Assembly: GCA_014843695.1 (NCBI GenBank)
Contig: CM026397.1
Span: 37,359,858 to 37,423,857 of the forward strand
DNA: 64,000 nucleotides
Origin: Archivesica marissinica
Taxonomy: Eukaryota > Mollusca > Bivalvia > Venerida > Vesicomyidae
Direction: 5' to 3'
A program made the translations under genes and the position numbers. Position 1 is the first letter of the stretch, and each line of letters begins with the position of its first letter. Positions 1 to 64,000 of this stretch are shown here, in pieces. The notes beneath the pieces were generated by a model. It saw only the letters and a program-made list of their open reading frames with translations. It had not been told where the DNA came from and did no database searches.

Positions 1-212
1 AAGTAACTGACATGGACTGGTGCATGATGTTAACCCATTCAACACCAAGTAACTGACATGGACTGGTGCATGATGTTAACCCATTCAACGCCAAGTAACT
101 GACATGGACTGGTGCATGATATTAACCCATTCAACGCCAAGTAACTGACATGGACTGGTGCATGATATTAACCCATTCAACACCAAGTAACTGACATGGA
201 CTGGTGCATGAT
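1..212. repeat. 46-bp minisatellite made of a MITE end
   Basis: Units start at 1, 47, 93, 139 and 185; the array is cut by the window edge. Each unit contains TTAACCCATTCAACACC followed by AAGTAACTGACATGGACTGG, which is the terminal segment of the MITE next to it (168-363). The array looks like tandem amplification of the transposon end. Confidence 0.9.
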
Positions 213-363
213 ATTTTTAGACCAATAAATTAATAAATCTAAAAATAGTAATATTACTGGTAAGAAGTGCAGATCCTGATAAGACGGCTCATCATGAGCC
301 AGCTCATCTGGATCTACACATTTTGTAAGCCTATTTAGAGGTCTGTAGTGTTGAAAGGGTTAA
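168..363. mobile_element. piggyBac-like MITE, copy 1
   Basis: The 196-bp element runs from TTAACCCATTCAACACC to its inverted end GTGTTGAAAGGGTTAA. TTAA at both outer edges followed by CCC fits piggyBac-type target duplication and termini. It shares its interior (AATAGTAATATTACTGG, the AGCTCATCTGGATCTACA hairpin) with the inverted copy at 5274-5500. It has no coding capacity. Confidence 0.75.
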
Positions 364-385
364 ACTAATACTCACTCGCAAAAAG

Positions 386-851
386 ATAGTTTAGGTGAGC
401 TAACATGTGTACATAGTTTAGGTGAGCTAACATGTGTACATAGTTTAGGTGAGCTAACATGTGTACATAGCTTAGGTGAGCTAACATGTGTACATAGTTT
501 AGGTGGGCTAACATGTGTACATAGTTTAGGTGGGCTAACATGTGTACATAGTTTAGGTGGGCTAACATGTGTACATAGTTTAGGTGAGCTAACATGTGTA
601 CATAGTTTAGGTGAGCTAACATGTGTACATAGTTTAGGTGGGCTAACATGTATACATAGTTTAGGTGGGCTAACATGTGTACATAGTTTAGGTGAGCTAA
701 CATGTGTACATAGTTTAGGTGGGCTAACATGTGTACATAGTTTAGGTGAGCTAACATGTGTACATAGTTTAGGTGAGTGTACATAGTTTAGGTGGGCTAA
801 CATGTGTACATAGTTTAGGTGAGTGTACATAGTTTAGGTGGGCTAACATGT
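386..851. repeat. 27-bp minisatellite, about 17 copies
   Basis: The unit core is TAGTTTAGGTGAGCTAACAT followed by GTGTACA. Variants alternate GTGAGC and GTGGGC, and two units near 774-830 are shortened. The minus-strand ORFs over it arise only because the unit length is a multiple of three. Confidence 0.95.
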
Positions 852-959
852 GACGTATATTCAACAGAAACACCAATAATTCAACCAATGAAACGTATTT
901 GTGCTCCATCATTTATTTCAAACATGTTCAACAATATATTTTACCAAATAAATCATGTA

Positions 960-1134
960 AATAACAACATACATGTACATACATACGGCATTACTAGATA
1001 TAACAACATACATGTACATACATATGGCATTACTAGATATAACAACATACGGCATTACTAGATATAACAACATACATACGGCATTACTAGATATAACAAC
1101 ATACATGTACATACATATGGCATTACTAGAATTA
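960..1134. repeat. Short tandem array with ACATACATGTACATAC and GGCATTACTAGATA
   Basis: About five irregular units, some lacking the ACATGTACAT part. The array is AT-rich, with no coding meaning. Confidence 0.85.
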
Positions 1135-1377
1135 ACACTTGTGTATGTATTAAACTATTTTATCACATAACTTTGCTTGTATTCAGTGTAATACAGTCAT
1201 TTCATAATTTCTTATATGTACACACGTGTAACAACACCTGGAAGGATTCTGATTGGTTTAGAGAATATCCTTATAATTTGAATTGGTACATAACGTTAAT
1301 GGTACGACAAACTACGATTTAATAGAAGTCTGGACACAATTATAACGCTGTTTAAAACATAAATATATGCTTTGTGT

Positions 1378-1458
1378 AGTGACGTCATGCTTTGCGTAGT
1401 GACGTCATGCTTTGCGTAGTGACGTCATGACAGTTTGCACTGACAGTTGGCGCCAAAA
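1378..1458. promoter_or_regulatory. Three tandem CRE palindromes plus an E2F-like palindrome
   Basis: TGACGTCA occurs at 1380-1387, 1400-1407 and 1420-1427 in a 20-bp tandem repeat. It is followed by TTGGCGCCAA near 1447-1458. These match the full CRE/CREB and E2F-type consensus by eye. No gene start was recognised next to them, so the cluster may belong to a promoter outside the identified genes or to a transposon end. Confidence 0.45.
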
Positions 1459-1709
1459 TGAAAGTAGCGATATTTTGTGCAAAAATATTAAAACCAATAA
1501 TTATGGAAATGTGATAAAAAGGTTCTTACACTCGTAGTTATTTTGTACCATATTTTATGACTAGGTTTGGAATTTTGCCAAAATTATAAACGTAAATATA
1601 TTATTTGTTATCAAACTACATACTCTAGCCCAACGATACCGTGTTACATACATTACTCTAGATAGGTTTCCTATACGCCAAATCAATATTTAGGGTGAAT
1701 AAGATTTAA

Positions 1710-1869
1710 GAAATAATAAGTATCAACCGTGGTATATCGCAGAATAACCCGAGTTTGAAGTTCTTATGCGTAGAAATATATCACGAAGGCCTGAGTGATA
1801 TATTTCTACGTATAAGAACGACAAACGAGGGTTATTCTGCGATATACCACGGTTGATACTTATTATTTC
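1710..1869. mobile_element. Hairpin (foldback) MITE-like element
   Basis: Two arms of about 73 bp are nearly perfect reverse complements: GAAATAATAAGTATCAACCG at the left is mirrored by the segment ending near 1869, around a short centre near 1785-1796. One arm carries an insertion next to AGAACGACAAAC. No ORF is present. Confidence 0.8.
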
Positions 1870-1912
1870 GATTCTAACACGACTTCTAATAATTTTAAAG
1901 GAGTATTTTCAA

Positions 1913-2020
1913 AACGCAACACGGTGCATTTTGTCCACGAGTACATTATGAACATGTATATATAACATGCTGCATTTTGTCCAAGAGTACATTATGAACA
2001 TGTAATATAACGTGCTGCAT
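1913..2020. repeat. Two-copy repeat with GCATTTTGTCCA and GAGTACATTATGAACATG
   Basis: Two units of roughly 46-50 bp plus a partial third. Confidence 0.75.
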
Positions 2021-2394
2021 TTGTTATATTTCCAATACCATTTTGATATGACAACAATGTCGTAAATTTCAAGTGCTAAGTACATAATACTGGTTGCTAT
2101 GGCAACACTTTTAACATGGTTTTATATGAAACATTATTTTTGCGAGGTTCAATAAACATTACATAAGATTTAAGTTCTGGAACATACTGGAAGAAAACAC
2201 CCGGAAAATAATAGGCTACTAATCAATCCCTAATTACTTACGTCTACTAATGAATTTGGGGCTATTCAACAGTTTTCACAAAAATTAACCCCTAATGTTT
2301 ACTCGGACAGACGAATGTCGATTACAAAACCTCAAGTTTTTGGCTCAATTTGGCAGAAAATTTGTTGTATATGACATTACACTTTATGAAGACT

Positions 2395-2607
2395 ATCCAA
2401 TTAGCGCAGTGGTTAGCGAGCTCACTTCTCACCAATGCAACCCAGGTGCGGACCGGGAAGTATGTGAGATGGTACGGTGGTTGCCGGATCGGACAGGTGG
2501 GTTTTCTCCTACATGAATGACCACATATACGCTTTCATCCGCGCCAACGAGAGAGATTAATGTAAGTTGTTAAAACTTGTTTCGCAATCGTTGTAAAATA
2601 AATAAAG
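2395..2607 (+). mobile_element. tRNA-derived SINE-like element (family B)
   Basis: The head ATTAGCGCAGTGGTTAGCGA resembles a pol III A box region. The tail GATTAATGTAAGTTG...TTTCGCAATCG recurs at 7745-7980 and, in part, at 51550-51603. The shared tail and tRNA-like head support a SINE family. Confidence 0.55.
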
Positions 2608-2892
2608 TGTAAACTTCCACGAACCCTTCCCCACAAAAATACAACTAATCAATTCAAAATACATTTTTATAATGATCATTATTTTGTAATTACTATAAAC
2701 TAATATTCTTGCTACCCGGACGATTCCAATAAAATAAACGTACACAATATACAGTTCTGACATCCTTTGAGCAGTTTGTACCATCGTTCACTGGCACAGA
2801 TATGTTTTATGAATGAAATAAATATTTAATACCAGTAGAAAAAATAAATAAATCATATCAGAAAAATACACATAGTAAAATAATAACATAAA
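2608..2892. other. AT-rich unique stretch
   Basis: I see no exon or recognised element here; the minus-strand ORF of 75 codons has no family features. Confidence 0.5.
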
Positions 2893-4687
2893 AAGTAACC
2901 CGGTGGGAATGTAAGCAGTTAGTCATACTGCCTGGTGCAAGTAACCCGGTGGGAATGTAAGCAGTTAGTCATACTGCCTGGTGCAAGTTTCCCGGTGGGA
3001 ATGTAAGCAGTTAGTCATACTGCCTGGTGCAAGTAACCCGGTGGGAATGTAAGCAGTTAGTCATACTGCCTGGTGCAAGTAACTTGGTGGGAATGTAAGC
3101 AGTTAGTCATACTGCCTGGTGCAAGTAACTTGGTGGGAATGTAAGCAGTTAGTCATACTGCCTGGTGCAAGTAATTTGGTGGGAATGTAAGCAGTTAGTC
3201 ATACTGCCTGGTGCAAGTAACTTGGTGGGAATGTAAGCAGTTAGTCATACTGCCTGGTGCAAGTAACCTGGTGGGAATGTAAGCAGTTAGTCATACTGCC
3301 TGGTGCAAGTAACTTGGTGGGAATGTAAGCAGTTAGTCATACTGCCTGGTGCAAGTAACTTGGTGGGACTGTAAGCAGTTAGTCATACTGCCTGGTGCAA
3401 GTAACCTGGTGGGAATGTAAGCAGTTAGTCATACTGCCTGGTGCAAGTAACCCGGTGGGAATGTAAGCAGTTAGTCATACTGCCTGGTGTAAGTAACCCG
3501 GTGGGAATGTAAGCAGTTAGTCATACTGCCTGGTGTAAGTAACCCGGTGGGAATGTAAGCAGTTAGTCATACTGCCTGGTGCAAGTAACCCGGTGGGAAT
3601 GTAAGCAGTTAGTCATACTGCCTGGTGCAAGTAACCCGGTGGGAATGTAAGCAGTTAGTCATACTGCCTGGTGTAAGTAACCCGGTGGGAATGTAAGCAG
3701 TTAGTCATACTGCCTGGTGCAAGTAACCTGGTGGGAATGTAAGCAGTTAGTCATACTGCCTGGTGCAAGTAACCTGGTGGGAATGTAAGCAGTCATACTG
3801 CCTGGTGCAAGTAACTTGGTGGGAATGTAAGCAGTTAGTCATACTGCCTGGTGCAAGTAACTTGGTGGGAATGTAAGCAGTTAGTCATACTGCCTGGTGC
3901 AAGTAACTTGGTGGGAATGTAAGCAGTTAGTCATACTGCCTGGTGCAAGTAACCTGGTGGGAATGTAAGCAGTTAGTCATACTGCCTGGTGCAAGTAACC
4001 TGGTGGGAATGTAAGCAGTTAGTCATACTGCCTGGTGCAAGTAACTTGGTGGGAATGTAAGCAGTTAGTCATACTGCCTGGTGCAAGTAACTTGGTGGGA
4101 ATGTAAGCAGTTAGTCATACTGCCTGGTGCAAGTAACCTGGTGGGAATGTAAGCAGTTAGTCATACTGCCTGGTGCAAGTAAGCTGGTGGGAATGTAAGC
4201 AGTTAGTCATACTGCCTGGTGCAAGTAACTTGGTGGGAATGTAAGCAGTTAGTCATACTGCCTGGTGCAAGTAACTTGGTGGGAATGTAAGCAGTTAGTC
4301 ATACTGCCTGGTGCAAGTAACTTGGTGGGAATGTAAGCAGTTAGTCATACTGCCTGGTGCAAGTAACTTGGTGGGAATGTAAGCAGTTAGTCATACTGCC
4401 TGGTGCAAGTAACTTGGTGGGAATGTAAGCAGTTAGTCATACTGCCTGGTGCAAGTAACTTGGTGGGAATGTAAGCAGTTAGTCATACTGCCTGGTGCAA
4501 GTAACCCGGTGGGAATGTAAGCAGTTAGTCATACTGCCTGGTGCAAGTAACTTGGTGGGAATGTAAGCAGTTAGTCATACTGCCTGGTGCAAGTAACTTG
4601 GTGGGAATGTAAGCAGTTAGTCATACTGCCTGGTGCAAGTAACCTGGTGGGAATGTAAGCAGTTAGTCATACTGCCTGGTGCAAGTA
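2893..4687. repeat. 46-bp minisatellite, about 39 copies
   Basis: The unit core is GTGGGAATGTAAGCAGTTAG followed by TCATACTGCCTGGTGCAAGT. Most variation is confined to the AACCC/AACTT/AACCT positions before GTGGG. One unit near 3781 lacks the four bases TTAG. The low divergence implies recent expansion or homogenisation. Confidence 0.97.
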
Positions 4688-4879
4688 AGCCACAGGAGCT
4701 TCAAGAATTATCCATAACCCACAACAGTCTGGTATCTCTATCCTGGGGCCCCCATATATACATACAAGGTGTGTGATAATATCGGCCCCGGACGGCAGTA
4801 TTATCTATACAAATATTCGTACAATAAATCTGCATGTATGTTCCTACTTCAGACAGACACAATAATTATGTTATATTTC

Positions 4880-5110
4880 GGGTTTTACGCCTGCATCAGC
4901 ACCATTTTGGGCTATATCGCCGGTGGGCAGTTTACCTAACAACACCTTTCCTGGGCAGGCTCCAGCGGTTAACCAGTACTTTGGTGCACCAACCTCTGTA
5001 AGAAACTGCCAACTTTTTCATATAAATGAGACACGGCCCGAGCGGGGTTCGAACCCGTGACCATCAGTGATGATAGGTTACAGTGGTATACAAGTCAGCG
5101 ACCTTGACCA
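4880..5110 (-). mobile_element. tRNA-derived SINE-like element (minus strand)
   Basis: On the minus strand an A-box-like TCCGTGGTCAAGG near 5110 is followed by the B-box-like GGGTTCGAACCCC near 5045, then a body ending GGCGTAAAACCCGAAAT. This architecture is typical of mollusc SINEs. The boundaries are approximate. Confidence 0.55.
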
Positions 5111-5273
5111 CGGAGGCGGACACAGACACAATAAAGTTTTGTTTGATTTCAGCATTTTCCAGGAAATTTGTCTTCAGTTTATGCTCAGTGCATGTTTCTC
5201 TACAAATGGCACGTATTTCTATCTTGATTGCAGCTTTAAGTTCATCAGTATTGGTTGGTGTAGGATGGCATCT

Positions 5274-5500
5274 TTAACCCTTTCAACACCACAGGCCTCT
5301 AAATAGGCTAACAAAAAGTGTAGATCCAGATGAGCCGGCTCATCAGGATCTGCACTTTTTGCCAGTAATATTACTATTTTTAGAGAAAAATTACCCATTT
5401 TGATAAATGAACTGGTGCAAATGTAACTTTCTTACTAATTTATTGGTCTAAAAATATGATGCACCAGTCCATCTCAGTTACTTGGTGTTGAATGGGTTAA
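5274..5500. mobile_element. piggyBac-like MITE, copy 2 (inverted orientation)
   Basis: The 227-bp element is bounded by TTAACCCTTTCAACACCA and TGGTGTTGAATGGGTTAA. The interior is the reverse complement of copy 1, including the central GATCCAGATGAGCCGGCTCA stem. This copy has a single terminal segment, so it shows the unexpanded state of the sequence amplified at 1-212. Confidence 0.8.
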
Positions 5501-5644
5501 TAACTGCCCAAATTGTAATGCTGACAGATATTATGAAACACACTGTAGATATATCTTTTGGATATATATAATTATATACGACTTGCGGTGGATGGTAATG
5601 GAATTCGTGAAAATTAACATATATGGATTTCAAGGAACACCGAG

Positions 5645-6851
5645 TCACTCGCACATGGATGTTAATCTTGGGAGGACACCCACTCGCACATGGATGTTAA
5701 TCTTGGGAGGACACCCACTGGCACATTGATGTTAATCTTGGGAGGACACCCACTGGCACATGGATGTTAATCTTGGGAGGACACCCACTCGCACGTGGAT
5801 GTTAATCTTGGGAGGACACCCACTGGCACATGGATGTTAATCTTGGGAGGACACCCACTGGCACATGGATGTTAATCTTGGGAGGACACCCACTGGCACA
5901 TGGATGTTAATCTTGGGAGGACACCCACTCGCACATGGATGTTAATCTTGGGAGGACACCCACTGGCACATGGATGTTAATCTTGGGAGGACACCCACTC
6001 GCACATGGATGTTAATCTTGGGAGGACACCCACTGGCACATGGATGTTAATCTTGGGAGGACACCCACTCGCACATGGATGTTAATCTTGGGAGGACACC
6101 CACTGGCACATGGATGTTAATCTTGGGAGGACACCCACTGGCACATGGATGTTAATCTTGGGAGGACACCCACTGGCACATGGATGTTAATCTTGGGAGG
6201 ACACCCACTGGCACATGGATGTTAATCTTGGGAGGACACCCACTGGCACATGGATGTTAATCTTGGAGGACACCCACTGGCACATGGATGTTAATCTTGG
6301 GAGGACACCCACTCGCACGTGGATGTTAATCTTGGAGGACACCCACTCGCAGTGATTTAATCTTGGGAGGACACCACTGGCACGTGGATGTTAATCTTGG
6401 GAGGACACCCACTTGCACGTGGATGTTAATCTTGGGAGGACACCCACTCGCACATGGATGTTAATCTTGGGAGGACACCCACTCGCACATGGATGTTAAT
6501 CTTGGGAGGACACCCACTCGCACATGGATGTTAATCTTGGGAGGACACCCACTCGCACATGGATGTTAATCTTGGGAGGACACCCACTCGCACATGGATG
6601 TTAATCTTGGGAGGACACCCACTGGCACATGGATGTTAGTCTTGGGAGGACACCCACTCGCACATGGATGTTAGTCTTGGGAGGACACCCACTCGCACAT
6701 GGATGTTAGTCTTGGGAGGACACCCACTGGCACATGGATGTTAGTCTTGGGAGGACACCCACTGGCACATGGATGTTAGTCTTGGGAGGACACCCACTCG
6801 CACATGGATGTTAGTCTTGGGAGGACACCCACTCGCACATGGATGTTAATG
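5645..6851. repeat. 35-bp minisatellite, about 34 copies
   Basis: The unit includes CACATGGATGTTAATCTTGG followed by GAGGACACCCACT(C/G)G. A C/G difference splits units into two interleaved types. The last units share GTTAGTCTT in place of GTTAATCTT. A few shortened units occur near 6260-6370. Confidence 0.97.
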
Positions 6852-6904
6852 CAGCAAACAAACTTGAACCCATTTGTTTCACGGTCCTTTGTTTTCCAGA
6901 AGCA

Positions 6905-7056
6905 CTGTTGTCGGTATAAGCAGAGACGAAATTCTGGAAGATGGTATCATTGCACTATTGTCCAAAAATCTAAAATGACTAATCTCTTCAGGAGGCGTCG
7001 CTCATATTGGCAACCGGTAGCGACGATAAATAAACGTAAAACACACAATAGTAAGT
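6905..7056 (+). mobile_element. SINE family A, 3' fragment
   Basis: The sequence from about 6905 to the tail CGGTAGCGACGATAAATAAA matches the 3' half of the full SINE at 62588-62878, with CAAAAATCTAAAATGACTAA and GGAGGCGTCGCTCATA shared. The tRNA head is missing. Confidence 0.75.
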
Positions 7057-7549
7057 ATGATACACAGAAGATGGTGGCTGCAGTAGTCCTGACTTACAGA
7101 CGTGATGTTAGTGGAAAAGGTGAAGTACATTGTTCTTGCAGATAGGCGGGTTTACTTACAGAATGCCTGTGAAGATTTCCCATTAGATGCCTGTAAAGAT
7201 TTCCATTAGAGCAAAGGTCCAGGTAATTTTGGACAATCCTTCGTATAATGATTAGTATTTCTACATATAAGGGGGGCCTTAGGCTAGAGATAACAATATT
7301 TGGTGGTTTATGCATACAAGCTCCAGCGTTAAAGCACACGCATAGACGTTGCGATCATCAGGGGGGGGGGGGGGACACTGGTAATACAAATGACTTCCAG
7401 AACCTCAGAATAAAAACATGCAAATAATTTAGACAGGAATGTTAGAGGTCCTCTACTATATATATATATATATATATATACCAGTATTGTATAAATGCTG
7501 GTCAGCTGTTTATATGGCAATGTTTATCACAGTACACGCGTACATTTGT
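7057..7549. other. 3' flank of PLPP with simple repeats
   Basis: It holds a short duplicated GATGCCTGTGAAGATTTCC-like pair near 7160-7205, a G-run at about 7362-7373 and a TA run near 7457-7480. The 3' UTR of PLPP should lie here, but no clear AATAAA on the minus strand was seen. Confidence 0.5.
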
Positions 7550-7672
7550 TCATGGATTCACTGTGGTGTGTGTGGTCTCTGCTGAACCATTCCTCTGGTA
7601 CAAGGGGAGACTACTACCATTATCCTGATGATTCCTCCTACGCCACGCCAGGATATCAGACATGAAAAATAT
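7550..7672 (-). CDS. PLPP: PLPP exon 7 (terminal coding exon)
   Basis: The exon is 123 bp with its stop TGA at 7552-7550 and acceptor ATCTATTACAG before 7672. It begins IFFMSDILAWRRR, matching the vertebrate xVYVSDFFKER start of the last exon, and ends AETTHTTVNP, resembling the HTTL-type tail of vertebrate LPP1. The exon was found only by reading the frame from exon 6 in phase 0, and it closes the protein at 280 residues. The tail is cytosolic in the LPP topology. Confidence 0.85.
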   Translation of the reverse strand: MFFMSDILAWRRRNHQDNGSSLPLYQRNGSAETTHTTVNP

Positions 7673-10600
7673 CTGTAATAGATCAAATAGACGTATTAAA
7701 CTGGCGGCATATTCTACTACGTTAGGTACGATAGGCTACGTATACAAGTATCTAATGGTCGTGATAGTGCAGTGGTAGCGAGATTACTCCAGGTGTGAGA
7801 GGGCAGAGTTTGATCCCAGCTGTAGCCATTTCGATTGTACCCTTCTAAAGGCATGGTACTTAGATTCCACATTGCCTCTTCTCTCTCTCATGGCGATGGA
7901 TTCTATCAGGAATGAGGTCTCGAGAGCGATTAAAATAATGTTGTAAGAATTTGTTTCGCAATCGAGCTAAACTAAATTTGTATACATATCTAACAGTTAG
8001 GTAATACAGGCAAGTTACATTTAACTGTTAGTTAGGCAGGACAGGCAACGTAATTACAACAATTAGGTAGGACAGTCAACTTACGTCTAACTGTTAGTTA
8101 GGCAGGACAGGCAACGTAATTACAACAATTAGGTAGGACATGCAACGTAATTACAACAATTAGGACAGGACAGGCAACGTAATTACAACAACTAGGTAGA
8201 ACAGTCTAACTGTTAGTTAGGCAGGACAGTCAACGTAATTACAACAATTAGGTAGGACAGTCTACTTACGTCTAACTGTTAGTTAGGTAGGACAGCCTAC
8301 TTACATCTAACTGTTAGTTAGGCAGGACAGGCAACGTAATTACAACACTTAGGTAGGACAGGACAGGCAACGTAATTACAACAACTAGGTAGGACAGTCT
8401 ACTTACGTCTAACTGTTAGTTAGGTAGGACAGTCAATGTAATTACAACAATTAGGTAGGACAGGCAACGTAATTACAACAATTAGGTAGGACAGTCTACT
8501 TACGTCTAACTGTTAGTTAGGTAGGACAGTCAACGTAATTACAACAATTAGGTAGGACAGCCTACTTACATCTAACTGTTAGTTAGGTAGGACAGTCTAC
8601 TTACATCTAACTGTTAGTTAGGTAGGACAGCCTACTTACATCTAACTGTTAGTTAGGTAGGACAGTCTACTTACATCTAACTGTTAGTTAGGTAGGACAG
8701 CCTACTTACATCTAACTGTTAGTTAGGTAGGACAGCCTACTTACATCTAACTGTTAGTTAGGTTGGACAGTCTACTTACATCTAACTGTTAGTTAGGTAG
8801 GACAGCCTACTTACATCTAACTGTTAGTTAGGCAGGACAGGCAACGTAATTACAACAATTAGGTAGGACAGGCAACGTAATTACAACAACTAGGTAGAAC
8901 AGTCTACTTACGTCTAACTGTTAGTTAGGCAGGACAGTCAACGTAATTACAACAATTAGGTAGGACAGTCTACTTACGTCTAACTGTTAGTTAGGTAGGA
9001 CAGCCTACTTACGTCTAACTGTTAGTTAGGTAGGACAGTCTACTTACGTCTAACTATTAGTTAGGTAGGACAGTCTACTTACATCTAACTGTTAGTTAGG
9101 TAGGACAGCCTACTTACATCTAACTGTTAGTTAGGCAGGACAGGCAACGTAATTACAACACTTAGGTAGGACAGGACAGGCAACGTAATTACAACAACTA
9201 GGTAGGACAGTCTACGTACGTCTAACTGTTAGTTAGGTAGGACAGTCAATGTAATTACAACAATTAGGTAGGACAGGCAACGTAATTACAACAATTAGGT
9301 AGGACAGTCTACTTACGTCTAACTGTTAGTTAGGTAGGACAGTCAACGTAATTACAACAATTAGGTAGGACAGCCTACTTACATCTAACTGTTAGTTAGG
9401 TAGGACAGTCTACTTACATCTAACTGTTAGTTAGGTAGGACAGCCTACTTACATCTAACTGTTAGTTAGGTAGGACAGTCTACTTACATCTAACTGTTAG
9501 TTAGGTAGGACAGCCTACTTACATCTAACTGTTAGTTAGGTAGGACAGCCTACTTACATCTAACTGTTAGTTAGGTAGGACAGTCTACTTACATCTAACT
9601 GTTAGTTAGGTAGGACAGCCTACTTACATCTAACTGTTAGTTAGGCAGGACAGGCAACGTAATTACAACAATTAGGTAGGACAGGCAACGTAATTACAAC
9701 AACTAGGTAGAACAGTCTACTTACGTCTAACTGTTAGTTAGGCAGGACAGTCAACGTAATTACAACAATTAGGTAGGACAGTCTACTTACGTCTAACTGT
9801 TAGTTAGGTAGGACAGCCTACTTACGTCTAACTGTTAGTTAGGTAGGACAGTCTACTTACGTCTAACTGTTAGTTAGGTAGGACAGTCTACTTACATCTA
9901 ACTGTTAGTTAGGTAGGACAGCCTACTTATATCTAACTGTTAGTTAGGCAGGACAGGCAACGTAATTACAACACTTAGGTAGGACAGGACAGGCAATGTA
10001 ATTACAACAACTAGGTAGGACAGTCTACTTACATCTAACTGTTAGTTAGGCAGGGCAGGCAACGTAATTACAACAACTAGGTAGGACAGTCTACTTACAT
10101 TTAACTGTTAGTTAGGTAGGACAGGCAACGTAATTACAACAACTAGGTAGGACAGTCTACTTACGTCTAACTGTTAGTTAGGCAGGACAGGCAACGTAAT
10201 TACAACAACTAGGTAGGACAGCCTACTTACATCTAACTGTTAGTTAGGTAGGACAGTCTACTTACATCTAACTGTTAGTTAGGCAGGACAGGCAACGTAA
10301 TTACAACAACTAGGTAGGACAGTCTACTTATGTCTAACTGTTAGTTAGGTAGGACAGTCAACGTAATTACAACAATTAGGTAGGACAGGCAACATAATTA
10401 CAACAACTAGGTAGGACAGTCTACTTACATTTAACTGTTAGTTAGGTAGGACAGGCAACGTAATTACAACTAGGTAGGACAGTCTACTTACGTCTAACTG
10501 TTAGTTAGGTAGGACATTCAATGTAATTACAACAATTAGGTAGGACAGTCTACTTATGTCTAACTGTTAGTTAGGTAGGACATTCAATGTAATTACAACA

Positions 10601-13600
10601 ATTAGGTAGGACAGGCAACGTAATTACAACAATTAGGTAGGACAGCCTACTTACGTCTAACTGTTAGTTAGGTAGGACAGTCAATGTAATTACAACAATT
10701 AGGTAGGACAGTCTACTTACGTCTAACAATGATACAGTAGTTCCAATGAAGGCACCAGCCAGAACGTCACTCCAGTGATGCATGTAGTCGGAGACACGAG
10801 ACAGTGCTGTGTAATATGCCAGGAAGAATGCTAGAGCCTGCATGACTGGACGTATCAGCCAGTAACGTTTCCACGTGAACTTAAGCTGAAGGTAAACCTG
10901 CAATATAGGAGTTCACTAATTTTAAACTGAGTCCAAAAATGTGCATTAATCCTTTACTACACAACAGAAGAGGGCAATTACTCATTATATCTCTATACAG
11001 CTGATAAGCAACAGGCACACTGTACAACATAATCAACAGCAATACCTATAATGGGTAGGGGTTTTTCTAGAGAGTATCACCCTGCCATTTTAGCCCCGCC
11101 AATTTGCCTTTTTAAAATAACAATACACGCGTTCATTTGTTTTTCTGTAAGCCTCAACAGATGCCTTTGGGCTCCCCTATACAACTTGGAACTCATTCAG
11201 GACAGTCACATACAATGCACTTTCCTTTAGAACTCATTCAGGACAGTCACATACAATGTACTTTCCTTTAGAACTCATTCAGGACAGTCACATACAATGC
11301 ACTTTCCTTTAGAACTCATTCAGGACAGTCACATACAATGCACTTTCCTTTAGAACTCATTCAGGACAGTCACATACAATGCACTTTCCTTTAGAACTCA
11401 TTCAGGACAGTCACATACAATGCACTTTCCTTTAGAACTCATTCAGGACAGTCACATACAATGCACTTTCCTTTAGAACTCATTCAGGACAGTCACATAC
11501 AATGCACTTTCCTTTAGAACTCATTCAGGACAGTCACATACAATGCACTTTCCTTTAGAACTCATTCAGGACAGTCACATACAATGCACTTTCCTTTAGA
11601 ACTCATTCAGGACAGTCACATACAATGCACTTTCCTTTAGAACTCATTCAGGACAGTCACATACAATGCACTTTCATTTAGAACTCATTCAGGACAGTCA
11701 CATACAATGCACTTTCATTTAGAACTCATTCAGGACAGTCTCATACAATGCACTTTCATTTAGAACTCATTCAGGACAGTCACATACAATGCACTTTCAT
11801 TTAGAACTCATTCAGGACAGTCACATACAATGCACTTTCATTTAGAACTCATTCAGGACAGTCACATACAATGCACTTTCATTTTTTGCACAGGAATGTA
11901 TCTTTAATATGACATTTTTGCATTAATTACAGGTATGTAGATTGCAACGTTCGTGAAGGTACATGGACAGAACACTTTCAAATTGATTATTATGTCCTTC
12001 AATGTTGCAGACATATCTATGCACATACATGTAGGATACATCTACTAACAAACAAACAAAACAGACAAATGTCAAAAAGGTAATCTATGGAGGTAACAAT
12101 AGTTGAAGGTAGACTGTGTAACATAGATCTACTCACCATCAGCCAGATCATGCAGTAGAATGATATAGAGGAGTGTCCTGATGGGAATGACAACCTGCAA
12201 ATAAACGATTCTATCTAGAAAATGTTCACCTTCCGGCAATCGTTCATGTCCATTGCAGTTAATGAGGATTTCTATGCAAGGTCCATGTAACCTTGAGCAA
12301 AACACAGCCTCACTCAATTAGAACATCCCAATGCATTACAGATGGGGAATTAATACCCCCACCGCACTTTGATTTGTACAGGGCTCACATCCCCCACCTC
12401 ACTTTGATTTGTACAGGGCCCCCCCCCACCTCACTTTGATGTGTACAGGGCTCACATCCCCCACCTCACTTTGATTTGTACAGGGCTCACATCCCCCACC
12501 TCACTTTGATGTGTACAGGGCTCACATCCCCCCTCACTTTGATGTGTCACTTTGATGTGTACAGGGCTCACATCCCCCACCTCACTTTGATTTGTACAGG
12601 GCTCACATCCCCCACCTCACTTTGATGTGTACAGGGCTCACATCCCCCACCTCACTTTGATGTGTACAGGGCTCACATCCCACACCTCACTTTGATTTGT
12701 ACAGGGCTCACATCCCACACCTCACTTTGATGTGTACAGGGCTCACATCCCCCACCTCACTTTGATTTGTACAGGGCTCACATCCCACACCTCACTTTGA
12801 TGTGTACAGGGCTCACATCCCCCACCTCACTTTGATTTGTACAGGGCCCCCCCCACCTCACTTTGATGTGTACAGGGCTCACATCCCACACCTCACTTTG
12901 ATGTGTACAGGGCTCACATCCCCCACCTCACTTTGATGTGTACAGGGCTCACATCCCCCACCTCACTTTGATTTGTACAGGGCTCACATCCCACACCTCA
13001 CTTTGATGTGTACAGGGCTCACATCCCCCACCTCACTTTGATTTGTACAGGGCCCCCCCCACCTCACTTTGATGTGTACAGGGCTCACATCCCACACCTC
13101 ACTTTGATGTGTACAGGGCACACATCCCCCACCTCACTTTGATGTGTACATGGCTCACATCCCCCACCTCACTTTGATGTGTACAGGGCTCACATCCCCC
13201 ACCTCACTTAGATTTGTACAGGGCCCACACCCCTCTCACTTTGATGTGTACAGGTCCCACATCCTCAACCTCACTTAGATTTGTACAGGGCCCACATCCC
13301 ACACCTCACTTAGATTTGTACAGGGCCCACACCTCACTTAGATTTGTACAGGGCACACATCCCACACCTCACTTAGATTTGTACAGGGCCCACATCCCAC
13401 ACCTCACTTAGATTTGTACAGGGCACACATCCCACACCTCACTTAGATTTGTACAGGGCACACATCCCACACCTCACTTAGATTTGTACAGGGCACACAT
13501 CCCACACCTCACTTAGATTTGTACAGGGCACACATCCCACACCTCACTTAGATTTGTACAGGGCCCACACCCCCACCCCACTTAGATTTGTACAGGGCCC

Positions 13601-16600
13601 ACACCCCCACCTCACTTAGATTTGTACAGGGCCCACACCCCCACTTCACTTAGATTTGTACAGGGCCCACACACCCCCTTACTTAGATTTGTACAGGGCC
13701 CACATCCTCCACCCCACTTAGATTTGTACAGGGCCCACACACCCCCTTACTTAGATTTGTACAGGGCCCACATCCTCCACCCCACTTAGATTTGTACATG
13801 GCCCACTCTGGAACATTATCGTACAAAGCTTGTTATGGTCGAGAAGGTCACCCACATTTCATGGATTGTAACCACGTGTTCCGTCTGTCTCAATTTTTGT
13901 CTGTGCCACTTCTATCGACAATTAAAAGACACTGGAGCCAACTAATAGTCGTACAGTTCACAGATAAATATTTGAAGCCATGAATTTGATAAAACTTGTT
14001 GTGCCAAAATATTTTAGACAATTCACCAAATTATACGCCAGTATTTGTTTTTTGTCGCAATTGGCGACCAACAGCAGGAACCCTGGAAACAAGTTCTCAA
14101 TTCCCCAACCTCCACAAGCGACAACTTTCCAATATATTATCATTTTATCACTTGTCCCTGACAAGGAGCAAGCTCACGGTTCTGATGATAGCGATGAATT
14201 GTCAAACAACGGTGTACAAGACAACAACACCCCTCACATTTACCTAGGAAGTGCACATTGAAATTTAATATATTCAAAGGGGGGAGATATACGCAGAGCC
14301 CAGATGCATTAGATGCAGACACAGCAACTATATTACCTACAGTTCATTTTAAATACAGTTAAACTTGTATTAAGAGAGCACCAAAGGGAAGGGGTAAAAT
14401 GTGGTCTCTAAGCAGGAATGGTCTCTTAATACAAATTAAATAGGAATTAAACATGTGGTCTCTTAATACAAGTGGTCTCTTAATACAAGACTTTAGTGGT
14501 CTCTTAATATACATGGTTTTTCAAGTAATTTTGACTGTATATGACACTAGTGACATTTACCTGGCTTCCTCAATAGCTGCAGTATCTGTTCCTGTACAAA
14601 CATCTCCTGTCAGAAACCCTAGTAATATACAAATCATGTGTAATTATATAATATATTGTACAAACATCTCCTGTCACAAACCTCTAGTAATATACAAATC
14701 ATGTGTACTTATATAATATATTGTACAAACATCTCCTGTCAGAAACCTCTAGTAATATACAAATCATGTGTAATTATATAATATATTGTACACACATCTC
14801 CTGTCAGAAACATCTAGTAATATACAAAATCCCCATTGTCATCTCCAGTGACCCTAATATGACAATAACTGACCAATGTCTCTCATTAAGAGGACATTAT
14901 CTACCTTTAGGAGTATTCAGGGGCAGTAACTGTCCAATGTCTCTCATTAAGAGGACCGTATCTACCTTTAGGAGTATTCAGGGGCAGTAACTGTCCAATG
15001 TTTCTCATTAAGAGGACATTATCTACCTTTAGGAGTATTCAGGTGCAGTAACTGTCCAATGTCTCTCATTAAGAGGACCGTATCTACCTTTAGGAGTATT
15101 CAGGGGCAGTAACTGTCCAATGTTTCTCATTAAGAGGACCGTATCTACCTTTAGGAGTATTCAGGGGCAGTAACTGTCCAATGTTTCTCATTAAGAGGAC
15201 CTTATCTACCTTTAGGAGTATTCAGGGGCAGTAACTGACTAATGTTTCTCATTAAGAGGACATTATCTACCTTTAGGAGTATTCAGGTGCAGTAACTGTC
15301 CAATGTCTCTCATTAAGAGGACCGTATCTACCTTTAGGAGTATTCAGGGGCAGTAACTGTCCAATGTTTCTCATTAAGAGGACCGTATCTACCTTTAGGA
15401 GTATTCATGGGCAGTAACTGGCCAATGTATCTCATTAAGAGGACAGTATCTACCTTTAGGAGTATTCAGGGGCAGTAACTGTCCAATGTTTCTCATTAAG
15501 AAGACATTATCTACCTTTAGGAGTATTCAGGGGCAGTAACTGTCCAATGTTTCTCATTAAGAGGACCGTATCTACCTTTGGGAGTATTCAGGGGCAGTAA
15601 CTGTCCAATATTTCTCATTAAGAGGACCGTATCTACCTTTAGAAGTATTCAGGGGCAGTAACTGTCCAATGTATCTCATTAAGAGGACATTATCTACCTT
15701 TAGGAGTATTCAGGGGCAGTAACTGTCCAATGTCTCTCATTAAGAGGACCTTATCTACCTTTAGGAGTATTCATGGGCAGTAACTGACTAAATGTTTCTC
15801 ATTAAGAGGACCTTATCTACCTTTAGGAGTATTCATGGGCAGTAACTGTCCAATGTATCTCATTAAGAGGACAGTATCTACCTTTAGGAGTATTCAGGGG
15901 CAGTAACTGTCCAATGTTTCTCATTAAGAAGACATTATCTACCTTTAGGAGTATTCAGGGGCAGTAACTGTCCAATGTTTCTCATTAAGAAGACATTATC
16001 TACCTTTAGGAGTATTCATGGGCAGTAACTGTCCAATGTATCTCATTAAGAGGACATTATCTACCTTTAGGAGTATTCAGGGGCAGTAACTGACCAATGT
16101 ATCTCATTAAGAGGACATTATCTACCATTAGGAGTATTCAGGGGCAGTAACTGACTAATGTTTCTCATTAAGAGGACATTATCTACCTTTACAAGTATTC
16201 AGGGGCAGTAACTGTCCAATGTTTCTCATTAAGAGGACCGTATCTACCTTTGGGAGTATTCAGGGGCAGTAACTGTCCAATGTTTCTCATTAAGAGGACC
16301 GTATCTACCTTTAGGAGTATTCAGGGGCAGTAACTGTCCAATGTATCTCATTAAGAGGACATTATCTACCTTTAGGAGTATTCAGGGGCAGTAACTGTCC
16401 AATGTCTCTCATTAAGAGGACATTATCTACCTTTAGGAGTATTCATGGGCAGTAACTGTCCAATGTATCTCATTAAGAGGACAGTATCTACCTTTAGGAG
16501 TATTCAGGGGCAGTAACTGTCCAATGTTTCTCATTAAGAAGACATTATCTACCTTTAGGAGTATTCAGGGGCAGTAACTGTCCAATGTTTCTCATTAAGA

Positions 16601-19600
16601 AGACATTATCTACCTTTAGGAGTATTCATGGGCAGTAACTGTCCAATGTATCTCATTAAGAGGACATTATCTACCTTTAGGAGTATTCATGGGCAGTAAC
16701 TGTCCAATGTTTCTCATTAAGAGGACATTATCTACCTTTAGGAGTATTCATGGGCAGTAACTGTCCAATGTATCTCATTAAGAGGACATTATCTACCTTT
16801 AGGAGTATTCAGGGGCAGTAACTGACCAATGTATCTCATTAAGAGGACATTATCTACCTTTAGGAGTATTCAGGGGCAGTAACTGACTAATGTTTCTCAT
16901 TAAGAGGACATTATCTACCTTTAGGAGTATTCAGGGGCAGTAACTGACCAATGTTTTCATTAAGAGTACCGTATCTACCTTTAGGAGTATTCATGGGCAG
17001 TAACTGGCCAATGTATCTCATTAAGAGGACATTATCTACCTTTAGGAGTATTCAGGGGCAGTAACTGTCCAATGTCTCTCATTAAGAGGACTTATTACTT
17101 TAGGAGTATTCAGGGCAGTAACTGCAATGTTCTCATTAAGAGGACATTATCTACCTTGACAAACCATCATTAAGAGACATTATCTACCTTTAGGAGTATT
17201 CATGGGCAGTAACTGTCCAATGTATCTCATTAAGAGGACATTATCTACCTTTAGGAGTATTCAGGGGCAGTAACTGTCCAATGTTTCTCATTAAGAGGAC
17301 ATTATCTACCTTTAGGAGTATTCATGGGCAGTAACTGTCCAATGTTTCTCATTAAGAGGACATTATCTACCTTTAGGAGTATTCAGGGGCAGTAACTGTC
17401 CAATGTTTCTCATTAAGAGGACATTATCTACCTTTAGGAGTATTCATGGGCAGTAACTGTCCAATGTATCTCATTAAGAGGACATTATCTACCTTTAGGA
17501 GTATTCAGGGGCAGTAACTGTCCAATGTCTCTCATTAAGAGGACATTATCTACCTTTAGGAGTATTCAGGGGCAGTAACTGTCCAATGTATCTCATTAAG
17601 AGGACATTATCTACCTTTAGGAGTATTCAGGGGCAGTAACTGACCAATGTATCTCATTAAGAGGACATTATCTACCTTTAGGAGTATTCAGGGGCAGTAA
17701 CTGTCCAATGTCTCTCATTAAGAGGACATTATCTACCTTTAGGAGTATTCAGGGGCAGTAACTGTCCAATGTCTCTCATTAAGAGGACATTATCTACCTT
17801 TAGGAGTATTCAGGGGCAGTAACTGTCCAATGTCTCTCATTAAGAGGACCGTATCTACCTTTAGGAGTATTCAGGGGCAGTAACTGTCCAATGTTTCTCA
17901 TTAAGAGGACATTATCTACCTTTAGGAGTATTCAGGGGCAGTAACTGTCCAATGTTTCTCATTAAGAGGACATTATCTACCTTTAGGAGTATTCAGGGGC
18001 AGTAACTGTCCAATGTCTCTCATTAAGAGGACCGTATCTACCTTTAGGAGTATTCAGGGGCAGTAACTGTCCAATGTTTCTCATTAAGAGGACCTTATCT
18101 ACCTTTAGGAGTATTCAGGGGCAGTAACTGTCCAATGTCTCTCATTAAGAGGACATTATCTACCTTTAGGAGTATTCAGGGGCAGTAACTGTCCAATGTT
18201 TCTCATTAAGAGGACATTATCTACCTTTAGGAGTATTCAGGGGCAGTAACTGTCCAATGTCTCTCATTAAGAGGACATTATCTACCTTTAGGAGTATTCA
18301 GGGGCAGTAACTGTCCAATGTCTCTCATTAAGAGGACATTATCTACCTTTAGGAGTATTCATGGGCAGTAACTGACCAATGTTTCTCATTAAGAGGACAT
18401 TATCTACCTTTAGGAGTATTCATGGGCAGTAACTGTCCAATGTATCTCATTAAGAGGACATTATCTACCTTTAGGAGTATTCAGGGGCAGTAACTGTCCA
18501 ATGTTTCTCATTAAGAGGACATTATCTACCTTTAGGAGTATTCAGGGGCAGTAACTGTCCAATGTTTCTCATTAAGAGGACCGTATCTACCTTTAGGAGT
18601 ATTCAGGGGCAGTAACTGTCCAATGTTTCTCATTAAGAGGACCGTATCTACCTTTAGGAGTATTCAGGGGCAGTAACTGTCCAATGTATCTCATTAAGAG
18701 GACATTATCTACCTTTAGGAGTATTCAGGGGCAGTAACTGTCCAATGTCTCTCATTAAGAGGACCTTATCTACCTTTAGGAGTATTCATGGGCAGTAACT
18801 GACTAATGTTTCTCATTAAGAGGACCTTATCTACCTTTAGGAGTATTCATGGGCAGTAACTGTCCAATGTATCTCATTAAGAGGACATTATCTACCTTTA
18901 GGAGTATTCAGGGGCAGTAACTGTCCAATGTCTCTCATTAAGAGGACATTATCTACCTTTAGGAGTATTCAGGGGCAGTAACTGTCCAATGTTTCTCATT
19001 AAGAAGACATTATCTACCTTTAGGAGTATTCAGGGGCAGTAACTGACCAATGTATCTCATTAAGAGGACATTATCTACCTTTAGGAGTATTCAGGGGCAG
19101 TAACTGACCAATGTATCTCATTAAGAGGACATTATCTACCTTTAGGAGTATTCAGGGGCAGTAACTGTCCAATGTATCTCATTAAGAAGACATTATCTAC
19201 CTTTAGGAGTATTCAGGGCAGTAACTGACAATGTTTCATTAAGAGGACATTATCTACCTTTAGAGTATTCAGGGGCAGTAACTGTCCAATGTCTCTCATT
19301 AGAGGACATTATCTACCTTTAGGAGTATTCAGGCAGTAACTGTCCAATGTATCTCATTAAGAGGACTATCTACCTTTAGGAGTATTCAGGGGCAGTAACT
19401 GTCCAATGTTTCTCATTAAGAGACATTATCTACCTTAGGAGTATTCAGGGGCAGTAACTGTCCAATGTTCTCATTAAGAGGACATTATCTACCTTTAGAG
19501 TATTCAGGGCAGTAATGCAATGCTCTCATTAAGAGGACATTATCTACCTTTAGGAGTATTCAGGGGCAGTAACTGTCCAATGTCTCTCATTAAGAGGACA

Positions 19601-22600
19601 TTATCTACCTTTAGGAGTATTCAGGGGCAGTAACTGTCCAATGTTTCTCATTAAGAGGACCTTATCTACCTTTAGGAGTATTCAGGGGCAGTAACTGTCC
19701 AATGTATCTCATTAAGAGGACATTATCTACCTTTAGGAGTATTCAGGGGCAGTAACTGTCCAATGTCTCTCATTAAGAGGACCTTATCTACCTTTAGGAG
19801 TATTCATGGGCAGTAACTGACCAATGTTTCTCATTAAGAGGACATTATCTACCTTTAGGAGTATTCAGGGCAGTAACTGTCCAATGTTCATTAAGAGGAC
19901 ATATCACCTTTAGGAGTATTCAGGGGCAGTAACTGTCCAATGTTTCTCATTAAGAGGACATTATCTACCTTTAGGAGTATTCAGGGGCAGTAACTGTCCA
20001 ATGTTCTCATTAAGAAGACATTATCTACCTTTAGGAGTATTCAGGGGCAGTAACTGTCCAATGTATCTCATTAAGAGGACATTATCTACCTTTAGGAGTA
20101 TTCAGGGGCAGTAACTGTCCAATGTCTCTCATTAAGAGGACATTATCTACCTTTAGGAGTATTCAGGGGCAGTAACTGACTAATGTATCTCATTAAGAGG
20201 ACATTATCTACCTTTAGGAGTATTCAGGGGCAGTAACTGACCAATGTCTCTCATTAAGAGGACATTATCTACCTTTAGGAGTATTCAGGGGCAGTAACTG
20301 ACTAATGTTTCTCATTAAGAGGACATTATCTACCTTTAGGAGTATTCAGGTGCAGTAACTGACCAATGTTTCTCATTAAGAGGACATTATCTACCTTTAG
20401 GAGTATTCAGGGGCAGTAACTGACTAATGTTTCTCATTAAGAGGACATTATCTACCTTTAGGAGTATTCAGGGGCAGTAACTGTCCAATGTTCTCATTAA
20501 GAGGACCGTATCTACCTTTAGGAGTATTCAGGGCAGTAACTGTCCAATTTCTCATAAAGGACTATCTACCTTAGGAGTATTCAGGGGCAGTAACTGCCAA
20601 GTCTCATTAAGAGACATTACTACCTTTAGAGTATCAGGGCAGTAACTGCCAATGTCTCTCATTAAGAGGACATTATCTACCTTTAGGAGTATTCAGGGGC
20701 AGTAACTGTCAATGTTTCTCATTAAGAGGACCTTATCTACCTTTAGGAGTATTCAGGGGCAGTAACTGTCCAATGTTTCTCATTAAGAGGACCGTATCTA
20801 CCTTTAGGAGTATTCAGGGGCAGTAACTGACCAATGTTTCTCATTAAGAGGACATTATCTACCTTTAGGAGTATTCAGGGGCAGTAACTGTCCAATGTCT
20901 CTCATTAAGAGGACCGTATCTACCTTTAGGAGTATTCAGGGGCAGTAACTGTCCAATGTTTCTCATTAAGAGGACCTTATCTACCTTTAGGAGTATTCAG
21001 GGGCAGTAACTGTCCAATGTATCTCATTAAGAGGACCGTATCTACCTTTAGGAGTATTCAGGGGCAGTAACTGTCCAATGTTTCTCATTAAGAGGACCGT
21101 ATCTACCTTTAGGAGTATTCAGGGGCAGTAACTGACCAATGTTTCTCATTAAGAGGACATTATCTACCTTTAGGAGTATTCAGGGGCAGTAACTGTCCAA
21201 TGTCTCTCATTAAGAGGACCGTATCTACCTTTAGGAGTATTCAGGGGCAGTAACTGTCCAATGTTTCTCATTAAGAGGACCGTATCTACCTTTAGGAGTA
21301 TTCAGGGGCAGTAACTGTCCAATGTATCTCATTAAGAGGACATTATCTACCTTTAGGAGTATTCAGGGGCAGTAACTGTCCAATGTTTCTCATTAAGAGG
21401 ACATTATCTACCTTTAGGAGTATTCAGGGGCAGTAACTGTCCAATGTTTCTCATTAAGAGGACATTATCTACCTTTAGGAGTATTCAGGGGCAGTAACTG
21501 TCCAATGTCTCTCATTAAGAGGACATTATCTACCTTTAGGAGTATTCAGGGGCAGTAACTGTCCAATGTATCTCATTAAGAGGACATTATCTACCTTTAG
21601 GAGTATTCAGGGGCAGTAACTGTCAATGTTTCTCATTAAGAGGACTTATCTACCTTTAGGAGTATTCAGGGGCAGTAACTGTCAAGTTCTCATTAAGAGG
21701 ACATTATCTACCTTTAGGAGTATTCAGGGGCAGTAACTGTCCAATGTCTCTCATTAAGAGGACATTATCTACCTTTAGGAGTATTCATGGGCAGTAACTG
21801 TCCAATGTTTCTCATTAAGAGGACCTTATCTACCTTTAGGAGTATTCATGGGCAGTAACTGTCCAATGTATCTCATTAAGAGGACATTATCTACCTTTAG
21901 GAGTATTCAGGGGCAGTAACTGTCCAATGTCTCTCATTAAGAGGACAGTATCTACCTTTAGGAGTATTCAGGGGCAGTAACTGACCAATGTCTCTCATTA
22001 AGAGGACATTATCTACCTTTAGGAGTATTCAGGGGCAGTAACTGACCAATGTCTCTCATTAAGAGGACATTATCTACCTTTAGGAGTATTCAGGGGCAGT
22101 AACTGTCCAATGTCTCTCATTAAGAGGACATTATCTACCTTTAGGAGTATTCATGGGCAGTAACTGTCCAATGTATCTCATTAAGAGGACATTATCTACC
22201 TTTAGGAGTATTCAGGGGCAGTAACTGTCCAATGTATCTCATTAAGAGGACATTATCTACCTTTAGGAGTATTCAGGGGCAGTAACTGTCCAATGTCTCT
22301 CATTAAGAGGACATTATCTACCTTTAGGAGTATTCAGGGGCAGTAACTGTCCAATGTTTCTCATTAAGAGGACCTTATCTACCTTTAGGAGTATTCAGGG
22401 GCAGTAACTGACCAATGTCTCTCATTAAGAGGACATTATCTACCTTTAGGAGTATTCAGGGGCAGTAACTGTCCAATGTTTCTCATTAAGAGGACCGTAT
22501 CTACCTTTAGGAGTATTCATGGGCAGTAACTGTCCAATGTATCTCATTAAGAGGACAGTATCTACCTTTAGGAGTATTCAGGGGCAGTAACTGTCCAATG

Positions 22601-25600
22601 TTTCTCATTAAGAAGACATTATCTACCTTTAGGAGTATTCAGGGGCAGTAACTGTCCAATGTTTCTCATTAAGAGGACATTATCTACCTTTAGGAGTATT
22701 CAGGTGCAGCAACTGACCAATGTCTCTCATTAAGAGGACATTATCTACCTTTAGGAGTATTCAGGGGCAGTAACTGTCCAATGTCTCTCATNNNNNNNNN
22801 NNNNNNNNNNNNNNNNNNNNNNNNNNNNNNNNNNNNNNNNNNNNNNNNNNNNNNNNNNNNNNNNNNNNNNNNNNNNNNNNNNNNNNNNNNNNNNNNNNNN
22901 NNNNNNNNNNNNNNNNNNNNNNNNNNNNNNNNNNNNNNNNNNNNNNNNNNNNNNNNNNNNNNNNNNNNNNNNNNNNNNNNNNNNNNNNNNNNNNNNNNNN
23001 NNNNNNNNNNNNNNNNNNNNNNNNNNNNNNNNNNNNNNNNNNNNNNNNNNNNNNNNNNNNNNNNNNNNNNNNNNNNNNNNNNNNNNNNNNNNNNNNNNNN
23101 NNNNNNNNNNNNNNNNNNNNNNNNNNNNNNNNNNNNNNNNNNNNNNNNNNNNNNNNNNNNNNNNNNNNNNNNNNNNNNNNNNNNNNNNNNNNNNNNNNNN
23201 NNNNNNNNNNNNNNNNNNNNNNNNNNNNNNNNNNNNNNNNNNNNNNNNNNNNNNNNNNNNNNNNNNNNNNNNNNNNNNNNNNNNNNNNNNNNNNNNNNNN
23301 NNNNNNNNNNNNNNNNNNNNNNNNNNNNNNNNNNNNNNNNNNNNNNNNNNNNNNNNNNNNNNNNNNNNNNNNNNNNNNNNNNNNNNNNNNNNNNNNNNNN
23401 NNNNNNNNNNNNNNNNNNNNNNNNNNNNNNNNNNNNNNNNNNNNNNNNNNNNNNNNNNNNNNNNNNNNNNNNNNNNNNNNNNNNNNNNNNNNNNNNNNNN
23501 NNNNNNNNNNNNNNNNNNNNNNNNNNNNNNNNNNNNNNNNNNNNNNNNNNNNNNNNNNNNNNNNNNNNNNNNNNNNNNNNNNNNNNNNNNNNNNNNNNNN
23601 NNNNNNNNNNNNNNNNNNNNNNNNNNNNNNNNNNNNNNNNNNNNNNNNNNNNNNNNNNNNNNNNNNNNNNNNNNNNNNNNNNNNNNNNNNNNNNNNNNNN
23701 NNNNNNNNNNNNNNNNNNNNNNNNNNNNNNNNNNNNNNNNNNNNNNNNNNNNNNNNNNNNNNNNNNNNNNNNNNNNNNNNNNNNNNNNNNNTACCTTTAG
23801 GAGTATTCAGGGGCAGTAACTGTCCAATGTCTCTCATTAAGAGGACAGTATCTACCTTTAGGAGTATTCAGGGGCAGTAACTGTCCAATGTTTCTCATTA
23901 AGAGGACATTATCTACCTTTAGGAGTATTCAGGGGCAGTAACTGTCCAATGTTTCTCATTAAGAGGACATTATCTACCTTTAGGAGTATTCAGGGGCAGT
24001 AACTGTCCAATGTCTCTCATTAAGAGGACATTATCTACCTTTAGGAGTATTCAGGTGCAGTAACTGTCCAATGTCTCTCATTAAGAGGACATTATCTACC
24101 TTGGTTTTGGGGTGTTGTTTTTGGGTTTTTTTAGGAGTATTCAGGGGCAGTAACTGTCCAATGTATCTCATTAAGAGGACATTATCTACCTTTAGGAGTA
24201 TTCATGGGCAGTAACTGTCCAATGTATCTCATTAAGAGGACATTATCTACCTTTAGGAGTATTCAGGGGCAGTAACTGTCCAATGTTTCTCATTAAGAGG
24301 ACATTATCTACCTTTAGGAGTATTCAGGGGCAGTAACTGTCCAATGTTTCTCATTAAGAGGACATTATCTACCTTTAGGAGTATTCAGGGGCAGTAACTG
24401 TCTAATGTTCTCATTAAGAGGACATTATCTACCTTTAGGAGTATTCAGGGGCAGTAACTGTCCAATGTTTCTCATTAAGAGGACATTATCTACCTTTAGG
24501 AGTATTCAGGGGCAGTAACTGTCCAATGTTTCTCATTAAGAGGACATTATCTACCTTTAGGAGTATTCATGGGCAGTAACTGTCCAATGTCTCTCATTAA
24601 GAGGACATTATCTACCTTTAGGAGTATTCAGGGGCAGTAACTGACTAATGTTTCTCATTAAGAGGACATTATCTACTTATGAGTATTTAGGTGCAGCAAT
24701 TGACCAATGTCTCTCATTAAGAGGACATTATCTACCTTTAGGAGTATTCAGGGGCAGTAACTGTCCAATGTCTCTCATTAAGAGGACATTATCTACCTTT
24801 AGGAGTATTCAGGTGCAGTAACTGTCCAATGTCTCTCATTAAGAGGACCTTATCTACCTTTAGGAGTATTCAGGGGCAGTAACTGTCCAATGTTTCTCAT
24901 TAAGAGGACATTATCTACCTTTAGGAGTATTCAGGGGCAGTAACTGTCCAATGTTTCTCATTAAGAGGACATTATCTACCTTTAGGAGTATTCAGGGGCA
25001 GTAACTGTCCAATGTCTCTCATTAAGAGGACAGTATCTACCTTTAGGAGTATTCAGGGGCAGTAACTGTCCAATGTTTCTCATTAAGAGGACATTATCTA
25101 CCTTTAGGAGTATTCAGGGGCAGTAACTGTCCAATGTTTCTCATTAAGAGGACATTATCTACCTTTAGGAGTATTCAGGGGCAGTAACTGTCCAATGTCT
25201 CTCATTAAGAGGACATTATCTACCTTTAGGAGTATTCAGGGGCAGTAACTGTCCAATGTATCTCATTAAGAGGACATTATCTACCTTTAGGAGTATTCAG
25301 GGGCAGTAACTGTCCAATGTTTCTCATTAAGAGGACATTATCTACCTTTAGGAGTATTCAGGGGCAGTAACTGTCCAATGTATCTCATTAAGAGGACATT
25401 ATCTACCTTTAGGAGTATTCAGGGGCAGTAACTGTCCAATGTCTCTCATTAAGAGGACATTATCTACCTTTAGGAGTATTCAGGGGCAGTAACTGTCCAA
25501 TGTCTCTCATTAAGAGGACATTATCTACCTTTAGGAGTATTCAGGGGCAGTAACTGTCCAATGTTTCTCATTAAGAGGACATTATCTACCTTTAGGAGTA

Positions 25601-28600
25601 TTCAGGGGCAGTAACTGTCCAATGTATCTCATTAAGAGGACATTATCTACCTTTAGGAGTATTCATGGGCAGTAACTGTCCAATGTATCTCATAAGAGGA
25701 CATTATCTACCTTAGGAGTATTATGCAGTAACTGTCCAATGTCTCTCATTAAGAGGACATTATCTACCTTTAGGAGTATTCAGGGGCAGTAACTGTCCAT
25801 GTTCTCATTAGAGGACATTATCTACCTTAGGAGTATTCAGGGCAGTAACTGTCCAATGTCTCTCATTAAGAGGACATTATCTACCTTTAGGAGTATTCAG
25901 GGGCAGTAACTGTCCAATGTTTCTCATTAAGAGGACCTTATCTACCTTTAGGAGTATTCATGGGCAGTAACTGACAAATATTTCTCATTAAGAGGACATT
26001 ATCTACCTTTAGGAGTATTCAGGGGCAGTAATTGACCTTTCTGCAAACGCTACTTAGGCACGCCCCCCATAGTTACAGGTGCTCGCTGTAACTACGCGAG
26101 ACAAGCTATCTAACAAAATGGCGTCTAACGCAGACCTGCATCGAGTTAATCTAGATAAAATTCCGTGGAATTTCTCAGTTTTATTTTACCCAGATATTAA
26201 TATCTTGTTGAAAGCAAGTCAACAAGTGTTTAGGTTCTTTAAATAGTGAAGGTTATTTCTCTAATATACAGATATATTTAACGGGTGAGGACGTGTTAAG
26301 TGTTCGTGGAAAATGTTTTCGCAGTCAACGGAGGAGGTTTCGTATAACTTCTTCTTCGTATACAAGGCAATATAGAGTGAAACATTGTGGTGGATTCGTC
26401 TAATAGTATATTATCACGCCTACGCCAATTATGAGATGGGCTGTTGACAAATTAATCAATTACTGGAGAATATATTATTTTTCACACCTTGATTGGTCGG
26501 CTCAAACATCTGTGATGCTGGCTTGTATGCCCGTGTTGTATCAGCTTTAGAGCTGAGCCGTGCCATATGTCCAAGCCCTTGCATCATGTATAAATATCAT
26601 GCTCTTCACATCAATTTCATTACAACCATGGCGTCTATATTTCCATGCGTTTTTTGCTGATTATACAATACAAATACAATAAAAAATAGATAAACACTGT
26701 AAATTGCATTGTCATTGTATTAATCTATGTACCTTTTTTATGTCATTGTAAATAATTTAATGTTTTGATGTACAATAAATATATTATTTTAATGACGGTC
26801 TATGATTTATTTATTCTCCCCCGTTCACTTTAATTAATCTTGATTAGTGGCTTGAAACCTAGATAGATAATCACTCCTGGTATGGCAAACACACGGCTAC
26901 ATAGTCCCATTCATAATTGTGTCTAATTACCTAAATAGCTAATAATAGCATTATTATAATGAGCCTGTATAGTGCAGTACTATTAAATCAATTATACGAA
27001 CCTGTGATTATACGAATGCACTAGTGTACGAAACTACCATTAGACGAACAAGAGATTATACGAAACCACCTGAATTCTGAATGAACAACCACATCGTGTC
27101 AACTTTGACATTAAAAGAAATGAAATATGCCACCGTCTTGAGAGACTCGACCCTATGCCTCCTAGAAGACTCGAACATTAGGCCCAAAAACTGAACACCA
27201 GTACGTTCACTGAGCTAATATGGGAATCCCACAGCTCTGCACATGCATGGGTACTATTACTTCTATCTGATCCCTAGTCCACCATCCACGACAATATGTA
27301 TGACCCACATGTATAATTTTAATCACCATTATACTCACATATCTCTTGTGAACAGTAGATCTATAAATGCAGAATATATTTTTTCGAAATATTTTATTAT
27401 GCATAAATAATTAATTTCAACTTACTTGTGTGCAAATATATCTGTTTGCATTAATTTTGGATGTATTCAGCTGCTCGTCCACACAACTTAATCCACCTTA
27501 GACATTTTTCAAGATTTGTCTTACGTTTTGGAAATGACACAAATTAAACGTCACCTATTAATCGATCTGGATATCTACTATCACTGTCACACAGCATAAA
27601 TTAATAAAACAGCCCGTAACTACATCTTTTCACCATTGTCAATGACAGACAGCATTAATTAATTTGTAATTATTTTTCAAAAAATAATTTCAGATCACGA
27701 TCACTCGTTATCAGATTTGATTAAAATTTTACTAAATAATTTGTTTGTCTGACAGAACGATAAAACAATGACTCGGTGTAGTAATCAATACTATAATTGT
27801 GTGCACACATTTTATAATTGACCAATTATTAGCACAATCAGTGCTAAATTCCGATGTGCAACACTTTGATCTTGACAGTAGGCCCCTAACGGGATATTAT
27901 GTTTTCGCGGTCTCTGTGATGTACCGGTAAGTTGGTTGATTACTTCCAATAAACAGTGTGACACGCTTACATTTGATTGCTGTGTTTGCGATAAAAGAAT
28001 GACTATATGGGGTCAGTCGGTGTTTTTATAGATGCATTGTTTTTAAAGCAGTTGTCTGGTATTTTGTGGTTCATATACACACTTTTAGATTTGTCCAAGG
28101 ATTTTGAAATGGGTTGAATTTAACGTCGATCACCAGGATATCGACTAATTTTGTACTATAACTAACCCACACACCAACGCTACACAGTTTCAACATCATT
28201 AAAACAATTTAAAACCCGTATTTTCGATCAAATTCACGCCTTTTCAAATTTGTCTACTCGTTACTAGTTTGTCTAATATGCATTGTTTGTCTAACAAGAT
28301 GGCGGCGATAAACCGTTGCCGGGGGTGTGCGCGAATGGTGCGATGCGATTGGCTAACGCCAGCTGTCAATCAAAATCGGCAGAAAGGTCAATTGTCCAAT
28401 GTTTCTCATTAAGAGGACCGTATCTACCTTTAGGAGTATTCATGGGCAGTAACTGTCCAATGTATCTCATTAAGAGGACATTATCTACCTTTAGGAGTAT
28501 TCAGGGGCAGTAACTGTCCAATGTCTCTCATTAAGAGGACATTATCTACCTTTAGGAGTATTCAGGGGCAGTAACTGTCCAATGTTTCTCATTAAGAGGA

Positions 28601-31600
28601 CATTATCTACCTTTAGGAGTATTCAGGGGCAGTAACTGTCCAATGTATCTCATTAAGAGGACATTATCTACCTTTAGGAGTATTCAGGGGCAGTAACTGT
28701 CCAATGTTTCTCATTAAGAGGACATTATCTACCTTTAGGAGTATTCAGGGGCAGTAACTGTCCAATGTTTCTCATTAAGAGGACATTATCTACCTTTAGG
28801 AGTATTCATGGGCAGTAACTGTCCAATGTATCTCATTAAGAGGACATTATCTACCTTTAGGAGTATTCAGGGGCAGTAACTGTCCAATGTATCTCATTAA
28901 GAGGACATTATCTACCTTTAGGAGTATTCAGGGGCAGTAACTGACAATGTTCTCATTAAGAGGACATTATCTACCTTTAGGAGTATTCAGGGGCAGTAAC
29001 TGTCCAATGTTTCTCATTAAGAGGACATATCTACCTTTAGGAGTATTCAGGGGCAGTAACTGTCCAATGTTTCTCATTAAGAGGACATTATCTACCTTTA
29101 GGAGTATTCAGGGGCAGTAACTGTCCAATGTATCTCATTAAGAGGACATTATCTACCTTTAGGAGTATTCAGGGGCAGTAACTGTCCAATGTCTCTCATT
29201 AAGAGGACATTATCTACCTTTAGGAGTATTCAGGGGCAGTAACTGTCCAATGTATCTCATTAAGAGGACATTATCTACCTTTAGGAGTATTCAGGGGCAG
29301 TAACTGTCCAATGTTTCTCATTAAGAGGACATTATCTACCTTTAGGAGTATTCAGGGGCAGTAACTGTCCAATGTTTCTCATTAAGAGGACATTATCTAC
29401 CTTTAGGAGTATTCAGGGGCAGTAACTGTCCAATGTTTCTCATTAAGAGGACATTATCTACCTTTAGGAGTATTCAGGGGCAGTAACTGTCCAATGTCTC
29501 TCATTAAGAGGACATTATCTACCTTTAGGAGTATTCAGGGGCAGTAACTGTCCAATGTATCTCATTAAGAGGACATTATCTACCTTTAGGAGTATTCAGG
29601 GGCAGTAACTGTCCAATGTATCTCATTAAGAGGACATTATCTACCTTTAGGAGTATTCAGGGGCAGTAACTGTCCAATGTCTCTCATTAAGAGGACATTA
29701 TCTACCTTTAGGAGTATTCAGGGGCAGTAACTGACCAATGTATCTCATTAAGAGGACATTATCTACCTTTAGGAGTATTCAGGGGCAGTAACTGTCCAAT
29801 GTCTCTCATTAAGAGGACAGTATCTACCTTTAGGAGTATTCAGGGGCAGTAACTGTCCAATGTTTCTCATTAAGAGGACATTATCTACCTTTAGGAGTAT
29901 TCAGGGGCAGTAACTGTCCAATGTCTCTCATTAAGAGGACATTATCTACCTTTAGGAGTATTCAGGGGCAGTAACTGTCCAATGTCTCTCATTAAGAGGA
30001 CATTATCTACCTTTAGGAGTATTCAGGGGCAGTAACTGTCCAATGTTTCTCATTAAGAGGACATTATCTACCTTTAGGAGTATTCAGGGCAGTAACTGTC
30101 CAATGTATCTCATTAAGAGGACATTATCTACCTTTAGGAGTATTCAGGGGCAGTAACTGTCCAATGTCTCTCATTAAGAGGACATTATCTACCTTTAGGA
30201 GTATTCAGGGGCAGTAACTGTCCAATGTATCTCATTAAGAGGACATTATCTACCTTTAGGAGTATTCAGGGGCAGTAACTGTCCAATGTTTCTCATTAAG
30301 AGGACATTATCTACCTTTAGGAGTATTCAGGGGCAGTAACTGTCCAATGTTTCTCATTAAGAGGACATTATCTACCTTTAGGAGTATTCAGGGGCAGTAA
30401 CTGTCCAATGTCTCTCATTAAGAGGACATTATCTACCTTTAGGAGTATTCAGGGGCAGTAACTGTCCAATGTTTCTCATTAAGAGGACATTATCTACCTT
30501 TAGGAGTATTCAGGGGCAGTAACTGTCCAATGTTCTCATTAAGAGGACAGTATCTACCTTTAGGAGTATTCAGGGGCAGTAACTGTCCAATGTTTCTCAT
30601 TAAGAGGACATTATCTACCTTTAGGAGTATTCAGGGGCAGTAACTGTCCAATGTCTCTCATTAAGAGGACATTATCTACCTTTAGGAGTATTCAGGGGCA
30701 GTAACTGTCCAATGTATCTCATTAAGAGGACATTATCTACCTTTAGGAGTATTCAGGGGCAGTAACTGTCCAATGTCTCTCATTAAGAGGACATTATCTA
30801 CCTTTAGGAGTATTCAGGGGCAGTAACTGTCCAATGTCTCTCATTAAGAGGACATTATCTACCTTTAGGAGTATTCAGGGGCAGTAACTGTCCAATGTAT
30901 CTCATTAAGAGGACATTATCTACCTTTAGGAGTATTCAGGGGCAGTAACTGACTAATGTCTCTCATTAAGAGGACATTATCTACCTTTAGGAGTATTCAG
31001 GGGCAGTAACTGTCCAATGTCTCTCATTAAGAGGACATTATCTACCTTTAGGAGTATTCAGGGGCAGTAACTGACTAATGTCTCTCATTAAGAGGACATT
31101 ATCTACCTTTAGGAGTATTCAGGGGCAGTAACTGTCCAATGTATCTCATTAAGAGGACATTATCTACCTTTAGGAGTATTCAGGGGCAGTAACTGACTAA
31201 TGTTTCTCATTAAGAGGACCAATATACCTTTAGGAGTATTCAGGGGCAGTAACTGTCCAATGTATCTCATTAAGAGGACATTATCTACCATATTTAGCTA
31301 TGTATAGTGCGCACATTTCTTACTGAAATCCTCATCCATTTTATCAACTGCGCATTATACACCAGTACAGACATCAGGACATTTTTTTCCGGACCAAAAT
31401 TTACCAATATTTCATGAAATTCGACCCGAATGGCCCCACAGTCATTCTATAATTTATTACATTCGACAAACGTTATAAACTAGCTATTAAAACCAGTTGC
31501 CGATAGTCTATATAAATAAATGAAATGAATAAGACCACAAAATTAGCATATATTGCGTTTATTTTGGCAAACTTTGAAGAATTTAATCGAAATTACTAAA

Positions 31601-34600
31601 TGCATAAAAAATGGCGATTTGATATCATCACGTGGTTTTATCGTATGTAATATTTCCCGTACGTTTCGCGTACTTCGCCGCATAAAGCGACACTGCCTTC
31701 GTACGATATCATAGAGGTAAAGAAACTTTGTAATTATAGTTTATTTGATTTAATCTACCGTATGTTTTTAAATACGACATGATTAAAGACACGATGTGTT
31801 GGTTATTTTTAAGGGAAATATTTACTATGTACAATGCATTGCATAAAAAAAAACTTTTTGGCTGCAGTATTTCAATTGTTTGTAGCGATAATTAATTTCG
31901 ACAAACCATTCACAATGGGTCCCAGTTTAATTAGGTAGGCTACACGTGTTGAGAAGTTTGAGCATCTGCTGACATGTTTGAGAACATGTTGAGATGTTTG
32001 AGAACGATATGCATGTAATTTTCATGAAATCATGCCTGAGTGGCGTGAGTGCGTTACCGTTACGCTAATTTTTAGCAATTCTTGAGAAATGTTAAATTTT
32101 TACTTGGAAAATTGCGTTTTTCACGTGCGCAGTATACATCGGAACTCAGTTTTGCCCCCGATTTTCGTGCCAAATCGTGGGTGCGCATTATACACACGAT
32201 AGCGCACTATACATAACTAAATACGGTACCTTTAGGAGTATTCAGGGGCAGTAACTGACCAATGTTTCTCATTAAGAGGACATTATCTACCTTTAGGAGT
32301 ATTCAGGGGCAGTAACTGTCCAATGTCTCTCATTAAGAGGACATTATCTACCTTTAGGAGTATTCAGGGGCAGTAACTGTCCAATGTCTCTCATTAAGAG
32401 GACATTATCTACCTTTAGGAGTATTCAGGGGCAGTAACTGTCCAATGTCTCTCATTAAGAGGACATTATCTACCTTTAGGAGTATTCAGGGGCAGTAACT
32501 GTCCAATGTTTCTCATTAAGAGGACAGTATCTACCTTTAGGAGTATTCAGGGGCAGTAACTGTCCAATGTTTCTCATTAAGAGGACATTATCTACCTTTA
32601 GGAGTATTCAGGGGCAGTAACTGTCCAATGTATCTCATTAAGAGGACATTATCTACCTTTAGGAGTATTCAGGGACAGTAACTGTCCAATGTATCTCATT
32701 AAGAGGACATTATCTACCTTTAGGAGTATTCAGGGGCAGTAACTGTCCAATGTATCTCATTAAGAGGACATTATCTACCTTTAGGAGTATTCAGGGACAG
32801 TAACTGTCCAATGTTTCTCATTAAGAGGACATTATCTACCTTTAAGAGTATTCAGGGGCAGTAACTGACTAATGTTTCTCATTAAGAGGACATTATCTAC
32901 CTTTAGGAGTATTCAGGGGCAGTAACTGTCCAATGTATCTCATTAAGAGGACATTATCTACCTTTAGGAGTATTCAGGGGCAGTATCTGTCCAATGTCTC
33001 TCATTAAGAGGACATTATCTACCTTTAGAAGTATTTAGGGGCAGTAACTGTCCAATGTATCTCATTAAGAGGACATTATCTACCTTTAGGAGTATTCAGG
33101 GGCAGTAACTGTCCAATGTATCTCATTAAGAGAACATTATCTACCTTTAGGAGTATTCAGGGGCAGTAACTGACCAATGTTTCTCATTGGAAGCACGTTT
33201 ACAAAATAAATAGTGAACAGACCTGTATTGATAGAGCAGCTGGCTACATTTGGTTGGCACACTGTGATAAAATGTGGTCGGAGTCGGCCAATTGTATATT
33301 TTGCTATGTCGGTTGTTAACTGAGTCACACCAGCCCCAAAGTAAAATGGTATGAGCAATTTATAACAAATAGCGAAGTATGAAACCAGCCTCGTCTTCGT
33401 GTGCAATGCCATACATGCTTCTAAAACGAGGATCTGCAGAAATATATACAAGAGTACATGAATTGTGTAAACACAAATTTTAAGCATACATGGACAATTG
33501 TTTACCGTATACAAATTTCTTTGAACTCAATTGTCGAAATAAGTTATAAAAAAATATGATGATCACACTCGATACCTCATTTCTGATGGAATCCAATAAG
33601 GGGCAGTGTGGTCAGTATGGGCAACACCATCGAGGTTCTGGCGGGGTTCCACTTCCCAACCTCTCGATTACGAAGCAGACAGACACCAAATCCATCACAC
33701 CACAAAGGCTCTTTGTAAATACTAATTATCCTTAAACCCCTTTTCAAATTTAAGAAATTCAAATACATTATAATTCAGTTGAGTGAGCATTTCTTGGCAA
33801 CATACACAGTTTACACAGATGATTTAGAGGGTCATATAGCGATCTACCAGATACAGATGATTTAGAGGGTCATATAGCGATCTACAAGATACAGATGATT
33901 TAGAGGATCATATAGCGATCTACCAGATACAGATGATTTAGAGGGTCATATAGCAATCTACCAGATACAGATGATTTAGAGGGTCATATAGCGATCTACC
34001 AGATACAGATGATTTAGAGGGTTATATAGCGATCTACAAGATACAGATGATTTCGAAGGTTATATAGCGATCTACCAGATATAGGTGATTTAGAGGGTCA
34101 TATAGTGATCTACAAGATACAGGTGATTTAGAGGGTCATATAGCAATCTACCAGATACAGTTGATTTCGAGGGTTATATAGCGATCTACCAGCTACATGT
34201 GGTTTAGAGGGTTATATAGCGATCTACAAGATACAGGTGATTTAGAGGGGCATATAGCGATCTACAAGATACAGGTGATTTAGAGGGGCATATAGCGATC
34301 TACAAGATACAGATGATTTAGAGGGGCATATAGCGATCTACCAGATACAGGTGATTTAGAGGGTCATATAGTGATCTACAAGATACAGGTGATTTAGAGG
34401 GTCATATAGCGATCTACAAGATACAGCTGATTTAGAGGGTCATATAGCGATCTACAAGATACAGATGATTTAGAGGGTCATATAGCGATCTACCAGATAG
34501 AGATGATTTAGAGGGTCATATAGCGATCTACAAGATACAGATGATTTAGAGGTCATATAGCGATCTACCAGATACAGATGATTTAGAGGGTCATATAGTG

Positions 34601-37224
34601 ATCTACAAGATACAGATGATTTAGAGGGGCATATAGCGATCTACAAGATACAAATGATTTAGAGGGTCATATAGCGATCTACAAGATACAGATGATTTAG
34701 AGGGTCATATAGTGATCTACAAGATACAAATGATTTAGAGGGTCATATAGCGATCTACAAGATACAGATGATTTAGAGGGTCATATAGCGATCTACCAGA
34801 TACAGGTGATATAGAGGGGCATATAGCGATCTACAAGATACAGGTGATTTAGAGGGTCATATAGCGATCTACAAGATACAGGTGATTTAGAGGGGCATAT
34901 AGCGATCTACCTGATACAGATGATTTAGAGGGTCAATAGCTGTTTTACCAGATGCAGATGATTTATAGGGGCATATAGCGATCTACAAGATACAGGTGAT
35001 TTAGAGGGTCATATAGGGATCTACCAGATACAGATGATTTAGAGGGTTATATAGCAATCTACAGGATACAGGTGATTTAGAGGGTCATATAGCGATCTAT
35101 AAGATACAGGTGATTTAGAGGGTCATATAGCGATCTACAAGATACAGGTGATTTAGAGGGTCATATAGCGATCTACAAGATACAGATGATTTAGAGGGTC
35201 ATATAGCGATCTACCAGATACAATGATTTAGATGGTCAATAGCTATTTTACCAGATACAGATGATTTAGAGGGTCATATAGCGATCTACAAGATACAGAT
35301 GATTTAGAGGGTCAATAGCTGTTTTACCAGATACAGATGATTTAGAGGGTCATATAGCGATCTACTAGATACAGATGTAATACATAGCTTACTGTGAGCG
35401 ATGGTAGAACAATACCAATAAATCCTGCCACCCAGGTTGGTATAGTGTTTGACTTGTATGGATGCATGAGGCTTTCATCGTCACAATAGAATCCGCGCTC
35501 GTAACCCTTAGCTACTGCAAACAATACCAAGACAGGGACTCCAACTGAAACAAAATGCATAGTATGATACTGTATGCAATATTTAGAATTTGTCAAATCA
35601 AAATAAACCTGTCACCACAGTACACAGAAAACCTTTCCAACATAAAAGTGAACATATTCCTTTATACTGTACACAGATTAATGAATCTACCAAGTGGCCA
35701 CAAATGTTGGCACCCAGAACTCCCTAACCTTTCCCTGATCCAGAAAGCCCAAAGTTCTCCGTTGTCATTGCAGCATCTGTCGAAGGTTCTTTGATGATAA
35801 CACAGGCGTACATTAGTTATTCGACTATGAAACCGTTTATTGGCCAATTTGGAACTACCTGAATTTCTCTGATTTTCGGAATTTGTGATCTTCCTTGCAG
35901 GGAATTTTTAATCTCAAATTCCCTGACTTTCCCAGATCTGTGAACACCCTGAACTAGAAGTGCAAACATAATAGTTATGGAGAAAATCTCAATAAGCTTT
36001 AAGCTTCCGATTTAATCCATTTTCGTTTTGTATACAATGTATAATATTATGTAATGTACATTATTATCGAATAAATATGTTTAAACCAAACATAATAGTT
36101 TCGCAAGATACTGATAGTGATTAGGTAAACCACGTTTACATATATTTTTCACTAACAGCTGAACAGCGAAAACACTTGTATTCTATTGTAGGATTTTGAA
36201 TTTGCGATCTGAGCAGGAGTTCAAAACAATTCAGGGACTTCCGATTTTTCCTTGAGCAAGAAAATGTATTCCCATTATTTGTCCTGGGTCTGTGTAATCC
36301 CAGGATGCAGATAAGAGTGCTGTGTAATCCCAGGATGCAGATAAGAGTGCTGTGTAATCCCAGGATGCAGATAAGAGTGCTGTGTAATCCCAGGATGTAG
36401 ATAAGAGTGCTGTGTAATCCCAGGATGCAGATAAGAGTGCTGTGTAATCCCAGGATGTAGATAAGAGTGCTGTGTAATCCCAGGATGTAGATAAGAGTGC
36501 TGTGTAATCCCAGGATGTAGATAAGAGTGCTGTGTAATCCCAGGATGCAGATAAGAGTGCTGTGTAATCCCAGGATGTAGATAAGAGTGCTGTGTAATCC
36601 CAGGAAGCAGATGACTACATTAAGCTCGGAGCTTTCATCACAATCAAGCTCAAACAAATTAGTATAAGGCCACAGAAAACTCTAAGAAGGTGGGATAAAT
36701 ACTTATATTACAAGCTAGTATAGTGTTACTCAATACAATATGTTGACAATAATTATACAATGTATCGTAGTTTTTCCAGCATCTTAGTGTGTATCGATGC
36801 CGCTTGGAGAATTGTGTAGTTATTGTACATGAACATATTTATGTTGGTTTTGTCTCCGGTAATGGGTGTTTGTCTCCAATAATGGGCTTTGTCTCCGGTA
36901 ATGGGTTATCGGGGATCCGTAGCTCAGATGGTAGCGTGTTTGCCTCCGTAGCTGAGGGTCGCAAGTTTGTCATGAAGTAAGGATGTGTACATGGTTACTC
37001 AATTAGTAAACGTGCTCTGCTTACACGTGTAAATGTGGGAAGACCTGTGAACAGGAAAGCAACTGTGTAACTATTATTTTAGATTTTACATTAATTAGCC
37101 ACACTTTGTACTATTATAAAGGTGTATACATACCACATACAATGGAAAGAATGTCGAACGCCACCCGTAAAAGGGCTTTCCTTTGATTGATTTCCATCTC
37201 GGATTCAGCGGCAGGTCTCAGCGT
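7550..37224 (-). CDS. PLPP: Phospholipid phosphatase (LPP/wunen family), seven coding exons
   Basis: This is an integral membrane lipid phosphatase of the PAP2 superfamily; the family dephosphorylates phosphatidate, lysophosphatidate, ceramide-1-phosphate and sphingosine-1-phosphate at the cell surface or lumen. The exons are 37134-37224, 35393-35544, 33223-33433, 14561-14618, 12137-12194, 10721-10897 and 7550-7672, all read on the minus strand with GT-AG junctions and compatible phases. From the ATG at 37197 the frame totals 843 nt, or 280 residues plus stop, close to the usual LPP length of about 285. Motif C1 is K117...R124-P125 (KYTIGRLRP), C2 is PSGH at 166-169, and C3 is S214-R215...H221...D225 (SRVSDYMHHWSD), so the catalytic residues are intact. 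Six hydrophobic segments fit the six-helix topology. The loop after C1 (126-160) has no N-x-S/T sequon, where vertebrate LPPs carry one. Exon 1 is open nine codons upstream to a splice acceptor, so a further 5' exon, coding or UTR, is likely. No convincing polyA signal was found within about 500 bp downstream. Confidence 0.95.
7745..7980 (+). mobile_element. tRNA-derived SINE-like element in PLPP intron 6
   Basis: The head GTGATAGTGCAGTGGTAGCG resembles an A box, AGAGTTTGATCCCAGCT a decayed B box, and the tail AATGTTGTAAGAATTTGTTTC with CGCAATCG matches the element at 2395-2607. It is inserted antisense to PLPP. Confidence 0.55.
7985..10720. repeat. PLPP intron 6 compound minisatellite carrying splice-donor copies
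   Basis: Two modules alternate: a 35-bp module with CTAACTGTTAGTTAGGTAGG and CTTACGTCTAA, and a module with CAACGTAATTACAACAATTA. On the PLPP strand the first module reads GTTAGAC|GTAAGTAGACTGTCC, the exon 6/intron 6 junction itself. About 40 copies keep GTAAGT. A higher-order repeat of 813 bp is visible: the marker ACAACACTT occurs at 8342, 9155 and 9968. Confidence 0.97.
10721..10897 (-). CDS. PLPP: PLPP exon 6 with catalytic motif C3
   Basis: The exon is 177 bp, residues 182-240. The acceptor is ATTGCAG before 10897 and the donor is a perfect GTAAGT at 10720-10715. It encodes helix 5 and C3, SRVSDYMHHWSDVLAG, whose H221 is the expected phosphate nucleophile, and the start of helix 6. The exon end runs straight into the intron 6 minisatellite: about 8 exon bases (GTTAGAC and neighbours) and the donor are part of the repeated unit. 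Confidence 0.95.
11188..11883. repeat. PLPP intron 5 minisatellite, 41-bp unit, about 17 copies
   Basis: The unit contains GAACTCATTCAGGACAGTCA followed by CATACAATGCACTTTCCTTTA. It is nearly uniform; the distal five to six copies carry TTTCATTTA in place of TTTCCTTTA, marking directional spread of a variant. Confidence 0.97.
12137..12194 (-). CDS. PLPP: PLPP exon 5 with PSGH motif C2
   Basis: The exon is 58 bp, completing Arg162 and encoding LSFPSGHSSISFYCMIWLM. The acceptor is TTTGCAG before 12194 and the donor is GTGAGT at 12136-12131. The PSGH histidine (H169) is the general acid of the PAP2 active site in this family. The ORF visible here in another frame is a shadow. Vertebrate LPP genes, as I recall them, keep C2 and C3 in one exon, so the intron after this exon would be extra. 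Confidence 0.93.
12343..13800. repeat. PLPP intron 4 minisatellite, about 34-bp unit, about 42 copies
   Basis: The core is CACTTTGATTTGTACAGGGC followed by TCACATCCCCCAC. The left part uses CTTTGAT(G/T)TG and the right part (from about 13201) uses CTTAGATTTG with GGGCCCACA, so two subfamilies occupy opposite halves. The C-rich strand is the plus strand. Confidence 0.97.
13801..14348. other. Unique intron 4 sequence
   Basis: Overlapping short ORFs on both strands show no family features. No exon is needed here because exons 4 and 5 join in phase. Confidence 0.55.
14349..14542. mobile_element. MITE-like element built on TTAAGAGA/TCTCTTAATA motifs
   Basis: ATACAGTTAAACTTGTATTA at the left is partly mirrored by a right end reading TTTTGACTGTAT, and GGTCTCTTAATACAA is repeated between them. 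This looks like a degenerate inverted-repeat element. The boundaries are uncertain. Confidence 0.45.
14561..14618 (-). CDS. PLPP: PLPP exon 4 (58 bp, luminal loop)
   Basis: This short exon links VCQP...CSINT in exon 3 to RLSFPSGH in exon 5. It encodes FLTGDVCTGTDTAAIEEA with split Gly and Arg codons at its ends. The acceptor is ATTACTAG before 14618 and the donor is GTAAAT at 14560-14555. Phase in is 1 and phase out is 2, and both join correctly. The residues correspond to the YxCxG...EGR segment before PSGH in animal LPPs. The acceptor and first half of the exon are copied in tandem just upstream in the intron (14657-14829). Confidence 0.88.
14593..14829. repeat. 64-65-bp tandem repeat containing the PLPP exon 4 acceptor
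   Basis: Units start at 14593, 14657, 14722 and 14787. Each includes, on the minus strand, the branch/acceptor region ending ATTACTAG and about 25 bp of exon 4 (GTTTCTGACAGGAGATGTTT). Only the first unit continues into the complete exon. The other three carry a 2-bp difference right at the junction (CTAGAG in place of CTAG). Confidence 0.9.
14862..26029. repeat. PLPP intron 3 minisatellite, 61-bp unit, segment 1
   Basis: The unit contains CCAATGTCTCTCATTAAGAG, then GACATTATCTACCTTTAGGA, then GTATTCAGGGGCAGTAACTG. About 167 units are readable. Variants occur at a few fixed positions (GT(C/T/A)TCTC, GAC(A/C)(T/G)TA, CAGG/CATG). A 1,000-N gap lies inside. Clusters of small deletions near 17090, 19200, 20540 and 25690 look like unpolished consensus. 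Confidence 0.98.
22792..23791. other. Assembly gap of exactly 1,000 N
   Basis: The gap lies inside the 61-bp array with the same repeat on both sides, so the true array length is unknown. Confidence 1.
26034..28389. mobile_element. 2.36-kb non-autonomous DNA transposon inserted in the 61-bp array
   Basis: The ends are inverted repeats GACCTTTCTGC (26034) and GCAGAAAGGTC (ending 28389), flanked by AATT on both sides (26030-26033 and 28390-28393) as a likely 4-bp target duplication. The interior is AT-rich and has no transposase ORF. Near each end an ATGGCG in good context opens a short frame (26118, 42 codons; 28299). Superfamily is undetermined. Confidence 0.8.
28390..31287. repeat. PLPP intron 3 minisatellite, 61-bp unit, segment 2
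   Basis: About 47 further units of the same 61-bp repeat, continuing in register on both sides of the transposon. They are more uniform than segment 1. Confidence 0.97.
31288..32226. mobile_element. pogo/Tc1-mariner-like non-autonomous element, 939 bp
   Basis: The 25-bp terminal inverted repeats start CCATATTTAGCTATGTATAG and CCGTATTTAGTTATGTATAG and end in TGCGC, with TA on each side (31286-31287, 32227-32228). A subterminal GTGTATAATGCGC motif is also mirrored. TA target site and CCGTATTTA-type ends suit the Tc1/mariner/pogo group. There is no transposase ORF. Confidence 0.85.
32227..33188. repeat. PLPP intron 3 minisatellite, 61-bp unit, segment 3
   Basis: About 16 units, the last breaking off in TTTCTCATTGG about 34 nt from the exon 3 donor. 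Intron 3 as assembled is 18.6 kb, mostly this repeat. Confidence 0.97.
33223..33433 (-). CDS. PLPP: PLPP exon 3 with catalytic motif C1
   Basis: The exon is 211 bp, residues 73-142 plus one base. The acceptor is TTTCTGCAG before 33433 and the donor is GTCTGT at 33222-33217, a weaker than consensus site. It encodes helix 3 and the C1 motif in TDIAKYTIGRLRPHF, followed by the VCQP stretch typical of LPPs. The 61-bp intron 3 array begins about 34 nt beyond the donor. Confidence 0.95.
33811..35376. repeat. PLPP intron 2 minisatellite, 38-bp unit, about 41 copies
   Basis: The unit contains GATTTAGAGGGTCATATAGC followed by GATCTACAAGATACAGAT. C(C/A)AG and GATGAT/GGTGAT variants are intermixed. A few units read TCAATAGCTGTTTTACCAG. 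The array ends 16 nt from the exon 2 donor. Confidence 0.97.
35393..35544 (-). CDS. PLPP: PLPP exon 2
   Basis: The exon is 152 bp, residues 22-72. The acceptor is TTTCAG before 35544 and the donor is GTAAGC at 35392-35387. It encodes the end of helix 1, the first luminal loop with the family signature YERGFYCDDESLMHPYK, and helix 2 (TIPTWVAGFIGIVLPSLT). The matching vertebrate segment is the RGxxCxDESIxYPYKxxTI stretch. The intron 2 minisatellite ends only 16 nt from this donor. Confidence 0.93.
35545..36287. other. Unique intron 1 sequence
   Basis: It contains no exon that would fit between exons 1 and 2, which join directly. A CAAACATAATAGTT motif occurs twice (about 35964 and 36088). Confidence 0.5.
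36288..36608. repeat. PLPP intron 1 minisatellite, 30-bp unit, about 10.5 copies
   Basis: The unit is TGTGTAATCCCAGGATG(C/T)AG followed by ATAAGAGTGC. The only common variant is the C/T site, in irregular order. The minus-strand ORF of 173 codons reflects the 10-codon unit. Confidence 0.96.
36848..36990 (+). mobile_element. tRNA-like SINE remnant in PLPP intron 1
   Basis: Three TTTGTCTCCGGTAATGGG-like repeats precede TCCGTAGCTCAGATGGTAGC, a good A-box-like motif. The expected B box region (GTCGCAAGTTTG) is decayed, so this is a remnant and no functional tRNA is called. Confidence 0.4.
37134..37224 (-). CDS. PLPP: PLPP exon 1 (first recognised coding exon)
   Basis: The exon is 91 bp, with acceptor TTTACAG ending at 37225 and donor GTATGT at 37133-37128. 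It encodes MEINQRKALLRVAFDILSIV plus C, the start of the first membrane helix, and ends in phase 1. Nine in-frame codons (TLRPAAESE) precede the Met, so either translation starts at this ATG with a spliced leader, or another coding exon lies upstream among the arrays beyond 37.4 kb. I chose the ATG because the resulting 280-residue length matches the family. Confidence 0.85.
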
Positions 37225-37398
37225 CTGTAAATATACGCTAATACTATTTATTTACATTCATCAAAATTGAACAAGAAATAAATCTTTTCCAGCAAGATTG
37301 TTAAAAGTTGCAATATATTAAACACAGGCTTAAAGCAAGAAAACAATCATTCTTCAAGCTCAGTCACATGTCTTTCAGTAATATAAATCACGATTTGT

Positions 37399-37718
37399 GA
37401 ATCCATACATGTAGGTATATCTATCTGTACAAGATCTGATTACAGTACACGTCAGACAGAACCCATACATGCAGGTGTATCTATCTGAACAAGATCTGAT
37501 TACAGTACACGTCAGACAGAACCCATACATGCAGGTGTATCTATCTGCAAAAGATCTGATTACAGTACACGTCAGACAGAACCCATACATGCAGGTGTAT
37601 CTATCTGAACAAGATCTGATTACAGTACACGTCAGACAGAACCCATACATGCAGGTGTATCTATCTGCAAAAGATCTGATTACAGTACACGTCAGACAGA
37701 ACCCATACATGCAAGTTC
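37399..37718. repeat. 60-bp minisatellite with alternating unit types
   Basis: The unit includes AGATCTGATTACAGTACACG followed by TCAGACAGAACCCATACATG. Successive units alternate CTGAACAAG and CTGCAAAAG, a 120-bp higher-order period. It sits about 175 bp upstream of PLPP exon 1. Confidence 0.95.
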
Positions 37719-37998
37719 ATTCTAGGTCAAATTTTTTTTAGGAGAAGTGAGAAAGCGTGTTCTTTAATATACTTCGGCAAAATAGGGTTAAAATGCACAG
37801 TACAACCATTAAATACAACATTTGAATAGAAGGAGTGCTTTATAATGGGCCAGTGTATCTTACTAGACACAATTTTGTTTGAAAATCGTAAAAACCCAAA
37901 ATAAAATGTTTTTTTAGGGAGAAGTGGGGCCCCAGAAGGCGAAGTCGGGGTCCCTAGGGCGACCATTTCGCCCACATCGCCCTCTAGAATGATCCCTG
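37719..37998. other. 280-bp insertion splitting the 60-bp array
   Basis: A partial 60-bp unit (TATCTATCTGCACAAGATCT) reappears at 38000-38045 after this stretch. The segment holds two related TTTTTTTAGG(G)AGAAGTG motifs near 37731 and 37909. Its origin is unknown. Confidence 0.5.
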
Positions 37999-38049
37999 GC
38001 AGGTATATCTATCTGCACAAGATCTGATTACACGTTAGACAGAACCCAA

Positions 38050-39090
38050 AATCCATGAGTGCCAAGCCAGTTTGGTCATTATTCGTTCGTCAATCCAGGA
38101 GTGCCATGCCATTTTGGTCATTATTCGTTCATCAATCCAGAAGTGCCATGCCAGTTTGGTCATTATTCGTTCGTCAATCCAGAAGTACCATGCCAGTTTG
38201 GTCCTTATTCGTTCGTCAATCCAGAAGTGCCATCCCAGTTTGGTCCTTATTCGTTCATCAATCCAGGAGTGCCATGCCAGTTTGGTCATTATATGTTCGT
38301 CAATCCGTGAGTGCCATGCTAGTTTGGTCATTATTCGTTCATCAATCCAGGAGTGCCATGCCAGTTTGGTCATTATTCGTTCATCAATCCAGAAGTACCA
38401 TGCCAGTTTGGTCCTTATTCGTTCATTAATCCAGGAGTGCCATGCCAGTTTGGTCATTATATGTTCGTCAATCCGTGAGTGCCATGCTAGTTTGGTCATT
38501 ATTCGTTCATCAATCCATATGTTCGTCAATCTGCGAGTGCCATGCTAGTTTGGTCATTATTCGTTCGTCAATCCAGGAGTGCCATGCCAGTTTGGTCATT
38601 ATTCGTTCATCAATCCAGGAGTGCCATGCCAGTTTGGTCATTATATGTTCGTCAATCCGCGAGTGCCATGCTAGTTTGGTCATTATTCGTTCATCAATCC
38701 AGGAGTGCCATGCCAGTTTGGTCATTATTCGTTCATCAATCCAGGAGTGCCATGCCAGTTTGGTCATTATATGTTCGTCAATCCGCGAGTGCCATGCTAG
38801 TTTGGTCATTATTCGTTCATCAATCCAGAAGTACCATGCCAGTTTGGTCCTTATTCGTTCATCAATCCAGGAGTGCCATGCCAGTTTGGTCATTATATGT
38901 TCGTCAATCCGCGAGTGCCATGCTAGTTTGGTAATTATTCGTTCATTAATCCAGGAGTGCCATGCCAGTTTGGTCATTATTCGTTCATCAATACAGAAGT
39001 GCCATGCCAGTTTGGTCATTATTCGTTCATCAATCCAGGAGTGCCATGCCAGTTTGGTCATTATTCGTTTGTCAATCCACGAATTTCTAT
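38050..39090. repeat. 42-bp minisatellite, about 24 copies
   Basis: The unit contains CCATGCCAGTTTGGTCATTA followed by TTCGTTCATCAATCCAGGAGTG. Variant units with ATATGTTCGTCAATCCGTGAG form a three-unit higher-order pattern. The 14-codon unit is nearly stop-free in several frames, hence several overlapping ORFs. Confidence 0.96.
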
Positions 39091-39186
39091 GTCGTACATT
39101 TGTATGAATTAAAATGTTTTCTGAAAATCTATCTATAGCAACCAGAATAACTGTAATTCTAACTTGGATCAAGTATACGTGTCAAA

Positions 39187-42100
39187 TGTCACGTATGCCA
39201 TCTACATGTATTTGCAGAATTTATGCCATCTACATGTATTTACAGAATGTTGCAGAATGTATGCCATCTACATGTATTTACAGAATGTATGCCATCTACA
39301 TGTATTTAAGGAATGTTGCAGAATGTATGCCATCTACATGTATTTACAGAATGTATGCCATCTACATGTATTTAAGGAATGTTGCAGAATATATGCCATC
39401 TACATGTATTTACAGAATGTATGCCATCTACATGTATTTGCAGAATGTATGACATCTACATGTATTTACAGAATGTATGCCATCTACATGTATTTACAGA
39501 ATGTTGCATAATGTATGCCATCTACATGTATTTACAGAATGTTGCAGAATGTATGCCATCTACATGTATTTACAGAATGTATGCCATCTACATGTATTTA
39601 CAGAATGTTGCAGAATGTATGCCATCTACATGTATTTACAGAATATATGCCATCTACATGTATTTGCAGAATGTATGCCATCTACATGTATTTGCAGAAT
39701 GTTGCAGAATGTATGCCATCTACATGTATTTACAGAATGTATGCCATCTACATGTATTTACAGAATGTTGCAGAATGTATGCCATCTACATGTATTTACA
39801 GAATATATGCCATCTACATGTATTTGCAGAATGTATGCCATCTACATGTATTTGCAGAATGTTGCAGAATGTATGCCATCTACATGTATTTGCAGAATGT
39901 ATGCCATCTACATGTATTTACAGAATGTATGCCATCTACATGTATTTGCAGAATGTTGCAGAATGTTGCAGAATGTATGCCATCTACATGTATTTACAGA
40001 ATGTATGCCATCTACATATATTTGCAGAATGTATGCCATCTACATGTATTTACAGAATGTATGCCATCTACATGTATTTACAGAATGTTGCAGAATGTAT
40101 GCCATCTACATGTATTTACAGAATGTTGCAGAATGTATGCCATCTACATGTATTTACAGAATGTATGCCATCTACATGTATTTGCAGAATGTTGCAGAAT
40201 GTATGCCATCTACATGTATTTGCAGAATGTTGCAGAATGTTGCAGAATGTATGCCATCTACATGTATTTGCAGAATGTTGCAGAATGTTGCAGAATGTAT
40301 GCCATCTACATGTATTTACAGAATGTTACAGAATGTATGCCATCTACATGTATTTGCAGAATGTATGCCATCTACATGTATTTGCAGAATGTATGCCATC
40401 TACATGTATTTGCAGAATGTATGCCATCTACATGTATTTACAGAATGTTGCAGAATGTATGCCATCTACATGTATTTGCAGAATGTATGCCATCTACATG
40501 TATTTGCAGAATGTATACCATCTACATGTATTTGCAGAATGTATGCCATCTACATGTATTTGCAGAATGTATGCCATCTACATGTATTTGCAGAATGTAT
40601 GCCATCTACATGTATTTACAGAATGTATGCCATCTACATGTATTTACAAAATGTTGCAGAATGTATGCCATCTACATGTATTTACAGAATATATGCCATC
40701 TACATGTATTTGCAGAATGTATGCCATCTACATGTATTTGCAGAATGTTGCAGAATGTATGCCATCTACATGTATTTGCAGAATGTATGCCATCTACATG
40801 TATTTACAGAATGTATGCCATCTACATGTATTTGCAGAATGTTGCAGAATGTATGCCATCTACATGTATTTACAGAATGTATGCCATCAACATATATTTG
40901 CAGAATGTATGCCATCTACATGTATTTACAGAATGTATGCCATCTACATGTATTTACAGAATGTTGCAGAATGTATGCCATCTACATGTATTTACAGAAT
41001 GTTGCAGAATGTATGCCATCTACATGTATTTACAGAATGTATGCCATCTACATGTATTTGCAGAATGTTGCAGAATGTATGCCATCTACATGTATTTGCA
41101 GAATGTTGCAGAATGTTGCAGAATGTATGCCATCTACATGTATTTGCAGAATGTTGCAGAATGTTGCAGAATGTATGCCATCTACATGTATTTACAGAAT
41201 GTTACAGAATGTATGCCATCTACATGTATTTGCAGAATGTATGCCATCTACATGTATTTACAGAATGTTACAGAATGTATGCCATCTACATGTATTTGCA
41301 GAATGTATGCCATCTACATGTATTTGCAGAATGTATGCCATCTACATGTATTTGCAGAATGTATGCCATCTACATGTATTTGCAGAATGTATGCCATCTA
41401 CATGTATTTGCAGAATGTATGCCATCTACATGTATTTACAGAATGTATGCCATCTACATGTATTTACAGAATGTTGCAGAATGTATGCCATCTACATGTA
41501 TTTACAGAATGTTGCAGAATGTATGCCATCTACATGTATTTACAGAATGTATGCCATCTACATGTATTTGCAGAATGTATGCCATCTACATGTATTTGCA
41601 GAATGTATGCCATCTACATGTATTTGCAGAATGTATGCCATCTACATGTATTTACAGAATGTTGCAGAATGTATGCCATCTACATGTATTTACAGAATGT
41701 TACAGAATGTATGCCATCTACATGTATTTACAGAATGTATGACATCTACATGTATTTGCAGAATGTATGCCATCTACATGTATTTGCAGAATGTATGCCA
41801 TCTACATGTATTTGCAGAATGTATGACATCTACATGTATTTGCAGAATGTATGCCATCTACATGTATTTACAGAATGTTGCAGAATGTATGCCATCTACA
41901 TGTATTTACAGAATGTTGCAGAATGTATGCCATCTACATGTATTTACAGAATGTATGCCATCTACATGTATTTACAGAATGTATGCCATCTACATGTATT
42001 TACAGAATGTTGCAGAATGTATGCCATCTACATGTATTTACAGAATGTTGCAGAATGTATGCCATCTACATGTATTTACAGAATGTTGCAGAATATATGC

Positions 42101-45100
42101 CATCTACATGTATTTACAGAATGTATGCCATCTACATGTATTTGCAGAATGTATGCCATCTACATGTATTTACAGAATGTTGCAGAATGTATGCCATCTA
42201 CATGTATTTACAGAATGTATGCATCTACATGTATTTACAGAATGTTGCAGAATGTATGCCATCTACATGTATTTGCAGAATGTATGCCATCTACATGTAT
42301 TTACAGAATGTTGCAGAATGTATGCCATCTACATGTATTTACAGAATGTTGCAGAATGTATGCCATCTACATGTATTTACAGAATGTTGCAGAATGTATG
42401 CCATCTACATGTATTTACAGAATGTTGCAGAATGTATGCCATCTACATGTATTTACAGAATGTATGCCATCTACATGTATTTACAGAATGTTGCAGAATG
42501 TATGCCATCTACATGTATTTACAGAATGTTGCAGAATGTATGCCATCTACATGTATTTACAGAATGTTGCAGAATATATGCCATCTACATGTATTTACAG
42601 AATGTATGCCATCTACATGTATTTACAGAATGTTGCAGAATGTATGCCATCTACATGTATTTACAGAATGTTGCAGAATGTATGCCATCTACATGTATTT
42701 GCAGAATGTATGCCATCTACATGTATTTACAGAATGTTGCAGAATGTATGCCATCTACATGTATTTACAGAATGTTGCAGAATGTATGCCATCTACATGT
42801 ATTTACAGAATGTATGCCATCTACATGTATTTACAGAATGTTGCAGAATGTATGCCATCTACATGTATTTACAGAATGTTGCAGAATGTATGCCATCTAC
42901 ATGTATTTGCAGAATGTATGCCATCTACATGTATTTACAGAATGTTGCAGAATGTATGCCATCTACATGTATTTACAGAATGTTGCAGAATGTATGCCAT
43001 CTACATGTATTTACAGAATGTTGCAGAATATATGCCATCTACATGTATTTACAGAATGTATGCCATCTACATGTATTTGCAGAATGTATGCCATCTACAT
43101 GTATTTACAGAATGTTGCAGAATGTATGCCATCTACATGTATTTACAGAATATATGCCATCTACATGTATTTACAGAATGTTGCAGAATGTATGCCATCT
43201 ACATGTATTTACAGAGTGTTGCAGAATGTATGCCATCTACATGTATTTGCAGAATGTATGCCATCTACATGTATTTACAGAATGTTGCAGAATGTTGCAG
43301 AATGTATGCCATCTACATGTATTTGCAGAATGTATGACATCTACATGTATTTACAGAATGTTGCAGAATGTATGCCATCTACATGTATTTGCAGAATGTA
43401 TGCCATCTACATGTATTTAAGGAATGTTGCAGAATGTATGCCATCTACATGTATTTGCAGAATGTTACAGAATGTATGCCATCTACATGTATTTACAGAA
43501 TGTTGCAGAATGTATGCCATCTACATGTATTTACAGAATATATGCCATCTACATGTATTTACAGAATGTTGCAGAATGTATGCCATCTACATGTATTTGC
43601 AGAATGTATGCCATCTACATGTATTTAAGGAATGTTGCAGAATGTATGCCATCTACATGTATTTGCAGAATGTTACAGAATGTATGCCATCTACATGTAT
43701 TTACAGAATGTATGCCATCTACATGTATTTACAGAATGTATGCCATCTACATGTATTTGCAGAATGTATGCCATCTACATGTATTTACAGAATGTATGCC
43801 ATCTACATGTATTTGCAGAATATATGCCATCTACATATATTTACAGAATGTATGCCATCTACATATATTTACAGAATGTTACAGAATGTATGCCATCTAC
43901 ATGTGTTTACAGAATGTATGCCATCTACATATATTTACAGAATGTATGCCATCTACATGTATTTACAGAATGTATGACATCTACCTGTATTTACAGAATG
44001 TATGCCATCTACATGTATTTACAGAATGTATGCCATCTACATGTATTTACAGAATGTATGCCATCTACATGTATTTGCAGAATGTTGCAGAATGTTGCAG
44101 AATGTATGCCATCTACATGTATTTACAGAATGTTGCAGAATGTATGCCATCTACATGTATTTGCAGAATGTATGCCATCTACATGTATTTGCAGAATGTA
44201 TGACATCTACATGTATTTGCAGAATGTTGCAGAATGTATGCCATCTACATGTATTTGCAGAATGTTGCAGAATGTATGCCATCTACATGTATTTACAGAA
44301 TGTTGCAGAATGTATGCCATCTACATGTATTTACAGAATGTTGCAGAATGTATGCCATCTACATGTATTTGCAGAATGTTGCAGAATGTATGCCATCTAC
44401 ATGTATTTACAGAATGTATGCCATATACATGTATTTGCAGAATGTTGCAGAATGTATGCCATCTACATGTATTTGCAGAATGTTGCAGAATGTATGCCAT
44501 CTACATGTATTTACAGAATGTATGCCATCTACATGTATTTGCAGAATGTATGCCATCTACATGTATTTGCAGAATGTTGCAGAATGTATGCCATCTACAT
44601 GTATTTACAGAATGTTGCAGAATGTATGCCATCTACATGTATTTACAGAATGTATGCCATCTACATGTATTTGCAGAATGTATGCCATCTACATGTATTT
44701 ACAGAATGTATGCCATCTACATGTATTTGCAGAATGTATGCCATCTACATGTATTTACAGAATGTTGCAGAATGTATGCCATATACATGTATTTGCAGAA
44801 TGTATGCCATCTACATGTATTTGCAGAATGTATGCCATCTACATGTATTTACAGAATGTTACAGAATGTATGCCATCTACATGTATTTGCAGAATATATG
44901 CCATCTACATGTATTTACAGAATGTTACAGAATGTATGCCATCTACATGTATTTACAGAATGTATGCCATCTACATGTATTTGCAGAATGTATGCTATCT
45001 ACATGTATTTGCAGAATGTATGCCATCTACATGTATTTACAGAATATATGCCATCTACATGTATTTGCAGAATATATGCCATCTACATGTATTTACAGAA

Positions 45101-45735
45101 TGTTACAGAATGTATGCCATCTACATGTATTTACAGAATGTATGCCATCTACATGTATTTGCAGAATGTATGCTATCTACATGTATTTGCAGAATGTATG
45201 CCATCTACATGTATTTACAGAATATATGCCATCTACATGTATTTGCAGAATATATGCCATCTACATGTATTTACAGAATGTTACAGAATGTATGCCATCT
45301 ACATGTATTTACAGAATGTATGCCATCTACATGTATTTGCAGAATGTATGCCATCTACATGTATTTGCAGAATGTATGCCATCTACATGTATTTGCAGAA
45401 TGTATGCCATCTACATGTATTTACAGAATGTTACAGAATGTATGCCATCTACATGTATTTGCAGAATGTATGACATCTACATGTATTTACAGAATGTTGC
45501 AGAATGTATGACATCTACATGTATTTACAGAATGTATACCATCTACATGTATTTGCAGAATGTATGCCATCTACATGTATTTACAGAATATATGCCATCT
45601 ACATGTATTTACAGAATGTATACCATCTACATGTATTTACAGAATGTATGCCATCTACATGTATTTACAGAATGTATACCATCTACATGTATTTACAGAA
45701 TGTATGCCATCTACATGTATTTGCAGAATGCATGC
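39187..45735. repeat. 6.5-kb 28/38-bp minisatellite
   Basis: The base unit is ATGCCATCTACATGTATTTA plus CAGAATGT (28 bp). An optional 10-bp TGCAGAATGT block makes 38 bp, sometimes doubled. ACAG and GCAG forms alternate. Since 28 and 38 are not multiples of three and no unit carries a plus-strand stop, all three plus frames stay open for up to 1,301 codons. Larger blocks are duplicated, for example around 39850-40320 and 40720-41200, spaced about 875 bp. Confidence 0.98.
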
Positions 45736-46600
45736 TTCCAGATGTATATCCCATCCCAGCTGTCAATAATATGAGCATTTAGTTGTCAAACCCAAAAAAG
45801 GCATGGTGTTTTGCTAGCCAGATATTTATAAGCATTGAACCTTCATGTGAGACAGTTTTCCAACATTGTCGGGCAAAATGTTTGGAAGTTTGCTGACAAG
45901 GGCTACAATTATTAATTTCCGCTTATGCCCATCAATAAGACTGCATTACTCAATTTGTAGCACATGTAAGATCGTGTCATTACGAGCAAGCGTGTCATCA
46001 CATGTCCTTGTTGCATAGAGACAAATAATGAAAACTGTTTTCACACCTCCGGACCTGCATGGGATCATTCCTTTCTGCTTAATTGATTGAAAATTAAACA
46101 GTTATATGCAGTATATACAGTAAAAGTTTATTTCAGGAAATATACAATGAAATTGCTTATTTTATATTCTAATACGATACGTTGCCATCCCCAAAAAAAA
46201 TGACCGACCAATGCAGTGTACAGGTAAGATTCCGCGGAACACCACCACTCCAATTAATTCTGTCTGCCAGATTGTTTTGTCATTTCGTCATGTGATGCAC
46301 GAGATGTCTCTATCAGTTTTTTATTTTGCTTCGCGAAGATGCGTGGAGTTTCATTAATTTGCCAGGCGTGTACTGTAATCCATTCAAACCAATCAACAAA
46401 CACAGGACAATTGGGCGGCACCACTTCGTAATGACGCAAATAGGGCCACAGTTGGGGCCGCAATTTAAGCATGTCCTGAGTTGACAGTCCTGATTGCTTG
46501 CCCACTTTACATCAAAGATGAATACCTATTCTCTACTTAGTTGAATGAACCATGTTATGGGCTATTTAAAGAGCATTAAACGCAATGTAGTGGTATATAG
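45736..46600. other. Mostly unique sequence with one minus-strand ORF
   Basis: An 83-codon minus-strand ORF at 46254-46505 begins MGKQSGLSTQDMLKLRPQ and has a Trp/Pro-rich middle. I recognise no family and see no supporting splice structure. It could be an exon or a transposon remnant. Confidence 0.35.
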
Positions 46601-46636
46601 GGAGACTTATACTGTCTCGCTATAGAGCTAGCATTT

Positions 46637-46712
46637 ATAGCGACACAGTAGAGTGTTTGCCTCCAGGTAATGGAGGATCAGGCAGTCGTGGGTTCGAACC
46701 ACGACTTGGGCT
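46637..46712 (+). mobile_element. tRNA-like SINE head
   Basis: GCCTCCAGGTAATGGAGGAT and a strong B-box-like GTGGGTTCGAACCACG indicate a tRNA-derived head. The A box is imperfect and no full cloverleaf is apparent. Confidence 0.5.
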
Positions 46713-46728
46713 TGGATACTTTAGCCAA

Positions 46729-46874
46729 AGGAACTTGAAATTTTATCCATAAGCCACCAAAGGTCTCGTACCTCTCCTAGGACGTCCCCCTCTATTAAAA
46801 AATTTAATAGAGAGGGTGTCCTAGGATAGAGGTACGAGACCTTTGGTGGCTTAATGATAACATTTCAAGTTCCT
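46729..46874. mobile_element. Hairpin element, arms about 73 bp
   Basis: AGGAACTTGAAATTTTATCC and the downstream segment with AAGCCACCAAAGGTCTCGTA are mirrored by the right arm ending ATTTCAAGTTCCT, with almost no loop (TTAAAAAATTTAA centre near 46800). It lies directly after the SINE head, as if inserted in that SINE. Confidence 0.8.
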
Positions 46875-46989
46875 GTGCTTTAGCACACCTCCTGCACCTC
46901 TGGAAGGACTGTATGTATTTCCTCTGCTTTCCTTGTCAGGACATGGCAGTGAGGGGTGACTACCTGGACAAACAGATTTGAATCAATCG

Positions 46990-48080
46990 TCTCCAATAAA
47001 CAAATACAAATTATCCGGGTGATTCACATTTCTTCTCTGGGAGTGGGAGTGGGATAGCTTCCGGGTTCAAATAGCATTGCAACTGGTGACAACCGGCTGT
47101 TGTGAGCACTAAATTACTTCATTATACCTGATGACAGGAGAACACGAATTCTGTTGAAATAAATACAGAAATAAAAGATGTATGATGGAAAGAGTAAATA
47201 ATTTACTTTGTAAACAAAAACATGTTGTATACAGAATTTCTCCAACGAGAAGAGTATTTAAAGAAGGGGCAATAACCTTCGAAGCAGCTTTGTAATGGGA
47301 TGAAGGTCAGACACTGCTATTGAAATTCCCATAGGCCACCATTATCACACACAGTGCCATTAAATGTTTCCCAAAAATAGTTTCGCACAAAAGACAGTAG
47401 TTTTCAACAGACTTTGAGCCACAGGAAAATGTAAAATTTCAATGGGGTTGACCAAATGCGTTTTTTTATTTCCCACTAAAGGCACCCGGCCACCCCCTGC
47501 TCTGAAGGTAATTTGGTGGTGAATGTTGCACTGACACCTGCATTTATAATATGGTGTTTATTTGTTAACAAATATTATGCAGATATTCTAAAATATCCAA
47601 AATGCAGCTCCTATATTGTATGTTTAATAATTAGAAGTCATTTCACCTCAAAGAAATCAAGCAGGTGGTCATTATTATATACAGTTGTTTTCATTTTTTT
47701 TTTCATTTTGAGGCCCCTAGCGGTAACCCCTTTTATTTCCAATTATAGACATATAATGTACAACATACATATAAGTGATATGGCTATATATATATATTGA
47801 TATGAATAGTTATACATTCACATATTTGATGCAAGGTCATTTCTTTTACAGTATTATTATGATAACTTGAAAACAATATGTTCAAATAAATCTAGACCAC
47901 TTTATGTTGTGTTTTTCTAATTTATCATTCATTAGTGCGATTTCCCTTTCTAAAGTTATTCTTTAGCTTAAATACCTATCAAAATGTGCAATGCAGGGTG
48001 TTAAATTTCTGTATTTCATTCGTATGATATAAAATTTACTTAAAATACATAATCCTCAATATTGAGGGAGTGCCGAAATC
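46990..48080. other. Unique AT-rich stretch
   Basis: The 95-codon plus-strand ORF at 47513-47800 has no recognisable features. Nothing else supported. Confidence 0.4.
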
Positions 48081-48082
48081 AC

Positions 48083-49120
48083 CAAGAAGAAGAAGAAAAT
48101 TATTATGAAATTTATTATAATGGTGTCATTTCCTTTTTCTATCTATTTTACCAAAACAGATATCTTTAAAATTGAACTCGACACACAATCCTTTTGATTT
48201 TAAAAGATCACATAATCGTTTCGAAAAATGTTGTATATGAGGGCATTCCCAGAAAATATGCTCAATACGTTCAACATGCATATTACAAAAGTCGCACAGC
48301 ACTTGCATTTATACAAATATGTGTTTGTTGGCATCAACCTCATTACAAATTTATATTGAAAACATCTTAGCGTTGCCGCGAGTGGAACACTATAGATATT
48401 TTTCCATGTGAGATTTTGCTCATGTAGGAGCATTGACCATTTGTCTTCAGATTTTAATGTTTCCCTATTCATATTATCCATTTGTATTGTGTACAGTAAT
48501 TGGTTTGTGTTCTTAGAGTTTTTTACTTTTTGAACAATAGTTTCTTTTCTGTTTTGCATTAGCATATATTTGTTTACGTTCGAGTTTGTATTAGATGGTA
48601 TATTGCTTATGACCTGGTGGTATTTTAGAAAGTCACGCTCCTCCATATTAAATATATTTTTTGCTTCATTGAAGGTTAAGAACTTATTTGTTCGGAAGTC
48701 AAAACGATGTTCTATAAAAAAAGCGTATACCTTTATCGAACCAAGTCTGGAAACAAATTAGTTTGCCATCTATTTTCACATGTGAGTTATTCCAAATTGT
48801 ATGTTCATTAATTCCATCATGTTTTGACTGTTTATTGAAGTCGGAGACTACTTTAACCATGCTGTCAATACATCCTTTAGGAAATAGTTGTTACCACAAA
48901 TATCCGAAATATCCCTTGTAGATAAATTACATTCAAATATAAAATCACCTCCATACTTATTCAGAATTTTATCATAAAATATTCTCCAAACTCCTTTGTT
49001 TTGAGTATTCAGTATTCTTTTTACCTATCATGGTTTTATTGAATACAAAAATGTTCTTACATCCGTAAGCTTTAATCCTCATTTTTCAAATTGTTGTATC
49101 AGTACGTTTATTATATACAG
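48083..49120 (-). pseudogene. LINE (non-LTR) reverse transcriptase ORF 3' remnant
   Basis: Minus-strand fragments in several frames read LKLTDVRTFLYSIKP, then NKGVWRIFYDKILNKYGG, then MEERDFLKYHQVISNI, then RCFQYKFVMRLMPTNTYLYK and CDFCNMHVERIEHIFWECPH. This order is the C-terminal part of an invertebrate LINE polyprotein with its zinc-knuckle-like CxxC...H motif. Internal stops and frameshifts show it is dead. The 3' end is a short TTC tract near 48083-48096. Confidence 0.85.
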
Positions 49121-49177
49121 TTACATGAAAAAGTGATCCCCGTCTCCCCATACAAGGACATAGTCCAGTAAGGAATC

Positions 49178-49835
49178 AACTTCATCTACGACAGGAATCA
49201 GCTTCATCTACGACAGGAATCAGCTTCATCTATGTCAGAAATCAGCTTCATCTATGTCAGAAATCAGCTTCATCTACGACAGGAATCTGCTTCATCTATG
49301 TCAGAAATCAGCTTCATCTATGTCAGAAATCAGCTTCATCTACGACAGGAATCAGCTTCATCTATGTCAGAAATCAGCTTCATCTATGTCAGAAATCAGC
49401 TTCATCTACGACAGGAATCAGCTTCATCTATGTCAGAAATCAGCTTCATCTATGTCAGAAATCAGCTTCATCTATGACAGGAATCAGCTTCATCTATGTC
49501 AGAAATCAGCTTCATCTATGACAGGAATCAGCTTCATCTATGTCAGAAATCAGCTTCATCTACGACAGGAATCAGCTTCATCTATGACAGGAATCAGCTT
49601 CATCTATGACAGGAATTAACTTCATCTACGACAGGAATCAGCTTCATCTACGACAGGAATCAGCTTCATCTATGACAGGAATCAGCTTCATCTATGACAG
49701 GAATCAGCATCATCTATGACAGGAATCAGCTTCATCTATGACAGGAATCAGTATCATCTATGACAGGAATCAGCTTCATCTACGACAGGAATCAGCTTCA
49801 TCTACGACAGGAATCAGCTTCATCTAGGACATGAA
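49178..49835. repeat. 22-bp minisatellite, about 30 copies
   Basis: The unit is AATCAGCTTCATCTA(C/T)G plus ACAGG or TCAGA. The ACAGG and TCAGA types form mixed blocks on the left, and ACAGG is fixed on the right. Confidence 0.95.
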
Positions 49836-50014
49836 TCAAGTACTGTACTTGTACTTAAGTACTTTTGAAAAGTACTTGATTTTTCAAGTACATCTCAAGT
49901 ACTTTGGCAGTGTAATTCTTTTAGGATAATTAAAATTGACCTATGAAACATAATGTGTTTATCATGTTTATTCTGTATATTTTAAATTGATATCTATGTG
50001 TGTATATTCATGAA

Positions 50015-50120
50015 GAAGAAGAAGAAGAAGAATGCTTTATTAAGACTTAAACTTTACAGTTTCTCGTCTGTAACATTTAAACATATTTACAATATATATA
50101 GTACAATATTATAATATATG
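50015..50120 (-). mobile_element. LINE 3'-tail fragment with TTC tract
   Basis: On the minus strand AAGTCTTAATAAAGCATTC runs into a TTC repeat (plus GAAGAAGAAGAAGAAGAA near 50013-50031), the same kind of 3' end as the LINE at 48083. The upstream limit is not clear. Confidence 0.45.
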
Positions 50121-50795
50121 CAATCATGATGAGGATGGACAAATGATGTAATGATTATGGACATACATGGAAAAATAATGACAATGTCATGAAGGATTAT
50201 AGACTATGCAAAACATGATCATGACTGTATTAAGAGTGTAGGGAGTATTCAACTGGTAATTCATATATCCTAAACAAGTGAATTACAAGGGATAAAGCTT
50301 CATGAATATATTTACTAAAGTTATTCATGAGTGTACTGTTTTGTCCATTTGAAATATATTTTTGTTGAAAATAAAGAACACATTATAGTAATTATTACAG
50401 GTCATCAGTTGAATTACTACATACTAATTAAAATTACCCATTCTAATTAAGTAATTAGTCTTTAATGTAGGCTTTTAATACAACTGCCAGAATCATCAGG
50501 TGGATTAAATTAAGGTGTAAACATTTTCATAATCCAATTGAATAATAATAAGAATATACTTCAAAGGTAGCAATATTTAGATTTTAGACAAAACTGCTTA
50601 CTCTAACTTCTATGAGTAGATAAATGTGAAAAGTGTAAATTGGGTTCAATTAAATAAGAAATCTGCTCTGGTTGAGTATATATTAAATGGCAGGAAGTTC
50701 AATTGAGAATTAACACTTAGATAAATTATAATACATCTAAGGCTAAACCAAGTAGAATGCATTCTTGTGTACTTCTGGGGAGTATGTGTTTTATG

Positions 50796-51030
50796 TTTAT
50801 TTATCGTCGCTACCGGTTACCCATATGAGCGACGCCTCCTGAAGATATTAGTCATGTCAGACTTTTTGGAGGATAGTGCAATGATACAGACAGAGACCCA
50901 TTCCAGAATCTCATCTGGTTCTTTTACGTGCACGGTGTAATGCACCGACACGAGACCTCGGTTTAAAGTCCCATCTGAAAGACTGTTAATTTTATTAGGG
51001 TCAGACGGGGGATCGAACCTACGCAACATG
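50796..51030 (-). mobile_element. SINE family A, minus-strand copy
   Basis: This is the reverse complement of the SINE at 62588-62878, from the tail (TTTATCGTCGCTACCGGTTA) through TTTTACGTGCACGGTGTAAT to the B-box region GGGGGATCGAACCTACG. The tRNA head beyond the B box is diverged. Confidence 0.85.
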
Positions 51031-51724
51031 CAAAGACTGCGATGCACACATTATATTGCAGACTGGGCCGGGGTACGGACATTTGCCCCGAACGACATCT
51101 GCCTTGTATTGGTGAATGAAAAATTGATTGCTAATATAATTATGATGATCCAAAATATGTCTTTAATTGATTATAATTATTACCACATATTAGGTAGTTT
51201 TTCAAAGTGTAATTTCTTTATTTTGGGCGTGAATGAGAACAGGAAGGAAGGATCTAGCAAACTGTAAACATGTTGACGCTTAGTTTAAAATATAATTTAA
51301 CAAGTATACTAGTTTGTTTTATTTTATAATTTTATATTTTAATCTTTATGCAGCATTTTGAGGGAGAGCAGACTCGAAAATTGAATGTCAGGCACCCCCC
51401 CCCAGCAATTTGAAATGGAACTGCCTTAAGTATGTGAGATTGAATTGGGGGAAACAACTTGAGAAAGTACTTGTACTTGGCCCTAAAGTACTTGATGTAC
51501 TTAAGTACTTTTTTTAAATGCTGTACTTATACTTGAGGTTTTGACCAGTGATTAATATAAGTTGTAAGAACCTATTTCGCTAACATGAATTTGTATAAAA
51601 TAATCTCCCCGTATGACTATGCGGCCTTTGTAGAGCACAACGCCAGCAACGGTATCTATAGATGTTATCTCGAAACTGGAAATATTCCCGTAAAGCCTGC
51701 TTCGATGGGGTTGACCAGCATGTG

Positions 51725-52262
51725 CATATTGTCGTCGCTTGCTGTGGCAGTCTGTACATGATCCCAAGTGTCTGATTACATCGGAAGAGAATCCAGAGAT
51801 GATGCGTCGTCGTTTGCTGTGGCAGTCTGTACATGCTCCCAAGTGTCTGGTTACATCAGAAGAGAATGCAGAGATGATGCGTCGTCGCTTGCTGTGGCAG
51901 TCTGTACATGATCCTAAGTGTCTGATTACATCAGAAGAGAATCCAGAGATGATGCGTTGTCGCTTGCTGTGGCAGTCTGTACATGATCCCAAGTGTCTGA
52001 TTACATCGGAAGAGAATCCAGAGATGATGCGTCGTCGTTTGCTGTGGCAGTCTGTACATGATCCCAAGTGTCTGATTACATCGGAAGAGAATCCAGAGAT
52101 GATGCGTCGTCGTTTGCTGTGGCAGTCTGTACATGATCCCAAGTGTCTGATTACATCAGAAGAGAATGCAGAGATGATGCGTCGTCGCTTGCTGTGGCAG
52201 TCTGTACATGATCCCAAGTTACTGATTACATCGGAAGAGAATCCAGAGATGATGCGTCAGAT
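51725..52262. repeat. 75-bp tandem repeat, seven copies, coding-like
   Basis: The unit encodes on the plus strand 25 residues including RRLLWQSVHDPKCLITSEEN. The frame 51739-52290 is open through all copies (183 codons), with mostly conservative changes (D/A, I/V, P/A). A decayed Gypsy integrase tail lies about 300 bp downstream, so it may derive from a retrotransposon. The minus strand is also open. Confidence 0.85.
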
Positions 52263-52554
52263 GAAGTTATGCACTCCTCGATGGTTTTAGATTAGGGTAA
52301 GGGTATACGTCCCAGGAATGTTGACGTTGGTGATTCTGTAACAGTAGTAGCATCTGGGCTCATGGGGACAACGTCATCTATAGGAATCCTGTTTAACGGG
52401 ACATATGTTGGATGGCGGGATACGAAATCAGCAGCATACGTAGTGATTAATTCCGTGCACGTGCGTGGATCATCCGGAAGCAGTGTATGAAAGTCATCTC
52501 CTTTAAGTTCCGGAGATGTTAAATACGAGACCTTGTATTATTGAGGAAGGTTCC

Positions 52555-53056
52555 CATACAAGGCAAACATACATTAGCAGATAAGTGGGATAGAGTCCCC
52601 TTACATAGTGTTAGATATTCCCAGTAGAGGAGACCCTATGTATCGTGTTCAACAGGAATCTGGTATTGGTCCTATACGAATCTGATACTACCATTCATAT
52701 CTATTCCGAAGTCTGAAGTAATAGCGCCTACGTCATCAACCCAGGCTAGATAAAAGTTCTACTTCTGTTAACAAGGGTCTATCTTCAGAATCCGAATATG
52801 AACAATATGATTATGACAGTAATAGACGCTACGTTATACCACAACGACGTAATCGTCAATTGTCCGGAAATCTGTCTAATGGTATTTTAAGTTATAATGG
52901 TATTTTTGAGAGTCATTCGGAGCCTAGTCGGCCCGAGACAACCGACGGCGTACGTTCTCGAAATCTGGCGGTTGAGCACAGTTCTGGTAATGACAACGTT
53001 ACAGAACAAGCGACCGTACCAATAGCAGCCAAGGATCAGACCGGTCCGACAACGTA
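52555..53056 (+). pseudogene. Gypsy-type LTR retrotransposon integrase C-terminal remnant
   Basis: LADKWDRVP and, after a one-base shift in a C run, PYIVLDIPSRGDPMYRVQQE then SGIGPIRI match the C-terminal module of Gypsy integrases (LADKWxxxPYxV...PVYxVxxExGxGxxR). An Arg/Ser-rich tail follows, with IPQRRNRQLSGNLSNG, to a stop at 53055-53057. Stops and frameshifts mark it as dead. No LTR was identified. Confidence 0.65.
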
Positions 53057-53059
53057 AAT

Positions 53060-54367
53060 CCACAGACTGATACGGACAATGGGTAGTTTCTCAACAAGTC
53101 GTTGAAACAGAATATTTTGTCTAATGTACGTTGATTCTGAGTTTAACATGTATAAGTTCCGGGTAGCCTAGTACATGTATATACTCATTAAACATCAACG
53201 GCAATTCTGAATCATTGATCTATGTAGTTATATTTGTTTTGGAGTTTAAATTTGCACCGAAAGCTTATGTCATATGTATATATATTCTTTATTACCACCA
53301 TATAGATGAGCATTTGATACAAATTCAAAAAATACATGTTCATAATTTATACAAATTTACAATAACAGTATTACAATTATATCATACATACATTGTTATA
53401 TACAAGTACAATTTATTTACAGTTTAGATATATAATTATCATACATTTTCCCCTGGCACCGGCTAAACGAAGCATATGAACACATGTGCGGGCAAAGATA
53501 GCAAGTTAGATATTGCGAAGACACAATATTCCGTCCGGCAGACCACATGATGACCCTTAAATACTCTCTCCAATTGAATGTGAGGGGGTATATTCGTTAT
53601 ATAAATTGAACTATCAGCACGTGCATGTATATACAATATAATTATGTATGAATCAAATATATGTGCCAACTAGTCCGTGTACCTGGCATGATCTGAATGC
53701 GATGCCATTCATACTAAAACTGAGGATGAAAGTTCCCACACTAATATTAAAGTGGTATATTGTATATACATATAACTGTGAAGTTGGAAAGACATGGCAA
53801 ATATATGATACGAACAACCCCACAGTGAGCAATCTTGCCGAAACGAAACACAAGAAAGATCGTAGGGAGTTAATGTATCTGATGGCTATGCCATTCAGCA
53901 AAGATGCATTACACTAAATGTACACACACATATAGTTATGGTTACATGAGCATTCAATAGCTTATTTTAAGACACTGTAACTGTAAAGCTTCAGAGCTCT
54001 CACCACTAATTGGATATGTATAAAGACCTGTCAACATATCAAACACTTGTTGTACTGGCCGTTCACTGATCATAAGAAGGTAACACTGAAAACCAGCGAC
54101 TTGTAATATCTGCTTCCATAAAACATTTCGTAAACGAATATTGTGTGCACAAAAGAAAATCTTGTGTATAATCACATTTTCTACCAGAGAATTTCATTTT
54201 GAACAATTGACATGATTTGTAAACGATAGTAATTTGGCAATTGTTTCTACCGCACATCTGCACTGGTATTTCAATTCTGGGCTCACTGCTCCCAAGGTCC
54301 AGAACAAGCAGGGTTTGTTGAAATTCATAATATTCTCAACACCCACGACTTCACTATTGCATTGTGT

Positions 54368-54375
<8 letters not shown>
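53060..54375. other. Unique AT-rich stretch, no recognised gene
   Basis: Overlapping plus and minus ORFs of 65-90 codons near 53460-53920 and 53950-54260 show no family features; opposite-strand overlap argues against coding. Confidence 0.45.
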
Positions 54376-54404
<29 letters not shown>

Positions 54405-54480
54405 CTGTACTAAACAGCCAGTTTACAGATTCACAATGTGTTATATATCTATATGATCTGTACTAAACAGCCAGATGTGT

Positions 54481-54518
<38 letters not shown>

Positions 54519-54528
54519 TATATATATA
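54373..54528. repeat. Two TA-dinucleotide tracts within a short duplication
   Basis: TA runs at about 54374-54402 and 54485-54528 are separated by repeated GATCTGTACTAAACAGCCAG segments; a third copy reads GACCTGTACTAAACAGCCAG near 54533. Confidence 0.9.
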
Positions 54529-54667
54529 GTTGACCTGTACTAAACAGCCAGTTTCCAGATTCACAATGTGTTGCTATTATATAATACATTTGACCTGTAT
54601 TAAGCAGCCACTTTCTGTGATTACATTGACTGGTTATATAAGACAGATTTGACTGATTATAAATTTA

Positions 54668-55372
54668 GAAATATGTGGGTGAGAAGAAGTGACTACTACA
54701 TAGTGCACAACAAGATAATATGTGGGTGAGAAGAAGTGACTACTACACAGTGCACAACAAGATAATATGTGGGTGAGAAGAAGTGACTACTACACAGTGC
54801 ACAATATAATATGTGGGTGAGAAGAAGTGACTACTACACAGTGCACAACAAGATAATATGTGGGTGAGAAGAAGTGACTACTAAATAGTGAACAACAAGA
54901 TAATATGTGGGTGAGCAGAAGTGACTACTAAATAGTGAACAACAAAATAATATGTGGGTGAGAAGAAGTGACTACTACACAGTGAACAACAAGATAATAT
55001 GTGGGTGAGAAGAAGTGACTACTACATAGTGAACAACAAGATAATATGTGGGTGAGAAGAAGTGACTACTACATAGTGAACAACAAGATAATATGTGGGT
55101 GAGAAGAAGTGACTACTACATAGTGCACAACAAGATAATATGTGGGTGAGAAGAAGTGACTACTACATAGTGAACAACAAGATAATATGTGGGTGAGAAG
55201 AAGTGACTACTACATAGTGAACAACAAGATAATATGTGGGTGAGAAGAAGTGACTACTACATAGTGCACAAGATAATATGTGGGTGAGAAGAAGTGACTA
55301 CTACATAGTGCACAACAAGATAATATGTGGATGAGAAGAAGTGACTACTACATAGTGAATAACAAGTTAATA
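54668..55372. repeat. 47-bp minisatellite, about 15 copies
   Basis: The unit contains ATATGTGGGTGAGAAGAAGT followed by GACTACTACATAGTGCACAAC. AGTG(C/A)ACAAC and CTA(C/A)(A)TAG variants are interspersed, and two units are shortened by a few bases. Confidence 0.96.
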
Positions 55373-56358
55373 GTTTCATTATCATGCTGCAACTATAAAA
55401 GTAATAAATACTTCATCGAAACACTGCTAAGCTCATCACGTGCGGTTCACTGTAGTCCCACTTCGTGGCTCCTGTTACACCTTCTGGCATTCTGTTGTAT
55501 GAGAACTGAAATGCACGTGATAAGAACCACGGCATGTTGGACTAGCTTCATTGCAGTTTAAAGTTGCACCTAGCTTGGGTTCCAGTCTGTCGATTTTTCA
55601 CTTTTTAACTTCTGGCAAAATGACAGCCTGGGGAAACTGGATTTCCGATCATAGCGCTATCTACTTACACCCACTTTTATGAGGGTGTAGATTTAAAGAA
55701 CGACAACTCTTCTCGACAAGAAAATATCGCTAAATATAGAAACAGAATTCTATCGCCTAACAGGCACGATTATACACAATCATTTCCGAATATACACGAA
55801 TGCTCCCATAGACTCATTTACATTGCAAACATATAATGTCCCGTTTCTGTGTTATATCGACGAGACGACTTAAATATTGAGTAAATATGTCAAATCAGAC
55901 GCACATTGTACTTTTTAAAACTAAGTTATCATTCCGTTGACCTGTAAACAATGGAGGCCAATTATAAAGTTTTATCAACATTGCAGTGCCTCGCTTTCGA
56001 TTCAAGTACGTCATTAATTAAGTCACGTGTTAATAGACCTATTAATAGGATTAATGCGAGTCAATAATTACACAGACAATCCCCCACTTTTCCCCAGGCC
56101 AATTAATAGTCTCAGTGTTAAGATATATTTATTTGACGGACGAAAGGCAACATATATCGATGCCTATCTCAGGCTAAGTCGCAACAGCTTCGGTTATATG
56201 GTGACTTTCCAGCCATTACTGGTGGCTCTCCGATTAGTATTTCATGCACCAGGGTAGAACCACAGACCTACCGCAAACCAGCTGGATAGCTTCCTCACAT
56301 GAAATGCTACAAACATAAGTAAAGAGTTAGAAAACGGAATTTAAAAAATTGTGCAAAT
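55373..56358. other. Unique stretch, no recognised gene
   Basis: ORFs of 76-78 codons are present but carry no motif. Nothing else supported. Confidence 0.4.
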
Positions 56359-57822
56359 TGACCTGTCCGTTATAGGGTTCTATGACCTGTCCGTTATAGG
56401 GTTCTATGACCTGTCCGTTATAGGGTTCTATGACCTGTCCGTTATAGGGTTCTATGACCTGTCCGTTATAGGGTTCTATGACCTGTCCGTTATAGGGTTC
56501 TATGACCTGTCTGCTATAGGGTTATATGACCTGTCCGTTATAGGGTTCTATGACCTCTCCGTTATAGGGTTCTATGACCTGTCCGTTATAGGGTTCTATG
56601 ACCTGTCCGTTATAGGGTTCTATGACCTGTCCGTTATAGGGTTATATGACCTGTCTGCTATAGGGTTCTATGACCAGTCCATTATAGGGTTCTATGACCT
56701 GTCTGCTATAGGGTTCTATGACCTGTCCGTTATAGGGTTCTATGACCTGTCCGTTATAGGGTTCTATGACCTGTCCGTTATAGGGTTCTATGACCTGTCC
56801 GTTATAGGGTTCTATGACATGTCTGCTATAGTGTTCTATGACCTGTCTGCTATAGGGTTCTATGACCTGTCCGTTATAGGATTCTATGACCTGTCCGTTA
56901 TAGGGTTCTATGACCTGTCCGTTATAGGGTTCTATGACCTGTCTGCTATAGGGTTCTATGACCTGTCTGCTATAGGGTTCTATGACCTGTCCGTTATAGG
57001 GTTCTATGACCTGTCTGCTATAGGGTTCTATGACCTGTCTGCTATAGGGTTCTATGACCTGTCCGTTATAGGGTTCTATGACCTGTCTGCTATAGGGTTC
57101 TATGACCTGTCTGCTATAGGGTTCTATGACCTGACCGTTATAGGGTTCTATGACCAGTCCGTTATAGGGTTCTATGACCTGTCCGTTATAGGGTTCTATG
57201 ACCTGTCCGTTATAGGGTTCTATGACCTGTCTGCTATAGGGTTCTATGACCTGTCTGCTATAGGGTTCTATGACCTGTCCATTATAGGGTTCTATGACCA
57301 GTCCGTTATAGGGTTCTATGACCTGTCTGCTATAGGGTTCTATGACCTGTCTGTTATAGGGTTCTATGACCTGTCCATTATAGGGTTCTATGACCTGTCC
57401 ATTATAGGGTTCTATGACCTGTCCATTATAGGGTTCTATGACCTGTCCATTATAGGGTTCTATGACCTGTCCGTTATAGGGTTCTATGACCTGTCCGTTA
57501 TAGGGTTCTATGACCTGTCCGTTATAGGGTTCTATGACCTGTCCGTTATAGGGTATGACCTGTCTGCTATAGGGTTCTATGACCTGTCCATTATAGGGTT
57601 CTATGACCAGTCCGTTATAGGGTTCTATGACCTGTCTGCTATTGGGTTCTATGACCTGTCTGTTATAGGGTTCTATGACCTGTCCATTATAGGGTTCTAT
57701 GACCTGTCCATTATAGGGTTCTATGACCTGTCCATTATAGGGTTCTATGACCTGTCCGTTATAGGGTTCTATGACCTGTCCGTTATAGGGTTCTATGACC
57801 TGTCCGTTATACGGTTCTATGG
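56359..57822. repeat. 24-bp minisatellite, about 61 copies, stop-free
   Basis: The unit is GACCTGTCCGTTATAGGGTT plus CTAT. Variation is almost confined to CCGTTA, CTGCTA and CCATTA. The plus frame 56351-57832 (493 codons) encodes DLS(V/A/I)IGFY repeats. One unit near 57550 has lost three bases and so keeps frame. No start context or flanking exon supports translation. Confidence 0.97.
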
Positions 57823-57832
57823 AGATTCATAA

Positions 57833-58865
57833 TGCATGGTCGTATGTTAAAAACAAGCAACGGTTGAGACTGAACTACGGAAAATTTCGTTCCCTCGCTT
57901 GAAACAGGAATAAGGAAAATTGTGTGTGCAAATGTGACATGTGTTATAAGGATCTAGGATCCTGGTTTTATGAACATTCATACGGCATGGTCGGATGTTA
58001 TGATAAAGCAACGATTGAGGCCGAGCTATGGTTCGCTAAAACAGTTGTCCATACTCCTGCAGTGTAGCAATACCAAGCAATAACTATAAATGCACCTCAA
58101 CAGCCAAATGGGCACTGTCAGCTACCCCCCACCCCACCCCGGGCATCTAGCCGTTATGATTGTGCCCTTTAGGCAAGGCAATTAAATTCCACATTGCAAA
58201 CTAACAAACAAACTACAAACGTAAACATATAGAAGAACAAGAAACGCAATATAAGATGTACACAATTTTAATGGCTAATACAAATTATGATAAAGTCTAC
58301 ATCCGTTATATCAAAGTCTACATCCGTTATATCAAAGTCTACATCCGTTATATCAAAGTCGGTTATCCCTTTACTCAACGAAAGTAGTATTTATGTTATG
58401 AAGTCAGTCCAGAGAAAATGTGGTTTCCCTAATCCAACACTTAAGATTGCAGAGACCTGCATGTAAATACATTCTGGGCCAAGATTAGATTTCTTTGCGT
58501 GAATCAATGCCTGAAATTAGTAATGAAAAAGTAAAAGTAATGACTTTTGACCAACGGATTATGTTTCAAAAAGCAGTAACAATGCACAAAATTTTGACGC
58601 CCAGATATTTAAATATGTTCAAGACAAAATGTAAATTATGGATACCACAACTTTTTAATCGGTAGAACCTAGAAAGTTACATATATATGATTGTCAGTTG
58701 AGAACTAATTAAGTCACCCTCTATAAATAAAGAAATCTATCATTCAACATTGATATAGGCCTACCAGCTAATTGTGTGACATATATTTTTGTTGGAAAAT
58801 GCATATATTATGAAAAGCATATTTACCACAATTATGGAAATGAATTATAGGCAAAAACTTTAAAT
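57833..58865. other. Flanking unique DNA with a 21-bp triplet repeat
   Basis: CAAAGTCTACATCCGTTATA occurs three times at about 58290-58358. GTTATGATAAAGCAACG near 57990 partly repeats the sequence at 57845. No gene seen. Confidence 0.5.
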
Positions 58866-59935
58866 TTACCCGATCAAAGGTGTGCCGATCGAAGGTGTAC
58901 CGATCGAAGGTGTACCGATCGATGATGTGCCGATCGATGGTGTACCAATCAAATGTGTACCGATCGATGGTGTACCGATCGAAGGTGTGCCGATCGAAGA
59001 TGTGCCGATTGAAGATGTACCGATCGAAGGTGTACCAATCAAAGATGTACCGATTGAAGGTGTTCCGATCGAAGGTGTGCCAATTGAAAGTGTACCAATT
59101 GAAGGTACCGATCGAAGGTGTACCGATCGAAGGTGTACTGATCGAAGGTGTACCCATCGAAGGTGTGCCGATCGAAGATGTGCCGATCGAAGGTGTACCG
59201 ATCGAAGGTGTACCCATCGAAGGTGTGCCGATCGAAGATGTACCAATCGAAGGTGTACCGATTGAAAGTGTACCGATCGAAGGTGTACCGATTGAAAGTG
59301 TACCGATTGAAAGTGTACCGATCGAAGGTGTACTGATCGAAGGTGTACCGATCGAAGGTGTACCGATCGATGATGTGCCGATCGATGGTGTACCAATCAA
59401 ATGTGTACCGATCGATGGTGTACCGATCGAAGGTGTGCCGATCGAAGATGTGCCGATTGAAGATGTACCGATCGAAGGTGTACCAATCAAAGATGTACCG
59501 ATTGAAGGTGTTCCGATCGAAGGTGTGCCAATTGAAAGTGTACCAATTGAAGGTACCGATCGAAGGTGTACCGATCGAAGGTGTACTGATCGAAGGTGTA
59601 CCCATCGAAGGTGTGCCGATCGAAGATGTGCCGATCGAAGGTGTACCGATCGAAGGTGTACCCATCGAAGGTGTGCCGATCGAAGATGTACCAATCGAAG
59701 GTGTACCGATTGAAAGTGTACCGATCGAAGGTGTACCGATTGAAAGTGTACCGATTGAAAGTGTACCGATCGAAGGTGTACTGATCGAAGGTGTACCGAT
59801 CGAAGGTGTACCGATCGAAGGTGTACCGATCGAAGGTGTACCGATTGAAAGTGTACCGATCGAAGGTGTACTGATCGAAGGTGTACTGATCGAAGGTGTA
59901 CCGATCGAAGGTGTACCGATCAAAGATGTGCAGCT
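58866..59935. repeat. 15-bp minisatellite, about 70 copies, with 448-bp duplication
   Basis: The unit is CCGATCGAAGGTGTA with scattered changes (GATTGAAAG, AATCAAA, GATCGATG). A block is duplicated with 448-bp spacing (GATGATGTGCCG at 58921 and 59369). A 13-bp unit (GAAGGTACCGATC) shifts the frame once per block. Frames are open on both strands (VPIEG on plus, GTPSI on minus) because neither strand of the unit carries a stop. Confidence 0.97.
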
Positions 59936-60099
59936 ACACATTTATCGGCAATTAACCAACAATAATAATTATTTTTTAAATCACAGTTTTGTATATAAAT
60001 GTTATTTTTGTGCTACATTTAATACCGGTAAATGCTAAATATGATATTACATTGTTTTTTATCATATCACAAATATAACAGACAATAGCAACGTATTCT

Positions 60100-60325
60100 A
60101 GTATGCATCTCTGTATGTAGGTGACCTGTAACTCACTATAAAGTATATATGATATGTATTCTGGGATGTATCTATATATGTAGTTGACCTGTAACTCACT
60201 ATAAAGTATATATGATACGTATTCTGGGATGTATCTATATATGTAGTTGACCTGTAACTCACTATAAAGTATATATGATACGTATTATGGGATGTATCTA
60301 TATATGTAGGTGACCTGTAACTCAC
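60100..60325. repeat. 63-bp tandem repeat, about 3.5 copies
   Basis: The unit includes GACCTGTAACTCACTATAAA followed by GTATATATGATACGTATTCT. CTGGGAT markers are at 60161 and 60224. Confidence 0.92.
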
Positions 60326-60416
60326 AACTTCAGCAGTCTATGGTCCTTTCTACAATGTTCCAACTATATATCCATTCGCAGGTTGCTAGCACTGGTCAGT
60401 GCCGAAGGGACCGCTG

Positions 60417-62078
60417 TGTAGACGGGCGTGATAGAGATATATATCTGGAACTCCATCCCAACTATTCAGAGCTGTAACTCTATTCCAGCTTTTTGCTCGA
60501 AGCTAGACCCTATTCCAACTATTCGAAGCTGGAATCCGATTTCAACTATTCCCAGCTATAACTCCATTCCAGCTATTCGAACCCTGGAACTCCATTCCAG
60601 CTATTCGAACCCTGGAACTCCATTCCAGCTATTCGAACCCTGGAACTCCATTCCAGCTATTCGAACCTGGAACTCCATTCCAACTATTCGAAGCCGTATT
60701 TCTATTCCACCTATCCGATGCTGAAACCCTATTGTTGCTATACGTATGTGTGTGCAAACATACCACGTAACATAAAGTTCGGTTTGAAGGGGTTTTCTGT
60801 ATAGAGGGAATTTCATAATGGGGTACGTATAAATAATTTGATTAATTTTTAGTGTACAATAGATTATACTGAAAAAGTAGCCGAAAGTTTGTTTAAAAGA
60901 ATAGTCAATAGAGAAAAATAGGGAACCGAACCAAGAAATTTGATCGATTTGGAGGAAATATTAACTTAGTGGTTCCGGGTTTTGAGGGGTTTCACTGTAC
61001 TATGTTTCAACTATATGCAATTAGCATTGTTCAATTAAGAAATAATATTAGTCTTTCAGTTATTTAGTGGTGAATAAAACACGGTTTGGAGTTGTGACGC
61101 ATGAGAATTAACCATGCAGGCCATAAGCCTAAGTGGTTAATTCCGGCAATCAGAACGACAAACCATGTTTTGTTCCACAATAAATAACACAAATACAAAT
61201 AGTATTTCCATTCTAACATGACCATAATATTTAAAAAGCACAAAAATAATTGGTGTTATATTTAAGAAAGCGTAAATGACATTACAAAAATGCTAGTAAA
61301 ATGACGCCACGTTGGACATCACGCGCTAAACCATTTTGTTTATTGCAGATTTAAACACAGTAAATTTCTTCTTTGTGTATACAGACAAAATACCGAGTCA
61401 TGTTAGAATGTTTGACAAAAAATGATGGCACCTGTCACCTGTTGATCAGGTCCGATTAATTTGGCACGGCCGGGATACTGATCATAGTAGTTTTATACGT
61501 TGGAAAAATCTGAGATACAAAGAGGCTGGGACTTAAAGATACGGAACTCTCGCAGATTGTTGGAAAGAAAGAGGATGAACAAATAGCCCATGAAGAACGA
61601 GCTGCGGGCAGGAAGAGAAAAACATATGCTTGAATGCACGAAGGAAGAAACTGCACTGAAAGAGAACAGGAGGAACGAGAGGCAGCCATAATACCATATT
61701 AAGGCACAAAAAAAGGATTAACTCATTGGAAATGATATGGGGATATGTCATGAATTTTTGTCAACATTGAAATATGCTACGGGCATATAGTTGATACATA
61801 GTAGTGCCTAAGCTTTGGTCGGGGATGTTTGAATACACATACGTACAGCTGCAATAGGGTTCCAGCTTGGATAGTTGGAATAGAATTACGGCTTCGAACA
61901 GTTGGATTTGAGCTCCAAATTCGAATATCTAGAATAAAGTTACAGCTTGGAATAGTGGAAACAGGATTCCAGCTTGGAATAGTGGAATAGAGTCCTGCAA
62001 CGAACATGCTAAAATAGAGCTAGAGCTCCGAATAGTTGGAATAGTTCCAGATATATATCACCATCAAGCCCATCTACA
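60417..62078. mobile_element. Foldback-like DNA element with tandem-repeat inverted termini
   Basis: The left end TGTAGACGGGCGTGATAGAG and the right end (reverse complement TGTAGATGGGCTTGATGGTG) are followed on both sides by GATATATATCTGGAACT and then by degenerate repeats of CTATTCCAACTATTCGAAGC type. The similarity reaches about 300 bp inward to ACGTATGTGTGT. The interior (about 60770-61830) has a hairpin and an E/K/R-rich broken reading stretch near 61540-61690. No intact transposase. Confidence 0.75.
61064..61187. mobile_element. Imperfect hairpin inside the foldback-like element
   Basis: AGTGGTGAATAAAACACGGT is mirrored by ACCATGTTTTGTTCCACAAT, around a GGCC-containing centre. It shares AGAACGACAAAC and a following ATTCTAACA(C/T)GAC motif with the hairpin at 1710-1869, suggesting a related family. 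Confidence 0.5.
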
Positions 62079-62210
62079 TAGAGGTTCCTTCGATGATAGC
62101 CAGTCTGGCAACTTGTGAATGGCTATAGAGTTGGAACATTGCACCATAGCCTGCTGAAGTTGTGAATAATAGCTCACATAAATAGAGAAACATCTCAGAA
62201 TATGCATCAT

Positions 62211-62372
62211 ACAGACGGATCTGTAGTCCAGTGGTAACACACTGGACTGGTAATCCAGGGATCATAGGTCTGTATCATGGCACTATCCTCCAAAATCTAA
62301 AATGACTAATCTCTTCATGAGGCCTCGCTCATATGGGCAACCGGTAGCGACGATAAATACACATAAAACACA
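62211..62372 (+). mobile_element. SINE family A, internally deleted copy
   Basis: The tRNA head AGACGGATCTGTAGTCCAGT with ACTGGACTGGTAATCCAGGG is fused, through a deletion, to the tail CTAAAATGACTAATCTCTTC...CGGTAGCGACGATAAATA. It lies 200 bp from the full copy at 62588. Confidence 0.85.
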
Positions 62373-62470
62373 CACAATACGCATCACGGAGTTAGAGAGG
62401 CCCAGATGATGCAACAACAAATACACATAAAACACACACACAATACGCATCACGGAGTTACAGAGGCCCA
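62373..62470. repeat. Two-copy repeat of about 68 bp
   Basis: CACAATACGCATCACGGAGT followed by TA(G/C)AGAGGCCCAGATGAT occurs twice, starting in the tail of the deleted SINE. Confidence 0.8.
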
Positions 62471-62534
62471 GATGATAGAGTGCTGCTGAAACATATAGAA
62501 TTTCAGATTATACGGTCAATTAACATTAGTAGTA

Positions 62535-62587
62535 TAAAAACATGATGAAACTTTTAAAACATGATGAAACTTTTAAAACATGATGAA
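62535..62587. repeat. 19-bp repeat, three copies
   Basis: TAAAACATGATGAAACTTT occurs nearly three times just left of the full SINE. Confidence 0.85.
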
Positions 62588-62878
62588 CAGACGGATATGT
62601 AGTCCAGTGGTAACACGCTGGACTGGTAATCCAGGGATCGCAGGTTCGATCCCCCGTCTGACCCTAATAAAATTAACAGTCTTTCAGATGGGACATTAAA
62701 CCGAGGTCTCGTGTCGGTGCTTTACACCGTGCACGTAAAAGAACCAGAGGAGATTCTGGAATGGGTCTCTATCTGTATCATGCACTATCCTCCAAAATCT
62801 AAAATAACTAATCTCTTCAGGAGGCGTCGCTCATATGGGTAACCGGTAGCGACGATAAATAAACGTAAAAACACACAT
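62588..62878 (+). mobile_element. SINE family A, full-length tRNA-derived copy
   Basis: The 291-bp element is flanked by AAAACATGATGAA at 62575-62587 and 62879-62891, a likely 13-bp target duplication, although the left flank also has a local 19-bp repeat of similar sequence. The head 62589-62659 folds as a tRNA: AGACGG pairs with CCGTCT, the A box is TAGTCCAGTGG, the B box is GGTTCGATCCC, and the CTGGA/TCCAG stem holds loop CTGGTAA (anticodon GGT, threonine-like). The body runs to CGATAAATAAACGTAAAA. Copies or parts occur at 6905, 50796 and 62211. Confidence 0.92.
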
Positions 62879-63153
62879 AAAACATGATGAAACGACACTT
62901 TTAAAACGTGTAGATCACAAGCCTTACCCGATACGTACCTTAAACTGGTACTCGTATAGTCTGCTGTATTAAGCTGAATTTAATTATGTCATTTTGCACA
63001 ATTATTGACAATTTAAAGTAAAAACTAACTGATTAATTATAATTATTATGTTTATCCAATTATTGGTTAAATATTTCAACTATCTTTTTCAATCGTTGGC
63101 ACAGGCCCGGCGGTATGTCTTTGATCAGGTAAATTTGCCGAATGAAAATCGCA

Positions 63154-63335
63154 CATAACAAGTGTGAAATACTGCTTATTACTAATGAATGAATGAATGA
63201 ATGGTGTTTTACGGCGCATCGATGCTTATACATAACAAGTGCGAAATACTGCTTATTACTAATGAATGAATGAATGAATGGTGTTTTACGGCGCATCGAT
63301 GCTTATACATAACAAGTGCGAAATACTGCTTATTT
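63154..63335. repeat. 77-bp tandem repeat with SINE-tail motif
   Basis: CATAACAAGTG markers lie at 63154, 63231 and 63308. Each unit has a GAAT run followed by GGTGTTTTACGGCGCATCGA, the reverse complement of a mollusc-style SINE 3' end (GCCGTAAAACACC plus ATTC run). A minus-strand SINE tail has apparently been duplicated. Confidence 0.85.
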
Positions 63336-63493
63336 ATACTGAAGGGAACTAAATGAGAAATTTAAAAAACGAAATATTTTACAACATAACGGAGCCAGTT
63401 ATATGCATAATGAAACAGGACTTTGACCAGACTTCGAGATAACCAGAGAATTTGACCTAAACGACTTTGAAACAAACGGATGTAGCCACAAAA

Positions 63494-63936
63494 CTACTCA
63501 ACAGTGCATTTGCGATGGCATGTCTGGAAGGCATTTCTAACTTTAGATTTGATTTTTTTCCATAGCCGTCTCAAACAGCCATGCCTCTTTTGTGCAACTG
63601 TTACAATCTCATCTTCAAAATCACCAAAATCCCACTCATCAGAACTACATGTCACAGACGATGCAGTTGACAGTGACATGCTAGATTGATCTGTATCCTC
63701 AGAACTACATGTCACAGACGATGCAGCTGACAGTGACTGGCTAGATTGATCTGTATCCTCAGAACTAGATGTCACAGACGATGCAGCTGACTGTGACCTG
63801 CTAGAATGATTTGTATCCTCAGTATCAGAACTCACGCCTGAGTCATCTTTGATGTTGCTAATCTGTTCTTGAGGTGGAGCTTCTTTGACTTTTAATGCAC
63901 CTAGAGCATCATCCACTTCTTCATCTCTTGTCACAG
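63494..63936 (-). CDS. Terminal exon of an unidentified Ser-rich acidic protein
   Basis: This looks like a 3' coding exon of a gene entering from the right edge. The acceptor TTCCACTTCTTGTAG ends at 63937 and the stop TAG is at 63496-63494, giving 146 codons plus a split codon. The reading begins VTRDEEVDDALGALKVKEAP and contains IKDDSGVSSDTED, then three copies of a 20-residue repeat (SSEDTDQSS...SAASSVTC) encoded by a 60-bp tandem repeat. Next come an acidic aromatic patch (DEWDFGDFEDEIV) and a basic tail (RRLWKKIKSKVRNAF). DSGVSS fits the DSGxxS pattern recognised by beta-TrCP when phosphorylated. The frame remains open upstream of the acceptor for some codons, so the start is uncertain. 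I do not recognise the family. Confidence 0.6.
63639..63819 (-). repeat. 60-bp coding tandem repeat, three copies
   Basis: Three 60-bp units inside the right-edge exon encode a 20-residue Ser/Thr/Asp-rich repeat. The copies differ by a few substitutions (Met/Gln/Arg and Ala/Thr changes) and keep the frame. This is one of the few arrays in the window that lies in plausible coding sequence. Confidence 0.8.
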
Positions 63937-64000
63937 CTACAAGAAGTGGAAATATTTTGCAACACATATTATTTGACAATGTTGAAACATACGACTCATA

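Follow-up and report, generated by a model that had tools for sequence, protein, structure and literature searches.

A splice-junction minisatellite in a phospholipid phosphatase gene of the bivalve Archivesica marissinica carries 41 intact copies of the exon 6 splice donor and likely arose by tandem duplication

The window analysed here is a stretch of 64,000 nucleotides from contig CM026397.1 of the vesicomyid bivalve Archivesica marissinica (assembly GCA_014843695.1). Its minus strand holds a complete phospholipid phosphatase gene, the coding exons of which were located by tblastn with bivalve relatives (Table 1). Upon exact joining, the seven coding exons have consistent phases and encode a protein of 280 amino acids without internal stop. 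The joined protein contains a PAP2 domain (PF01569, 93.4 bits at a cut-off of 27.2, E 1.2e-26) and aligns to the solved PLPP1-3 (PLPP1, E 3.1e-57). The catalytic motifs of PLPP/wunen proteins have the forms KxxxxxxRP, SGH and SRxxxxxHxxxD; all three are present, as KYTIGRLRP, PSGH and SRVSDYMHHWSD. Full-length identity amounts to 78% with P0124 and to 76% with the Mercenaria mercenaria protein P0125. By domain, motifs and alignment, the gene product is a predicted phospholipid phosphatase (PLPP/wunen). A search of the genome assembly (1.54 Gb, 2808 contigs, the first 19 of which measure 47-110 Mb) with exon 6 gave a single match.

Table 1. Coordinates of the phospholipid phosphatase gene and of its junction-spanning arrays in the window
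Feature	Position	Strand	Basis
Coding part of exon 1 with ATG	37134..37197	-	tblastn and exon joining
Coding exon 2	35393..35544	-	exon joining
Coding exon 3	33223..33433	-	exon joining
Junction-spanning array at exon 4 acceptor, 65-bp unit, 3.6 copies	14593-14828	-	TRF, sequence, scripted check
Coding exon 4, 58 nt	14561..14618	-	exon joining
Coding exon 5, 58 nt	12137..12194	-	exon joining
Coding exon 6, 177 nt	10721..10897	-	exon joining
End of exon 6, ATTGTTAGAC, partly repeated in units	10721..10730	-	unit alignments
Real donor GTAAGT of intron 6	10715..10720	-	in-phase exon joining and protein continuity with relatives
Intron 6	10720-7673	-	exon joining
Minisatellite of intron 6, reaching 10 nt into exon 6	7995..10730	-	TRF 7995-10727; 31-bp register reaches 10730
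Stop codon met on read-through past real donor	10664..10666	-	all 41 decoys lie beyond this stop
First decoy donor, +66 nt, in frame	10649..10654	-	sequence scan
Coding exon 7 with stop codon	7550..7672	-	tblastn and exon joining

Concerning the end of exon 6, the junction with intron 6 lies between 10721 and 10720 and reads TTG TTA GAC/GTAAGT, with the G of the donor at 10720. Exon 7 begins at 7672, directly after TATTACAG. Protein homology runs without gaps over the exon 6/7 join, which reads SLLD/IFFMSDILAW here, ALLDVFFMSDILAW in P0124, ALLDVFFMSDIQTW in P0125, ALLDVFFMSNILPW in P0127 and AILDVFFMSDILAW in P0004. The end of exon 6 is settled, since protein homology runs across this join in the relatives. 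The aspartate which terminates exon 6 is shared by six of ten bivalve proteins (P0004, P0124, P0125, P0127, P0128, P0129); its position is taken by N in P0126 and by V in P0132 and P0133, and the residue is absent in gene model P0005.

The donor is followed by a minisatellite that occupies 89% of intron 6. The TRF call consists of two joined rows, the main one of which has a 35-bp unit. A full parse of the array yielded 81 classed units and five other pieces. Two types of unit are present, a 35-bp type (47 units, 46 of them full length and one of 25 bp; consensus CCTACCTAACTAACAGTTAGATGTAAGTAGACTGT) and a 31-bp type (34 units, 32 of them full length; consensus CCTACCTAATTGTTGTAATTACGTTGCCTGT). 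Among the 35-bp units, 41 of the 47 contain GTAAGT in intact form; the 31-bp units, 34 in number, contain none. Counted from the end of exon 6 as far as exon 7, the sense strand carries 42 GTAAGT, the real donor and 41 copies, versus zero GTRAGT on the antisense strand; 500 dinucleotide shuffles of the array contained a mean of 7.0 and a maximum of 14 GTAAGT. The bases before the 42 sites are GTTAGAC in 17 cases, including the real donor, GTTAGAT in 23 and GTTAAAT in two. Units and exon end share GTTAGAC in the 35-bp type and ATTGTT, just upstream, in the 31-bp type, so that the copied exon end amounts to 7 nt in the former type and to 10 nt (ATTGTTAGAC) in the latter. The array also repeats internally with a period of 813 bp and an identity of up to 100% across 300 nt, which indicates that it has recently grown by duplication. 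The donor-less 31-bp units match the junction unit at 28 of 31 positions if a 10-bp inversion of the donor is allowed and at 25 of 31 without it; as an equal gain was obtained in 3% of 2000 random-mutation controls, derivation of the 31-bp unit from the junction unit by such an inversion is a weak lead.

The first-pass annotation had placed the exon 6 donor at GTTAGAC/GTAAGT and had named beforehand a true donor elsewhere as grounds to give up its claim; the homology on both sides of the junction bears the placement out. A lack of similarity upstream of GTAAGT in the array units had been the other such ground, and the aligned units do carry exon-like bases. Its statement that exon bases are repeated together with the donor proved correct, the repeated part being 7-10 nt of the exon 6 end. 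Its figure of about 40 repeats agrees with the number of donors and falls short of the number of units. The assertion that each unit is a decoy does not stand, as 40 of the 81 classed units, namely the 34 of the 31-bp type and six mutated ones of the 35-bp type, are without GTAAGT.

Scored with a vertebrate consensus table, the real donor reaches 7.11 and the decoys reach 7.11 (16 sites), 8.53 (23 sites) or 9.32 (two sites). All 41 decoys therefore score equal to or above the real donor, and the equality in quality previously claimed for the decoys holds by consensus score for the intact copies. U1 complementarity, proposed together with that claim as a check, is in line with it: the predicted duplex amounts to -7.3 kcal/mol at the real site, to -7.3 at 15 decoys, to -7.0 at 25 and to -5.7 at one, which places 40 of 41 decoys between -7.0 and -7.3 kcal/mol. 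Among the other 304 GT sites of intron 6, none comes within one bit of the score of the real donor. Concealment of the decoys by RNA folding was considered and rejected, predicted accessibility being at least that of the real donor in 22 of 41 decoys with 120-nt windows and in 30 of 41 with 200-nt windows. The real donor is thus favoured neither by its score nor by its pairing with U1 nor by its predicted accessibility.

Use of the decoys would have defined consequences. Read-through past the real donor adds 18 new residues and meets a stop 54 nt on. As every decoy includes this same in-frame stop, the full conserved protein is to be expected from the first donor only. The junction of the first decoy lies 9 nt past the stop, those of the other 40 at least 172 nt past it. 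The predicted product of the first decoy has 258 residues, retains the three catalytic motifs and misses the last 40 residues. According to the mammalian 50-nt rule for nonsense-mediated decay, mRNA spliced at the first decoy should escape decay, and mRNAs spliced at the other 40 would be decay targets. It had been suggested that the cell must choose the first donor or tolerate variable products. Decoys do add intron sequence, as foreseen; the products are not freely variable, as they share one stop.

A second array spans a junction of the same gene, at the acceptor of exon 4. Its units copy the acceptor together with 26 nt of the exon, and three extra acceptors are found upstream, ending at 14684, 14749 and 14814. 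The segment TTTGTATATTACTAG with the exon bases that follow is present another three times upstream in slightly altered form, and the acceptor sequence TATTACTAG is retained in all three upstream copies. Splicing to the real acceptor yields GFLTGDVCTGTD, matching P0124; any of the three upstream acceptors is predicted to change the frame and to lead to a stop after residue 158. When the 12 junctions between coding exons were scanned as 24-mers for further copies within the window (up to five mismatches), two had copies, donor 6 with 45 and acceptor 4 with two.

A further array, in intron 4 (12356-13806, minus strand), holds 41 donor-like sites, 23 of AAA/GTGAGG and 18 of GAG/GTGGGG. They score equal to or above the exon 6 donor, and the array touches no exon. 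As these 41 sites lie away from junctions, introns here tolerate donor-like sites in general, which speaks against a special status of the exon 6 array.

Of the window, 63% consists of tandem arrays, as do 79% of the introns of the gene and 33 of its 843 coding nucleotides. Array coverage in 20 sampled 10-kb stretches from 19 contigs had a mean of 39% and a median of 29% (range 1-100%); this is a small sample, drawn at one position per contig, except for two on contig C1. The genome appears to be very rich in minisatellites. The idea that arrays seek out splice sites was rejected: for the 37 merged arrays of the window, 0.99 edges are expected in the 843 coding nucleotides and two were observed (P 0.26), and for the 11 arrays within the gene 0.65 edges are expected in coding exons and two were observed (P 0.14). 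Since two such edges are not above chance, the data do not call for any attraction of arrays to splice sites. Control 24-mers outside arrays had a copy in the window in 31 of 300 cases, compared with two of 12 for junction 24-mers. Arrays beginning in the edge of an exon and expanding into the intron are just those that can be tolerated. Besides the PLPP array, at least five GTRAGT on one strand were found in three of 209 TRF rows (L003, L011 and L021), the rows being those with a period of at least 15 and at least three copies, with possible overlaps, from the 20 sampled stretches, two flanks and the window; inspection by eye revealed no clear coding exon at the edges of these three arrays.

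Minisatellite-like tandem repeats of intron/exon boundaries have been described as mirages in the lancelet genes for Adh3, globin, troponin C and PGBD5 (PMC3087553, PMC3902484). As described there, mirages duplicate 5' as well as 3' boundaries, reportedly leave regular splicing undisturbed and vary in length, with BflGb6 haplotypes of 3 and 6 repeat units. The clam arrays likewise span exon-intron boundaries of both kinds. They are tandem repeats of the minisatellite type, with units of 35 and 31 bp at exon 6 and of 65 bp at exon 4, and each takes in exon bases, 7-10 nt at exon 6 and 26 nt at exon 4. Many units, not all, carry splice signals (AG/GT), as in the published mirages; here GTAAGT is present in 41 of 81. 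Unlike BflGb6 as reported, the exon 6 array counts about 81 units, and 41 of its donors are intact. It further differs from the lancelet cases described in its mollusc host and in the presence of both boundary kinds in one gene, and it is known from one assembled copy alone. In the literature searched, judged mostly by titles and abstract openings and hence as weak evidence, no splice-junction minisatellite of a mollusc was found.

Comparable repeats are described in human genes. The VNTR in intron 18 of ABCA7 has a 25-bp unit including the exon 18 donor and ranges from 12 to about 427 units; retention of one unit was observed (PMC5954066). As in the clam, the array begins at the donor of the exon and the unit carries this donor, whereas according to the ABCA7 account its unit starts at GT and contains no exon bases, in contrast to the 7-10 nt found here. 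The 31-bp VNTR of CBS, c.1444_1467+7, has 16 to 21 units (PMC2630376) and, as read from its notation, a unit that spans the exon-intron boundary like that of the clam array. The 68-bp duplication c.844_845ins68 of the same gene copies the intron 7/exon 8 junction, and one copy is described as strongly preferred (PMC2630376); it resembles the exon 4 array but is a single extra copy. In IFI6 (6-16), one exon draws its splice donors from the units of a minisatellite, and two downstream units are reported to be used, yielding isoforms (PMC4526556). The clam gene differs from this account in that a stop codon precedes all of its decoys. Judged by its sequence, the clam array is a large and real splice-junction minisatellite of the known mirage kind, and the gene carries two of them.

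We consider it likely that this mirage originated from tandem duplication of the end of exon 6 together with the start of intron 6, and we predict that the 41 extra donors are bypassed in favour of the first. The junction of an intact PLPP gene would have been duplicated in tandem, which would have left 41 intact donor copies within intron 6. Exon definition is predicted to pick the exon-proximal donor, and the array may persist since all its copies lie in the intron; stray use of the first decoy would result in a truncated protein, and that of any other decoy would expose the mRNA to nonsense-mediated decay. Copying probably proceeded from the exon to the array, because relatives mostly share the residues encoded at the exon end. 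The confinement of the donors to the sense strand (42 versus 0) and the second junction array in the same gene, with copies that all shift the frame, argue for this reading. So do the gapless homology over the exon 6/7 join, the exon bases in the units, the recent growth of the array and the reportedly normal splicing of lancelet mirages. Against it stand the shortness of the copied exon end, the terminal aspartate of which is not universal, the equal standing of real donor and decoys in score, pairing and accessibility, and the use of some downstream units described for human ABCA7 and IFI6.

This use of downstream units in ABCA7 and IFI6 would fit with a splicing dial. Here a constant fraction of the transcripts would be spliced at decoys, the resulting mRNA being unproductive or truncated, and array length would tune the enzyme level or create a second membrane tail. 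The dial is also compatible with decoy scores that match or exceed that of the real donor at all 41 sites and with the layout of the decoys, the first being in frame with its stop 9 nt before the new junction and expected to escape decay, the others having junctions at least 172 nt past the stop. On the other hand, there is no sign that decoys are kept or thinned according to their distance from the exon: the first 700 nt hold eight of the 41 (P 0.47), which does not support thinning near the exon. Normal splicing is moreover reported for the lancelet mirages in the accounts cited above. We regard the dial as rather unlikely. If it were true, array length would set phosphatase output heritably, and many genes of this minisatellite-rich genome would carry dials. 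Capture of a donor, whereby an older array provided exon 6 with its present donor, is very improbable: the 7-10 nt common to exon end and unit are expected from either direction of copying, but relatives have L-L-D or I-L-D directly before the exon 7 residues, and the exon end thus appears older than the array. That the donors form a U1 snRNP platform which suppresses premature polyadenylation in the intron is highly improbable: the 42 strong U1 sites within 3 kb would suit such a role, but intron 6 contains zero AATAAA/ATTAAA, as compared to 14 in the 18.6-kb intron 3, which has one GTAAGT.

The gene offers a natural test of donor choice, with one real site facing 41 near-identical copies in the same intron, and with three acceptor copies in another intron. 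Normal splicing would mean that the position beside the exon very strongly outweighs donor strength; if splicing is not normal, array length would be a source of expression variation. The clam arrays suggest that minisatellites of splice junctions are no peculiarity of lancelets and may be frequent wherever minisatellites are dense.

Further features of the window were noted. None of 10 open frames chosen at 46-62 kb had a Pfam match above a cut-off. The large 61-bp array of intron 3 contains exactly 1000 N at 22792-23791, an assembly gap that makes the assembled length of this array provisional. Downstream of the gene, at 2893-4688 (minus strand), lies a 46-bp array the units of which, by eye, resemble a branch point plus acceptor (TGACTAAC ... 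TTACATTCCCACCAG). Stretches resembling tRNA were seen by eye at 5040-5110 (minus strand) and 7757-7830 (plus strand), and a third, at 62593-62665 (plus strand), matches the Rfam tRNA family with 34 bits. ARAGORN found no tRNA; the stretches are perhaps heads of SINEs.
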